This document shows positions 1 to 64,000 of a stretch of DNA of 64,000 nt, one piece after another (the stretch's first letter is position 1; every line of letters begins with the position of its first letter). This DNA is from Medicago truncatula (lineage: Eukaryota; Streptophyta; Magnoliopsida; Fabales; Fabaceae), in the NCBI RefSeq assembly GCF_003473485.1, contig NC_053048.1, positions 40,606,755-40,670,754 of the forward strand, given 5' to 3'. The position numbers and the translations under genes were made by a program. Below the pieces are notes generated by a model. It was not told where the DNA came from and searched no databases. It worked only from the letters and a program-made list of their open reading frames with translations.

Positions 1-480
1 TGACTTGAAAACACCTACATGGTGTCTGGGACAAGTTTTATTTGGTTACAACTCAAATAAAAAATATTTAGACACATGTAAATAAAGAAAACTGAAAGAT
101 AAAAAAAAATAATAACATGATTGAATTATTTCACTTTTAATTTTTCTTATTTGTGTGTCTGCATGATACGTGTATAAGACAAAATATTAAATATGTATTT
201 ATATGTAATATAAATTATAATTATGGGTATATATTAGTGTTTTGTCAATATTATATTATAGTGTTAATTATTAATTACATATAGGTAGTTATTAGTAATA
301 GTTTTATGAAATTATTAGTTGTTATAGAAGGTAGTTACTTATTGATGTGTTATATTAAGGTTGTAACATGTGAATGAATAATCAAACAAGTTAATAAACA
401 AAAGTTCTAATCTTACTCCATTTCTTAGAAGACACGTCCTTTCTCGAATTGGCCTAATTGTTGCCATTAATTTCTATGTT
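1..480. other. AT-rich flank with possible degenerate LTR end
   Basis: No gene is visible here. From about 337 to 480 the sequence matches 1037-1190 well: both contain the phrase tgttatattaaggttgta, a following Lys/Asn-rich stretch, and a closing ttctatgtt...ggtgcttt. That arrangement fits a decayed long terminal repeat running into a primer-binding region of a gypsy-like element. The outer LTR boundary cannot be placed. Confidence 0.35.
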
Positions 481-1902
481 TCATCAATGGTGCTTTCATC
501 TTTGAACTCTTATTCATTTTCATTGAATATTCCATCAATGAACTCCATTTCATTGTCGATGATACATTCATCTTCCAATTTCGTTTCATCAATGAATTCC
601 AATTCTCTCATACATGAGTCATGTAAAGAAATTGATACATTGCAAAGGATAATTAATTCTAAATTATCCATCGACGCGTCATAATCTTCTATCACTTCAG
701 AGACAAACTTGACTGTTTTGTGTCAACTACATGTTATAGGGATTCAACAGCCCTTCAAAGTGCTGATCCAACAAAGTGATATCAATGACAAATTAATTTG
801 TCTACTAGAATCAACCAAAGTCAATTCCTCCACACAAGCATTAAGAAATCCTTCGGTTATGTCTACCAAATTCATTGTTGAATTATTATTCATCAATGAA
901 ATTGACTCACATGGCCGAAACAATTGATTGCACCACACTTATGGGATGCAACACCATATGATCCTGGTGGATATTTTATTTGTGCAAATTACAACCTTGA
1001 AGACAAGGTTGTTGTGGACGAATGGAGTAATGATATGTGTGTTGGTGTGTTATATTAAGGTTGTATTTTGTGAATTAAAAATCAAGCAAAGTAATAAATA
1101 AAAGTTACAGTCTTCATCTCTTTCTTATAAGACATGTCCCTTCTCGAATTAGGATAATTGTTATTGTTAATTTCTATGTTCTATCATTGGTGCTTTAATT
1201 TTTTGAACCATGCCAACAACATATTCACAAGACATTAACAATCTCCATGAATCCATTGTAGCACTAACCTTTGCATTTCATGATTTCAAAGTAAATGAAG
1301 ATCTCCACCATAAATCTTTTCTCAAAAAATTTCAAAACCTACATACCATCGCTGAATCATTTTCTCATGTTCAACATCAAACCATTTCATCTTTGAACTC
1401 ACATTGCTCTTCAAACTTCATTTCAACTTCGATCTTCCATTCATCTTCAAACTTCATTTCATCCATGAAGTCTCATTCTCTCATACGCGAGTCATTTAGG
1501 GAAATTGACCAACATATAGATGAATCATTTTGTAAAATCATTCAAGAACTTAAAATAATGAATGACATGTTGCAAAGGATGATTGATTCCTAATCGTCCA
1601 TCGTTTTGTCGGAATCTTATATCACTTCAAAGACAAACTTGATTGTTTTGTGTCAACCGTAGGTTATAGGGATTCAACAACCCTTTGAAGTTGTGATGCA
1701 ACCAAGTGATATCAATAACAAATTGATTTCGCTACTTGAATCAACCGAGGTCAATTCCTCCACACAAACATTAAGGAATTCTGATAGACTTTTAGCAAGT
1801 GTGCTAAAAATGTATCGAAGTAATAAAATAAATTTGTCTCTAGAGGGTCTGCTTCAATTTCTACTAGACAATAATGCTATTATTAAGGATGTATTAAAAT
1901 GA
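337..1902 (+). mobile_element. Tandem remnants of a gypsy-like LTR retroelement
   Basis: Two related blocks (337-895 and 1037-1902) each begin with the same LTR-like segment, pass through a ggtgcttt motif and run into short reading frames of similar sequence (487-684 and 1210-1593, then 709-927 and 1693-1902). The 1210 frame starts MPTTYSQDINNLHESIVAL, which resembles the N terminus of plant Ty3/gypsy Gag polyproteins. Between the blocks, near 980-1020, the DNA reads NLEDKVVVDEW, like the tail of gypsy polyproteins just before the 3' LTR. The order LTR, gag, pol tail, LTR, gag suggests two collapsed elements. No intact protein remains. The family call is from memory. Confidence 0.4.
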
Positions 1903-2443
1903 GGATTTCCCTAGACAGTTGATTTGGTTTGACTTGCATAAATTAAATAAAATCTTGTAAAAGAAAATCAGTAAAGACAATTGGAGAATCCTCTTATTAC
2001 TTTTGTTTGATACATGTGCCCTAAAGGTACAAGTTAACACTATCCTTTAACTTTTTATCCGTATGTTAAACCTCATATTGTAATGAACTTGCATCTATAT
2101 TTGCATTTTGTGATTTTTTTTTTCCCTTCAATTTGTTCTATCAATTGTTTATATTGGGTTTTTAGGTATATGTTGGCTACATTTTGTTAAAACTTATTTG
2201 GCTTTACTTTGCTTCTAATGAGAGAAACACCAACTTTTATATAATTTTAGTTTTAGATAAATTCGTACAAGTTTATAAGTAGATCATTTACCGAATTAAA
2301 ACGAGCTAAGGTAAACAACATAAGCATCTAACTACATAATCTATTCATTAACCACTTATTTCACATACGTATATCTCATTAGCCACTTATTTACATATAT
2401 TTACAAAACGACATACAGTAATAAGTACATAGATGTTTGTAAA
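1903..2443. other. Intergenic, with a diverged copy of a downstream 3' UTR
   Basis: No gene is seen. The stretch of about 2055-2160 resembles 5085-5235, the region after the stop codon of the small gene at 3217-5063: both share tgttaaacctc, tttgcattttgtg-like phrases and gttctatcaat. This looks like an old duplicate of that gene's 3' end whose coding part is no longer recognisable. Confidence 0.35.
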
Positions 2444-2628
2444 GAGAAATGATATTTGAATAACCACTTTTTGACAACTTTTGTGACAACTTTCTCTTTC
2501 ATACACACATTGTTCTTCTACTTTTTTTCTCTGTTGCTTTGATTTTTGTGTCACTACCTAAATTTCTTTGTATAATGTGGTTGTCCAACAAATTGTCACA
2601 TGAAAAGGTTGTTCAAATAACATTGCTC
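2444..2628. mobile_element. Mutator-type MITE (GAGAAATGATATTTG family)
   Basis: The left end GAGAAATGATATTTG faces the right end CAAATAACATTGCTC as an imperfect terminal inverted repeat. Flanking 9-mers gtttgtaaa (2435-2443) and ttttgtaaa (2629-2637) match at 8 of 9 bases, which is the TSD size of Mutator-like elements. Length is 185 bp with no coding capacity. Related copies lie at 39527-39710 and 55841-56056. Confidence 0.7.
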
Positions 2629-2740
2629 TTTTGTAAAAGAAGTGATTAATGAATCCACTTTATGGTTAATAAGGTACTGTACACTAAACAGTTTCTTTCA
2701 AAATAAAATACACACCAAACAGGCAATGGTTAATCATGTA

Positions 2741-3011
2741 CTCCCTCCGTTTTAAAATGAGTGTCGTTTAGCCAATTACACGCAAATTAAGTAATGAAAT
2801 AATCATTACATGTAACACTTTTACTAAACTGCCCAAGAAAAAGACAAACTTAAAGTTGCATTGAAAATTGTGCGAGAAAAAAGTTGGAGTAATTATTGAG
2901 GGTAAAGTTGGGAGAAAAATAATTAAAGTTCTATTGAAAATGTAAAATGGCATTTTATTTTAAAATAATTTTATTTTTGCTAAAGTGACATTCATTATGA
3001 AACGGAGTGAG
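2741..3011. mobile_element. Stowaway-type MITE
   Basis: A terminal inverted repeat of about 33 bp begins CTCCCTCCGTTTTAAAATGA and is mirrored by tcattatgaaacggagtgag at the right end. TA dinucleotides flank both ends (2739-2740 and 3012-3013). Size (271 bp), termini and TA duplication are those of Tc1/mariner-derived Stowaway MITEs. Confidence 0.85.
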
Positions 3012-3216
3012 TATTTCTTTGATTAAAGAATTAATTAATCAAAGTGATTAATGATAGTGTGCTCCATTTACACGCCTCTATTGATAGATAGATCTAAAAG
3101 TATCTAACTAAAATTATTGCGACTCCAAAACCAATTGTTCACTGCTCCACCAGAGACATTACAACACCAAAACAAGCAAGGACTGTGTGCCCGTGACTTC
3201 AACGCAGATTTCTCTC

Positions 3217-3546
3217 ATGTCTGATGTAAGTTCATCTCTCTTTTTAAGTTATTACATTAGATTAGGGCTCCGTTTGGATAAACAGCTTATATAGATGCTT
3301 ATAGCATTAGTGCTTATGACATTAGAGCTTATATCATAAGCTCTTATACTTGATAAGCAATTTATGTTTGGATATGTACACTAAAAAGTACTTACATAAA
3401 TTGAAGTGTTTGGATGTGACATTACATAAGCAATTATTTTTAATTTAACAAAAAAATCAAAGAATTGAACCACAATCATCAAGATTTTTTTTGATAAAAT
3501 TAATCAAGGCGTAAAAAAAACAATATTATAACATATTAATTATAAT

Positions 3547-3581
<35 letters not shown>

Positions 3582-5063
3582 TAATTAATATTTGTCCTTA
3601 AAAAAAATATCAATATTCATATAAGATAAAATTAACATTAGAGGTGTAAATAAACATATCATATATATTGATATTAGCGTGCAGTTTGTTACCCAAAAAA
3701 GACAAGTTAAATTTGTTTTTTTATTCAGTTTCATTTTATTACGTAACAAAAAAAAAATCTTCTTAAAAAAAAAAAATCTTTGTTACGTTTGTTACTTTAG
3801 TAAGATAAGTATATAGTAATTTCGTTACTGATGCACCGCCAAAGATAACTAACATTATAATTAAAATATTCCTTCAAAAAATATTATAATTAAAATATAT
3901 GTCTTGAAAAAGTGGTTCCAGAGAGAATCGAAGGAGGTTACATAAATTCATAAGCTCCTTGTTAAGCCCTAAGCTGAAAATTTAGGCTTATTAAAATATG
4001 ACATAAGCAGTTTATGAAACTATGATAAGCTATTTTTATTTATTTACCCAAACACCTTTAAAAAGGCTTATGGGAGTAGATAAGCCCACATAAGCTCAAA
4101 ATAAGCCAATCCAAACGGGGCCTAGATGTTTCAGTTGAATGATGGATGAATTTGTATTCATGATATTATTACCTATCTCTACTTTATTTACTTGATTTTA
4201 GATGTTTCAATTTCGGTTCTTTTTTTAATATCAACTGAATGTTTGGGGATATTGAAGCTAGGTGTTTGTGTATTTTTTGATTTCAACCAAGTCTAAATTG
4301 GTTTGCATCGATTTTCTTTGCTAAGTATAACAAAAAGAAATATGACTATCAAGATTCAAATCACATGGTTGACCTTCTGTCTGATCAAAAAAATTACATG
4401 GTTGACTTGGAACAGCCAGTGTCCTGATCAGTTTTTTTTAACTGTGATTAGTTCAATGAAATTCAATGTCAATGATATAAGTGTTGACCTTTGCCTTTAC
4501 TGTATTTTTTTTTATAATTCTTGATACTATTATGTGTATGTTTGGAATCACCGGGCCACAATGATTTTGTTGACTTTGGTAAAAAATTGCTGTGGCTCAA
4601 TGTGATCTTACAGCAAAATCAAACATGCAATATCGACTCAAATTCCATTTACATGTATTGTTTGGTTTCAGACTTTTTTTTTGTCCTCTGTACATGTAAC
4701 TTGGCATTGTTTGTGTGTTGAGGATGAGCTGCATGTTTTCTCTAACTCTATTCTTACATTCTTTCGTTGTGTTTTTTACATTAGGTGAAAGAGGAAAAAA
4801 AGACACCACAAGATATAGTTGAAAAAGATGATAATGGAGATACATCTTATATCAATGGACAATACAATATGCCGAATTGCATTGAAACCTTGAGAGATCT
4901 TAAGGCCAGACGTCTTTTGGATGGAAAAGAATTTAGCTTTGCTTTAGAATTGATTAAAGATGGCAAAAATAGAGTCATAGTTGATTCTTTGAAATATTGC
5001 ATGGATGATTTGGCGACTTGGATACTCTTCAATTTTAAGAAGGACCTCAAGAATTTTTTTTAA
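3217..5063 (+). CDS. Small two-exon gene, possible C-terminal piece of a Myb/SANT-like protein
   Basis: Proposed exon 1 is 3217-3225 (Met-Ser-Asp, ending at a strong GTAAGT donor). Exon 2 is 4785-5063, after the acceptor TTTTTTACATTAG; both junctions are phase 0. The product is about 95 residues, acidic and Lys-rich at the start, then CIETLRDLKARRLLDGKEF, an FALELIKDGKNR segment and a tryptophan near the end. That pattern resembles the helical C-terminal tail of plant Myb/SANT-like proteins derived from Harbinger transposon accessory proteins. No DNA-binding domain is present, so it may be a fragment. Intron 1 (1559 bp) holds a MITE at 3265-4122. A 3-codon first exon is the weakest part of the model; exon 1 could also be non-coding. 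Function is not known. Confidence 0.4.
3265..4122. mobile_element. Long MITE of the 'GTTTGGATAAACAGCTTAT' family
   Basis: The element opens GGGCTCCGTTTGGATAAACA and closes with ataagccaatccaaacgggg followed by cc, a terminal inverted repeat. Subterminal repeats of ataagc/gcttat occur many times inside. The centre is A/T-rich and includes a (TA)n run at about 3551-3578. Shorter relatives occur in introns at about 28558-28793, 43484-43776 (inverted) and 52471-52755. Confidence 0.7.
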
Positions 5064-5264
5064 GATTTTTCTTTTCATTCGGATGTTAAACCTCCTGTTC
5101 TAATGTGTGTGTGTATGAATTTCACTATTGAACACTTTTGAAATTAAGAAGAAAACAATCATATCCTATTGCAATGAATTTATATTTTCATTTTGTGGTT
5201 TTATTTTCCCCTTTCAATCTGTTCTATCAATGGCTTATATCCAAACTATTGATTATTCTAGAAA

Positions 5265-5787
5265 GGGTTAAATATGTTTTTGGTCCCTATATTTTACGCG
5301 ATTTTGAGAATAGTCTCTACATTTCAATAAATGTTTTTAAAATCCCTACATTTTTTCTCCGTTAGCGTAAATAGTCCCTGTTGTCAAATTTCTAACGTGA
5401 TGCCAATGTTGGTTGTTCAATCTCCCCGAAAAACGGCGGGGAACTTCACCACGATCTTTCTCCGCAGCGTTGTAGATGCGGATCGCCGGTGTTCGTCACA
5501 TTTCTAGTGAAATATGTTGGTTTAGAGGGGAAGATTTGAAGGCCGAAAGCGATGATGTTATCGTCGAAAGTGCTTGTTGTTGCGGGTGTGGAAGGTGTTG
5601 TGGTGGAGATTTGGTGGGGTGGGGTTGAACTTGTTATGATGGCTTGTGTTTCATCAACATGGCACTGATGGCAGGGACCAATTGCACTAACGAATGAAAA
5701 ATGTAGGAATTTTAAAAACATTTATTGAAATGTAGGGACTATTCTTAAAATCGCGTAAAATGTAGGGAACAAAAACATAATTAACCC
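5265..5787. mobile_element. Mutator-type non-autonomous element with GC-rich cargo
   Basis: Long inverted arms begin GGGTTAAATATGTTTTTGGT and end aaaaacataattaaccc. A perfect 9-bp target duplication, ttctagaaa, flanks the element at 5256-5264 and 5788-5796. The arms repeat phrases such as tttaaaatccctacatttt and its complement. The core (about 5405-5660) is clearly richer in G+C than the surroundings and is open on the minus strand (5446-5721, Ser/Thr/Pro-rich). It may be captured host DNA, as in Pack-MULEs; no parent gene is recognised. Confidence 0.85.
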
Positions 5788-5796
5788 TTCTAGAAA

Positions 5797-6560
5797 AGAT
5801 AAAAAAAAAAGAGTAATGATGTATGAAATTGGTTACTAAATTTTTTTAACATTCTGGATGAAAGTTACTACTCCAACCTGATTAGGATGAAATATTTTGC
5901 TATATCGAAATTAGAAAAATTATTACCGGGTAAGGGATGATTACATCACATTCCTTAATTTATAATTGAAGAAATGAAAAATGTGATTAATTCACATTTA
6001 TATATTCTGTTCTCGAAGAGGTTGAAGAATAGTGATATATCTAAGTGTATGTTGGTCATTTTAGTCCTTAACGGAGAAAGGTGTAACTTTTATTTTGGCA
6101 CGAGCATCCAACAAGAAATGTGCCACATCAACCAAAATGTTAACATTAAGATAGTGAGACTAAAAAAGACTAAATAGAACCATAAAATACGGTTTTCAAA
6201 GTTTTCCTTCTTTGATGGACTAACCTCACAATGTCTATGCTTGCCGGGATTAAAACGGTTAGCTGCTCAATTTTTCATTTTGCAATGATCAACTATATTT
6301 CCTTAACAACCGAAATGGTCTAAGTAGATGTGAAGTTTCATTAGCAAATACTATCAACCAAAATTCCCAGCCACACGAACAAAGTCTCAAAAGAAGCAAG
6401 ACATTATAGCATAATATGAAGACTATTACTTTTTCCATCCTTTTGTTTGGATCGTTTTCGTTGCAAATGTTTTGGAAAAAAAATAGAACAAAGGCACATA
6501 TATAACATAAATTGAAGCAACATAAGACAAATAAACAATTAAAAAAAATCATAATAACAG
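5797..6560. other. Intergenic, no gene recognised
   Basis: AT-rich DNA with only short chance reading frames. I see no coding bias, splice-flanked exon or repeat end that can be bounded. Confidence 0.5.
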
Positions 6561-7057
6561 AAATGATGAATCTTTTGGGAATGTGTTTTCAAGAGGATTT
6601 CTTTGAGTTAAATCATGCTGCCTTGCCACATGACATATTCATCTGGCAGGCAGCACGATCTAACTCATAGCAACCTCTTGATATTTTTGAGTTATCTATG
6701 TATCAAAGAGGCATCAAGGAGTATCTATATATTTTTGATAGCATGTTGAGGATCTTCATCATGTTGTTATATAGAGATCTATATATTTAAAACAACATGA
6801 GAAAGATCCTCAGCACAATGACAAAAATTTGCATGTCTCTTTGGTGTGCTTGTTTGTATTTTTGACAGCATGCAGAAGATCTTCATCACGCCATCAAACA
6901 AAGAGCTAACTCATCTATTTGCGACAACGTGAGGAAGATCCTCAGCTTAATGACAAAAATTTGCATGGTATTCTTTTTTGTGTTTGTGTGTTTTTATGGT
7001 GTTGAAGCTGAAAATCGGAGATGATGTATTTATAGAGATCCTTGGATGTTGTAGACC
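6560..7057 (-). repeat. Internally repeated minus-strand module with a TATA box
   Basis: Two direct copies of a unit reading (plus strand) gaagatcctcagc...aatgacaaaaatttgcatg occur at about 6792-6836 and 6922-6968, alternating with related gcatg...gaagatcttcatca segments at about 6741 and 6869. On the minus strand each unit begins ATGCAAATTTTTGTC but closes within about 26 codons. A TATA-like ctctataaata lies at about 7029-7039 (minus), 60 bp upstream of the first of these ATGs, and resembles the promoter at 9128-9137. This seems to be a decayed gene or expressed repeat, cut from its upstream part by the solo LTR. Confidence 0.35.
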
Positions 7058-8338
7058 TGATAAGTGCTAGGAAGTGTTAAATTCATGATATATTTTACGC
7101 ACTTTTGTTACTTGTTTTGCAAGTTTTTGAGGCAAAAGCCGAGAGATAAGTGATTATTACCCTTTTACGCTTTATCTATCTTACTTTACTCATTTGTGCA
7201 GGATTCTAACTCAAGACACCAAGAAAAGATGAAAAATAAAGAAAAGTACAAAATAGGCAGAGAGACCACTTTGCTTGCCTCCAACTCGCAGTGGCGAACA
7301 AGCAACTCGCCATGGCGAGTGCATGTACTCGCGAGGCGAGTTAGGGCGGCCTAGACTCCTCACAAATGACGTGGCACAAACCCACTGGTGAAGGAACTTA
7401 AACTCGCCATGGAGAATGAAGGAGCTCGCGAGGCGAGGTGAATCAGATCAGAATTTATATAAATAGCCCTTGATCATTTCAATTGGGGGAAGAGTTTTTA
7501 TCTCAGTTTTTCATAGTTTTTCACGTGTAATACTTTTAGAGAGAGAAATAGGGCTTGTTCTAATATAGTGAGAGTGATATATAGAAAGTGGATTCTTCCT
7601 CATTTTGTTGAGAGATCACAAGTTTGTAATGAATCCTTCTCTTTCAATTCATTCTTGCAAGGCTTCCATGACAATGAGTAGATAAATCTCCTTTGTTGGG
7701 ATTAGAGGTACTTGATCTTAGCTTAACATGTAATCTTTTGATCTAGAAATATATGGTTCTAGCATTTGATTTGATATTGATGTTATTCTTGCACTTTAAT
7801 GCTTATGTTTGATTTAATTGTGATTGAGAAATACTTTTGAATCTAGGTTTATAATAATCATCTATCAAAACATAAGTTCTAGACATGGAATTGATGTTTT
7901 GATAATCACCTTTTGTATCCAAACTTAAAGCTTTCTTATCATTCAATAGATTGAGAAATCATCGATTGAACGATAAGACCGACTCTTGAATCATTCAATA
8001 GTTTGAGACATCGACGATTGAATGATACAATTGATTTTACAATATTGTTTGGACACGAATGGTGTTGTCGAGGGATACATGATAATATCAAAGAAAAGCT
8101 AGAATACATGTATAGTCATTAGGTTACGTGTGACGCTTGATTAAGGAACTCTAATCCTAACAAGTTTAACGCCTTACTACTCTCAACTTTTACTATTGCA
8201 ACTTAGTTACTAAAACAAACAACAAATTGACTTTTAACTTAGAATGATATTTGGTGTCAAACGGTATGTGATATCGCACTAGTCCATGAGGAGACGATAT
8301 AAATACTTACCATTTTTTGATGCAAAAATACTACATCA
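7058..8338 (+). mobile_element. Solo LTR of an LTR retrotransposon
   Basis: The 1281-bp element starts TGATAAGTGCTAGG and ends tactacatca, giving the usual TG...CA termini. It is flanked by a perfect 5-bp target duplication, agacc, at 7053-7057 and 8339-8343. A TATA box (tatataaata, 7456-7465) sits 400 bp into the LTR, where a U3 promoter is expected. The tract ctcgcgaggcgagt and its variants (7290-7440) repeats a GC-rich motif. No internal domain, primer-binding site or second LTR remains, so it most likely arose by LTR-LTR recombination. Orientation is given by the TATA box. Confidence 0.85.
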
Positions 8339-8646
8339 AGACCACATAAACTCCTGGTGCAATGTGGTCCATACAAAAGAATCTTATGCTGAGGTATTCC
8401 AGATTTTGTTTTCCAGAACACACATACGCCCTAGGCAAATTCGGATTTCGTAATCCGAAAATCATATCTTTGATTATTTTATCGAATAAATGAACATATT
8501 TGACGTAAATTAAAACATAATGAAAGTTTAGATAATATATATATATATTATTCAAAACATAATGCAACAACTTAATTCAACAACACATAACTAACACGCA
8601 ATTAAAACAACATAAAACACGCGATTAAGTAAAACATAGCACATTA

Positions 8647-9081
8647 TCACAGATCATCTAAACTAACTTCCTCCTCCTCTGGTCCCTCCAGCAGAGCCCG
8701 GATCTCTTCGTAGTTCCTGGTCCGATGCAAACTTTTCAGAATTTGTTCAGCCGATCTAACCAACGAAGCGTCCAACTCGATCGGTCCTCTTGTACTGTGC
8801 TGACCAAAGACAGAGAACATGGTTCACACGTCGTCGTCGTTCTTGAGTTTCATCCGGATGAAGCGAAGAGATCTGGCTGAGTCGGACAATGGATATCGAT
8901 ATTCAACTCCGACCACCCTCCTCGTGTCTTTGTGGTTGAGTTGACGGTTGATTTGATCCAGCTCATCCTTCAGCTCGGAGAGGGTGACATCGTCTCGAAT
9001 CCTAAACAGATGGGGTGGTGTTCCACCGTTGTAGTAGACTGCCGCTAGCTTGGTGTTAGGATCAAGGCCAGGGTATTCCAT
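8647..9081 (-). pseudogene. MEYPGLDPN-type protein gene with an in-frame TGA
   Basis: Read on the minus strand from ATG 9081, the frame begins MEYPGLDPNTKLAAVYYNGG and stays open for 85 codons to a TGA at 8826-8824. It then continues in the same frame, TMFSVFGQHSTRGPIELDAS and on through an acidic tail to a second stop at 8649-8647. Coding character is unchanged across the first TGA, so one nonsense mutation (probably CGA to TGA) explains the break. Without it the protein would be 144 residues. I recall similar short proteins as numerous in Medicago, linked to Mutator-like or plant-mobile-domain loci, with an N-terminal PB1-like fold; that link is inference. A second upstream in-frame ATG (9120) also exists. 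The gene lies just beyond the solo LTR. Confidence 0.6.
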
Positions 9082-9127
9082 GTTTTTTTGTCTGATGTAG
9101 TTTAATTGTAATGAAAACAAGGACCCC

Positions 9128-9137
9128 TATTTATAGA
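9128..9137 (-). promoter_or_regulatory. TATA box of the 8647-9081 gene
   Basis: On the minus strand the sequence reads ctataaatag, 47 bp upstream of the ATG at 9081. This leaves room for transcription start about 30 bp downstream and a very short leader. A similar TATA context followed by gttgtagacc/gttgtggacc-type sequence lies at 7029-7039. Confidence 0.5.
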
Positions 9138-9139
9138 GG

Positions 9140-10290
9140 TATGTGGGTGTTGTGGACCACAAAAAGGAATTAAGAAGTGAACTTTAGACCATTTCAATGA
9201 TTACTCTTTGGGCTTTTCTTTGCTTGTAATGAGAATAACACCACGTCACCACCTTTTCTTCAAACTATTGGATCTTCACATAAAGCCTCTGCTACCACCG
9301 CCACATATAGTATGTGTTACTGAATTTAGAAGCAATCATGCTTTATACACCTTCATACCATAGAAACCCTCGTCATCGAAAGCGGGAAGAAATGAAGGGT
9401 TAGTGTTTGATGTAGAGTTTTCATTTTTTATAAGCTTGGATGGATCAACTCCATTGGTATGAGTTTGAGGTATCCAGCTAGAAGAATAAAATCATTCGCA
9501 TAATTTAGTAATTAATCCCATAAATTATAACCACATACATATTTAGCAAATCAACATTCTTTTATCCCTGTTTGCCAATTTTCTATATTTTTTTATTGAA
9601 AAATAAAAGTTTAGGTGAGTTGGGTCTCGGTCTGGAAGCCATTTACTAATTGTGTTATAGTTAAACTATCCGCCAAAAGGGAAGGTTACACAACAAACAT
9701 CCCACAAAAGGGAGTTAGAGATAAAAGCAGGAATCAAATTAAAAATTCCACGAGGAACATCCGAAGAAAACCCCGACCAGGCTACACTATCCGCACAAGG
9801 TTGACCTCTCTCTCAAAACATAAGTGATTTTGACATAATCATAAGATACTGAAAGCAATGCTAATGAGTAGTGCTAGCAAAACTCTCTTTTCAACACTTT
9901 CAAATACTTACTTCATTATTGGTTCAAATTAAGATGAGACTCACATATTGGAAATGGATTCCACTTAAAGTGGTGGGACATACACTAATTTCATCTAATA
10001 AGAGAATGAGTGTTAAAGAGAATGTCTCAAACATTAGTCATAGAACAATTAACCCCGAACCATACCCACCCCTAATAAGCATAATTCCAAACTAAGGTTT
10101 CAACCTACGATAATTAATTTCTTTTCTTTTTTTAACAAAGAGAAGAAAATAATGTAATTAATTGTTGTTTGTTGAGTCTTTTTTTTTTTCTTTTTTTCTT
10201 CCAGGTGCTATAATAGTATAGAGCAATTGTCTTATCTTTGCTAGCTTCAGACTCCACAAGTAATAAGGGTAAATAAGTAATTACTTAGTA
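9140..10290. other. Intergenic, no gene recognised
   Basis: The reading frames at 9615-9827 and 9871-10095 have no recognisable domain and no splice support. The phrase gaggaacatccgaagaaaaccccgacc-like sequence near 9750 looks repetitive but cannot be bounded. A T-rich tract and a pyrimidine-rich leader begin near 10180, approaching the frataxin 5' UTR. Confidence 0.4.
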
Positions 10291-10299
10291 ACCCTTTGT

Positions 10300-11283
10300 T
10301 ATCTTTCAATTTCAAACAATCTCTTCCACTTCAGTCTTCTTCTCTCACGATCACGACCACCACAGTCACAAAGCATTCAGCTTTGTTTTCTGTCATCATC
10401 ACCGATTCTTCCTCTCAATTAACAATTAGGGTTTCATCTTTATTCTTCTCTACTTTATTCGCTGTGAGCATTCTTACTTTTTCTACTCTTTCATATTCGC
10501 GCACATAACATGTTTGTGAAATGTCCTCTGTGAATTCTCTGTATAGAATAACCCTGCAAGCTCAAATTTTAACTATTCTTATGTTTTTATGTAATTAGAT
10601 GTTGGAATAATATATCATAGTACTACCCTTTGATGCTCAGTTTTAGAATATCTTGTAATTTGTTACCTCTATTTTAAATTATCTGCTAATACCATGTAAA
10701 TACTAGTATGTTCTTTAGTTACTTTCATTCGATGTGAACGAAACGCTATTATCATAAATGTGTTACAGACTGAGTTTCATTTATTGTGTGTTTGGTTATG
10801 ATATGACAAAAATTGATTTTTAGTGAATTGATTCTGGCTAAGAGTGAGTTGAAGCTAAAGTGATTTATGTTTGGATACATTCATGTAAAAGCAAGCTGGA
10901 CAATAAATTTGAGTAAAAATTTATTCAAAAAAATAAATGAATTTTGAGTAAAAATCAATTCAAGAATCAAAAGCTCCGCTTACTAGCTTAATGTAAGAAT
11001 CAATTCTGGAGGCAAAATGAATTCTACTGAGAGCAATTAAACATGTCGAAATCAATTATACACCTCTAGAATGAATTTCGACTTATCCAATAGTGGAACC
11101 GAACATACATGTGAGTGGCTGTGAACATTATAGAATTGCTTTTTGAATCTCAACATCGATTCCGTTTTTGCTTCTGATTTGTGTCCCTTCAAAGTGTTTG
11201 TTGTATTGTCTAATAGAGAGTATTGATTTTTGTATTTACTCCTTTACTTGTGTGATAATATTTACAGCTGCAGGAACCAAGCC
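10300..11283 (+). other. Putative 5' UTR exon and leader intron of frataxin
   Basis: The C/T-rich stretch 10300-10463 resembles a plant 5' leader and ends at a GTGAGC donor. An acceptor tttacag (11261-11267) lies 16 bp before the frataxin ATG. The intervening 0.8 kb holds a MITE-like segment at about 10790-11107 whose ends read tgtgtttggtt and gaaccgaaca. The transcript start is not determined. Confidence 0.4.
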
Positions 11284-14200
11284 ATGGCCTCCAAGCTGCT
11301 TTTGCAGAGAAGGCTCTTCAGGTTCTTGCGACAGTCACAAGAATCCTTATACTCCTGTTCTTCTTCATCTTCCATTCAACGATCCTCGTTCCATTCTACG
11401 AAACAAACAGAAATATTGGGTTTCTCAACTTCTTCTAGAAGCTTCTGCTCTCGAAAGTCCAGTCTTGTTGATGAATCTAATGCCCCCGCACCTATTGATT
11501 ACACGTATGACACATCCTTTTGTGTTTTTCGTCCCTTTGTCTCATTTGATCCGTGAAAACTCTGTAAATTTGATTTTTTAGATACTTTTTTTTAAAAGCA
11601 AAAAAAAAAAAAAAAAAAAATTGTCCCTTTGAATTTGAGTTTTTTTTTTTGTTTTTGAATAAGGAAAGTGTTAAAATAATATTATTGAAAATCCAAATGT
11701 CAGTGGCAATTGCTAATGCCTCGCGGGCCATTAATGCGTAGTGTTGATTGAAATAGATGTTGTGTTTTGTTTATTCCTTTCAAATGGCTGGTATGCTTTT
11801 GCTATTTGCTAATGATTAATATGGATGCAGTTCTCTACTGCAGGAGGGTGAATTCCATAGACTGGCCGAGTCCACAATACATAGCCTTCAAGAGAAATTT
11901 GAGGTATCTATTCTCTAGCACTGTTTTGAGTTTTACACGAACTTAAATTTATTATATGATACGACAATCTCGGTATCCACTTCAAATTATGTATTTGATC
12001 TAACAATTGCCAACATTATTTGATAAATATAGAATTTTGATACAATTATGCTTAAATTCAAATGGGTTTCGATAAAATTAGTATTGGTTGTGATGGAAAC
12101 TTGACAGCGACAATGTTACACTTCATATTATTTAAGAGTTTAAACTACATTGGTTATTATTTTGGTTTATTGTTACTTGGCAGGACTATGGAGACTTTAT
12201 CGACCTTGATGGATTTGACATAGACTATGCGGTGAGAAACTTATTTGGAGAATAATGTTATAGTTTTATTTTAGAAGACAACACGGAAGCTATCTTGTTG
12301 TATGTGATTATTTCAAAAATAATCACATCGATAACTTGATAACCTTTTTTATCGATGAAACTCAGTTACGTAGTTTGATCTTTTGAAAATTAAATGCTTT
12401 CTTTTCCCTGTTAAGACTTTTAAATAATTTATTCCTATTAGTTTTAAGAAGCATCATCCCTGTGTCTGTGTGGGAGATATACTAATTGTTAACATGGCTT
12501 TCCTTTTCAGAATGATGTTTTGACTGTCAAACTTGGGGAGTTGGGCACCTATGTATTGAACAAACAAACACCAAACAGACAACTTTGGCTGTCTTCCCCA
12601 GTGAGGTATTTTATTGTATATATGGTTTTTTTTTAAGATGTATATTTTTTATATCAGGTTTTACTCTCTAGCCATCAGTATTCATATAGTAAGTATATGG
12701 CATGTGAATACTTCATAGAAAACTACAATATCCATGCTTACTTAATATTTCCTAGGACATCATTACTAAATATGAACTGGAGATAACAAATCCAATTAGT
12801 ATTGTAAACAATCTTCTTTAATCAAACAGGCTATTTATATGTTAATAGTTGTGTATTTATTAAGGCAACCCTATTGGGAAAAACCCAAGTCCCATATCGG
12901 ATAGATAAGACTCGTGATAATAGTTTATAAAGAGGAGACACTCCTCCCTCACCTTATGAACCGCTTTTGTAAGGATGAGTTAGGCCCCAAATTTCAACAT
13001 GGTATCAGAGTTTGTCGAATTCAAAGGGCACCTACCTATCCACGCACCAAGTCTAAAAAGAGTGATGGGTGTGAGGGGGTGTATTGGGAAAAACCCAAGT
13101 CCCACATCGGATAGATAAGACTCATGATAATAGTTTATAAAGAGGAGACACTCCTCACCTTATGAACCGGTTTTGTAAGAATGAGTTAGGCCCCAAATTT
13201 CAACAAACCCTGTGTAATTGAAGCTTTACATATGTTGGTGTTTCTTGTCCTTCGCATGTTGGTCTTTCTTATCTTATTGGTGGAGAAGAAAGAAGCAAGG
13301 ATTGGAAAACTTGTAGAAACTTTCCCTTTGGTTTAATTGCTTTATTTGAAGTGTTATCTTATAGTTTCTTTGTGAGGAAATTGAGGATATATACAATATT
13401 TTATCAGGGTTCATTTTTAATGTTTTTCTTTAGGAGGAAAGTACTGTTGTATAAATTGAATCTGAGCTCACGGAAGAAATGAGTATAGTAGTAATTTTTA
13501 ATATTTGCAATTCTATTAAAATATAGGTTTAGTTCTTTGCATTGAGAGATGTTACTATCTTGTTATGTAGCAAGAACATATGCAGACTGATCTTGTCTGT
13601 TTGTACCATAAGAAATGGTATCTTACTCTTGTTGTATCTCCGTTCAATGCTATTTTGATTATCAATAAAGAAGTAGGACGCATTCAGCCTTAACTCTTTA
13701 AGTGACATTAATTATGATCGATTGTAGCCACGGTAATTTTCTTATCATTTTGGAGGATTCTAAGACTCTCATGTCGGAGAGTCTCACCTAATAAGTGAAA
13801 CTTGGAGCTTTCCCATCTAATAGTCTAGTCTTTTAGATGAGCTCTCCCTTTGCGAAAACTGGAACTCGATATGAGCAATGTGTTTTTGCGATCCTTCTGT
13901 GAGGGTCAAGTTTTAAAACCCATATTAGAAAAAGCACACAGATTTTGCAAAAACTAAACCTTGTCACTTAAGTTTGTCCCTGTAATCCTAACTCCTAAGC
14001 CTCTTGCAACTGCTGTTCAACAGCCCTAATTTTTGTTTGTGGGTTCTTTATTTGATATGATCCCTCCGTTTTCCGTTATCCATTTGCAAGGGCTTCCTTT
14101 CCAGTTCTACAGAGAGGTTGCTACATGTTCTTCTCCCCTGCTATACAGCCACTCATCTTCCTTTTTCCATGCGCTCTGCGACTGCTCTTCATTTGTGACA

Positions 14201-14939
14201 CGGTCCATTTTTCCTCTGTTTGTGTTGTGTGTTTGTGCTTTGTTCTGTTTCTTCCGTGTTCGGTGTTTTTGTATTTGCTATCTGGAGCTATTACTTGTAT
14301 ATGCATGAGTTTGTAGCACATAAATATGAGTTTGTGAAATTTGTGGGATAATATAGTCTGTGTAACGATCCCATAAATTACAACTTGGGACTTCTTCCTG
14401 ATCCAAAGTAGGATCTTAAGTTTGTCTACCTTGCACCTGATAAATGTGACTGATAAGTCTTGGGAGTTCTCCTACTAATGGGTTAGCCTGTTGTGGTGGC
14501 TCTCCTTTTGACCTTATTCACATAATAAAGGCCTTTGTACGGTTTTGAGGCTTTAAATGCTGTTCGATTTATTTTAAGTAGAATACAGTTTGATCCTCTT
14601 TACGTGCATTTTTTTTAGGAAAATAGTTTTCTATTTTATCATGCTTGTCTTTTTAATCTGCTTTGCCTAAACCAGACGGCCATTGACATAAAACATAGGA
14701 CAGAATAGGTATGATAATAAAAATGAGACTTGCATATTGACAGTATCTATTTCTCTACTAGTTCTACATTCTCTTCCACCTGTCTAAAAGTCTCCCATTT
14801 CTTTTGCAGTGGTCCGTCTAGGTTTGATTGGGATCAGGTTACTAAAGCTTGGATATATAGGCGGAACAAAGCAAATTTATACAAAATCTTAGAAGATGAG
14901 TTGGAGCAGTTGTCTGGCAAACCTATTGTTCTTTCCTAA
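11284..14939 (+). CDS. FH: Frataxin homologue, mitochondrial
   Basis: Frataxin is a mitochondrial matrix iron-binding protein that acts in Fe-S cluster assembly. Coding exons are 11284-11504, 11831-11903, 12184-12231, 12511-12605 and 14810-14939; all junctions are GT-AG and the joined frame is 188 residues, close to the 187 I recall for Arabidopsis. Exon 1 is a Ser/Arg-rich mitochondrial presequence. The conserved domain follows: [20 protein letters not shown] with acidic ridge residues, [36 protein letters not shown] and [18 protein letters not shown]. The fold is complete. Intron 4 is unusually long (2.2 kb) and contains a TRIM element at 12872-13205. The start codon is the first ATG after the leader acceptor, in good context (gccATGg). 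Confidence 0.93.
12872..13205 (+). mobile_element. TRIM retroelement (two short LTRs) in frataxin intron 4
   Basis: Two direct repeats of about 127 bp (12872-12999 and 13080-13205), beginning tattgggaaaaacccaagtc and ending tttcaaca, flank an 80-bp internal region. That region opens with TGGTATCAGAG (13000-13010), the primer-binding site for initiator Met-tRNA, and closes with a purine tract gtgaggggg before the second LTR. The whole is flanked by a 5-bp duplication aaccc (12867-12871 and 13206-13210). No coding region exists. This is the definition of a terminal-repeat retrotransposon in miniature. Confidence 0.9.
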
Positions 14940-16007
14940 GCTGTTGAGAATGTAGTACTTAATCTTGATTTAAAATTTAAAAATGGGAAATCATTGGACA
15001 TTGTTGATGATCCTTTGGCATTCAGGTGAACTCAGGAAGCAGATTTTGTTCCTTTCCCACCTTTTACTCTATAAACTATACCAGTTCTTTCACAGTCATG
15101 ACGTGATTGTATCTTCTGAATAATCAGCTCTATATAGAACTCATGTGGTTAACATTAGTTTACTCTTCTGAAGAATTACTGTTGTAATGGGCATTATTGT
15201 TGGTTACTACTGGTGAGCTAGAGCAACTCAAATGGTGATCTTTACCAAAGGTTATTTTGCGGTTCCTCTATCTAAATCATCTTGAAGCAACTCATATTTT
15301 TCCAATGGTAAAGCACTAAAAACTAATATTAGAACCACAACAACAACAAATGAGAAGCTAACCAGCATCTTCTTAAAAAATAATTTTTTTTTAGAGCAGA
15401 GATAAAATATGATTCAAAAGATTAAACTAATTTTTTAACAAAAAATCTCTTTTATATAGTTGTATCCAAATAAACAAAATTATTTGTTTAAAATAAGTGA
15501 TTTTTATTACGATAAACAAAGGCAAAATAAATTCTGATTTTTCATAAAATCTCTAAAAAAATAATCTCTAAATTATTTTATGTCAAAATCACTTTTATTT
15601 TAATCTGTAACAAACGGACGCTTACCTATTAAGCATATTATTAAACACTCTTAAATTTGTAGGTTTGAACTACTCAAAATAAGTTTTAGATATAGATAAA
15701 ATAATTGTTTTTACACATTCAAGGATAAATTACTTTATAGAAAAGTACCTAGTTTTTTTTTTTTTTTGAAAAGAACCTAGTTAAAATTAGTATTAAATTA
15801 AATTACGTTTAAAATTATTTAATTTGGTAAAGAAAAATAGTAGAAAAAAATTACAACAAAACTTGACATTTACTTCTTAAAAAAAAAAATGCAAACTTAA
15901 CATTCACTATGTATACAAAAATCATATATTGATATTAAAAATATTAATACCAATAGTTTCCAAAACCGAAAATTCAATAACAAAAACATATTGATGGAAA
16001 TCATATA
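14940..16007. other. Frataxin 3' flank and AT-rich intergenic DNA
   Basis: The first few hundred bases are probably the frataxin 3' UTR. Beyond about 15300 the DNA is A/T-rich without reading frames; the segment from about 15350 to 15640 (ending caaacggacgctta) looks like an old MITE half. No gene is seen. Confidence 0.4.
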
Positions 16008-16301
16008 CTCCCTCCGTCCCTATATATAAGACCCTTTTGCCAAAATCACGGGAATTAAGATAGTGGATATTTGTATTAAAGTTGTTTGTAATCACTATTG
16101 TTTTTACAATTTTATCCTTTAAGAAAGAATGTTAGTTTATGTTTTCAACATGTTATTTATTGTTGATTGAAGAAAAAGATGTATAATAAATAGGGGCATG
16201 TATGTAAAGAAATAATCAATGTAGTTGGAAATAACAAAGGGTCTTATAAAAAGGGACAAAAAAAATTCTCAAAAGGGTCTTATAATTAGGGACGGAGGGA
16301 G
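16008..16301. mobile_element. Stowaway-type MITE
   Basis: A 31-bp terminal inverted repeat begins CTCCCTCCGTCCCTATATAT and is mirrored by attagggacggagggag at the right end, with one or two mismatches. TA flanks both sides (16006-16007, 16302-16303). Length 294 bp, non-coding. Confidence 0.9.
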
Positions 16302-16990
16302 TATTATTTATATTCTTTAGAATAGTCTAGATACATTATAATTTAGGACAACATAATAAATCTTTTAAGTTAGTTGGGTTGTCCTCGACAGTCTTTGATA
16401 CGTCTGTTTTTGGTTGAGGACTAAAATAACAAGTTTTTCCGCTCCTCCTCGGCCTGGACTAACTGTACACCGGCATCTTCAATTTTTATTTTTTTTACGG
16501 AACCATCACTTTCGATAACATGTCATGTTACAACGGGGAGGAGAGAGTGTGAGATGATGGTGTGATAAAATGGTGAAGGTTAGAAGAATATTTATAGGGA
16601 TGAATGACTTACATATGTTATAACTACACTAAATGTAGTCAAAAAACGTGTAACAACATGTAAAATCAAGTTTAAATAACTGACCACCGTCCAAAAAACG
16701 TGTTTTATGTGTTCAGACCACCGGGCAAAACAGTGTGAATTAAGTTACGCCACCGGCTAAAGGAGCGTGAGTGAAGCCACGCTGACTTATAACAGCCGCG
16801 AGTTAACTCACACCGAAAGGACATAGCGTGACTTAACTCACGCAAGGGTACTTTGGTCCATCCAATTTAAAGAGAGTGGTTTTTGTTGGGAGAAGAGCAA
16901 TTTTCAACAAATAAACCTGAAGTAATCCTAATACTCACTCGAACTTTTGATCCAAGCCGTCGTCATCTTCTTCATCGCAACACAAGAAGC
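16302..16990 (+). promoter_or_regulatory. Upstream region of the F-box locus
   Basis: No gene is present. Around 16680-16860 the sequence is richer in G+C and repeats cgtgagt/gttaactcac-type phrases in both orientations (for example gagttaactcac at about 16801 and gtgacttaactcacgc at about 16828). These could be a repeat relic or regulatory sites. A short leader precedes the ATG at 16991. Confidence 0.35.
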
Positions 16991-18953
16991 ATGTCAATCC
17001 TCAGTCGATTGAAACTCGCAGGTACTCGTTGTTTCTTCTCTCTCTCTCTCTCATGAAATTTCTTTTCTAGATTCTATTTGGGGTTGACCGCTGCTATTTT
17101 TACTTTTATTAATTGCTTCATGAATTTGTTATTGCTTTGTTACAATTCTGTTCTAAGAAAATTCTACTGCGCTTCTTAATTTAAGTAGCTTCTATCAATA
17201 GCTTTTTCTTTTGTTGAATTTGTGTGTAACAACTAATTTAGCCTCACACAGAAATAATATATATGTTTAGTCTTGGCAAGGGACCAAATACTAACGTAAC
17301 AATTATCTATCATACTGCGTGCTTGCAGCAACAATGAAGAGCTGTGAAAAGCTTGAGAATGAGTTGCCTAATCATATTATATCTTATATCTTTTCCAATT
17401 TAGCTTTGAAAGATTTGGTGAAAACCAGTGCATTGTCCAAACAATGGATTCACGAATGGGGATTAAGGATGGACCTTAACTTCGATCTCTATACCATGTC
17501 TGACTATAACACAGATCAAGACTTGTCACAAATCCTTCCTCTCTGTCAAAGGTTTCACTTTCAATCTGAATTTGCCACAAGATTGGATCAATTTATGCTC
17601 CATTATAAAGGTGCCATGATCCGTTCCATTCGAGTAAAATTTCCATTATGTAATGAACATAGGGATGTCATTGATAGATTGATCTCCAAAGGAATTGCTA
17701 AGGGTGCCGAACATATTCAACTTCTCTTCTCTTCTGAAACAACTGATACTACTATTTCTATTTTGCCATACAAATTTTCCCTTATTCTCTTACCTCAGAA
17801 TGATTCTGTGACCTATTTGCACCTACAAAACTGCCTCTTAGTCAAACCCAGATACTTCTCTCGATTAAAAAATTTGAGAACTCTTGTGTTACAACAAATT
17901 ATTGTGAAGAAGACACTCGTTCAGACTTTGTGTTCAAAGTGCAAACACCTTGTTGACTTAACCCTTGATGGTTGTAAGATCACCTCCAAGTTGAAAATAA
18001 TCATCCCATCATTGCTTCATTTGAAAATTGTTAATGTTGGGTGTTACTATCGAGAGCCTATAAATATCATTGCATCAAGTCTCTTGTCCTTGGAATATTC
18101 TTGTCTTAAACATTATGTAGAACACCCAATGAGCATTCGAGCTCCTATGTTATCCAAGTTTGGCTTTAGAGGTATTGTGTTTTCAAAGGGTATAGGGTTA
18201 TCTGGATTGAAGAACGTAACAACAATTGTGTTTGATTCATTACTATCTGATCTATCCACGAACATCTTGCCTCATTTGTTTTCTGAATGTCCTCAACTTG
18301 AAGATGTCACCTTTAAGAACTGCTTGTTCAAAAGTTCAATAAATAATAAATTTACTAGTTCGAAATTACGTCAGTTAATCATACTTGATAGTGTGGTGAA
18401 TGACTCTCCTTCCCCTCCTTCTGAGATATCTATTGATGCATTAAATCTTTCATCTTTTGAATATACTGGGTACACCACAAGGATAATTTCTTTTACGGCC
18501 CCAAGGTTATCAAAGGTTTTCTGGGATACATCAGAGAGGGAGAATATACCACATCTTTTTGATCCTATTGCAAGTTTACCACATATTGAGAATTTAGCTA
18601 TGATTGTCGGCTCTTTACAAGTGAGTTACTCAACGATATTCCAACACTATAGTGCATTCTAGCACTTTCTAGGTTTCTTTCCATTACATTGTTCACTAGT
18701 TGCTTTTAATTCACTTAATTATCATTATCATTAGCAGGTAAAGGAATTGGCGAAAGTATTGGTTCAGTTTCAAAATCTTAGAAAATTGGAGTTACATATT
18801 GATGGAGCATGCGATCCTACTATGGACTACTTTTGGCTTTTAGATATTGCAACAGCTTCTCAACATCTCCAAAAACTTACTCTGAATGTAAGTCATTCAA
18901 ATTTTTTTTTTTTTTTTTTTTTTGTCTTGAATGGAACTAGTAGCTTATTTTAA
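16991..18953 (+). CDS. F-box/LRR/FBD protein, copy 1 (3' truncated)
   Basis: F-box proteins are substrate receptors of SCF ubiquitin ligases. Exons: 16991-17021 (MSILSRLKLA), 17329-18620 and 18738-18887, GT-AG junctions. The F-box lies at the start of exon 2: ELPNHIISYIFSNLALKDLV followed by TSALSKQWIHEWG with the conserved Trp. Leucine-rich segments follow (VTYLHLQNCLLVK, LRTLVLQQ, CKHLVDLTLDGCKI, CPQLEDVTFKNCL), then the first half of the FBD region in exon 3 (LAKVLVQFQNLRKLELHIDG). No copy-specific final exon exists. If the last donor is not used, translation stops at 18953 inside a poly-T-encoded Phe run. It could instead splice to the exon at 21719 in the next copy; phases fit. Starting at Met 17334 is an alternative. 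Confidence 0.75.
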
Positions 18954-19032
18954 AACTAAACAATTATATGCACGGAAGTCTAAATTCAAAGAATCTTGAA
19001 ATTAGAAGCGGAAATCTCAAATATTTGGATAA

Positions 19033-19180
19033 ACTAAAACTCGCACAAATGGCAGGGGTAAAACTCAGTTGGCAGGGACAATGCATACAATATGTAAGGT
19101 TCAGGGTTCAAATCCCAGCCACCACAAAAAAAAAAAAAAAAAAAAAAAAAACTAAAACTCGCACAAATGGCTGGGGTAAA
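19033..19180 (+). mobile_element. SINE with poly-A tail and long target duplication
   Basis: A short element carries a pol III A-box-like aactcagttggcaggg and a B box ggttcaaatccc, ending in ccaccac and a run of 20-plus A. It is flanked by direct copies of actaaaactcgcacaaatgg (19033-19052 and 19151-19170); the similarity extends to about 30 bp with one mismatch. SINE core is about 19054-19150. Sister copies on the minus strand lie at 40526-40612 and 55900-55989. Confidence 0.75.
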
Positions 19181-19623
19181 TATATTATAACCCTAAAATT
19201 TATAACTGACTCCTATTCAATCATATATTCGAAATAGGACCTTTTTAATTTATGAAGTAATCATACTCACCCGATAAAATATAAAGTTACCAAATTTATT
19301 AACTAAGATATAAATACATGTGTGTGTATATATATAATAAGTTAGAACCTTTTATTGAAAACTAGCTTCAGGAGTAAAGATAGAATATTTTCAAATTATA
19401 TGTCCAATCAGGGCCCTTTATGTCATAAATCGATTTCATTCATAGACACTAATGTATCTCTCAAAATTATTTGTTTTTTTGTTTTCAAAAATATTTATGT
19501 GTTAAATTCCCATAGTACAAAAAAACAAAGCTCATACATATTCCAGTTAGTGAATACAAGAATTAAAATATACTATTTCTTTCAATTAGAATAAACCCGT
19601 AAATAGGTCTTTACTTCAACTTA

Positions 19624-22036
19624 ATGAAGAGCTGCGAAAAGCTTGAGAATGAGTTGCCTGATCATATTATATCTTATATCTTTTCCAAGTTAGATTTGGT
19701 GAAAAACCAGTGCATTGTCCAAACAATGGATTCTGTGACCTATTTGCACCTACAAAACTGCCTCTTAGTCAAACCCAGATACTTCTCTCGATTAAAAAAT
19801 TTGAGAACTCTTGTGTTACAACAAGTTGATGTGAAGAAGACACTCCTTAAGACTTTGTGTTCAAAGTGCAAACACCTTGTTGACTTCACCCTTGATGATT
19901 GTAAGATCACTTCTATGTTGATAATAATCAGCCCATCATTGCTTCGTTTGAACATTGTTAATGATGGGTTTTACTTTCGAGACCTTATTACTATCATTGC
20001 ATCAAGTCTCTTGTCCTTTGAGTATTCTTGTCTTGAAAATAGTGCAGTCCACCCAATAAACATTCAAGCTCCCATGTTATCCAAGTTTAGCTTTAGAGGT
20101 GCTTTGTTTTCAGAGCATATAGGGTTATCTGTATTGAGGAACGTAACAACAATTAAGTTTGATGCATTGCTATTTGATCTATCCACAGACATCTTGCCTC
20201 ATTTGTTTTCTGAATGTCCTCAACTTGAAGATGTCACTCTTAAGAACTGCTTGTTCACAAGTTCAACACAAATTACCAGTTTGAAGTTACGTCAGTTGAT
20301 CATACTTGATAGTGTTTGGGTGAATGACTCTCCTTCTGAGATATCTATTGATGCATTAAATCTTTCATCCTTTGAATATACCGGGTACACCACAAGGATA
20401 ATTTCTTTTACGGCTCCAAGGTTATCGAAGGTTTTCTGGGATACATCAGAGAGAGAGAATAGACCACACCTTTTTGATCCAATTGCAAGTTTACCACATA
20501 TTGAGAATTTAGCTATGATCGTCGGCACTTTACAAGTGAGTCGCTCAATGATATTCCAACACTATAGTACATTCCAACAGTGTCTAGGTTTCTTTCCATT
20601 ACGTTTTTCACCGGTTGCTTTTAATTCACTTAATTATCATTGTTGTAAACAGGTAAAGGAATTAGCGAAAGTCTTGGTTCGGTTTCAAAATCTTAGACAA
20701 TTGGACTTACATATTGATGGAGCATGTGATCCTAGTATGGACTACTTTTGGCTTTTAGATATTGCAACGGCTTCTAGGCATCTCCAAAAACTTACTGTGA
20801 GTGTAAGTTATTCAAACTTTTTTTTTTTTTTTTTTTTTGTCTTGAATGGAACTAGAAGTTTCTTTTAAAACTTAGCTGCAGTACGATAGGTATTGTTTTT
20901 GCTATTTCCCAATTGAAACTAGACACATGTAAGAGTAGATAAATAAAGTTGAATAATTTTTGTTCTTCTTTTTAAATATTAACACTAACTTAAAACTCAT
21001 ATACTTTAAAATAAACAAATTTCTCTGAATGTTTTTTCATAATAGTAAATTAGATTTATTTAACCAAAAATCCCAAATCAACGATCAAACCTTTAATTGA
21101 TATTGAAAATGGGTGAGAGACCGAAACTCATAAAATTGAATTTGAGAGACCAAAAAGTTGGATTTTAAAACAGGGGACCAAAACTTCATTTTTCCTAAAA
21201 CAAGGCAACCAAAAGTGCATTTAAGTCAAAAACCACTATCAAACAACTCTATTTTAGTCTTGTGTGTTTGTATGGAAGTTATACTTTATCGGTTTATAAA
21301 TACACGTCGTAGTCAATCACTTCACATATGCTAATACACAACTTTGATAATCAATATCTTTAGTTATCTATGATAAAAAAAAAATTATAACAATTAGATA
21401 TGTTATAAATATTCATTGAGACAAGTTGAACAAAATCTTATATACTAACATTATTGTTTATATATTAGGTAAAAATATATTACACATTATGAATGTGAAT
21501 AATACATATTATCAACGTCAAAAAAGAAAGAAAGAATAGTACACATTATCAAATTGTTACATGTATCTTATAAGCTAATAGTTTGACCTTGTCAAACATA
21601 ATATTTATCATAATAAACATCTTATTTCAATTAAAATAATGAATAATTCGTGGATTAATTTTATATGCTAATGGAATTTTAAAATTCTCATAAATGTATC
21701 GTTATTTTTAATTTTCAGATTAAAAATCTTCATCCGGAACATTCACATATGGTTGGATTTAAGAGGCAGAAAAGCGAATATGAGGGGTTTTCTCATAGTG
21801 TTTTGAAATATGTGGAGTTTCTCGGCTGTGTTTGCTCCATAAATGTTTTTGAGTTAGCTACTCACCTATTGAGGAGTGCAAATTCCCTTAAGAAAATGAC
21901 TTTCCATTACAGTGACAGAGTCTATCTTGGAGGTTGTATCAATGCATGTGGTGGTGATTGTTGGTTAGGAAAGAATGTTATTCGCGAGATGCTTAAGGAT
22001 GAAGTAAATGAACAATGTCAGCTTATTATTCTGTAG
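19624..22036 (+). CDS. F-box/LRR/FBD paralogue, copy 2, with a truncated F-box
   Basis: Exons: 19624-20535, 20653-20802 and 21719-22036 (GT-AG, all phase 0), 459 residues. Sequence similarity to copy 1 begins exactly at the ATGAAGAGCTG start and runs to about 20870. The N terminus reads ENELPDHIISYIFSKLDL and then jumps to DSVTYLHLQNCLL: a 355-bp deletion between two gattc pentamers, plus one added A and a 9-bp loss, removes the second half of the F-box including the Trp, yet restores frame. LRR segments are kept. The last exon encodes the FBD tail (FSHSVLKYVEFLGCVCSIN, LLRSANSLKKMTFHY). SCF binding is probably impaired; it could act as a decoy or be decaying. No separate promoter or first exon is seen. 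Confidence 0.7.
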
Positions 22037-22915
22037 TGTCATTTTTTCTATTTATAATGAGTTTTTACTACTATTATTGTATAATTTACTTTATTTATGA
22101 ATTACAATATTTACTATTTTTTGGGTGTTTTTATTTTATATGAAGGAATCGTTGGAAATAGACATGTAGTTATTATTTGGTTGTGGGTTTGTTTGGTCAC
22201 TCAACTTTGTTCGCATGAATTTTGATATTAATCTCAATGCTATCGAGTCACTTTTAAAATGAGAAACCTAATCAACAATATTTGTAGGTGGTTTTGTCAA
22301 CGTTATTTTACCATGCAAATTGAAATTACGCATATTGTTTTTCTTCTTTATATTATTATTTGCAACAAAGAGATCCTTTTCCTAATTATCCGGTGTGTTG
22401 AAGTTGCCTAATGCCAGAGTTTAGAGATTTTATCATTTCATCCAATAAGATATTGGCGGTGTTTTTATAGATTCAATTAACTTTTAATCTACGGTTAACC
22501 TATGGTGGTTATAAATAATTATCATTTTTATGATGATAATGATAATATCCGTGATTTTTTTTTTGCTGCGTTAAAGGTCTCAACATGCCTATAAAATTTT
22601 TTCATCAACATTTTTAATCCTTATAAAAATTTTCCATCAACATTTTTAGCCCCTATAAAATTGTCCCTAAAATGCTTAAGAAAAATGTCGCAGGAACAAA
22701 AAAGTGTGATTTTATTTTTTAAGGATTAAAAATAAAACTGTGAATATTTATAGGGACTAAAAACTTAATTAACTGATTTAAATAATGTTTCTTTTATGCG
22801 ATGGTTTCATTCGGTTAAACAAAAAATAATAATTTGAATGCATCCAAACAGGCGGCGTTTGTGATGGGAAAGTGGAAAGCTTTCCTATGATGGAAAAGTA
22901 GTGTTTTAGCCATAG
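22037..22915. other. Intergenic with a Mutator-like inverted-repeat relic
   Basis: After the F-box 3' UTR no gene is visible. The 22590-22770 stretch contains repeated tcatcaacatttttaatccc/taaaaatttt phrases and ends tatagggactaaaaacttaatt, similar to the agggactaaaaac termini of Mutator-like MITEs. Its left end is unclear. Confidence 0.35.
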
Positions 22916-25900
22916 ATTAATTAATATAAATATTCAATGGTTCAGATTTGTTATACAAATACTTCAAAAATTCGGACCTCACTTGCTGTTGGTTTAATAT
23001 ATTTATATCTAATCCTAATGTACAATGCACACAAGACCTAAAAACCCTAATCTTTGATTTAGAGCGGGAAAACTTTGCTTTAACTGCACTTAATGTACAA
23101 TTCAAATTTCAAATCCCTTCACTTTTATCCATCAAACATTCAATGCTTGCTTCTTTCCGAGGCATGCACATGGCTCAAAATTTGGCTTCAATCTTACCCA
23201 CTCTTCTCAATTCAAAGGCATCTGAACCATCCCTAACAAAACTATTTCCTTGCCTTTTGTTCTCTCTCTCCTATCATCTCACGCCCATTTTTCTCTGATC
23301 TGAGAAATTCATCTTCCATTTTCAGTCCCTCTTCTCTCTCACTCCAGTTACCCTTCTAAAAAATCAAGTGACGATATCACAAGTGACGAATCCGGAGAAG
23401 ACAAAGATGGAGTAGATTACGTTTTTATTGTGTACCTCAGCCTTTAAGGAACTGATTTGCGATTCTTGCTCAATTCCTATCCCATTGATTAATTTCGTCA
23501 GCTTTTGTCGTTACATGCTCAATTCACCATGTGTTTCCGGCAACAGAGTTGTTCTTCTCGACACATGCTATTTTTTTAAGGTAAGACTAAGAGATGACCA
23601 CCATTTTCAATTTCTTTCGGGTTCTTACTTGATATTTTTTATTCATCTATTTCTACTATTCACATTCTGAGCGCACACCATGTGTTTGATCAGGGTTGTC
23701 TTTGAAGCTCGCACTCCTGCTACTAAAAAAAACAAAGAATGGCAAGAGCAACTTCCCACTGTTGTTCTCAAAGCTGAAGAAATCATGCATTCCAAAGAAA
23801 TCATGTTATCCCTTTGAGAACCCCATTCAAGAATCAAATATGTCCAACAAAATGAATGATGCACGAGTTACAGGAGCGAAGTTTGCTGCTGAAGTTATCA
23901 ATTTCCTTTAACTAATAAATCATTGATGGTTAAAGCTGGTTTCAAGGTAAGGAAATCATGCAACCATGAATAAAAAATTATTCTAACTTACCGTGACAGC
24001 GGAAATCATGGGTATATGAAGGCAGGAGTGATTGTTTTCCATCTAGCCGGAGCGAGCAGACGTCGCAGACAGCTGCTGCTCTCAAATTAAATCATTTTGA
24101 CATACATCATGATGATGCAGAATCATAAAAGTTTGATTTTTGTTTCACTTAAGAGTTCACTTCTCTCAAGAAAAGAATGTGCATTACCAACTGCTGACAT
24201 GCATAGAGGAGGTAAATCCTTCAATGAGAGGTAACATTTTTATAATTAGAAGTTATTGGACAAAATCTTCAATAATTTAGTTGTGTATTCTTATCTTTCT
24301 TAAATTGGTGATTTACATGGTTTAATTTTTTTTCATCCATTATGAGTATAGTGTAGTATTTTGGTTCATTGGCATTGAAATAATAAACTTGCTGCATCAT
24401 AAATAACATAAAGTTGCTCATGTACTCCCTAAAAAAGGCTGATGCATTATGTATCTTTCTGTCTCTTTTGATAATTTGAAAGTTTTTTTTTATCTCTTTT
24501 ACCATATGTTCTGTAATTATGTACACAAATTGGAGTTAAACTGTGCATAAAAGTTACTGATGTATGATGTATCTTTCTTTCTTACTCTTTTTAAAAAAAT
24601 ATGCAGAGGCTAATTGTGGTTCATTTGTTTTCCTGTTTATACATCAACGCATGCCTGATCCATTTGTTTTCATTGCTTTTAGGAGGGAGATAGAATAAAT
24701 ATTAGCAGGGTTCAAAGTTCATGTTAATAGCACTAATTGGTCCATTTTGCATATTTGAGCATGGTAATGTTGTAAAGTTGACTTAGTTTGTTGTCTGTGT
24801 TCAAAGTTCATGTTAATAATACTAATTGGTCCATATGAAAACACGGGACCTGCAGAAAGATTAGCTGCCACAAGAGAGTGTAGACCAATTTGTTGTGTAT
24901 GTGCTTCTACCTATCCGCTGATGGCTGCCACTTTAACTAACATAAATGATTTCTCCACCAAACTTTAGGTTGATCCTTCTATTGGAATGTTACTTCAGGA
25001 TTTTCCTCAATTTAGATATGGCTTGATTTTATTGTCAAAATATACCATTATGAAAAACAAATTTCTAAAAAATGTCTTGTGCTCAAACTTTTCTCTTTGT
25101 GCATGTATGATGACATATAATTCATTTGGCAGCATGTAATTTCTTTTGTTGCAGGTATATGTATAATTTACATGATACCATTTAATTTCTTCAACTCCCA
25201 CATGTTTTAGCATTGTCTTTTTATGTCACTTGGGCTGCTTAAATTGTGTTTGTTATTGATATATATGGTACTGTCAAAATATATAAGAGAAACAAGAATT
25301 TATGATACTGCTTTTCTAATATGAAGTTGAGAATTTATGATGCAGGGACTGAATGTGCAGGATCAGAAAACCTTTGCAATGATGTTTTGGTGCATATGAC
25401 GTCGTTAAAATGAAAAAGTCTGGCACAATCAAACGAAGAAGCAACAATTTCAGTTCATGACACGCATGACGTGCAATCTGATTGGCAGCAGCTGCACGCT
25501 AAGCACAGTGCAGCAGCTGCAAACAGTAGCACTGACAATTTTAGCAGCACTATTGGAGTTCCATGGTAGACTAAGCCAGCAAATAGAGAGATAAAATGCA
25601 ATGTCGACAGAACATCTCTTTCACAGTTACCGTATTTATCATATAACCATATAATCTTCATAACCCAAGGAGTGGTGATCACCGCTATTCAGGAACAAGT
25701 TTTTATTGTGTTATTCTTCAATGTTAAATCACCGCTATTTAGGACAAATATTGAGTTGTCTAAAATGTGTTATTTGTGACTGCACTACACTTCAAATGTT
25801 GTTTACAAAGAAATTTTCCGCAATGTACTAACATGAACTCAATTTAATTGTATTTTATTAATCACATTGCATTAATACTAAAGCACCTTTTTTTTATATT

Positions 25901-26055
25901 TATTTGAATGATGTATTTGCCGTCAATATGGGTGCAAGGTCTAGTTAACAAATACTTCAAGTATTTCTTATACAAATACTTGTAACCTTTTGTTCACTTT
26001 TTGGTTATAAAAATACTTCAAAAATTCGGACCCCACCTGCTGTTGGTTTAATAAT
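22916..26055. other. Mosaic of gene-like fragments between direct repeats
   Basis: A direct repeat, acttcaaaaattcggacc followed by a tgctgttggtttaat-type sequence, occurs near 22962-23003 and 26010-26054 and brackets about 3 kb. Inside are short protein-like pieces in unrelated frames without a continuous gene: VVFEARTPATKKNKEWQEQL at about 23696-23755 in a locally open frame, and QSDWQQLHAKHSAAAANSST at about 25476-25540 ending at a TAG. Splice-like signals surround some pieces. A helitron-like CTAGT preceded by a weak hairpin (gccgtcaatatgggtgcaagg) lies near 25920-25945. This looks like a transposon that captured gene fragments, or a decayed gene. Parents are not identified. Confidence 0.4.
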
Positions 26056-26583
26056 AATTTATTTCATGGGCCATCAGCTTTTTATGGGTCAATAGTTACG
26101 GGCCTGTATCATCTAAACCAAAATTTATGAAGACTGAATGAAAACATTATATTAACACCCCTAAAAGTTTTGCCTTATTGGACATATCAAAAACATTAAT
26201 TAAAATGTGGTAAATAATTTGTGAGGTGTTTATGCATATTCATAGGAGATAATTATGTTGAAAAAATATAGAATGTGGTGGTAGAAACATCTTAATTGAA
26301 TAAAAGTTTGTAAAAATAAAATAAACTGGACTAGTTTATTAGAAAATAAACTAGTACAATGAAAAAATGTTCCTTAACTCTTATAATCATTTCTTTCTTC
26401 GATGATTTCTCTGATGGTTCCTTAAAGCCTGTATAATTGTTTTACCTTTGAATTTTTAATCATGTTTGGTGTTTCTGAACTAAATAACCCCATATTTAGG
26501 GTTTGGATTTGGTTTGCTCAAGGTTAGGGTAAAAATATATTTTTATATTAAAAGATTAATTTTATTATTTTATTTAAAAAAAG
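26056..26583. other. AT-rich intergenic, no gene recognised
   Basis: No reading frame with coding character and no bounded repeat is visible here. Confidence 0.4.
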
Positions 26584-27364
26584 AGTAAATTACATTCCCA
26601 TCTCTTCTATAATGCTTGAATTACACTCTCCTCTCCTCTTATGTTAAAATATACACTCCCCTCCCCTCTTCAAAACATATTCGAAATTTTTTCACTACCT
26701 TCCCATAAGAGAAGTTTGAATTTCATTCTCATCCCCTCTTATGTTAAAATCTACACTTTACTCCCTCAATATTTTTTATTTTATTTCTAATAATCTATCC
26801 AAAAAAAATAATCTAACCCCCTCAAATTGACACCAGAGAGAATCGAACCAGAGACCTTGAGAAGGAGCACACTTCCAGGTCTCAAGCCAATACTACTAGG
26901 CCAACCCAAGTGGGTTATATAATAAAAAAAATTGAATAAATATTTTTCGTTACTTTTTATTCACAATTTCATTAACATGAAGTTTTAAACCCTATTATAA
27001 AATATGAAACAACCCAAAATGAAATTAAAATATGTGAAAAATTACTAAAAACAATAAAGCATGGTTATTTAAAAGTTAATTCTATACTCTAAATTATAAA
27101 ATCAATAGCAAAATATTTAAATTTAATTATCATTGACATTTAAATTATAAAGAAATGAATTAGTTTTTCTTAAATGGTGGTTCAAAATTAATATATATAT
27201 ATATATATATATATTTATATCATAAAAATATTTATTTATATTAAAATAGATTAAAGTGTAGTGCATATTTAACTATTAAGGGAGGAGGTTGTAATTCAAA
27301 CATCTTATAAGAGAGGGGAGTATAAATTTTACTTTTCAAGGGAGGGGAGTGTAATTTACTTTTA
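26584..27364. mobile_element. Inverted-repeat element with SINE insertion
   Basis: The left arm (agtaaattacattcccatct, then tacactcctctcctctt-like repeats) is mirrored by the right arm (ggaggggagtgtaatttact). The centre is very AT-rich, including an (AT)n run at about 27191-27213. A tRNA-like SINE sits inside at 26829-26916. The target duplication is not clear because both flanks are A-rich. Confidence 0.55.
26829..26916 (-). mobile_element. tRNA-derived SINE-like sequence
   Basis: On the minus strand it reads aacccacttgggttggccta (A-box region) and, about 55 bp further, ggttcgattctctctgg (B-box). That is the internal pol III promoter layout of a SINE. It lies within the inverted-repeat element at 26584-27364. 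No clear tail or target duplication was found. Confidence 0.5.
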
Positions 27365-27646
27365 AAAAAATAATAATTTTTTATAATATATTTTATAACT
27401 AAATAACATGAATTTATTTTTGAAAAAAAAAACATGATTTTATTAAAACAAATTAAGTAACATTTGCATTTTTTATAATATATTTTATAATATATGTTTT
27501 TTTGAACAATATTTTATAATATATGTTAATAGCAATCTCTATTAAATGGAGGGGGGGTGTGATACCAAATTTAGCAAACAAAAACTACTTTCAACCTGTT
27601 AAAACTTTCCCATAGTAAATGTGACCTCCAAAATTTTTAGGTTTTT

Positions 27647-27813
27647 TCTAGATCACCTTTAAAGAATGGTGGATAATTTACCCACCAACCAATGTAAATG
27701 AGCAATTTGTTGGTGGGGTCAAGATAGTTCATGAATACCATTTAAAAATGTGCTTATGTGGCTAATGTGTATTGGTTGGGGTAAATTACCCACCATTCTA
27801 TGGGTACTCTAGT
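27647..27813. mobile_element. Small MITE with long inverted arms
   Basis: The left arm gatcacctttaaagaatggt followed by ggataatttacccaccaacc is mirrored by ggttggggtaaattacccac, then cattctatgggtactc. TA occurs at both borders. It lies about 120 bp upstream of the VAR3-type start codon, so it may sit in that gene's promoter. Confidence 0.6.
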
Positions 27814-27935
27814 TGTCACGGAATTTTTATGGTTTTTCTAGTATGCTTTAATTCAACATCTCATTGGTCCTAGGAAAATATGGTTCGATTGAGGTGCAGA
27901 GTCTGATCTATCTCATCCTCCCTCCTCCGGCAAAA

Positions 27936-30900
27936 ATGTGCGGCGCCGTCGCCCCAAGGTTCATCTTCATCCTCCGCCACAATCTCCGTCTCCTCTCTCC
28001 CTCTTTCTCCTCTCATTTCCACCACCGCACTCTCTTTTCTTCATTCACTCGTTCTCCTTCTTCTTCTTCTCTCACACCAAAACTCAAACTTAAAGCCTCA
28101 CACCACCACCAACAACAACAACACATTCACACCCAACCTTCACAATCTCCTCTCACTGGGACCCACCATCCATGGCCAGAGTTTTCCAGATTTCTCTCAC
28201 ACATCTCCTCCGCCGGCTACACTTCCCCCTCCGATGCTTTCTCTCCCACCGTAGAATTGTCGCAGGCTGAAGTCAGTGCTTGCTTGTCTTTCGCTCGAGA
28301 TAGACCTAACCTTCTCAGGTTTGTTTCTGTTTCCAAATTTCATTCCTCTGTTTATTCATTTTTGTTCTCTTCCATTCAATTTAATTCAAAATTCATTTTA
28401 ATATAGGTTGCTTTCGATCAGAGACGTAGCAGTTGTGGTTCAACATGGTACTCCTTTTATGTTCTCGGACTCGCAGGATTCTGTTTCCAAGATGAAGTCT
28501 TTTCTATCCAACGGTGACTCCACTGTTAGTCATACTTTTTCATGCTTTGTATTTTCGCCTTGTTTGGATAAACAACTTAATTTGAAGATTATAGCGCTTA
28601 TGTATAAGCTATTTCTATTATAAAATATAAAATTAAGTTGAATTGGTTTTGTATATGCTATAAGCTATCTTGGAGAGCATATAAATAAGCTCAAAACAAC
28701 TTATGAACATGTCATAACATAAGTTCTCCCAAATAGTTTCGCAAGTGTTTATGTAAGTAGATAAGCTCAAAAAAGTCAATCAAAATGTGCCCTTTGTAAC
28801 ACTGCATTAGTGTTTTTTGGGACTGCAAAATGAACTGTTTTTAAATATACGAACTTGCTGATTTGAATATGTTTATGATAGAACATTATGGCGTAATTTC
28901 ATCCATGTAATTGAGCCCAGTTAGTGGGATAAGACTTGGTTGTTTACTTGCTTTTGTAAGCTTTCTAGCACTATAGCACAGTACATCATAAGACAAGAAA
29001 CTAGGCGGCACTTTGTCAGAAGCAAGAGCCTTATATTGCCATGCAAAATTGTGCTTTTATGTCCTTTCTCTCCATTTCCGGTGTTTTTAGCACCTTAGAC
29101 ATTATGAGTGTGTTCAACGTTTCTAAGACTGGAAGCTTCAAGTTCTTTAGTTTTTCATAAATCATTATCCTTAGGCTTTGTTTGCGAGTTTGGAGGGGAG
29201 GGGAAGGGAAGGCTTTGAGGGGTGGAAAATATGTGGGAAAATTGAGAAATCTTTTAAATTTTTTAAAAGAGTAGTTTTTTAGAGAATAATAAATTAATGC
29301 ATATAAAAGGCAACCTGGTGCACTAAAGCTCTCGCATACACAGGGTCTGGGAAGGGGTCCCACCATTTGGTGTATTGTACGCAGCCTTATCCTGTTTTTA
29401 CACAAGAGGTTGTTTCCAGGACTTGAACCCGCGACCTTTCAGTCACATGACAACAACTTTACCAGATTACTATATTTTTAATTTAAAAAATAATATAACA
29501 ACATAGATTAAATTTGAAGAATTCATATAAACCCTCCAAAAACCCTCCTCCAATACAATTTGTTAGTTCCCCCAAATGAGGAGGGTTTAGTATTATGAAG
29601 AAAAGTTAACCCCCAAAGCCCTCCCCTCCCCTCCCCTCCAAACTCGCAAACAAAGCCTTAGTGGGTGGGTGGGGCACTTTAAGCCCCTTCTATTTATTTT
29701 CTTGTTTGAAACAAATAGAATTGATCTAGGGTGGTGCTATTAGTTTTCAAATTTATGTAATGTAGCAACTGACCATAAACTTCCTGCTCAAAAGTATGAT
29801 CTTTCATATTGGTTTCCTGAAGCTTCTATTAATTTCTTTTAAAATTAAAACTATGATGCCGTTTATTTGCACAAGTTTCTATCTTGAAATTCCGCAAAAA
29901 AAAACTGCCGCCAGAGTGACTTTTGTTCTCTGCTTGTCTCTCTAGTTATTGTTTTATGGTTCAGTTTCTCAGTTCTTCTATATTTACTGGAAATTGGTCT
30001 CTTTGTGTCTGCATGATAGTTCTGGAGATAAGATTATATAGGAGAGAAAGAAGGGAAATTTGTTGAGAATGTAGAATATTATTATTTATTCAGTTTTTTA
30101 AGTTAGTCTATTTTATACTTTACTTTTTTTTTTTATAATTAATTCTATAGTTCAGTTGGAAATTACTTTTTTTTTTATTTTTAATGGCAAATGTTAGTAG
30201 TTAGTTTGTTAGATTAATATTTAGTCCTTTGTTCGGTTTGAACCCAAAACCTCCAACTCCTTTTCCCTTTAGCTCAAACCAGTTGAGTTACCCAACCCCC
30301 CTCGGAAACTATTTGAATTGTTTGAGGGTATTTTCGATAGTTTCAGGAAAAAATAATGAAGATAGAAAACTGCCTGCTACTATATTTGTTCATGATATAG
30401 ATAGATGCAAATGTAGTAAAGTTCATTTTTGCCACTCTGTAAATTTCATTTTAGTCTGGTATCATTTTTAAGATTGTTATGATATATGTATAACTATTTG
30501 TTATTCTAAGTCCTCTGTCTTATGTTTGAGCTGAAGTATTATATGGAATTTTTTATTTTATTTTTTATTTGTTTTAATTCTTGTTGGATCTTATGCAATC
30601 TTTGGCATGAAAAACATTTTTGAGTGATGGTTAATGAATTATAACATATCTAGACTACAGGTTAAATATGTCAATTTCTGTCACTTCTTTGCATCTTAAA
30701 TCTCCTGGATCAGACTTGGCTTTAGCGATGAGTTTTCTTTTTATGCTATGCTCTTTTACATTCAGCAGGCTTTTTTTTCTAACAAAACGTAGTTGCTATT
30801 ACAAGATACAACATTCAAATTTAGTCACCGGTCTTTTTACATTCCTATTATTGTTATTGTTTATTGAACATGCAACACCTTAGCTGCATAAGATGCATAT

Positions 30901-33900
30901 TGGTGTATATAGAATCAGAAAATAGAAAGCAATTTAAAATATCAGTTGGTGATTGGAAATTTTGATCATGTGGCCTTTTCTTAAATTCATATTTCTCTTG
31001 AATATCTGTTTATCTTTTCTTCTCGTTCTAAACTATTTGAGAAACAATAAGCATATTGTATGGAACATAACTCCTTTCATGTTCCTCAATTTCAAATTTT
31101 GACCAGTTTTTTAAGCGGTTTATGATTTGTGCTTGATTGTAGGCCTTGGACTCTGATAAAGCAAATATGGTTGATCTGATGAAATTTATGCTGAGTTACG
31201 CAAGTAGCTGCTTGGTCTCTTCAGAAATGAACAATCTTTATAACAGAAATCTTGTTGAATCCTCTGTCAGAAACCTATTTGGTGAACTTTTCAAGCTGAG
31301 TTATAGCACACCTGGTCCTAACTCTTTTGATTCAGTGCAAAATCAAATGCCTGGTGGTAGATTTGAGCATACAATGCCTCCCGGACAAAACATTGAAATG
31401 AAAAGGGGTGATTGGATTTGCCCAAGGTATTTTCTAAAATCATTTCAAGTTTTTTCTTTTGAGTCCCAGTGAAATAATAAACTATGTTATATTGTGTAAT
31501 ACTGGAAAACCAAGGTGAGTGTAGAGAAAATGTCATAGTTGTTTATACAAGTTTTATATAACATACTGATGAATTAGCATTCTCTTTTTCTAATATTGGC
31601 AGGTGTAATTTCATGAATTTTGCAAGAAATATGAAATGTCTTGAATGTGAAGAAGCAAGGCCAAAAAGGCAACTGACTGGAGGAGAATGGGAATGTCCTC
31701 AGTAAGTATTTTTCTCCCTCTGAATCTTTTTCCCCCGAAGTTTTGATGCATACATCCAATTAACTGGATTTTCATTTTCAAGGTGTGATTTTCATAATTA
31801 TGGGAGGAATGTAGCTTGCTTACGGTGTGATTGCAAGCGGCCTGGACAAATATCTTTGGGTTCCATCAATACCACATCACATCCAGGGTATGGAAATGTA
31901 AACCATTCTAATACTTCAGATATTGATGCTAGGTTGGTGGCTAATGAAGAGAAGGCACGACGTTGGTTTAACAAGGTTTCTCAACTAGACAGCAACTCTG
32001 ATATTAACAGTGTGATAGATGATGAAGATTTTCCGGAAATAATGCCGTTAAGGAAAGGAGTTAATAGATTTGTTGTAAGCACAAGGAAAACTCCACTGGA
32101 GAGGAGGTTGACCAATGCTCAATACAAGAGAAGCTTGGGAAATAACGACGCTCCCGAAGTTAAGGACTATAAAACTGGGGAGTCAGCCAAGTCTCGTGAT
32201 ACTCTGGACGACATTCTAGGTCGTTCAACTGGCCCTCCTCGATCTGACTACAAAAACATGGGTGCTGAGCAAAGTTTCAGTGGAGAAAGACAACCGTCAA
32301 TTGCTAGCAATACATCACATTTCCAAGATGTGAAAGGGAACAACACTAATACCCTTTCCCCTTTTCCATCATATGCCAGTTCCGGTGACACCGACAGTAC
32401 ACAACTTTCTACTAACTCTTCAAGTGAAAACGTCATCAAGGACAAAGAGAGAGAGCAAGCTGAAAAATCTGATAGATGGTTTAGAAAGATTGCGGAGCTG
32501 AATGATGTTCCAGATATAACAAGTGCAATATCCGATGATGATTTCCCTGAAATAATGCCAATGCGTAAAGGAGAAAATCGATTTGTTTTTAGCAAGAAAA
32601 AGGATCGGTCCTTGACAACACCAGCATATAAGAGACGTTTGGCCATGGAGCAATCTGGCAATACTAACTTTGTCCCCTTAGTACCCTTTCCCCCAGATTA
32701 CTTTGCCAAAAAGGAAAAACCACAGGCAGATGGAACAGATTCAACAGACAGGTCCAATGTTGAATCATCCTCAGTATCTGAAGGGACTGAGATGTCAGGT
32801 GATGCTACAGCTAGACCTGAACAGAGTCCAGGACCTTCTTCTGATCAGATCTCAAGTAAAAACAATCGTATTGGTTCTACTTATGCGGCTTCAAGCAGTG
32901 GAAATTCAAGTCAGGATTTTAAGAGACGTTTGGCCATGGAGCAATCTGGCAATACTAACTTTGTCCCCTTAGTGCCCTTTCCCCCAGATTACTTTGCCAA
33001 AAAGGAAAAACCACAGGCAGATGGAAATGTTGAATCATCCGCAGTATCTGAAGGGACTGAGATGTCAGGTGATGCTACAGCTAGACCTGAACAGAGTCCA
33101 GGACCTTCTTCTGATCAGATCTCAAGTAAAAACAATCGTATTGGTTCTACTTATGCGGCTTCAAGCAGTGGAGATTCAAGTCAGGATTTTAAGAGACGTT
33201 TGGCCATGGAGCAATCTGGCAATACTAACTTTGTCCCCTTAGTACCCTTTCCCCCAGATTACTTTGCCAAAAAGGAAAAACCACAGGCAGATGGAACAGA
33301 TTCAACAGACAGGTCCAATGTTGAATCATCCTCAGTATCTGAAGGGACTGAGATGTCAGGTGATGCTACAGCTAGACCTGAACAGAGTCCAGGACCTTCT
33401 TCTGATCAGATCTCAAGTAAAAACAATCGTATTGGTTCTACTTATGCGGCTTCAAGCAGTGGAAATTCAAGTCAGGATTTTAAGAGACGTTTGGCCATGG
33501 AGCAATCTGGCAATACTAACTTTGTCCCCTTAGTGCCCTTTCCCCAGATTACTTTGCCAAAAAGGAAAAACCACAGGCAGATGGAAATGTTGAATCATCC
33601 GCAGTATCTGAAGGGACTGAGATGTCAGGTGATGCTACAGCTAGACCTGAACAGAGTCCAGGACCTTCTTCTGATCAGATCTCAAGTAAAAACAATCGTA
33701 TTGGTTCTACTTATGCGGCTTCAAGCAGTGGAGATTCAAGTCAGGATTTTAAGAGACGTTTGGCCATGGAGCAATCTGGCAATACTAACTTTGTCCCCTT
33801 AGTACCCTTTCCCCCAGATTACTTTGCCAAAAAGGAAAAACCACAGGCAGATGGAACAGATTCAACAGACAGGTCCAATGTTGAATCATCCTCAGTATCT

Positions 33901-34710
33901 GAAGGGACTGAGATGTCAGGTGATGCTACAGCTAGACCTGAACAGAGTCCAGGACCTTCTTCTGATCAGATCTCAAGTAAAAACAATCGTATTGGTTCTA
34001 CTTATGCGGCTTCAAGCAGTGGAAATTCAAGTCAGGATTTTAAGAGACGTTTGGCCATGGAGCAATCTGGCAATACTAACTTTGTCCCCTTAGTACCCTT
34101 TCCCCCAGATTACTTTGCCAAAAAGGAAAAACCACAGGCAGATGGAACAGATTCAACAGACAGGTCCAATGTTGAATCATCCTCAGTATCTGAAGGGACT
34201 GAGATGTCAGGTGATGCTACAGCTAGACCTGAACAGAGTCCAGGACCTTCTTCTGATCAGATCTCAAGTAAAAACAATCGTATTGGTTCTACTTATGCTG
34301 CTTCAAGCAGTGGAAATTCAAGTCAGGATTTTAATCAAGATCATGTGCCAAATCTGACAGAGAGTTCATCCACAGATTCAGCAGCTGAGAACCAGAGTGT
34401 CGGAACAGAATGGTCAGGGAAAAGTTTAGAGGGATCAGCGGTAAGGGAACCGGATCCTTTGGATATGTCTGAGGAGGCAAAGGCAGAGAGGTGGTTCCGT
34501 CGTGTTGCCCAAATTAAGGATATTTCTGAGCTCAGTCAGATTCCAGATGAAGATTTTCCTTCAATAATGCCTATGCGTAAAGGGGTGAACAGATTCGTTG
34601 TGAGCAAGCGGAAAACACCACTGGAAAGGAGATTGACATCTCAGCAGTACCGAAGAAATCTTCCAGCTGTGAGCTCAGATCCTGTTAAGAGAGAAAATGA
34701 AGGTAGCTGA
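27936..34710 (+). CDS. VAR3: VAR3-type RanBP2 zinc-finger protein, chloroplast; frameshift in repeat array
   Basis: VAR3 is a chloroplast zinc-finger protein needed for plastid and palisade development in Arabidopsis. Exons: 27936-28318, 28407-28524, 31143-31426, 31603-31701, 31783-34710. Exon 1 begins MCGAVAPRFIFILRHNLRLL and is a Ser/His-rich transit peptide; another in-frame ATG lies at 27864. Two RanBP2 fingers span exons 3-5: GDWICPRCNFMNF...CLEC and GEWECPQCDFHNY...CLRC. Three VAR3-type motifs follow, each RWF...DEDFPEIMPxRKG(V/E)NRFV, near 31960, 32475 and 34490. Between motifs two and three lie six tandem repeats (32630-34332). One C is missing at 33542-33545 relative to the other units, so the frame breaks and stops at 33802. 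Restoring one base would give about 1270 residues, against roughly 760 that I recall for Arabidopsis. Confidence 0.85.
28558..28793. mobile_element. MITE of the GTTTGGATAAACA family in VAR3 intron 2
   Basis: The left end ccttgtttggataaacaact and right end aaaaagtcaatcaaaatgtg with following ccctt form degenerate inverted termini. Between them are the family's repeated ataagct phrases and the segment tgcttatgtataagctattt-like seen also in the 52471-52755 copy. Confidence 0.6.
29174..29657. mobile_element. Harbinger/Tourist-type MITE carrying an Au SINE
   Basis: Termini GGCTTTGTTTGCGAGTTTGG and ccaaactcgcaaacaaagcc are a perfect 20-bp inverted repeat, extended by G-rich and C-rich arms (ggaggggaggggaag / ctcccctcccctcccctcc). 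TTA flanks both ends (29171-29173, 29658-29660), the usual Harbinger TSD. It lies in VAR3 intron 2. Confidence 0.85.
29306..29462 (-). mobile_element. Au SINE
   Basis: Read on the minus strand it contains gttgttgtcatgtgactgaa, the B box ggtcgcgggttcaagtcct, and then the Au body caggataaggctgcgtacaa, ggtgggaccccttcccagac and gtgcaccaggttgccttt. These phrases match the Au SINE family known from legumes and grasses. It is inserted in the MITE at 29174-29657. Confidence 0.85.
30221..30305 (-). mobile_element. SINE-like relic in VAR3 intron 2
   Basis: On the minus strand the sequence reads gggtaactcaactggtttga, then about 40 bp later ggttttgggttcaaaccga, similar to A- and B-box elements of tRNA-derived SINEs. 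Borders and target duplication were not found. Confidence 0.4.
32630..34332 (+). repeat. Six-unit tandem array in the VAR3 coding region
   Basis: Units start at 32630, 32921, 33191, 33482, 33751 and 34042. Lengths are 291, 270, 291, 269, 291 and about 291 bp. Each encodes a disordered Ser/Pro/Lys-rich segment beginning KRRLAMEQSGNTNFVPLVPF, then PPDYFAKKEKPQADG, and ending AASSSG(N/D)SSQDF. The 291-bp form has TDSTDRS after ADG; the 270-bp form lacks it. Units are nearly identical. Unit 4 has four instead of five C's at 33542-33545. Confidence 0.95.
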
Positions 34711-36036
34711 AGAGTATTTGTAGGCGATGTTAAAATTTTACCATCAATTATACAAAAGGAAAACGAAGATGTGGAAAACATGAATATTAAAACATTTTGT
34801 TGTGACATCTGTAAGAGAATTTTGACATCAATAATTTATCTATCTCTGTTGAGGCTCCTTTGATTTATTTCATATTGGAGATGGGGACGAGCTTGTCATA
34901 TTTCATAAATAAGTGAAGTGATGCATTAAAACCAATATTTTCATGTTTTCTATCTTGATCCTAGAAATGGAATTATAATCTAGTTTCTATGGTCGACTTG
35001 TCAAGTAGGGTCATGCTAACACTTATAACCTTTAAGTTTGGACAGACTTTTGGGGACCAAGTTTAGTTTTTCAAGTCTTTTCGGATTAATTGAGTCTCTA
35101 GTTTTAAAATTAGTCAAATGTTGTACCCTCGCAGCTTACTTCTCTCTAAATTTTATAAAATTATTTGACTGTTTACAATTTACACGAATTTGAGGTTTAT
35201 ATCAATTTTAAAATCTTAAATATGAAAAGATTGATAATATTTGATGGATATTTATGATGTAAAATTAATTGAAAGAGAGAATATCAACGACTATTTTTGT
35301 GAAATTTACTTACTGTTTTGATTTGTGAGTTGGAAGAGTAAGTTGAGAAAAATTGAACGGTATTTATTAATTTTTTGGATAAGAGAATATTAGAAAATTT
35401 GATTGAGTTGATATGTGAAGTAGGAAATTGAAAATTTTAAAACCACTCAATCTATTTTTGACTGGACCCACTCAAACTTAACTAAATTAAAAATGTGTTT
35501 TAGTAATAGTCTCATAATTGTAGTCTCTTAAATAATATTTTTATATGAAAAAAATCGTGAGGGATTGATGCCCCGGATCAAAGCAGAAAGGACCGTCGAA
35601 CACAAAGAGTATTTGTAAATGTGGCTCAGTTTAGGGTGGATAAGTCTTTCATATCTTACATTTATACCTTCAAAAGCACACCGTGGGTTCAAACTCAGTC
35701 TTTTAAATATTTTGGTCATGAATTTGATCATAGATGTGTATGAAAAAAATACTATAAAATGTGAATCCCTACATAGATTTCAATTATGTCAAAGAATTAC
35801 CCTCAGCATAAAGAATGCCTGAGTAAATAAAAAAGCATAAAAAATGCCCTGGTTTAAGAAAAACCATTTATACTTTAGTAGAAAACTAGGAAAATAGGAA
35901 ACACAATAGAAGGGTAGAGGACAAGACATGCATGCAATGGAACCATTATTATTCTAGAGTACTGTCATTGCATTATCCCGTAGGATAACAAGTCCCTATC
36001 TTCTGAGTTAGACCAAATGATTATTTTTAGAAAAAT
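34711..36036. other. VAR3 3' flank and diverged segmental duplicate
   Basis: The first 200 bp is the probable VAR3 3' UTR. From about 35187 to 35945 the DNA matches 41346-42605 in scattered blocks (for example gaaaagattgataat, caattatgtcaaagaattac and gacatgcatgcaatggaacc). No gene is visible; small frames at 35528-35822 lie on both strands of one duplicated block. Confidence 0.5.
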
Positions 36037-36232
36037 GCTAACAACCGTCTTTAGGATATTGTTTAAGCATATAAAAATAGTAACTTTATTTTAAAAATTG
36101 TGTAGTTATTTTTTTTATTTTTGAGGAAAAAAATTGTGTAGTTATGACTTTTACATATGTTTGATTTGTATTTTTAGGATAAATTTTTTTTTTCTGAGTT
36201 CCTTAAACAATACCCCTAAAACACTTGTTAAC
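36037..36232. mobile_element. MITE of the GCTAACAA...TTGTTAAC family
   Basis: The left end gctaacaaccgtctttagga followed by tattgtttaa is mirrored by ccttaaacaatacccctaaa and acacttgttaac at the right. Related copies are at 45757-45915 and in two halves around the hAT element at 56916-57712. Confidence 0.5.
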
Positions 36233-37648
36233 AAAACCCTTATTCTTATCATAGGCAATACGAAGATTGTTTTTAATGAACCATGTCGTGCTTAACTAGA
36301 ATGAGCGAGTGAAGCATCGTTTGAATCTTTGATCTCCACAAGATAAATTTTATTAAGCATCGTTTGTCTACTATACCACGTATAAACGATAATTTGGACT
36401 CAACCTCTTATGCAAGATCATACAAGACCAATTTGTCAATCTTTGGTAGCTCACCCTCTTATTACCAATACTTTTATCCTCTTGGAGTACTCTTAATGAA
36501 GGCCAAGTCTTGAATCCTCACTAAGCTTATCCTCTAATAAACATGTGTTATCCTCTAAATCTTTCTCTCCATAAGTTTAAAATTCAAATATAAAGACAAC
36601 CAATAAATGGCACCCAATGTAGAATCGTACAAGTTATGCACAACAATTTTTGAAATAGTACAAGGTTGTGGAGACAACTTCCTCAACTAGACAAAGTCGT
36701 GAAAAATTTCTCTACCAATAGTATAAGTTAATGCAATGCCTATTATTTCAAGGAATATACTCCATAACGGTTCGATCCTATTTGACTATATAAACATCTC
36801 TCCATCAATTAGAAAAAAGTAACAACAACGCGAACACTTTTGAGAAACACTCACAAGTTTTATTAGAAGAACAATTTTAATATGTTAGAGAGAGGAAGAA
36901 GAAATTCACAAGTAATGCATATTCTATACACTTTCCATTGAAAGATCAAACACTTGTATTGAGCTAGAAAATTACTTTATCCTCTCCGTAATAGTAAACT
37001 TGTAGCCACCTAACAACCTTTTATTTCCTTATTTTTGTAATTCATCAAAGGGCTAAGTTGGTAGACAGATTATTCCTTAATGCTCGTGATCTGTTGGAAT
37101 TATAGCGAAAATCCTTCAAGTGTGTGTGAAGGTACTGGACGTAGCTACCAAGTTGTTGGGTGAGTCGATATAAACTTTCTGTCTCTCTATCATTTATCTC
37201 CTTATCCTTAAATTTGTTTTTGTTCAACTTGCCCATCTCTCCTTGTCATTTTCTTTTGACAGAATTCTTCTCAAGTCAGTTCTTTTAAGTTTTGAAAGTT
37301 TTAATTAGATCCTTTTATTTTGACAGAATTATCAAGTTAGTCATTTTAGTTGATAAACTATTTCACCGTCACTGTTTCAAAAGTTTTAAATAGGTCCTTT
37401 TAGTTTGAAACTTAAGGACTAACTTGGGAATTATGTCGAACTAAAAGGACCTATTTGAAACTTTTGAAACTTAAAGGATTAACTTGGAAATTCTGTCAAA
37501 TTAAAAGGACCTAATTGAAACTTTCGAAACTTAAAGGACTAACTTGTGAATTCTGTCAAACTAAAAGGACCAAAAATGGTATTTGACCTATATATAACAA
37601 CATCAAGTCATCCATTACTCAAATTGCAAAATAATTAATACCATGTCA
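36233..37648. repeat. Intergenic with a ~62-bp tandem repeat (37380-37575)
   Basis: No gene is seen. Near 37380-37575 a unit of the form gaaacttaaaggactaactt...gaattctgtcaaactaaaaggacctatttgaaa is repeated about three times in direct order, after an inverted copy at about 37280-37400. The segment resembles subterminal repeats of a Mutator-type element related to the one at 42106-42488 but lacks definable ends. Confidence 0.45.
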
Positions 37649-38544
37649 AGTTTTTTTTTTTTTTTTTAAGAAATCAAAATGAGATATATTAAACAATTGG
37701 CTATCCAAAAAAGATAGTAAATATTTACAACAATGTTTCAACAAAATGATCAATGATTAGCCTATACCTAAACACAAGAACGGATTCTGCCACCAATCAT
37801 GAAACTTATAATTAAAACTAGCAAATTTTGGTTTATGCCAAGAAAAAGAGAGTAGCCTAATGTTCTTCAAAAGCTGAGAAAAGAAGCTTTGATTGGTTCG
37901 GAAAATTCTATCATTCATTTTCTTCTAAATAACCCACGAAGTTGCAAACCAAATTAAGTGCATGAAAGAACACCGCCCCTTTGTATAACCTGCTGAAGTA
38001 TCAAATTGAATGAAGTGATCCATCAAGGTTAAGGGGTCCGCAGTATAGACACCTAACCATTGACGATCCATATACCAGACCATACCAACTGATTACAAAG
38101 CAAGAAAAGATGATCGGAAGTTTCACTTGAGCCACACTCACTGACACATGACTGCGCCTCAATATGAATTACTCCCCCTCCGAAATAATTTCACCTTCGT
38201 AGGCAACCTGTTCCTAAAGAACCTCCACGCAAAGACTAGCCCTTCAGAGGAATATCTTTCCTCCAAAGCAAATCTGCAGATACCAAGGGGACATTAGGGT
38301 TGATGGGCGTTCCGCTGGTAAGAATGTGATATGCTCCTCGAACCGTATAACCCTTGCCTGGATCAGGTAGCCATGTCAAGTCTTGTAAATTAATTTCTCT
38401 CATAAAACCCAAAAAAAGATTCTCGTTCCTTTTTGGGATGGCTGATATTAAGCACTCTATAAAAAAAACCAAAGATAACTTTAATCTTTCCAACAACATA
38501 GGTCCAATTTTATGAGAGCTCGTAAACACGAGTAACAAATACAA
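37649..38544 (-). pseudogene. LINE 3' end (reverse transcriptase C-terminal zf-RVT region), decayed
   Basis: On the minus strand the frame 38544-38236 reads INLQDLTWLPDPGKGYTVRG and SADLLWRKDIPLKG, the zf-RVT segment that follows reverse transcriptase in plant LINE elements. It then continues in other frames with several frameshifts and stops (VFAWRFFRNRLPTKVKLF, later HLIWFATSW and HDWWQNPF). A T run on the plus strand at 37651-37668 is the 3' poly-A tail. The copy is 5' truncated next to the foldback element at 38554. Confidence 0.8.
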
Positions 38545-38553
38545 TATTTTTTA

Positions 38554-39069
38554 GCCTTAATTGCATTTTTGGTCCTCGTATTTTGACCAGCTCACAAAAA
38601 TTGTTCTGCCTCTTTCAAATCGAACAAAACCGTCCCTAAATTATCATATTTTTTGCACTTTTAGTCCTACCCCTTATTTTCACCTTCAGAAACGCACATA
38701 AATTGTTGTTTTAGTCCTACCGCCTATGGTCAACCATGAAATAAACAAGGAATAAAACATGTGGTACAAGGAATCTACTTTAATCGGCACACTAACCAAA
38801 AAAAGAAATTAGGGTTTTTTGGTTAGTGTGCCGATTAAAGTAGATTCCTTGTACCCACATGTTGTATCCCTTGTTTATTTCATGGTTGAGCATAGGGGAT
38901 ATGACTAAAACTGTCATTTATGTGCGTTTCTGGAGTTGAAAATAGGGGATAAGACTAAAACTGCAAAAAAAACATGATAGTTTATGGACGAGATTTTGTT
39001 CGATTGAAAACATACAGAACCATTTTCGTGAACTAGTCAAAATGCGAGGATCAAAAGTGCAATTAAATC
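38554..39069. mobile_element. Mutator-type foldback element
   Basis: The whole 516 bp folds on itself: the left arm begins gccttaattgcatttttggt and the right arm ends with the complement gatcaaaagtgcaattaaat. The arms meet near 38812 around aagaaattaggg, where tctactttaatcggcacact pairs with agtgtgccgattaaagtaga. A perfect 9-bp target duplication tatttttta lies at 38545-38553 and 39070-39078. It is inserted at the 5' edge of the LINE remnant. Confidence 0.88.
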
Positions 39070-39526
39070 TATTTTTTAATTAATGCATAGATAGGACAAA
39101 AGGTATTTGTAATTAACGACTGGTCAAAGTGGATTGTTGCAAGTTGCAAAATTGCTTCCAAGATTAGCATGAGTACAGTAGAGTAATGCCTACGACTTAT
39201 ATATTGTTTGTCTTCTATGACAAAACACCATTACAACATCACAAGTTAGTGATAAATATTTTGGTTTTAGTGTATTGTCAAGGAAACATGAGCAATCAAA
39301 CACAGGCGACATACCCTCCAAGTTGAATAGAGAGAGTACTCAAAATCAAAAGCAAATAATACTCATTGCCCAAAGTAGAGGAGAAGTTCTAACATTACTT
39401 CAAGCTATTTACAGCATTAACCTAAAGATATACAAATTAATCAATTTCTGAAAATTAATGAAAACGTTGTTCCAACATTTAGCAAATCAAACATTTTATA
39501 AGACTCGGATTGTGAAATATTGAAAT
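39070..39526. other. Intergenic, no gene recognised
   Basis: AT-rich DNA without coding bias or bounded repeats. Confidence 0.4.
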
Positions 39527-39710
39527 GAGCAATGATATTTGTACATTCATTTAATGATAATTTTGGTGACAACTTTGTTTTCCTCTCTTTTGATTGGTAA
39601 AAAACAATAAAAAGAGAAAAAGGAAGAGAGAGGATAATAACATCATGTGAGTATGAGAGAGAAAGTTATCAAAAAGTTATACCAAAATGGTTGTATAAAT
39701 ATCATTTCTC
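39527..39710. mobile_element. Mutator-type MITE (GAGAAATGATATTTG family)
   Basis: Ends gagcaatgatatttgtaca and gtataaatatcatttctc are inverted. Flanking 9-mers tattgaaat (39518-39526) and tattgaaga (39711-39719) share seven bases. At 184 bp it is almost the same length as the copy at 2444-2628. Confidence 0.65.
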
Positions 39711-39861
39711 TATTGAAGAGCATAGTGGCTGAATTAGTTAGTATTGTAAGAAAACCAAGTAGTTTACTTCCAAATTTAAAAAATGTATCATTATAGATTA
39801 TAAGATGCAACTTTCTAGCTTATTAATTTTTACTTTACCTTCAGAACTTTTTAGATTATAA

Positions 39862-40184
39862 GAGCATCCACGTTGGTAGGGGATTCCCCGATGTGGAAAA
39901 AAAAATTGGGGGTTTCTTAAGATCCAGGGTCTAACTTAAGACCCCAATTTTAAGTGGATCCCACACCATTTTTCAATAAAATAATCATTATTTGAATTGC
40001 TTTTGTTGTTTTTCATTAATAAATAGTTATCATTGGAACCCATTTAGACTTTTTGATAGAGGATCTCCATTGAAGTGGTTGAGTACCTATTAGGTACTAT
40101 TATTAAAAAATAATAAAAAAAGTGATGTGTCCATGTGGGATCCGTTTAAGACCTCAAATGTGAGGGTTTCCATTATGGATGCTC
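39862..40184. mobile_element. Harbinger/Tourist-type MITE
   Basis: Termini GAGCATCCACGTTGG and ccattatggatgctc form the inverted repeat typical of the plant GAGCATC(T/C) MITE group. TAA duplications flank it (39859-39861 and 40185-40187). Length 323 bp; subterminal regions repeat the gggtctaacttaagacccc type of sequence. Confidence 0.8.
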
Positions 40185-40525
40185 TAAGATGCACATTTTT
40201 GAGCGTAGAATCACATTTCAGAGAGAGAAAAAAAAGCAAATAAAAAATATTGAAAAAAAAAATCAATAGATTCAATTATGAAGTAGAGAAAGTGAAGGAA
40301 AAAGAACACAGAGGAAAGGATGTGTGGCTTTCGGTGAGGGTTAATTAGCTTAGGCAAATGGAGAGGTACCTTGTGTTTCTATTGAGAGGGAGAGGAGTTG
40401 TAGTCTGCGTTGGTAGTAAGGGAAGACATGAGTAGGTGAAGTGGTTGTACCCAAAAAAAAAACAAAAAGGAATGGGAATAGGTGGGGAATTGAGACGGAT
40501 CATTACTACATTGATAATGAAAATC

Positions 40526-40612
40526 TTTTTTTTTTATGGTGGTCGGAGTTTGAATCCAAAATCTTACATATATTATACATTATCCTACCAACTAATCTAA
40601 CTTCACGAATAC
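40526..40612 (-). mobile_element. SINE with poly-A tail
   Basis: On the minus strand: ttagattagttggtaggata (A-box region), then ggattcaaactccgaccacc (B-box region), then a run of A (T's at 40526-40535 on the plus strand). A 13-bp target duplication flanks it: gataatgaaaatc (40513-40525) and gataatggaaatc (40613-40625). Same family as 19054 and 55900. Confidence 0.8.
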
Positions 40613-41089
40613 GATAATGGAAATCCTATTAATTCATCATGTGTCATCGTGAAACTATAATAATTTAAAAAAAAAAAATTTAAGCATTATCAGCAAAAGT
40701 TAAATACAAGTAAAAAAATTAAATAAAAAATAGAAAAGTTACTAATAATAGAAAATAGAAATCGTATATGGCCAAGGATCTCATGATGAGTGACAACTGA
40801 CAAACTTACAAAAGAAGTAAGTTTTGTATGATTTCAATTCCAATTTTGATCATCCCAACTCTCGGTTGATCCAATGTTTTTCTGATTTCACCTTCAATCT
40901 CTAACAAATCAAACAACAATATCTTAATTCCTTATGCCCTTATAATTTCTATAATAATGTAAATAGAGTTTACTTAACACAAATGTTTTTTAAAAGAATT
41001 ATTTATTGTTAATATGTGTTATAACGTCGAGTTTTGTAATATCCTATTTATTAAATAAATTCTTATCATTTAATATTTATCATCGGGAA

Positions 41090-41280
41090 GTATGGTGTTA
41101 TATGTTTTATAGTGAATGAAACTTAGGATTGAGTAGTTTTGTTGATTTATTAGTGATGTGATTAGAATTTATCTTTTTAGTTGGTTTTATAGTGAATGAA
41201 ACCTATGATTGAGTAGTTTTGCTGATTTATTTGTGATTAGTGGTTAGGATTTTATCTTTTCAGTTGGTTTTATAATAGAT
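41090..41280 (+). repeat. ~90-bp tandem duplication
   Basis: The phrase ttttatagtgaatgaaacyt followed by attgagtagttttg(t/c)tgatttatt occurs twice in direct order (about 41106 and 41186), with a third partial start (gttggttttata) near 41260. Non-coding. Confidence 0.6.
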
Positions 41281-42105
41281 GGAAAACAACAATGATTTTA
41301 GGTTCTATTGAGTATGATTCTATGGATGTGGATTTGAATGATGATAAAATATGAGGTTGATATCAATTTTAAAATCATAAATATGAAAAGATTGATAATG
41401 CTTGATGATATTTAGGATGTAAAATTAATTGAAAGAGAGAAAATCTACGAGTGTTTTTGTGATATTTTTAAAGAAATTTCCTGTTTTGATCTATGAGTTT
41501 TTGAATAATAAGTAAGTTGAGAAAAAATGAACGTTATTTTTTTTTTTTTGATAAAAAATATTAGAAAATTTGATCAAGTTGATCTGAAGTAGAAAATTCA
41601 AAATTTTAAAACCACTCAATCTATTTTTGACTGAACCCACATAAACTTATTGAAGTATTAAATAATTAAATTTAAAATATACGCAATTTTAGTAATAGTC
41701 TCGTAAAATAATAGTCTCTTTAATAATTTGTTGAAAATTTATGGTGAGGGGTTGATGTCCCAATCCAAAACAAAAAAGACTTTCGAGTTCAAAGAGTATT
41801 TACAAATATATTTATATTTACCCTTTCAAAACCACGGGTGAGATTCAAACTCAGTTTTTTAAATATTTTGGTCATGGACTTGATCTTATATAAGACGTGG
41901 ATCCCTTACATAGATTTCAATTATGTCAAAGAATTACCCTCAACATAATTGATCCGTGTCTTTGGTATCTTTCGTTCATTTTTTATGAGAGAGAATGGTG
42001 GATGGATAATTAAAATAAATTATTTAGATGAGAGAGAATGAATGGTTGAGAGATATATAGGAACAAAAATTAACAAAGGCACCGAAGGGAAAATGATTCT
42101 AAAAA

Positions 42106-42488
42106 GGTCAAATGCATCTAAAGGTTTTTAAATTTTTTGTTTTTTTTCAAAGTCGTCCTTTAAGTTTCAAAAGTACCAAACAAGTCCTTTTAGTTTTTGA
42201 ATCGTTTCAAACAAGTCCTTTTGGAGGATGATGGTGATGATGATAGCAACAAAGAACATTATCCACCATTTGTCATGCCTAAAAAGATGGCTAATTTTAA
42301 GTGGGTGTTAGGAGTCAGATTTGGTACCAAAGATGAGTTCAAGGAAGCAATTACCAACTATGCTATCTACAATATGACTTGTTTGAAACGATTTAAAAAC
42401 GAAAAGGACTTGGTTGAAACTTTTAAAACTTAAAGATCACTTTAAAAAAAATGAAAAACTTAAAAAGGACTTTAAAATACATTTGACC
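42106..42488 (+). mobile_element. Mutator-type element carrying a MuDR transposase N-terminal fragment
   Basis: Ends GGTCAAATGCATCTAAAGG and the mirrored actttaaaatacatttgacc lie between perfect 9-bp duplications ttctaaaaa (42097-42105 and 42489-42497). The core encodes EDDGDDDSNKEHYPPFVMPK, then FKWVLGVRFGTKDEFKEAIT, which matches the start of the MuDR-type DNA-binding domain (a G-x-x-F-x-x-K-x-E-F-K-E-A-I pattern). The frame then runs straight into the right arm. This is an internally deleted derivative of an autonomous element, or a captured transposase piece. Confidence 0.85.
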
Positions 42489-42497
42489 TTCTAAAAA

Positions 42498-43012
42498 TGA
42501 TAGAGGAACAACAACAAAACCATTTATACTTTGGTAGAAAACTAGGAAAATAGGAAAGACAATAGAATGATAGAGGACGAGACATGCATGCAATGGAACC
42601 ATTCCTTCAACAAAGAACAGCTACCGTTGGTTGGCTAATATTTCTCAGTGTCTCAAGAAAAGACAATATTCATGACCGTGAATGTCCTACTACCTACGTG
42701 TCTCAATCTCAATCACCAATTCATATTATTCTCTTAATCCTAAACGCATCTCCACTTGTTTCCTCTCCATTCCAACATCACTTCTTCTTCCTTAAACACT
42801 TATATGTCTTTGTCTCTTTAATTTGATGTAGTACTTTCTATTATATAACCAATCATGAATGTTTAGTCAACTTTTCTTACATAATAGAAAAATGATTCTA
42901 AAAAGATAAAATATTGAAGTTTGTTAAAACAAGTGTCTTTTGTATATTAATAACATGTTCATTCATTAATGAAAACTAGAATCTGGTTTCAACTCAACAC
43001 CAATACCACTCA
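42498..43012 (+). promoter_or_regulatory. Upstream region of the BODYGUARD-like gene
   Basis: No gene is seen. The stretch 42520-42605 is the end of the segmental duplication shared with 35860-35945. The last 50 bp (ctcaacaccaataccactca before the ATG) looks like a short plant leader. Confidence 0.35.
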
Positions 43013-45416
43013 ATGTCTCTTGCAGTTTCTTCCTCCTGCTCACCAAAAAAATGGATTAACAATTGTATTAGAGTGTTCAACTCAATAATATGTTACATTG
43101 TTTTCCTCATCTTTGATCTTCTTGATGCTGTTTTATGTGTTATCTATAGATACCTTGATGAACGCATTGATGGGGTGGCCTCTTCTTGTTGTTGCTCTAA
43201 ATGGGAGAGACAGAAGAAGATGGTGATGAATGATGAAGATGATGGTGTTTCAGAAAGTTTGTATGAGAGGAAGAACATGTTTAGAGAAATAGGTTTGCTT
43301 CAATTTGGTGGAAAAAGGGAGGAAGAAGATTCTTATGGAAAATGTGGTGGAAGGATAGTGAAAAGTTGGTCTGATTGTGGATGTGAGTCTTGTCTTTCAT
43401 GGGTGAATGGTGGTGGTGATGACTATAAACTTCATTTTGTTGTTAAGGAACCTTTAATAGGTATGGTAGTTGTACCATTTCCATAAGCTGTTTTTAGCTT
43501 ATTTTCATGAACTCTTTAGGATAGCTAATAGCTTTTATGAAAATAGTTTGACTTTATTATTATCTTGATTGAATTGACTTATTTGAGCTTACCTAGTGGT
43601 ATAAGCATTCATGTTATTTCTATAACCAAATATCAAATAAGCTACCTATGTCTTAATTGAGTTGTTTATCCAAACATGGCCTATGTCTTTTATTATAAAA
43701 ATTGCTGATACATAAGCACTTGCATGATAAACGGTCATATCATAAGCGTTAATTGAGCTGTTTATCCAAACAACCTTGTTTGATTCTTTTCTTTTTTGTG
43801 TGACTCTTTAATGCATTCTTAAGTGTAGCTGATTTTGAATATTGTGGACAATTTCTATTTTACAGCCACTGGTGAAAACTGCAAGGGAGACCCTTATGAG
43901 AATGTTATATTCTTGCATGGATTTATGTGTTCTTCCTCATTTTGGACTCAAACAGTGTTTCCATGTTTCTCTGAAAATGTAAATCATAATTACAGATTGA
44001 TTGCAATAGACCTGTTGGGATTTGGAAAGAGTCCAAAGCCAAGAGATTGTTTGTACACATTGAAGGATCATGTGGAAATGATTGAGAAATCTGTGGTTCA
44101 ACCATTGCAGTTAGGTAGTTTTCATCTGGTTGCACACTCTATGGGCAGTGTAATTGCATTGGCTTTGGCTGCAAAGTATCCCAATTGTGTAAAATCAATC
44201 ACCCTTGTTGCACCTGTAAGTACCTTAGACTCAAATTAGATATTGCATTCAAGTTTTAACAATTGGAATGGTATGAGCCATATTGGAAACTTTTGTGCTA
44301 CATATTTCTTTGGCACTTGCTTTCTGCAGTCAAAATAAGTGTTTTATTATTTTTGCTGATAATTTGTCTATCGTGATTCTCTTGTAAATTTGATTTTGAA
44401 GTGAAGTAATTTATGTTCGGATGTTTTTACTCGACCATAGGTTTGATGGGAAACGCAGTGTTCATGTAACGGCTACTTTCGTTTTATTAAATTTGCGTCA
44501 AACTTATGGCAGAGTAAAACTGTGGCCATAAACTTTGCATCAAATTTGATAACATTGATATCAATTATGATGTTTTCTTAGTGAAATCAAACATACACTT
44601 AAACTTTGGTAAACATCACCTGATTTTCTCCATTCTTTTTCCTTATTGTTTTGCTGGCAGCCATACTCTTCTTATGAGGAAAACGACGCTTGTTTAAAAG
44701 CACTTGAAAAGTTTGCTGGAAAGAAATTGTGGCCAACGTTATCAGCTGGTTCTTCATTTATGTCATGGTATGAGCATTTGGGTCGAACTGTTTGCCTTAT
44801 CTATTGCAGAAATCACAGGACATGGGAGAGGATTCTAAAATTCATTACTCGCAAGAGGTAATAATTACCGTTTACTTGAATACCACATTTATAGTTACTT
44901 GCTTTGGACTCTAACTATAAAGCACCGATACAGACACTAGATATGTCTTTACATTGACACGTCGACATTGATAATAATTTGAGAAAATTGAATGGTTGAG
45001 TTTAACTACGCGTATCAATGTCATGTCTGACACCAAACACGCCTTGAATCTAAAGTGTCCGCTACATAGTATATAATGCATTTTCTTTTGTCTTTTTCAG
45101 GGATCTTAATTTCTTGATCACAGACATGACTAGGCATACTCATCAATCAGCTTGGAAATCCATGCATAATGTGATATGTGGGGGAGCAAAATTCATGGAT
45201 AGTTACTTGAAAATTTTGACAAAAAATGGAGTTAGAATAAATGTTATACAAGGTGATGGAGATCAAGTTGTCCCAAAGGAGTGTATCACTAAGTTCAAGT
45301 TAAAGGCTCCATATGCTGAAATTAACATAATTCCAAATGCAGATCACAGCACTGTGCTATTGGGCAGAGAGAAGCAATTTGCACAAAGTCTGGAGCATAC
45401 ATGGGCATCTTGCTAA
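43013..45416 (+). CDS. BDG: BODYGUARD-like alpha/beta hydrolase
   Basis: BODYGUARD proteins are epidermal-wall alpha/beta hydrolases required for cuticle formation. Exons: 43013-43460, 43866-44215, 44661-44857 and 45101-45416 (GT-AG), 436 residues; I recall family members of about 460. A hydrophobic N-terminal segment (SIICYIVFLIFDLLDAVLCV, residues about 24-43) suggests secretion or membrane anchoring. The conserved WSDCGCESCLSW motif ends exon 1. The hydrolase core has an oxyanion loop VIFLHGFMCSSSFW, nucleophile elbow AHSMG, acidic residue in QGDGDQVVP and catalytic His in NADHSTVLLGR. Introns 1 and 2 contain MITE-like sequences. The paralogue within the family (BDG1 to 5) is not resolved. 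The start is the first Met and gives a complete N terminus. Confidence 0.9.
43484..43776. mobile_element. MITE(s) of the GTTTGGATAAACA family, inverted, in BDG intron 1
   Basis: Read on the minus strand the segment starts ggccatgtttggataaacaa (about 43685) and carries the family's ataagct repeats down to agctaaaaacagctta (about 43484). A second partial end, gagctgtttatccaaacaac, follows at about 43756-43776, suggesting two overlapping insertions. Confidence 0.55.
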
Positions 45417-45756
45417 GTTCCATTGATTAAATATGAGAATTTCTTTTTGAAAATTTGGAGACATGAAATTTTTGTTTTTTAGACTTGATACATATTTTGA
45501 ATGTGAAATGAAATAAAACAAGAAAGATTATAACATGATCAAAATTAGTAAAATATTTGCAATATTATGCTTGAATATATAATGTTTGAGTGGAACTGAA
45601 TGAAATGAAATTGGTCATGTAAGTACACCATGATAAAAGGCTGGATGGAACATGCAATTCTCTACTTGTATACATTTACTGTGTGCGACTTTGGCAGCTA
45701 AACTCTCTAAAAAAAGATTAGATAGTGAAATAAAATACAATGAAATTATTATTGAA

Positions 45757-45915
45757 ATGTTAACAAGTGTCTTCAAGACACTCTTTAAAGATCATAAGAA
45801 GTAAGTATTTATGAAAATAATGTAATCAATGCATTGAAAATTGAAATATTTGACTTTTTTAAAGAATAATTATTTATTTTGGAATGCTTAAAGAGTGTCT
45901 CGGAGACACACATGT
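45757..45915. mobile_element. MITE of the TTAACAAGTGTC family
   Basis: The left end gttaacaagtgtcttcaaga and cactctttaa are mirrored by cttaaagagtgtctcggaga followed by cacacatgt. Its internal phrase aatgcattgaaaattgaaat recurs at about 57745-57775, inside the copy split by the hAT element. Confidence 0.55.
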
Positions 45916-45927
45916 CCTTTTTCTTGT

Positions 45928-46265
45928 TGGGGATAATTTCATAGTTGAAAATGAATATTCATCGCAAATGAGACTTGACAAAGATGGTTGAAACATCAAC
46001 TTGTATTTGTTGCAATTTGAAATTAAATCAGTTTTGACTAAATATTTAAATATCTAACTATTTTGTAACATGATTAACCAAAAAACCAGTTTTGGGGATA
46101 ATTTTATAATTGAAAATGAATAATAGATCGATCACCAATGAGGTTTGACAAGGATGGTTGAACATTCAAGTTGTATTTGTTGCAATTTGAAATTAAACTA
46201 GTTTTGACTAAATATTTAAAATATCTTAATATTTTGCAACATGATTAACAAAAATAAAACCGGTT
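45928..46265 (+). repeat. Two-copy direct tandem repeat (~165 bp)
   Basis: Both copies contain ggggataatttyatarttga, gttgtatttgttgcaatttg and agttttgactaaatatttaa, at about 45928-46090 and 46091-46265. Non-coding and moderately diverged. Confidence 0.7.
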
Positions 46266-46439
46266 TTGACTTGGTGGTACACAAGCACATTGTTTTCTTT
46301 TCCAGCTTTTCATTTTACCAAGACCCAGCTTTTCATTATTTCGATTTTTTATATATATGAAATTTTATTGTACTTTTTTTCTGGTAGACCAAAGAATACT
46401 ACATCAATACTGAAAGACATGTTGTTAGGTTAGGAGGGG

Positions 46440-46975
46440 GAAGAGAGTTAGGTTAGGTCTACTTCTTGTTTGGAATGATGTTATTTGGATCATTTGGGTG
46501 TTTCAGAATGATCTTATCTTTGCCGGTGGCTTACTCCGGTGAGGAGTCAGTGGTGGATAGAGTGGAACTCTTAGATTGGAAGTGGTTTCGGGCTAAGTGC
46601 CCTGCTAGTTCATATTCTCTCTATGAGTGGAAGGTGCAACCCGTCCTATGTTGGGACCAGAAGGGTTTTGTGGTGGTTGATCTTCCTGGGGTTCGCTTAC
46701 GGGGTTGGGTGGGGTTGTATCTCCTCCCCTCCTGGTGTGGCTTTCAGCTTTCCTTGTTGTCCTTTTGTTTCTGCATGTGTTTGCTGCCGTTTATAGCTTC
46801 GGTTTGTTGGTGATTTTGTTTATTCTATTACTTTTGTTTCTTTTAGGGTAGTTGAGGGTGCGCCCTCGATCTAGTTTGTGGGGTTTCGGGTGCACACCTC
46901 GGTGGTGGTTTGTTGGAGCGTCTTTGGACGGCTCTTCTGGTGCATTTTGTACTCTTTATTTTGCTTTATATATAT
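46440..46975 (+). pseudogene. LINE 3' end fragment
   Basis: In one frame the DNA reads VWNDVIWIIWVFQNDLIFAG followed by a stop; another frame continues VVDRVELLDWKWFRAKCPAS and YEWKVQPVLCW. The order resembles the C terminus of plant LINE ORF2 proteins (W-x-x-I-W-x-x-x-N-D-x-I-F, then W-x-W-F). The tail to about 46975 lacks coding and has the T/G-rich character of LINE 3' UTRs. At least one frameshift and stops make it non-functional. Confidence 0.6.
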
Positions 46976-47940
46976 GGGGTTTGCTAGAACACACCCACTA
47001 GTTTTTATGTCGGAGTGTTTTAGCAAAGCTACACCTTAAGGTGTATTTAACCCCTTTTTAGTTATTCACTTGCTAAAATACTCCTTCTAAAAAATAAGTG
47101 GGTGTATTCTAGCTAGAGCTGTCAAAACGGGCCAGGTCGTATGGGTCGGCCCGTTTAGCCCGAAAAAATATAGGGCTTGGGCCTAAAATATTGAGCCCGA
47201 ATTTTAATAGAGCTTTTTAGCCCGGCCCTTAAAAGCCCGGTATTCGTTAGGGCTAGCCCGAACAGGCCGCGCGTAGCTCGTTAGGCCGCATAACAAAAAA
47301 ATCCTATAAACTATATATTTTTCAAATAATTCTTTACTTAGATGATTATGCAAGTAAAAAAAAAGAAGTAAAAATTCAATGAATTAACACCAATATAAAG
47401 GTAATATAAAATTATATTTATTCGTTTCGTTATTTATAGTTTTAAAGATCGAATATATAAATATATATAACCATAACATATCTAATTTATTTAAAATCAT
47501 TTTCCTCGTCATTTTAGTTTACAACGTTTGTACGAAAATGTTTACAATTTAATTTTGTGCTAGACATTATTTAAACATTCTAAAAATATTATAGCTGTGT
47601 TTTATAATACTTTTTTAAAATAAAAAAAAAAATTAATATGGGCCGGCCCGTTTAGCCCGCATAGGGCCGGGCTCGGGTAGTATATTTCAAGCCCGTTTTT
47701 CAACCGGGCTTTTTGACCCGGTCCGTTAAAGCCCGAAGCCCGGCCCTAAATGGGTCGGGCCGCCCGTTTTGACAACTCTAATTCTAGCAAATGCCTATAT
47801 GATTTGCTAGAACACACCCACTTGTTTTTTTAGAAGGTGCGTTATAGCAACATACACCTTAATGTGTATTTATTAACTTTTTAGTTATAACTTGCTAAAA
47901 CACTCCCACATAAAAACTAATTGATGTGTTCTAGCAAACC
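46976..47940. mobile_element. Two adjacent TTTGCTAGAACACACCCAC inverted-repeat elements, first split by a hAT
   Basis: Element 1 runs from gtttgctagaacacacccac (about 46979) to gtgggtgtattctagcaaat (about 47792), interrupted at 47114-47780 by a hAT-type element. Element 2 runs from atttgctagaacacacccac (about 47801) to tgatgtgttctagcaaac (about 47938). Both share the internal phrases acaccttaaggtgtattta/acaccttaatgtgtattta and ttttagttat. No coding. Confidence 0.75.
47114..47780. mobile_element. hAT-type non-autonomous element
   Basis: Termini tagagctgtcaaaacgggcc and ggccgcccgttttgacaact with closing cta are inverted. A perfect 8-bp target duplication attctagc lies at 47106-47113 and 47781-47788. 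Subterminal regions repeat ggcccgtttagcccg-type sequence; the centre is AT-rich. Length 667 bp, no transposase. Confidence 0.88.
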
Positions 47941-49316
47941 CATATATATATTGCCATAAAAAGTACAATAAAATAAAAAGTTGGAGCAAAATGATTTAGT
48001 ATTCTTTGGTTTACATGATTATTTTTGGAACGGAGGGAGGGGGCCAAAACCTACATAACATCGCTTTTCACTTTCCTACGAATTTAAGATTTTTGGAGGA
48101 GAGGGAAGATTACAATGTTTATATTTGCATTTTTGAATTCCAAAATTGTCATGAATTTTTAACATTAGTTTTTTTTTTTTTAACTTTCAACTTCTTTTAT
48201 TTTTTCCACGTTCAATCGTTTTTTTTCACGTTCATCCTCTTATTTTTGTCCTTTTCTTTTGTTCATTTTTTTCTTGTCATTTTTTTTATAATTGGCCCCT
48301 TTTTTTTTTTTTTTACCATTCTGCATTTCCAATTAATCTTTTTATTTATTTATTTATTTTAAGGAAATTCATCTTTTATCATTTCATTTTTTTTTTTGAG
48401 GGGAATATATAGGCCATATATGGAAATAAAAAGGTTGGTTATAGAGTCAAATCCGCGAGCCACACGAGTGCCATGAGGGTTTTAAAGGATATAAATGTAA
48501 ATTGGTTTTAAAATAGTACTTTTTTAGAGGGGAATCCTTTTTTTTATCACTAGGGGAATAGTTTTTTTTTCTTACCATTTGTACAATCATTTGGGGACGA
48601 CTATTGTGACAAAAATATTTTTCTCTCTTTTTATTTGTTAAAAATAATAGTAAGAGAAAAAGAAAGAGAGATGGTAAAAATATAATTTGAGTATAAGGAA
48701 TATAGTTGCCATAAAATGGTTCTATAAATATATATATATATTTTTATATTATTAGGGGAATAGATTTTCAAAATACTTGATTTTGTGTTGTAAACGAAAC
48801 TTATATGACTATATTCAATTGAAATTTCTTTTATTAGATTTCTTATTTTGAACCTGATCGTATATTTAATTTTTTTTGAAGGAATGATCGTATATTTAAT
48901 TAAAAGGTCTACAATGAACATTTTTTAACCCTACTCTTTTATTTAGTAAAATTTATATGGATATCATATTTTAAAATTGAATTTTACATAGTAAGATTCA
49001 TAAGAGTTTCATCCAATAATCGAGTGAGTGTTTAAAAAAAAATAATTATATCATTTTTTTTAATTAATATATCTCCCTTTCTTTTTCCTCCCCCTTTATC
49101 CTTCTCCCATCCACTAAACCAAAGTGATCTAAACATTATATTGTTGTTGCATTCTAAAACTTTCACTTCGAACATAAAACTTTGGTTAAATTATAAAAGA
49201 GATATATATACATCATCTTAATCAATTGTTATGGGATTGCATTGGATAAGACTAATTATGATTTTGTCATAAAAAAAACCAACTGCTTTCTCCATTGTAT
49301 TTATAAAGATATGTAA
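47941..49316. other. T-rich intergenic DNA
   Basis: No gene is seen. Long T runs dominate 48160-48400. A lone Stowaway-like end (ggaacggagggagg) lies at about 48028. The 48540-48735 stretch resembles the interior and right end of the GAGAAATGATATTTG Mutator-type MITE family, but clean ends are missing. Confidence 0.4.
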
Positions 49317-50541
<1,225 letters not shown>

Positions 50542-50803
50542 TAAATCAATCAAAATTGATGTATTTGATCTATATTTTGAACGAAATACGTTGAATTTGA
50601 AAAATGATATTTTTCACCAAAGTTATCGAAAAAATTGATGAATTGGGCGAATCGATGAGCCGTGGTAGTTGCACCAGATCCCTTTCACTGTGTCTGTGAC
50701 CACTCTTCTTCTAAACACCCCCCCATTAGCTCACTCTCTTCACCTACCCCAATACCCATTCCCTTTTATTCTCTTTCATTCCAAACCCATTTTTCAAATC
50801 ATC

Positions 50804-53800
50804 ATGGATTTTCTACAAACACCAGAAAATCAAATTCTTGTTGGTGTCGCCGTTGCTGTTGTAGCCATTGGTGTTGGTGCTATCTATCTCCTTTCTTCTA
50901 AGAAGTCCAAAGGTTTCATCTTTGACCCACTTCAGATTTCTTGCTTCTGCTTTCAATTTTTCATAAGGGCTTATTGACTTTTCATTTTCCGGGGATTTAG
51001 AATTCTGGGTCTGTTTTGTCTCAGCACCAACATAGTTTTTTTCTTTTTTATTGTGTATGAGAATCTGATGTTAATGATGTTTTTTGAGGATGTTTTTAGA
51101 TTCTTAGTATTGTTTATGAAACTAGTTGTTATCAACTTGTATTGCTCAATGCTAATGTTATTGTATGTTTTTTATATTTCACTTAATATTGTTATTGTTA
51201 TGAAATTCTGTATGGAAAATGCTTGTTGTATCTTTATAGCATCTTTAATTTGATTTTCATTGGAATGAATAGTTATGTGATTTGAACTCATGGGCTTAAA
51301 TTTCTGTTTATGCACTTGGTTAAAGCATGTTTTTTTACTCTTAGTTCAATTGTATGTTTGTGTTTCTGATTAATTAGTAGCTGATCCATATGATTTGTTG
51401 GACTTTGCGTAAAAAAATCTTGGCTCTAGTCACTACCATTGAGTCTATTTGTTTTTCTCTACTTTGCATGTTTTATGTCATATAAGTATGGTTGTTGATG
51501 ACCCTTTGTTTTTTAATTTATTGTTAATTGGATTTTGGATTTTTCCCTCACTAGAAATTCTTGGAGATTAGAATTTTGGATCCATCTGAAAAAATTTCTG
51601 TTTGTTTCTTGTTACTAGTAGAAAACCTTTCTCTGCTTGGTGGTTTAGGTTTATTCCGTACTGGTTGCTCTTGATTCCATGTTTTTCTCTTTCAAAAATT
51701 GAGTTTTTTCTTGGTCTGGTCTCATGGTTTCTGCGTGTCTTAGGGGTATGTTAGCAGATTCATATGGCCATGAGTGCATCAAATATTATTATAAATGGAT
51801 GAATAAGTTGTGTTTTAGAGTTGACAATGATATTTTGAGGCAGCTTTATGTTGTACTTCTAGTGGTAATACTAAAAACACATCTTTTACTATCATTTTCC
51901 TCTGCACAAGCTACAATGTGAATCAGTTTTTGACATGGATGTTTACACTCATGGAACCTTATTTTTTACACAAGTGAAAAGGAAAGGCCTTAACTAAATA
52001 TTTGATAATGAAACCAAAGTGAATCCTAAGATAATGTGAAGTGAAGCTCATTGCACTCAAACTTGGAGATTATATTACTTGTACTTATTTTCCATGTTAT
52101 TTTGTCAAATTTTGTTGTTTTTGTATTTAGTTTAAGCATCCATTCATATCATCTACATTTTTTGTAGCTTGCTTGAACCCAGACCAGTTCAGGGAGTTTA
52201 AACTTGTCAAGAAAGCACAGCTGAGCCATAATGTTGCAAAGTTCACATTTTCACTCCCAACACCCACATCTGTTTTGGGTCTTCCTATTGGACAACACAT
52301 AAGTTGCAGGTTCTGTTGTCTGATTCTGTTTGTGTCTATTTTTCATGTCACTCTAATTATTTCATTATATGTTTCATTTTGCATCTGCTCGCCATATTCT
52401 CGTATTGTTGGCTCTGAGAATATCTATCGCAAATGTTCAGTTATGTATAGTAGCAAGTATATTAGGACTCGGACCATGTTTGGATAAACAATTTAATAAG
52501 TGCTTATGACATGAATGTTCATCATGTAAGTGCTTATGTATAAGCTATTTCTATAACAAAAGATAAAATAAGTCAAACTGTTTTCATATAAGCTTTATGT
52601 TGTTTTTACAACTTAAGCTATCCTGGAAAGTTTATTGAAATAAGCTGAAAACAACTTATGGACATGTCATATGCTGTTTTCATAAGCTCTCACAAACAGT
52701 CTCACAAGTGCTTATGTCATTTGATAAGCTCAAATAAGCTAATCCAAACATGCCCTTATTTCTTAAAATTATTTCCAGATTCTTTCTTGTCATGTTGTGA
52801 ACAAGCTATTTTTCAAACAGGGGTAAGGATGGTCAAGGTGATGAGGTTATCAAACCATATACTCCTACAACTTTGGATTCCGATGTTGGACATTTTGAAC
52901 TAGTTATCAAGGTATATACTGAAATGATTGGTTTTATATCCCTATGCTTTTTCTAACTTATGTGCATTATTCATCATTTTGACCCTTAATTACTTGCTTC
53001 TTTGTCAAAAATATGGCTTTATTAGATGTACCCTCAAGGAAGGATGTCACACCATTTCCGTGAGATGCGTGTTGGTGACTATCTTGCTGTTAAAGGACCA
53101 AAGGTAACTTTATAGCTCATTTTTACACGGTTTTCAGGGCTTCCCATTTTCTTAATTTTCATCGTGGTTGCAAGCATGGTTATCAGTATCTTACAATACA
53201 TGTGAGTTTTATCTCAATTTGATACTAAATTGAAACTAATCGATACAAATCTCCAATGTATATCTATTTGGACATAAGTCCCATCTTGAATTCTGATTCA
53301 TTACGAAGAATCCCAATTCACTATGATGAATTCCCACTCACTCTAATGGATAACTTGCTAAAATTAGTGTAACAACTTTTTTTAGTCAATTTTGTTTTTC
53401 CAACTACTTTTACTTTTGTCATTTGATATATGACTCAAATCTTGAATTATTTTAAGGTTCATATATAATATATCAGCTTATAATATTGTTATGTTACTTG
53501 TTTTTTCACTCAAATTACATTTTTATTGGTAGTGTATTTTACGAATCATAATAAGATCTGAAAAAATCTTCTGGTTCATGATTTGTATCTCAATTTGATA
53601 ACCATGGTTACTAGTGCAATTAATACCCAACAGGGACACACAATTCAACATACTTTTTAATTTTTATGAATCTATCTTGATGTCTCTGCTTTCAGGGACG
53701 TTTCAAGTACCAACCGGGTGAGGTTAGAGCATTTGGGATGCTAGCTGGAGGCTCTGGAATCACTCCAATGTTCCAAGTATGTTAGTAAGACATGCTGTTT

Positions 53801-55469
53801 TTCTGTTTATCATCAAGAAGAAAATTCTTTCTTTTAGTTCCATTTGTTCTTAATTTGTTTGCTTGTTGTCATTCAAGGTTGCTCGAGCAATATTAGAAAA
53901 CCCAAATGACAAGACCAAGGTGCATCTTATCTATGCCAATGTTACATTTGAGGACATTCTTTTGAAGGTAATGTCTCTGATCCTTCCACTTGATATATGA
54001 TACTCTTCACTTGAGAATTTAATAAGTGCTTATAACATGGATCCATTACGGAGGGTTTTTTTATCAGTGCCCTCAAATTGCTAGAAGATTTTAAAATTTA
54101 ATCTTCAAAATTTTAGTGCAAAAGAATTTGAAAAATGTTTCGTTGTAGAAGCAATATATACCCTCATCTTTATTTCATATGTTATCCTGAGTTTGCTGCT
54201 TTATGCAATGCTCACAATTTCTCCTCACTGGCCAATGCCTAATGGAGATCTACTTATATGCCTGTGCAGGAAGAACTTGATGGTCTTGCTACTAACTATC
54301 CAGATCGGTTTAAAATATACTATGTGTTGAATCAGGTTAGTTGCTATGCATTTAGAACTATTATTTGCTTGCTCATTTGTTACGTTTGCTTTGTTTGTTG
54401 ATTCACCATATACAATATTTTCTTGATATTATCAAATAACGAAGTGCCAGCAAACCTTGATTTGAAAAATCTAGCTAAGTCAATATTTTGTTAAGAAGTT
54501 CTTGTAGAAATTGTAAGGTTATTATTAACAAGACAATAATGCTTCATTAGACTTTTGAAAGAAATTAGTAGAACTTGGTCGCGACCCTTTAACTTGATCA
54601 TGTCCAAAAAGCTAGGTCTTTGATATTGTTTTACCGTGTTTGGATGTGTCCACTTTATCATGCTATAGCAAGAAAATATTTTGTTCAGAAGTTGTAGAAA
54701 TTTTAAGGTTATTATTAACAAGACAATAATTCTTCATTGGACTTTTGGAAGAAATTAATAGAACTTGACCATGACCCTTTAACTTGACCAGATCACAAAG
54801 CTAGGTCTTTGATACTATTGTTTTACAATTTTTTTATGCGTCCACTTTTATCATGCTATCTGAATTTCAACTTGGAACACTAGTTCCATGATTAATATGA
54901 TTGTGCTTTCTTGAGGCATCTCACCTCTTAAGTTGGTGTTGATATCCATAGATTATCATGTAATATCTCGCTTTGTAGATTATTTTGTAATAATATCTTT
55001 TTAACATTGCTGAATCTAGTTATCTAATCGAGGAGGTAACTTAGTTGTTTCCTGTGTTTTTTTATTAGTGTTATTGTTATTGGTTCGAGCTTGTACCTAA
55101 AAAGCACATTTCTACTTATTTTAGTATAAAAAGCGGAGTTTGTAATAATTGATTTTGTTATGTAATCTCTTTAGCCTCCTGAGGTATGGGATGGTGGCGT
55201 TGGATTTGTTTCAAAAGAGATGATTCAAGCACATTTGCCTCCTCCAGCACAAGATATTAAGGTAATCCTTTTCATTATCTTGTGTATTCCTCCAAAATGT
55301 CATTTCTACGTATTTTGGCTAATTGTAATGTAATAGGGAAGAGAACTGATTAGACATGTTCCCTAACAATTTTCAGATATTGAGATGTGGGCCACCACCA
55401 ATGAACAAGGCTATGGCAGCTCACCTGGAAGCCATCGAATATGCTCCCGAGATGCAGTTCCAGTTTTGA
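50804..55469 (+). CDS. CBR1: NADH-cytochrome b5 reductase 1
   Basis: This flavoenzyme passes electrons from NADH through FAD to cytochrome b5, serving fatty-acid desaturation and related reactions at the ER. Exons: 50804-50912, 52168-52309, 52821-52911, 53026-53103, 53696-53776, 53878-53967, 54270-54335, 55175-55261 and 55377-55469 (all GT-AG), 278 residues; I recall 281 for Arabidopsis CBR1. Residues about 11-31 ([20 protein letters not shown]) are a membrane anchor. FAD-domain motifs include IKPYTPTT and [11 protein letters not shown]. The NADH-domain shows [12 protein letters not shown], the [18 protein letters not shown] segment and [10 protein letters not shown]. The C terminus MQFQF is typical. 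Intron 1 is 1.25 kb; introns 2, 4 and 7 carry repeat sequences. The start follows a pyrimidine-rich leader in good context. Confidence 0.95.
52471..52755. mobile_element. MITE of the GTTTGGATAAACA family in CBR1 intron 2
   Basis: Left end ggaccatgtttggataaaca and right end ctaatccaaacatgccc are inverted. Internal phrases such as agtgcttatgtataagctat and aagctcaaataagct match the other family copies. It ends 65 bp upstream of exon 3. Confidence 0.75.
53174..53606. repeat. Degenerate inverted-repeat element in CBR1 intron 4
   Basis: The left segment gcatggttatcagtatctta and right segment tctcaatttgataaccatgg are roughly inverted, with tatctcaatttgata repeated near both ends. It is a probable old MITE; no target duplication was found. 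Confidence 0.4.
54493..54863 (+). repeat. Two-copy tandem duplication (~187 bp) in CBR1 intron 7
   Basis: The copies share gttgtagaaatt(g/t)taaggt, tattattaacaagacaataa, gaccctttaacttga and aaagctaggtctttgata, starting near 54493 and 54680. They differ by scattered substitutions and small indels. Non-coding; it enlarges intron 7 to 0.84 kb. Confidence 0.8.
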
Positions 55470-55840
55470 TTGTCTTCATCATGGCGCTTAACATTGCATT
55501 TCATGGCCTTAGTTGATTAAGAGACTGATATCAGATTTAATTTTTTTTGGGTTAAGAGTCTGGGATTTACAGTGCATTTAGTTTCACAACTTTCTTGAGA
55601 TTTGAAGTCTGAAATAATTTCTTCTCATATGAGAATGAGATATCGAGATTGGTACATTGACCATGTGCTAGAAAATGCATAATACATTTTGAACTCTTAA
55701 ATCTCTGTGCATCACGGTAACTAATGAACTTTTATGGTTTCAAAATCTCCTAAAACTTGGGAATGCCTCACGGTCAATTAATAAAGCTTTTTTTTTTTTT
55801 TACTTCATCCGTCTCTCATTATAGGACCATCTAATGAAAA

Positions 55841-56056
55841 GAGAAATGATATTTGGATTTTGTTTTTACTTTTTTTTTTCTCTTTTGTTTTTCACTAATT
55901 ATTTTTGGTGGTGTCCAGGGTTCAAATTCTGGATCATTTGCATATTTTATGTATTGTCCTTACCAACTGAGTTAAATTCACGTGGACTTGTTTTTTACTA
56001 ATAAAAAAAGGAGAAAAAGGGGTTGTCATCAAACAATTATACAAATATCATCACTC
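55841..56056. mobile_element. Mutator-type MITE nested in a Stowaway
   Basis: Ends gagaaatgatatttggattt and acaaatatcatcactc are inverted, and a perfect 9-bp duplication taatgaaaa flanks them (55832-55840 and 56057-56065). It belongs to the family of 2444-2628 and 39527-39710 and carries the SINE at 55900-55989. Confidence 0.8.
55900..55989 (-). mobile_element. SINE nested in a MITE
   Basis: On the minus strand: ttaactcagttggtaaggac (A-box region), then cagaatttgaaccctggaca in place of a clean B box. It is flanked by 13-bp direct repeats gtttttcactaat (55887-55899) and gttttttactaat (55990-56002), one mismatch. Same family as the copies at 19054 and 40526. Confidence 0.75.
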
Positions 56057-56217
56057 TAATGAAAATCATAAGTATTAAAAAAAATTGTTGTGATAAATTT
56101 TTCACAAATGTATGTGGTCATTACCAAATTATCCTTGTGTATAAATATGGTATATTCAATATTAATTTTTCATATTGTAAGATAAATTGACAGTGTTATA
56201 ATTAGAGACGGATGAAG

Positions 56218-56907
56218 CATGACATTAGTGCATATCCCGTTTTTTATGAAGAAACTAAACATTGAGATTGTCTTTCTATTAAAGAGTAAAAAACAAAGTT
56301 ACAAAAACATAGCTACTTGCTAAACTCCTATTGAACTAGTGAACATATTGTTTGAAACTCTTGGAGAAGACCAAATTATTTACTAATTACTAATGAAGTT
56401 GTAGTTGTACATGATAGTGATGAAACAACACCTTGGATTTACCTGCAAGTTATAGTTTTCTTTAATAAGCAAAAGGTTGCAGTTGGGAACCATATATATA
56501 ATTCCAAACTAGATAATAGATAGACGTATATATAATGCCAAATTGGGTTGCGACTTTCATACATCGATGTGCCTCCCACAATTTTATTTTTTTAGTAAAA
56601 AATAAAATAAAATACGCACATAAATATAGATTTGTAAAGATTCAAAGTCGGTTAAATTTCTAGAATTCAAAATGGTTGACGAAACTGAAAGACATAATTT
56701 GTTGCAACGTACCTTACCCGGATAATCTTGTCACATAGGACAGGCCAAATTCCAAAATCTTAGCACAATATTCAACACGTTGAAAATAACGAAATGGGTC
56801 GCACACTGAAATTCAGAAATTTCGATCACGTAAAGTGATAAAATCAACTATACTTTCTTCGATGGAAAATGTTTACAAGTGTCGTGGACATTGTTTAATA
56901 GGAGTAA
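56218..56907. other. Intergenic, with left half of a split MITE at its end
   Basis: No gene is seen. The last 35 bp or so (atgtttacaagtgtcgtgga, then cattgtttaa) is the left end of a TTAACAAGTGTC-family MITE interrupted by the hAT element that follows. Confidence 0.45.
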
Positions 56908-56915
56908 CTTTAAAT

Positions 56916-57712
56916 TAGGGCTGACAATGAACCGAACCAACTCGAAAATAGTTCGATATTCGATTCGAGAATTAGTTCATTGGACTTGGTTCATGAACCA
57001 AATGAGTCGAACTTGAGTTGAAAATTAAGCTCGTTAAATAAATGAGTTGAACTTAAATTTAGTATGGTTCGACTCGTTTGGTTCATGAACCAGCTCGACA
57101 TATATACATACACAATTTTTTATATAATATAGGATTTCTTACGAACTTCTTCTAATAATTATGCACTTTTTTTCATATAAAATATTACTAATGGCTAATT
57201 TAATAAAAATCAACGATAATTGTAATACTAGAAAGAGGGAAAAAAGTTAATGCTTTCACAAGGCTTTAAAACAAAGTTGTGCATAAAAATTGTCCCACAT
57301 CGGGGAGTTTTGCAAAAGATTAGAGAGGAGAAGTATATAAATACAAGCGGTGCATTACAAATACAACATATAAAACCAATATTGGTAGTATGTATATATG
57401 CTACAGGTAGTATATATAAAGTGTTGCTACCTTTCTAAAGGTTATGCATTATATTTTTTGTTCCTTTAAGGTTTTGTATTTTTAGGTCAAAGACATGAAT
57501 TTTTGACAAAAAAAAAAGGTTTTGAAATATGCAATTTGAGCAAATGAGTTGAACCTAACGAGTCGAACCGAGTGGTTCGTGAACTTTAAACGAGCCGAAC
57601 TCGAGCTAGAAAAAAGGTTCGTTTTGAACCCGAACCGAGTTTCGAGCCGAATCAATTCTTATCGAGTCGAGTCGAGCTGAGACAGATTCGACTCGACTCA
57701 TTTCCAGCCCTA
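56916..57712. mobile_element. hAT-type non-autonomous element
   Basis: Termini tagggctgacaatgaaccga and gactcatttccagcccta are inverted. A perfect 8-bp duplication ctttaaat lies at 56908-56915 and 57713-57720. Subterminal regions are packed with gttcg/cgaac and gagtcgaac repeats in both orientations. The open frame at 57250-57438 has no recognisable domain. Length 797 bp. Confidence 0.88.
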
Positions 57713-57720
57713 CTTTAAAT

Positions 57721-58330
57721 ATTAAGTTTTTGTTAAAATTTATGAAATCAATACATTGAAAATTGAAATTTGTGATTTTTTTAAGGAATAATTTCTTTAT
57801 TAGGAATCTTTAAAGAGTGCCCTTACTACACTCGTTAACAAGACTCTTTTTTTATTAAGCAATCTATTGACCGGAGAGGTGGAGTAGTGGGAAGTTCATG
57901 ATTCAAACCCCAACGTGCATATAATTGGTCTTGTAGTTACCAATTGAATTGTGCTTTGTTAATTATTCATTGATCAATCACGAGAGTTTGTTTTCATTCG
58001 TCATCATGTTATCTGTTTTCAATTGTCATCATGTTACTCCTATCCCCCTCAAAAAAAAAAAATGTTACTTCCGTTGTCTTTTTATCATAAGAGAATGCTA
58101 ACAAATATCTTTACAAGATTGTTTAAGAAAAAAATTCTATGGAGCAATAGTATAATCATTTCATCTGTAATTGTTTAAGTTGTATTTTTAAGACAAACTT
58201 TATCAACTTTTTAACCAATATCTTAAAGACACTTTTAATAAGGTGTAAGACCATTTACTATAAACATCCATTTTAGACATATATTAAGAAAATTTAGTGT
58301 CTTTATAACATAATGACAAAAATCCTCTTA
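57721..58330. other. Right half of split MITE, then intergenic DNA
   Basis: From 57721 to about 57842 lies the continuation of the interrupted MITE, ending ctcgttaacaagac. Beyond it I see a tRNA-like phrase (gattcaaaccccaacgtgc, about 57900) that may be an old SINE, and repeated tctttaaagacact-type ends near 58100-58245. No gene. Confidence 0.4.
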
Positions 58331-58334
58331 AGGT

Positions 58335-58680
58335 TCCATAAGTATTCTTTACTCTATCTCTTGAGGTTTCTCAAGTACTCTTTACTCTGTTCGTAAAAAA
58401 GTACTCTTTACTCTACCTCGAGGCTTCTCAGATACTTTCTTTTTTAATTTTTTTTTTTTATGCATCATCTCTCAAGTACTCTTTACTTTACATCTTCAAG
58501 CTTTTCAAGTATTCTTTACTTTGTCTCTTAAGACTTTCCAAATATTCTTTACTCTACCTTTTAAGGCTACCTAATTATTCTTTACTCTTCATCTTCAAGA
58601 TTCTCAAGTATTATATATTGTGCCTCTTTAGGCTATCCAAGTATTATTTACTTTGCATCTTTAGGATTTTTCGCTAGACA
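58335..58680 (+). repeat. Degenerate minisatellite (TATTCTTTACTCT...)
   Basis: About ten direct, imperfect units of roughly 30-40 bp share the form caagtattctttactctrcctcttaaggctttc. Clear occurrences start near 58346, 58377, 58404, 58477, 58512, 58548, 58578 and later degenerate ones. One unit is interrupted by a T run at 58440-58460. Non-coding. Confidence 0.75.
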
Positions 58681-59010
58681 TCTTTTAGTTTTTTCAACAT
58701 TTCTGACATTTGCCTTATTGAGTAACTGAGTATTATGAGCCTCTCCAACTATCCAATTTTGAATAAAGATTGTTGTCATTAATAGGTCAAGACACAAAGA
58801 TTGAGTTTGTTTTTTTTTTTTTGGTCAAAGATTGAGTTTGTATTTATCTTATCACAAAGTTGTCTTGGAAATTTAGCTCTCATCAGAGAGCATATTATGG
58901 TGATAACTCCTTATATCATTATAGCCCTTAATTCTCTCACCTCAACCGTGTTAGGATCTTCTAAATTTTCTCTTGATTTCTCCTCTCCCCTACTATAGTT
59001 TTAAATAGTA

Positions 59011-59157
59011 CTCCCTCCTGTCCTTATTATAAGAAACAATTGATTTTTTTGATTCATAGAATAGTTAATGTATCTTGTTATAAATATAGACTAGATACAT
59101 CATTTACATAATGAATCTAAAAAGTCAAATGTTTCTTATAATAAAGACCGGAGGAAG
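59011..59157. mobile_element. Stowaway-type MITE, short
   Basis: Left end CTCCCTCCTGTCCTTATTAT and right end ataataaagaccggaggaag are inverted over about 38 bp, with TA on both sides (59009-59010, 59158-59159). 147 bp, non-coding. Confidence 0.9.
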
Positions 59158-60819
59158 TATATTAATAAGAATCTTGCTAACCAATGCTCTCAGTGCAATG
59201 GTTAAGGAAACTAAAAATAATAATTTTAAATTGGAAACTACAATTTTCAAACTTTTTAAAAGTTGAGTTCATCACATTTTACCACTTTCCAAGATAATAT
59301 TTCTATTATTGTTCTATTAACCAATGTCCTAAAGACACTCTTTAGCATTTTCCTATTAATAATTAGACTCACCAAATATCATATTATTGCGTTAATATTT
59401 TTAAGCATCAAATGTCATATTATGGTAATGGAGATAATGAAGAGGTAAATATCGGAGAAGATTTTGACTCATCTCAACCACCAAAGAATCCTCGTATATC
59501 TTTATCTTTTTTAGGAGTAGTTTATAAATTTAGTTTATGAAAGATAAATTATCACCTTATATATATTTTTTTATCAAATTATTACCTTATCTATCAACCT
59601 TAAAGCCTATTAATTCTAAAATTTATCTTTTATTAACTGCATTTATAAATGATTTGAAACCTTTCAAAAAATATTGAAAAAGAGATATTATATACATAAT
59701 ATATTCTGTTTTGGAAAAAGTAATAAATAGGTATAAGTGTAAAATACAATTTGATTAATACATTTTTTGGATACAAATTAAAATTAATACTTTATTAACA
59801 CTGCAAAACAAAATCTGAAATGAGATTTTTTTATAAATAACTTACTCTTTTTTACACATTAAATAATTTACTTAAAATCACACACATATACATCCATTAA
59901 TACGAGTAATGTGTCCGTAAAGTATGACTTATATGATAATGTTTTTTTTTACACAAATAAACGATATTCATTCACTTAAATTGATAGAATATATTGATAC
60001 AATACACATTCAAAGGTCGTTAAAAACAAAAAGGATTAATTTGCGAATAAACTCACAACATTCATGCTAATGTTAATATTGTTAGAGTGAACATTTGTTG
60101 TAGTTATCTTAGTTTGAGTCAGATATAGTTCTTCGGAGTTTTGTGGTAATTCTTATCCCTATGTCTACATATCCCAAAAATATTCGAAAAATGGAATTAA
60201 ATTATAAATTATGTCTTGAAAAGATAAGATTTTAAATTTCTAAAATATTAAATGCATAATTTTCAATAAAATATTTCTATCTTTAATTTTTTAACTTTTG
60301 CCTTCAGGGCATAAGTTAGCATTTCTCATTGGATTCTTGTATGGTGTGTTGAAATAAATGCAAGTAGAATCAACTTTTTGATGTTCATTCGATACCATTG
60401 TTGATTAATATCCACCATCACTTTGAGATCATTGAGGTCACGTTACACCTTTTATCAATAATAACATCTTTAAATAATGCTAACGATTGATATTTGACTC
60501 AAAACCATTGAGAGAATAGAACGTTTCCTCATTAGACCCTATTCTCACGCTTTCTTCTTCTTCCTCTCCAATTCCACACTGTCTCACACATTTCAATTCT
60601 TCATTATCCATTTTCTTTTTCAATTCTTTTTCTCTAACTTTTCAATGCACACCATGGTCCACATTTCTCACGTTCATGACGGGACATCTATTATCTTTTT
60701 TGAATGACGCTAAGGACTGAACATCTGGAACGTGATCAAAAGTGGATCAGATAACAACGATCTTGATTGTTTTTATTATATTTCATATAACAAAGTGATA
60801 CAATTGGGATGCAATTACA
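59158..60819. other. Intergenic and upstream region of the GT47 gene
   Basis: No gene is recognised. The stretch is AT-rich to about 60500; 60530-60640 is C/T-rich (ctttcttcttcttcctctcc) and could be a transcribed leader or promoter pyrimidine patch. A TATA-like ttattatattt lies at about 60772, some 45 bp before the ATG. Confidence 0.35.
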
Positions 60820-63437
60820 ATGGCAGAGAAAAATACTTCTGCCATTAAGGTTGTTTCAAGAAAATCTTTATGGTTCTTTTTCACAACAACAACATTATTT
60901 TTCATCATGTCATGGCTCTTTGTTCTCCGTTCCACACGTTCAGATTCAACACCAGCCACCATCTCACAGCTTCTTTCCACCACCTCCAACGACGGTTCAG
61001 ATTTGGTAACATCTCAATCACAAAACTCTGAATCCTCCTTCAGCAATAGAGCAATCCTTGTAAACACCGAAACAAAAACACCAGAAACTCCAAAATGTAT
61101 TACTGAAACAACCACCATATCAAACAACGACACCAAGAGCAATAACAATAAAAGCAACGCTGTTTTGAAAGTTTTCATGTATGATTTACCTCCCGAGTTT
61201 CATTTCGGGTTATTAGATTGGAAAGGCGATGAAAAGACGAAAAACGTTTGGCCTGATATGAAAACCAAGATACCACATTACCCTGGTGGTTTGAATTTAC
61301 AACACAGTATTGAATATTGGCTTACATTAGATATTCTTGCTTCAGAATTGCCAGAAATTTATCCTGCTAGAATTGTAACCAGAGTTAGAAACTCGACCGA
61401 AGCTGATGTTATATTTGTGCCATTTTTTTCATCTTTGACTTATAACAGACACTCCAAAACAGGTCCACATGAAAGGAGGAGTAGAAACAAGGTGTTGCAA
61501 GAGAAGTTGGTGAGGTATTTGATGAATCAAGAGGAATGGAAGAGGTCAGGTGGAAGGGATCATTTGATCTTGGCTCATCATCCTAATAGTATGTTGGATG
61601 CTAGAATGAAACTTTGGCCTGCAACTTTTATATTGTCTGATTTTGGGAGATATCCTCCTAATATAGCAAATGTTGATAAAGATGTGATTGCGCCGTATAA
61701 GCATGTTATTGCTTCTTATGTTGATGATCAATCTACCTTTGATAGCAGGAAAACTTTGCTTTACTTTCAAGGAGCTATTTACAGAAAAGATGTATGTTAT
61801 GTTCCTCTTTCTGTTTTGATTTATGTGTTTCTTTTGTTGTTTCTTTAGCTTTTCTGATAATTAAGTCTTTACATCATGAATTCTTTTAGGTAGATAACAC
61901 TGTCTTAGGCTCAGTTTGGATTATTTTCTAACTTGTCTCTTAATTGAATTGAAAGGAAAAAGCTAATTTCATCCTATATAAAATACTAATGTTCAAAAAT
62001 CTCATCATTTTTGCAACAAAATTAGTTTAATATTATTTTTTTCCTTAAGCACTTGTGGAGAAATTTATCCAATCTGGCTTATAGTTGAGTAAATTTTGAG
62101 GAACTTGGCTCCTTTCTCGCAGGGTATGTTTGGATTCTTGGTATAAGGCGGAATGAAGTGAAATGGAATAGAATCGGCAAGTTCATTTTTAAGATGTTAT
62201 CACATTCCATTCGAGTTCACTCCATTCCACCATATACCATCAACCAGAACATACTCCGAATCAGAGTGTCTGTTGCTGTTTCCTCAAGGTTATCCAGGGT
62301 AGTCTTAGGTGTCTTGAATTCCTCTATATCATACTTTTGCTCAACTAAGTGTAATGTATCAAGATGTTGTCCTTTCTCTAAGGTACCATAGGCATTAAAT
62401 TTCATTTATGTGCATTTTGGTTTGAAGAAGCAACACTAATTAATTACTAAGATCCAGCACAGACAGATTTGTTAGGTAAAATGTTGGTTTAACCGTCCTA
62501 GTCGCATAATTGAGCACATCTATTTGATTTAGCAAGCATAGCTAAGAAGTTAAACCTGTGATTTTACTAACATCACTAAAGAAAATAAAATAGTTTTGTC
62601 TAGTAAATTAACTACCTTCAACCTCTATATGTAGCATTCAATTCTATATTACTATGTAAACAAAAAATACTATTAACTGGATTATTTTCTGAATTGTTGT
62701 TACTCTTCTGATCCTCACTTTAAGAGAAATTCTGTTCTCCCATGCTTCCTTGGGTTCGTTACATATACATACAAGGGCTAAAGTGTTCTTAATTTTACTT
62801 GAAATTTTGCATGTAACATGTTTTTTAACTTAAAAAATCATTAATTGTGCTCAAAGTGGGTTTTTCTCATGCACAGGGTGGTTATGCTAGGCAAGAACTA
62901 TTTTATCTTCTGAAAGAAGAAAAAGATGTACATTTTTCATTTGGAAGTGTACAGAAAGGTGGAGTGAGGAATGCAACAAACGGCATGCGATCTTCGAAAT
63001 TCTGTCTCAACATAGCTGGCGACACGCCATCATCAAATCGCTTATTCGATGCAATTGCAAGTCACTGTGTTCCTGTCATAATCAGTGATGAAATTGAGCT
63101 TCCATATGAGGATGTTCTCGACTACTCCAAGTTCTGCGTATTTGTTCGCACAAGGGATGCTGTTAAAAAGAAGTATCTGATAAACTTCATTAGGAGTATT
63201 GGCAAAGATGAATGGACAAGAATGTGGAACAGATTGAAAGAAGTTGAAAAATTCTTTGAATTTCAGTTCCCTTCTAAGGAAGGTGATGCTGTTGAAATGA
63301 TTTGGCAAGCTGTTTCACGTAAGGTTCCTTTTATGAAGTTGAAAACAAACAGGTCTAGGAGATTTTTTAGAGCCCTTTATGGTAATAATAAATATAAGGG
63401 GCATAAATCAATACATGCACCACCTAATTTTTGGTGA
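60820..63437 (+). CDS. Exostosin-family (GT47) glycosyltransferase, ARAD1-like
   Basis: GT47 enzymes are Golgi type II membrane proteins that build plant cell-wall polysaccharides; ARAD1 of Arabidopsis is a putative arabinosyltransferase for pectic arabinan. Exons: 60820-61791 and 62877-63437 (GT-AG, phase 0), 510 residues. A short cytoplasmic tail is followed by a membrane segment (LWFFFTTTTLFFIMSWLFVL, about 17-36), then a Ser/Thr/Asn-rich stem to about residue 112. The exostosin domain opens LKVFMYDLPPEFHFGLLDW and includes ADVIFVPFFSSLTYNRHSK, LLYFQGAIYRKDGGYARQEL, GMRSSKFCLNIAGDTPSSNR and CVPVIISDEIELPYEDVLDY, matching the family's conserved order. It ends after a basic tail. The acceptor inferred is gcacag at 62871-62876. 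Substrate specificity is inferred from similarity only. Confidence 0.9.
62122..62262. repeat. Small inverted-repeat element in the GT47 intron
   Basis: The left segment gggtatgtttggattcttgg followed by tataaggcggaatgaa is mirrored by tccattccaccatatacc and aaccagaacatac. A probable MITE of about 140 bp; the target duplication was not determined. Confidence 0.5.
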
Positions 63438-64000
63438 TATTGGTACATGAAGTTTTGTCTTTAGAAATTCAAGAATGTTTTTATATACAATATAGTTATG
63501 ATTTTGATAGTGAAATTGACATTGTAACGTTAATGCATGAAGGTTCATGATTTAGGAAATATGATTCTACTATTGGTTGGAATTGAAGTATTAATGTAGA
63601 ATGAAAATTTCTTTTGGTCTTCATTTGAAGAAACCTTTTGTAGTTTCATTTCTTTCTTATCTTTTCCCCTTTAGAATTGAAAAATATTTAAGATGTAACA
63701 CTATCTATTGTAGTTGTATTTTTATGTGTATGTGTGTGGATAGATTTGGTGTTTTATCATTGAGAGCTTTCATGAAGTTGTCTAGTCTCTAACACTCCAA
63801 TGAGACATACCTTCCAACCATCTGCAGCTGAAATAATAACCCATCATTATTCATCTCATTATAGTCCATGATTCAATAATCATAATTTCCTCCACTTTTT
63901 GTAGTTGATGACTAGGCTCAGTTTACATGAAAACCAGAGCAATGAGAAACAATAAAAATGATGTTCCAATTGATTTTTGTTCACATTTGATAATCAGAAA
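63438..64000. other. 3' flank of the GT47 gene
   Basis: Probable 3' UTR followed by AT-rich DNA. The frame at 63601-63792 lacks any recognisable feature. No further gene is visible to the window end. Confidence 0.4.

Follow-up and report, generated by a model that had tools for sequence, protein, structure and literature searches.

The assembled sequence of Medicago truncatula carries a one-base loss in a C-run within the coding tandem repeat of an OZ1/VAR3-type gene. The loss is probably an error in homopolymer length left over from long-read assembly and not a real feature of the plant DNA, and the gene is most likely intact in the plant. Support for this reading is indirect and comes from the sequence of one assembly. 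In the window (the whole 64-kb stretch of DNA that was analysed), the gene comprises five exons encoding two RanBP2 zinc fingers and three VAR3 motifs, laid out as follows.

27936-28318, forward strand: exon 1, beginning with the ATG at 27936, with an open frame and a GT donor
28407-28524, forward strand: exon 2, with AG/GT borders and the frame kept
31143-31426, forward strand: exon 3, in which the first RanBP2 zinc finger begins (splice borders; Pfam PF00641)
31603-31701, forward strand: exon 4, with the remainder of zinc finger 1 and the beginning of zinc finger 2 (PF00641, two stretches)
31783-34710, forward strand: exon 5, the last, with the remainder of zinc finger 2, the VAR3 motifs and the repeat array; original stop at 34708-34710
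31925-32158, forward strand: VAR3 motif 1, the query itself (100%)
32459-32644, forward strand: VAR3 motif 2, about 54-56% identity to motif 1
32630-34340, forward strand: coding tandem array of six units, 3' end approximate (TRF end at 34334)
33482-33750, forward strand: unit 4 of the array, 269 bp (270 in its sister, unit 2)
33542-33545, forward strand: C-run with one base fewer than its counterpart in each of the other five units, from unit comparison; the frame is lost here
33800-33802, forward strand: first in-frame stop after the shift, TAG
34468-34662, forward strand: VAR3 motif 3, 65% identity to motif 1; beyond the early stop as assembled

With GT/AG at their borders, the exons add up to 3812 bp, which is 2 mod 3 (3n+2) and thus one short of a multiple of three. 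Shifting the exon 4 border one base onward gives immediate stops, so the frame defect does not stem from a mis-set splice site. Pfam PF00641 matches the predicted protein in two stretches (E = 3.2e-13), corresponding to two RanBP2-type zinc fingers. The three VAR3 motifs are each about 70 residues long and are mutually similar at the DNA-encoded level. Neither motif 1 nor the C-terminal piece of the predicted protein matches an NCBIfam entry, and the C-terminal piece has no match in Pfam. The predicted structure of motif 1, obtained from a three-row alignment, is of low confidence (pLDDT 61.1, pTM 0.40).

This layout resembles that reported for Arabidopsis OZ1/VAR3 (At5g17790), in which three long C-terminal repeats come after two RanBP2 zinc fingers (PMC4359148): the Medicago gene likewise has two PF00641 stretches and three VAR3 motifs. 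It differs in having six near-identical units between motifs 2 and 3. The gene is filed as OZ1/VAR3-type by its architecture, not by alignment to the Arabidopsis protein, and "VAR3 motif" is the name given in the sequence-only reading of this DNA. We infer that these motifs correspond to motif 5 of OZ1, the long C-terminal repeats that OZ2-OZ4 are described as lacking or conserving poorly (PMC4359148). According to the same source, zinc fingers number two in OZ1 and OZ2, three in OZ3 and four in OZ4 of the Organelle Zinc finger family, and Arabidopsis OZ1 is needed for editing at 14 chloroplast sites. The Medicago product is thus a putative chloroplast RNA-editing factor (C-to-U). A literature search on zinc finger protein VAR3 in Medicago found no paper in the collection searched.

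Other genes were observed on both sides. Two adjacent open frames at 17295-18662 and 19603-20868 belong to one F-box/LRR family; the second has no Pfam F-box match and is without a stretch that in the first separates the start of the F-box from the LRR part (deletion or intron). At 60799-63437, two open frames match neighbouring portions of the Exostosin GT47 profile and are probably exons of one gene.

The C-run of unit 4 has four C's, and all five other units have five. The native frame is read up to codon 882 (residue 882) and is then lost, the next in-frame stop being the TAG at 33800-33802. As assembled, the predicted product has 967 residues, with the final 85 out of frame; it would retain both zinc fingers and two of the three VAR3 motifs, leaving motif 3 unread. 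The original frame downstream of the loss is open for 396 codons, starting at 33520 and ending with the stop at 34710, and the early stop lies 908 nt upstream of the end of the original stop codon. The measured details of the sequence-only reading, namely four C's at 33542-33545 in place of five, a frameshift running to a stop at 33802, removal of the third VAR3 motif and five exons totalling 3812 bp, are all borne out.

The units of the array are very similar to one another. They start at 32630, 32921, 33191, 33482, 33751 and 34042, with spacings of 291, 270, 291, 269 and 291 bp. Units 1, 3 and 5 have the same sequence, from which unit 6 departs by a single substitution. Three shared substitutions set units 2 and 4 apart from units 1, 3 and 5, as does a common 21-bp in-frame gap, which, apart from the C-run, is the sole length difference within the units and a multiple of three. 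Between units 2 and 4, the C-run base is the only difference. Because units 2 and 4 differ there alone and units 1, 3 and 5 not at all, chance drift between diverged repeats does not account for the short C-run. The order long-short-long-short-long-long indicates that units 3-4 are a copy of units 1-2, as read from the sequence: over 906 bp (32629-33534), comparison with the stretch 561/560 bp downstream gives zero substitutions and one homopolymer indel, the short C-run. The region at 32630-34340 is a young in-frame coding expansion whose units encode 97 residues, except for one type with 90, and its length may vary among accessions. As a baseline, 20 random 10-kb stretches yielded two young tandem arrays, both in one stretch, which is too few for comparison.

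That the copies differ solely by homopolymer length, with no substitution, makes an assembly error likelier. The same near-identity would allow the 561-bp dimer copy to be a false tandem expansion introduced during assembly, the short C-run having arrived with the extra copy, and an error of this kind could be present in a false copy assembled from raw long reads. We regard this as very unlikely. The array is 1.7 kb long, short relative to long reads, so its copy number should be well spanned, and tandem duplication of a dimer is ordinary in coding repeats.

Some points favor a loss in the plant itself. Slippage in C-runs is a normal mutation, and the dimer duplication is itself recent, with zero substitutions over its length. 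The assembled sequence reads as a truncation, and a real, very recent frameshift would either leave a 967-residue protein without VAR3 motif 3 or reduce the mRNA through nonsense-mediated decay. The latter variant draws on the early stop lying 908 nt before the original one, given that a 3'UTR of more than 300 nt is listed among features of nonsense-mediated decay (PMC6504953). A real frameshift is nevertheless unlikely. A protein search of the whole genome with motif 1 returned three matches, all inside this gene, and a backup gene with VAR3 motifs was thereby rejected as a candidate. The sole motif-bearing gene found would then be damaged, although its Arabidopsis counterpart is reported to be needed for green young seedlings (PMC4359148). 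The undamaged frame downstream also argues against a real loss, as do the one-C losses in polyubiquitin genes of the same assembly described below. Both the confinement of the motif 1 matches to a single gene and the 396 codons still open count in favor of an assembly error.

We note that this selection argument is weakened because the protein as assembled, with both zinc fingers and two VAR3 motifs out of three retained, might be functional. Arabidopsis oz1-1 seedlings, moreover, are described as yellow, light green on sucrose medium and then transferable to soil (PMC4359148), so that even the mutant can be grown. A partly redundant OZ2-OZ4 relative may exist in the genome; such relatives are not expected to match motif 1, given that they lack the repeats or conserve them poorly. 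A real loss would mean that the sequenced plant, probably A17, truly has an OZ1 lacking motif 3 (or splices round the shift), has no second motif-bearing copy and greens normally, a combination that we consider improbable. If true, the third VAR3 motif would be dispensable, and the young coding-repeat array would be a hot spot of mutation in a factor for organelle editing.

Splicing round the shift was addressed by scanning for donor/acceptor pairs that span the C-run under simple consensus thresholds, and 36 pairs pass. The 12 top-scoring of these all remove 2 mod 3 bases and would keep the downstream frame, as expected if a real shift were bypassed by splicing out part of the array (an exitron). 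These pairs all draw on a single type of donor and on two types of acceptor separated by 15 bases, which recur along the array, and the frame match is therefore close to a one-in-three chance. Lower-scoring pairs among those listed remove 0 or 1 mod 3. An exitron is accordingly the least credible of the explanations, and hardly to be expected.

A residual assembly error would persist as follows. Long-read assembly would leave a homopolymer-length error in the C-run of unit 4, and short reads from unit 4 would align better to unit 2, its otherwise perfect sister. Short-read polishing, which this assembly presumably underwent, would be blind to the error. The error would survive because the sister draws the reads away, and the true C-run of unit 4 would have the same length as in the sister units. 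The sequence around the C-run fits such a course. Identity with unit 2 extends 352 bp leftward and 549 bp rightward, and none of the placements of reads of 100, 150, 250 or 300 bases over the C-run (0/95, 0/145, 0/245 and 0/295) separates unit 4 from unit 2. Longer reads begin to do so, with 43 of 395 placements at 400 bases and 289 of 595 at 600 bases. Unit 4 therefore combines a one-base change in homopolymer length with a site beyond the reach of uniquely placed short reads, and the failure of 100-300-base reads to tell the two units apart makes an assembly error likelier.

What is reported of such errors agrees with this. Leftover errors of long-read assemblies are described as mostly homopolymer indels, and where a repeat has one erroneous and one error-free copy, reads are said to align to the latter, so that the error receives no coverage (PMC8812927). 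The case drawn in Fig 1A of the Polypolish paper, a homopolymer error in one repeat copy with the other clean and preferred by reads, resembles the situation at unit 4, and this match again raises the likelihood of an assembly error (PMC8812927). The published work differs in dealing with bacterial assemblies and with Nanopore and Illumina reads, both simulated and real (PMC8812927), whereas the assembly here is from a plant and agrees with one that used PacBio reads. For M. truncatula A17, Mt5.0 is given as 429.43 Mb in 42 scaffolds, the longest 64.76 Mb, with an N50 of 56.24 Mb, and 109x PacBio reads were reportedly used to improve it (PMC10885650). The analysed assembly fits Mt5.0 as a match of statistics, not as a sequence identification.

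Ubiquitin units of the same assembly served as a control, with 62 sites from 25 of 30 loci (the other 5 overlap those 25); the count covers the sites in these loci that fit the codon pattern, out of a genome with many further matches, mostly ubiquitin-like. Two of the 62 are one base short, both in C-runs. Where the C-run is five or six long with the lost base counted, 2 of 16 sites are short, against 0 of 46 at shorter runs, in what is a small control (Fisher p = 0.063). They lie in the polyubiquitin genes C4:43052047-43053857 and C6:30640630-30641528, each of which has one unit of 227 rather than 228 bases, with the loss in a C-run. The remaining units encode the same ubiquitin in 3 of 3 cases at C6 and in 6 of 7 at C4, where the seventh has one changed residue. 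One-C losses in polyubiquitin genes of the same assembly make an error in the OZ1/VAR3-type gene likelier.

The two cases are not equally close to ours. Over 150 bases, the short C4 unit and its sister are separated by 1 mismatch and 1 gap, compared with 0 mismatches and 1 gap in the OZ1/VAR3 array. The short C6 unit has 7 differing positions over 150 bases from the nearest paralogue compared. With seven differences from that paralogue, short reads should have been placed there, and repeat ambiguity fails as an explanation for C6 unless a closer copy exists; its loss may be real, or an error that survived in some other way. Inaccessibility to unique short reads was thus found for only one of the two controls (C4), and the repeat-ambiguity argument is weakened because the C6 loss has no near-identical sister among the compared paralogues. 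Both loci (C4:43051800-43054100 and C6:30640300-30642000) are candidates for assembly errors of the same kind, C4 more than C6.

The sequence-only reading had called the gene broken, and had named both a truncation and an assembly error as possibilities. Its measured details hold; the word "broken" fares less well. A one-base homopolymer change, a site that unique short reads cannot reach, one-C losses in two polyubiquitin genes and a motif-bearing gene that is single in the genome search all make the evidence lean towards an assembly error.

If the loss is an assembly error, the predicted OZ1/VAR3-type protein is wrongly shortened, and surveys of gene loss could score it as a null allele. From the polyubiquitin cases, it would seem advisable to check C-runs within coding tandem repeats across the assembly. 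If the loss is real, it would provide a natural test of the role of the third VAR3 motif.
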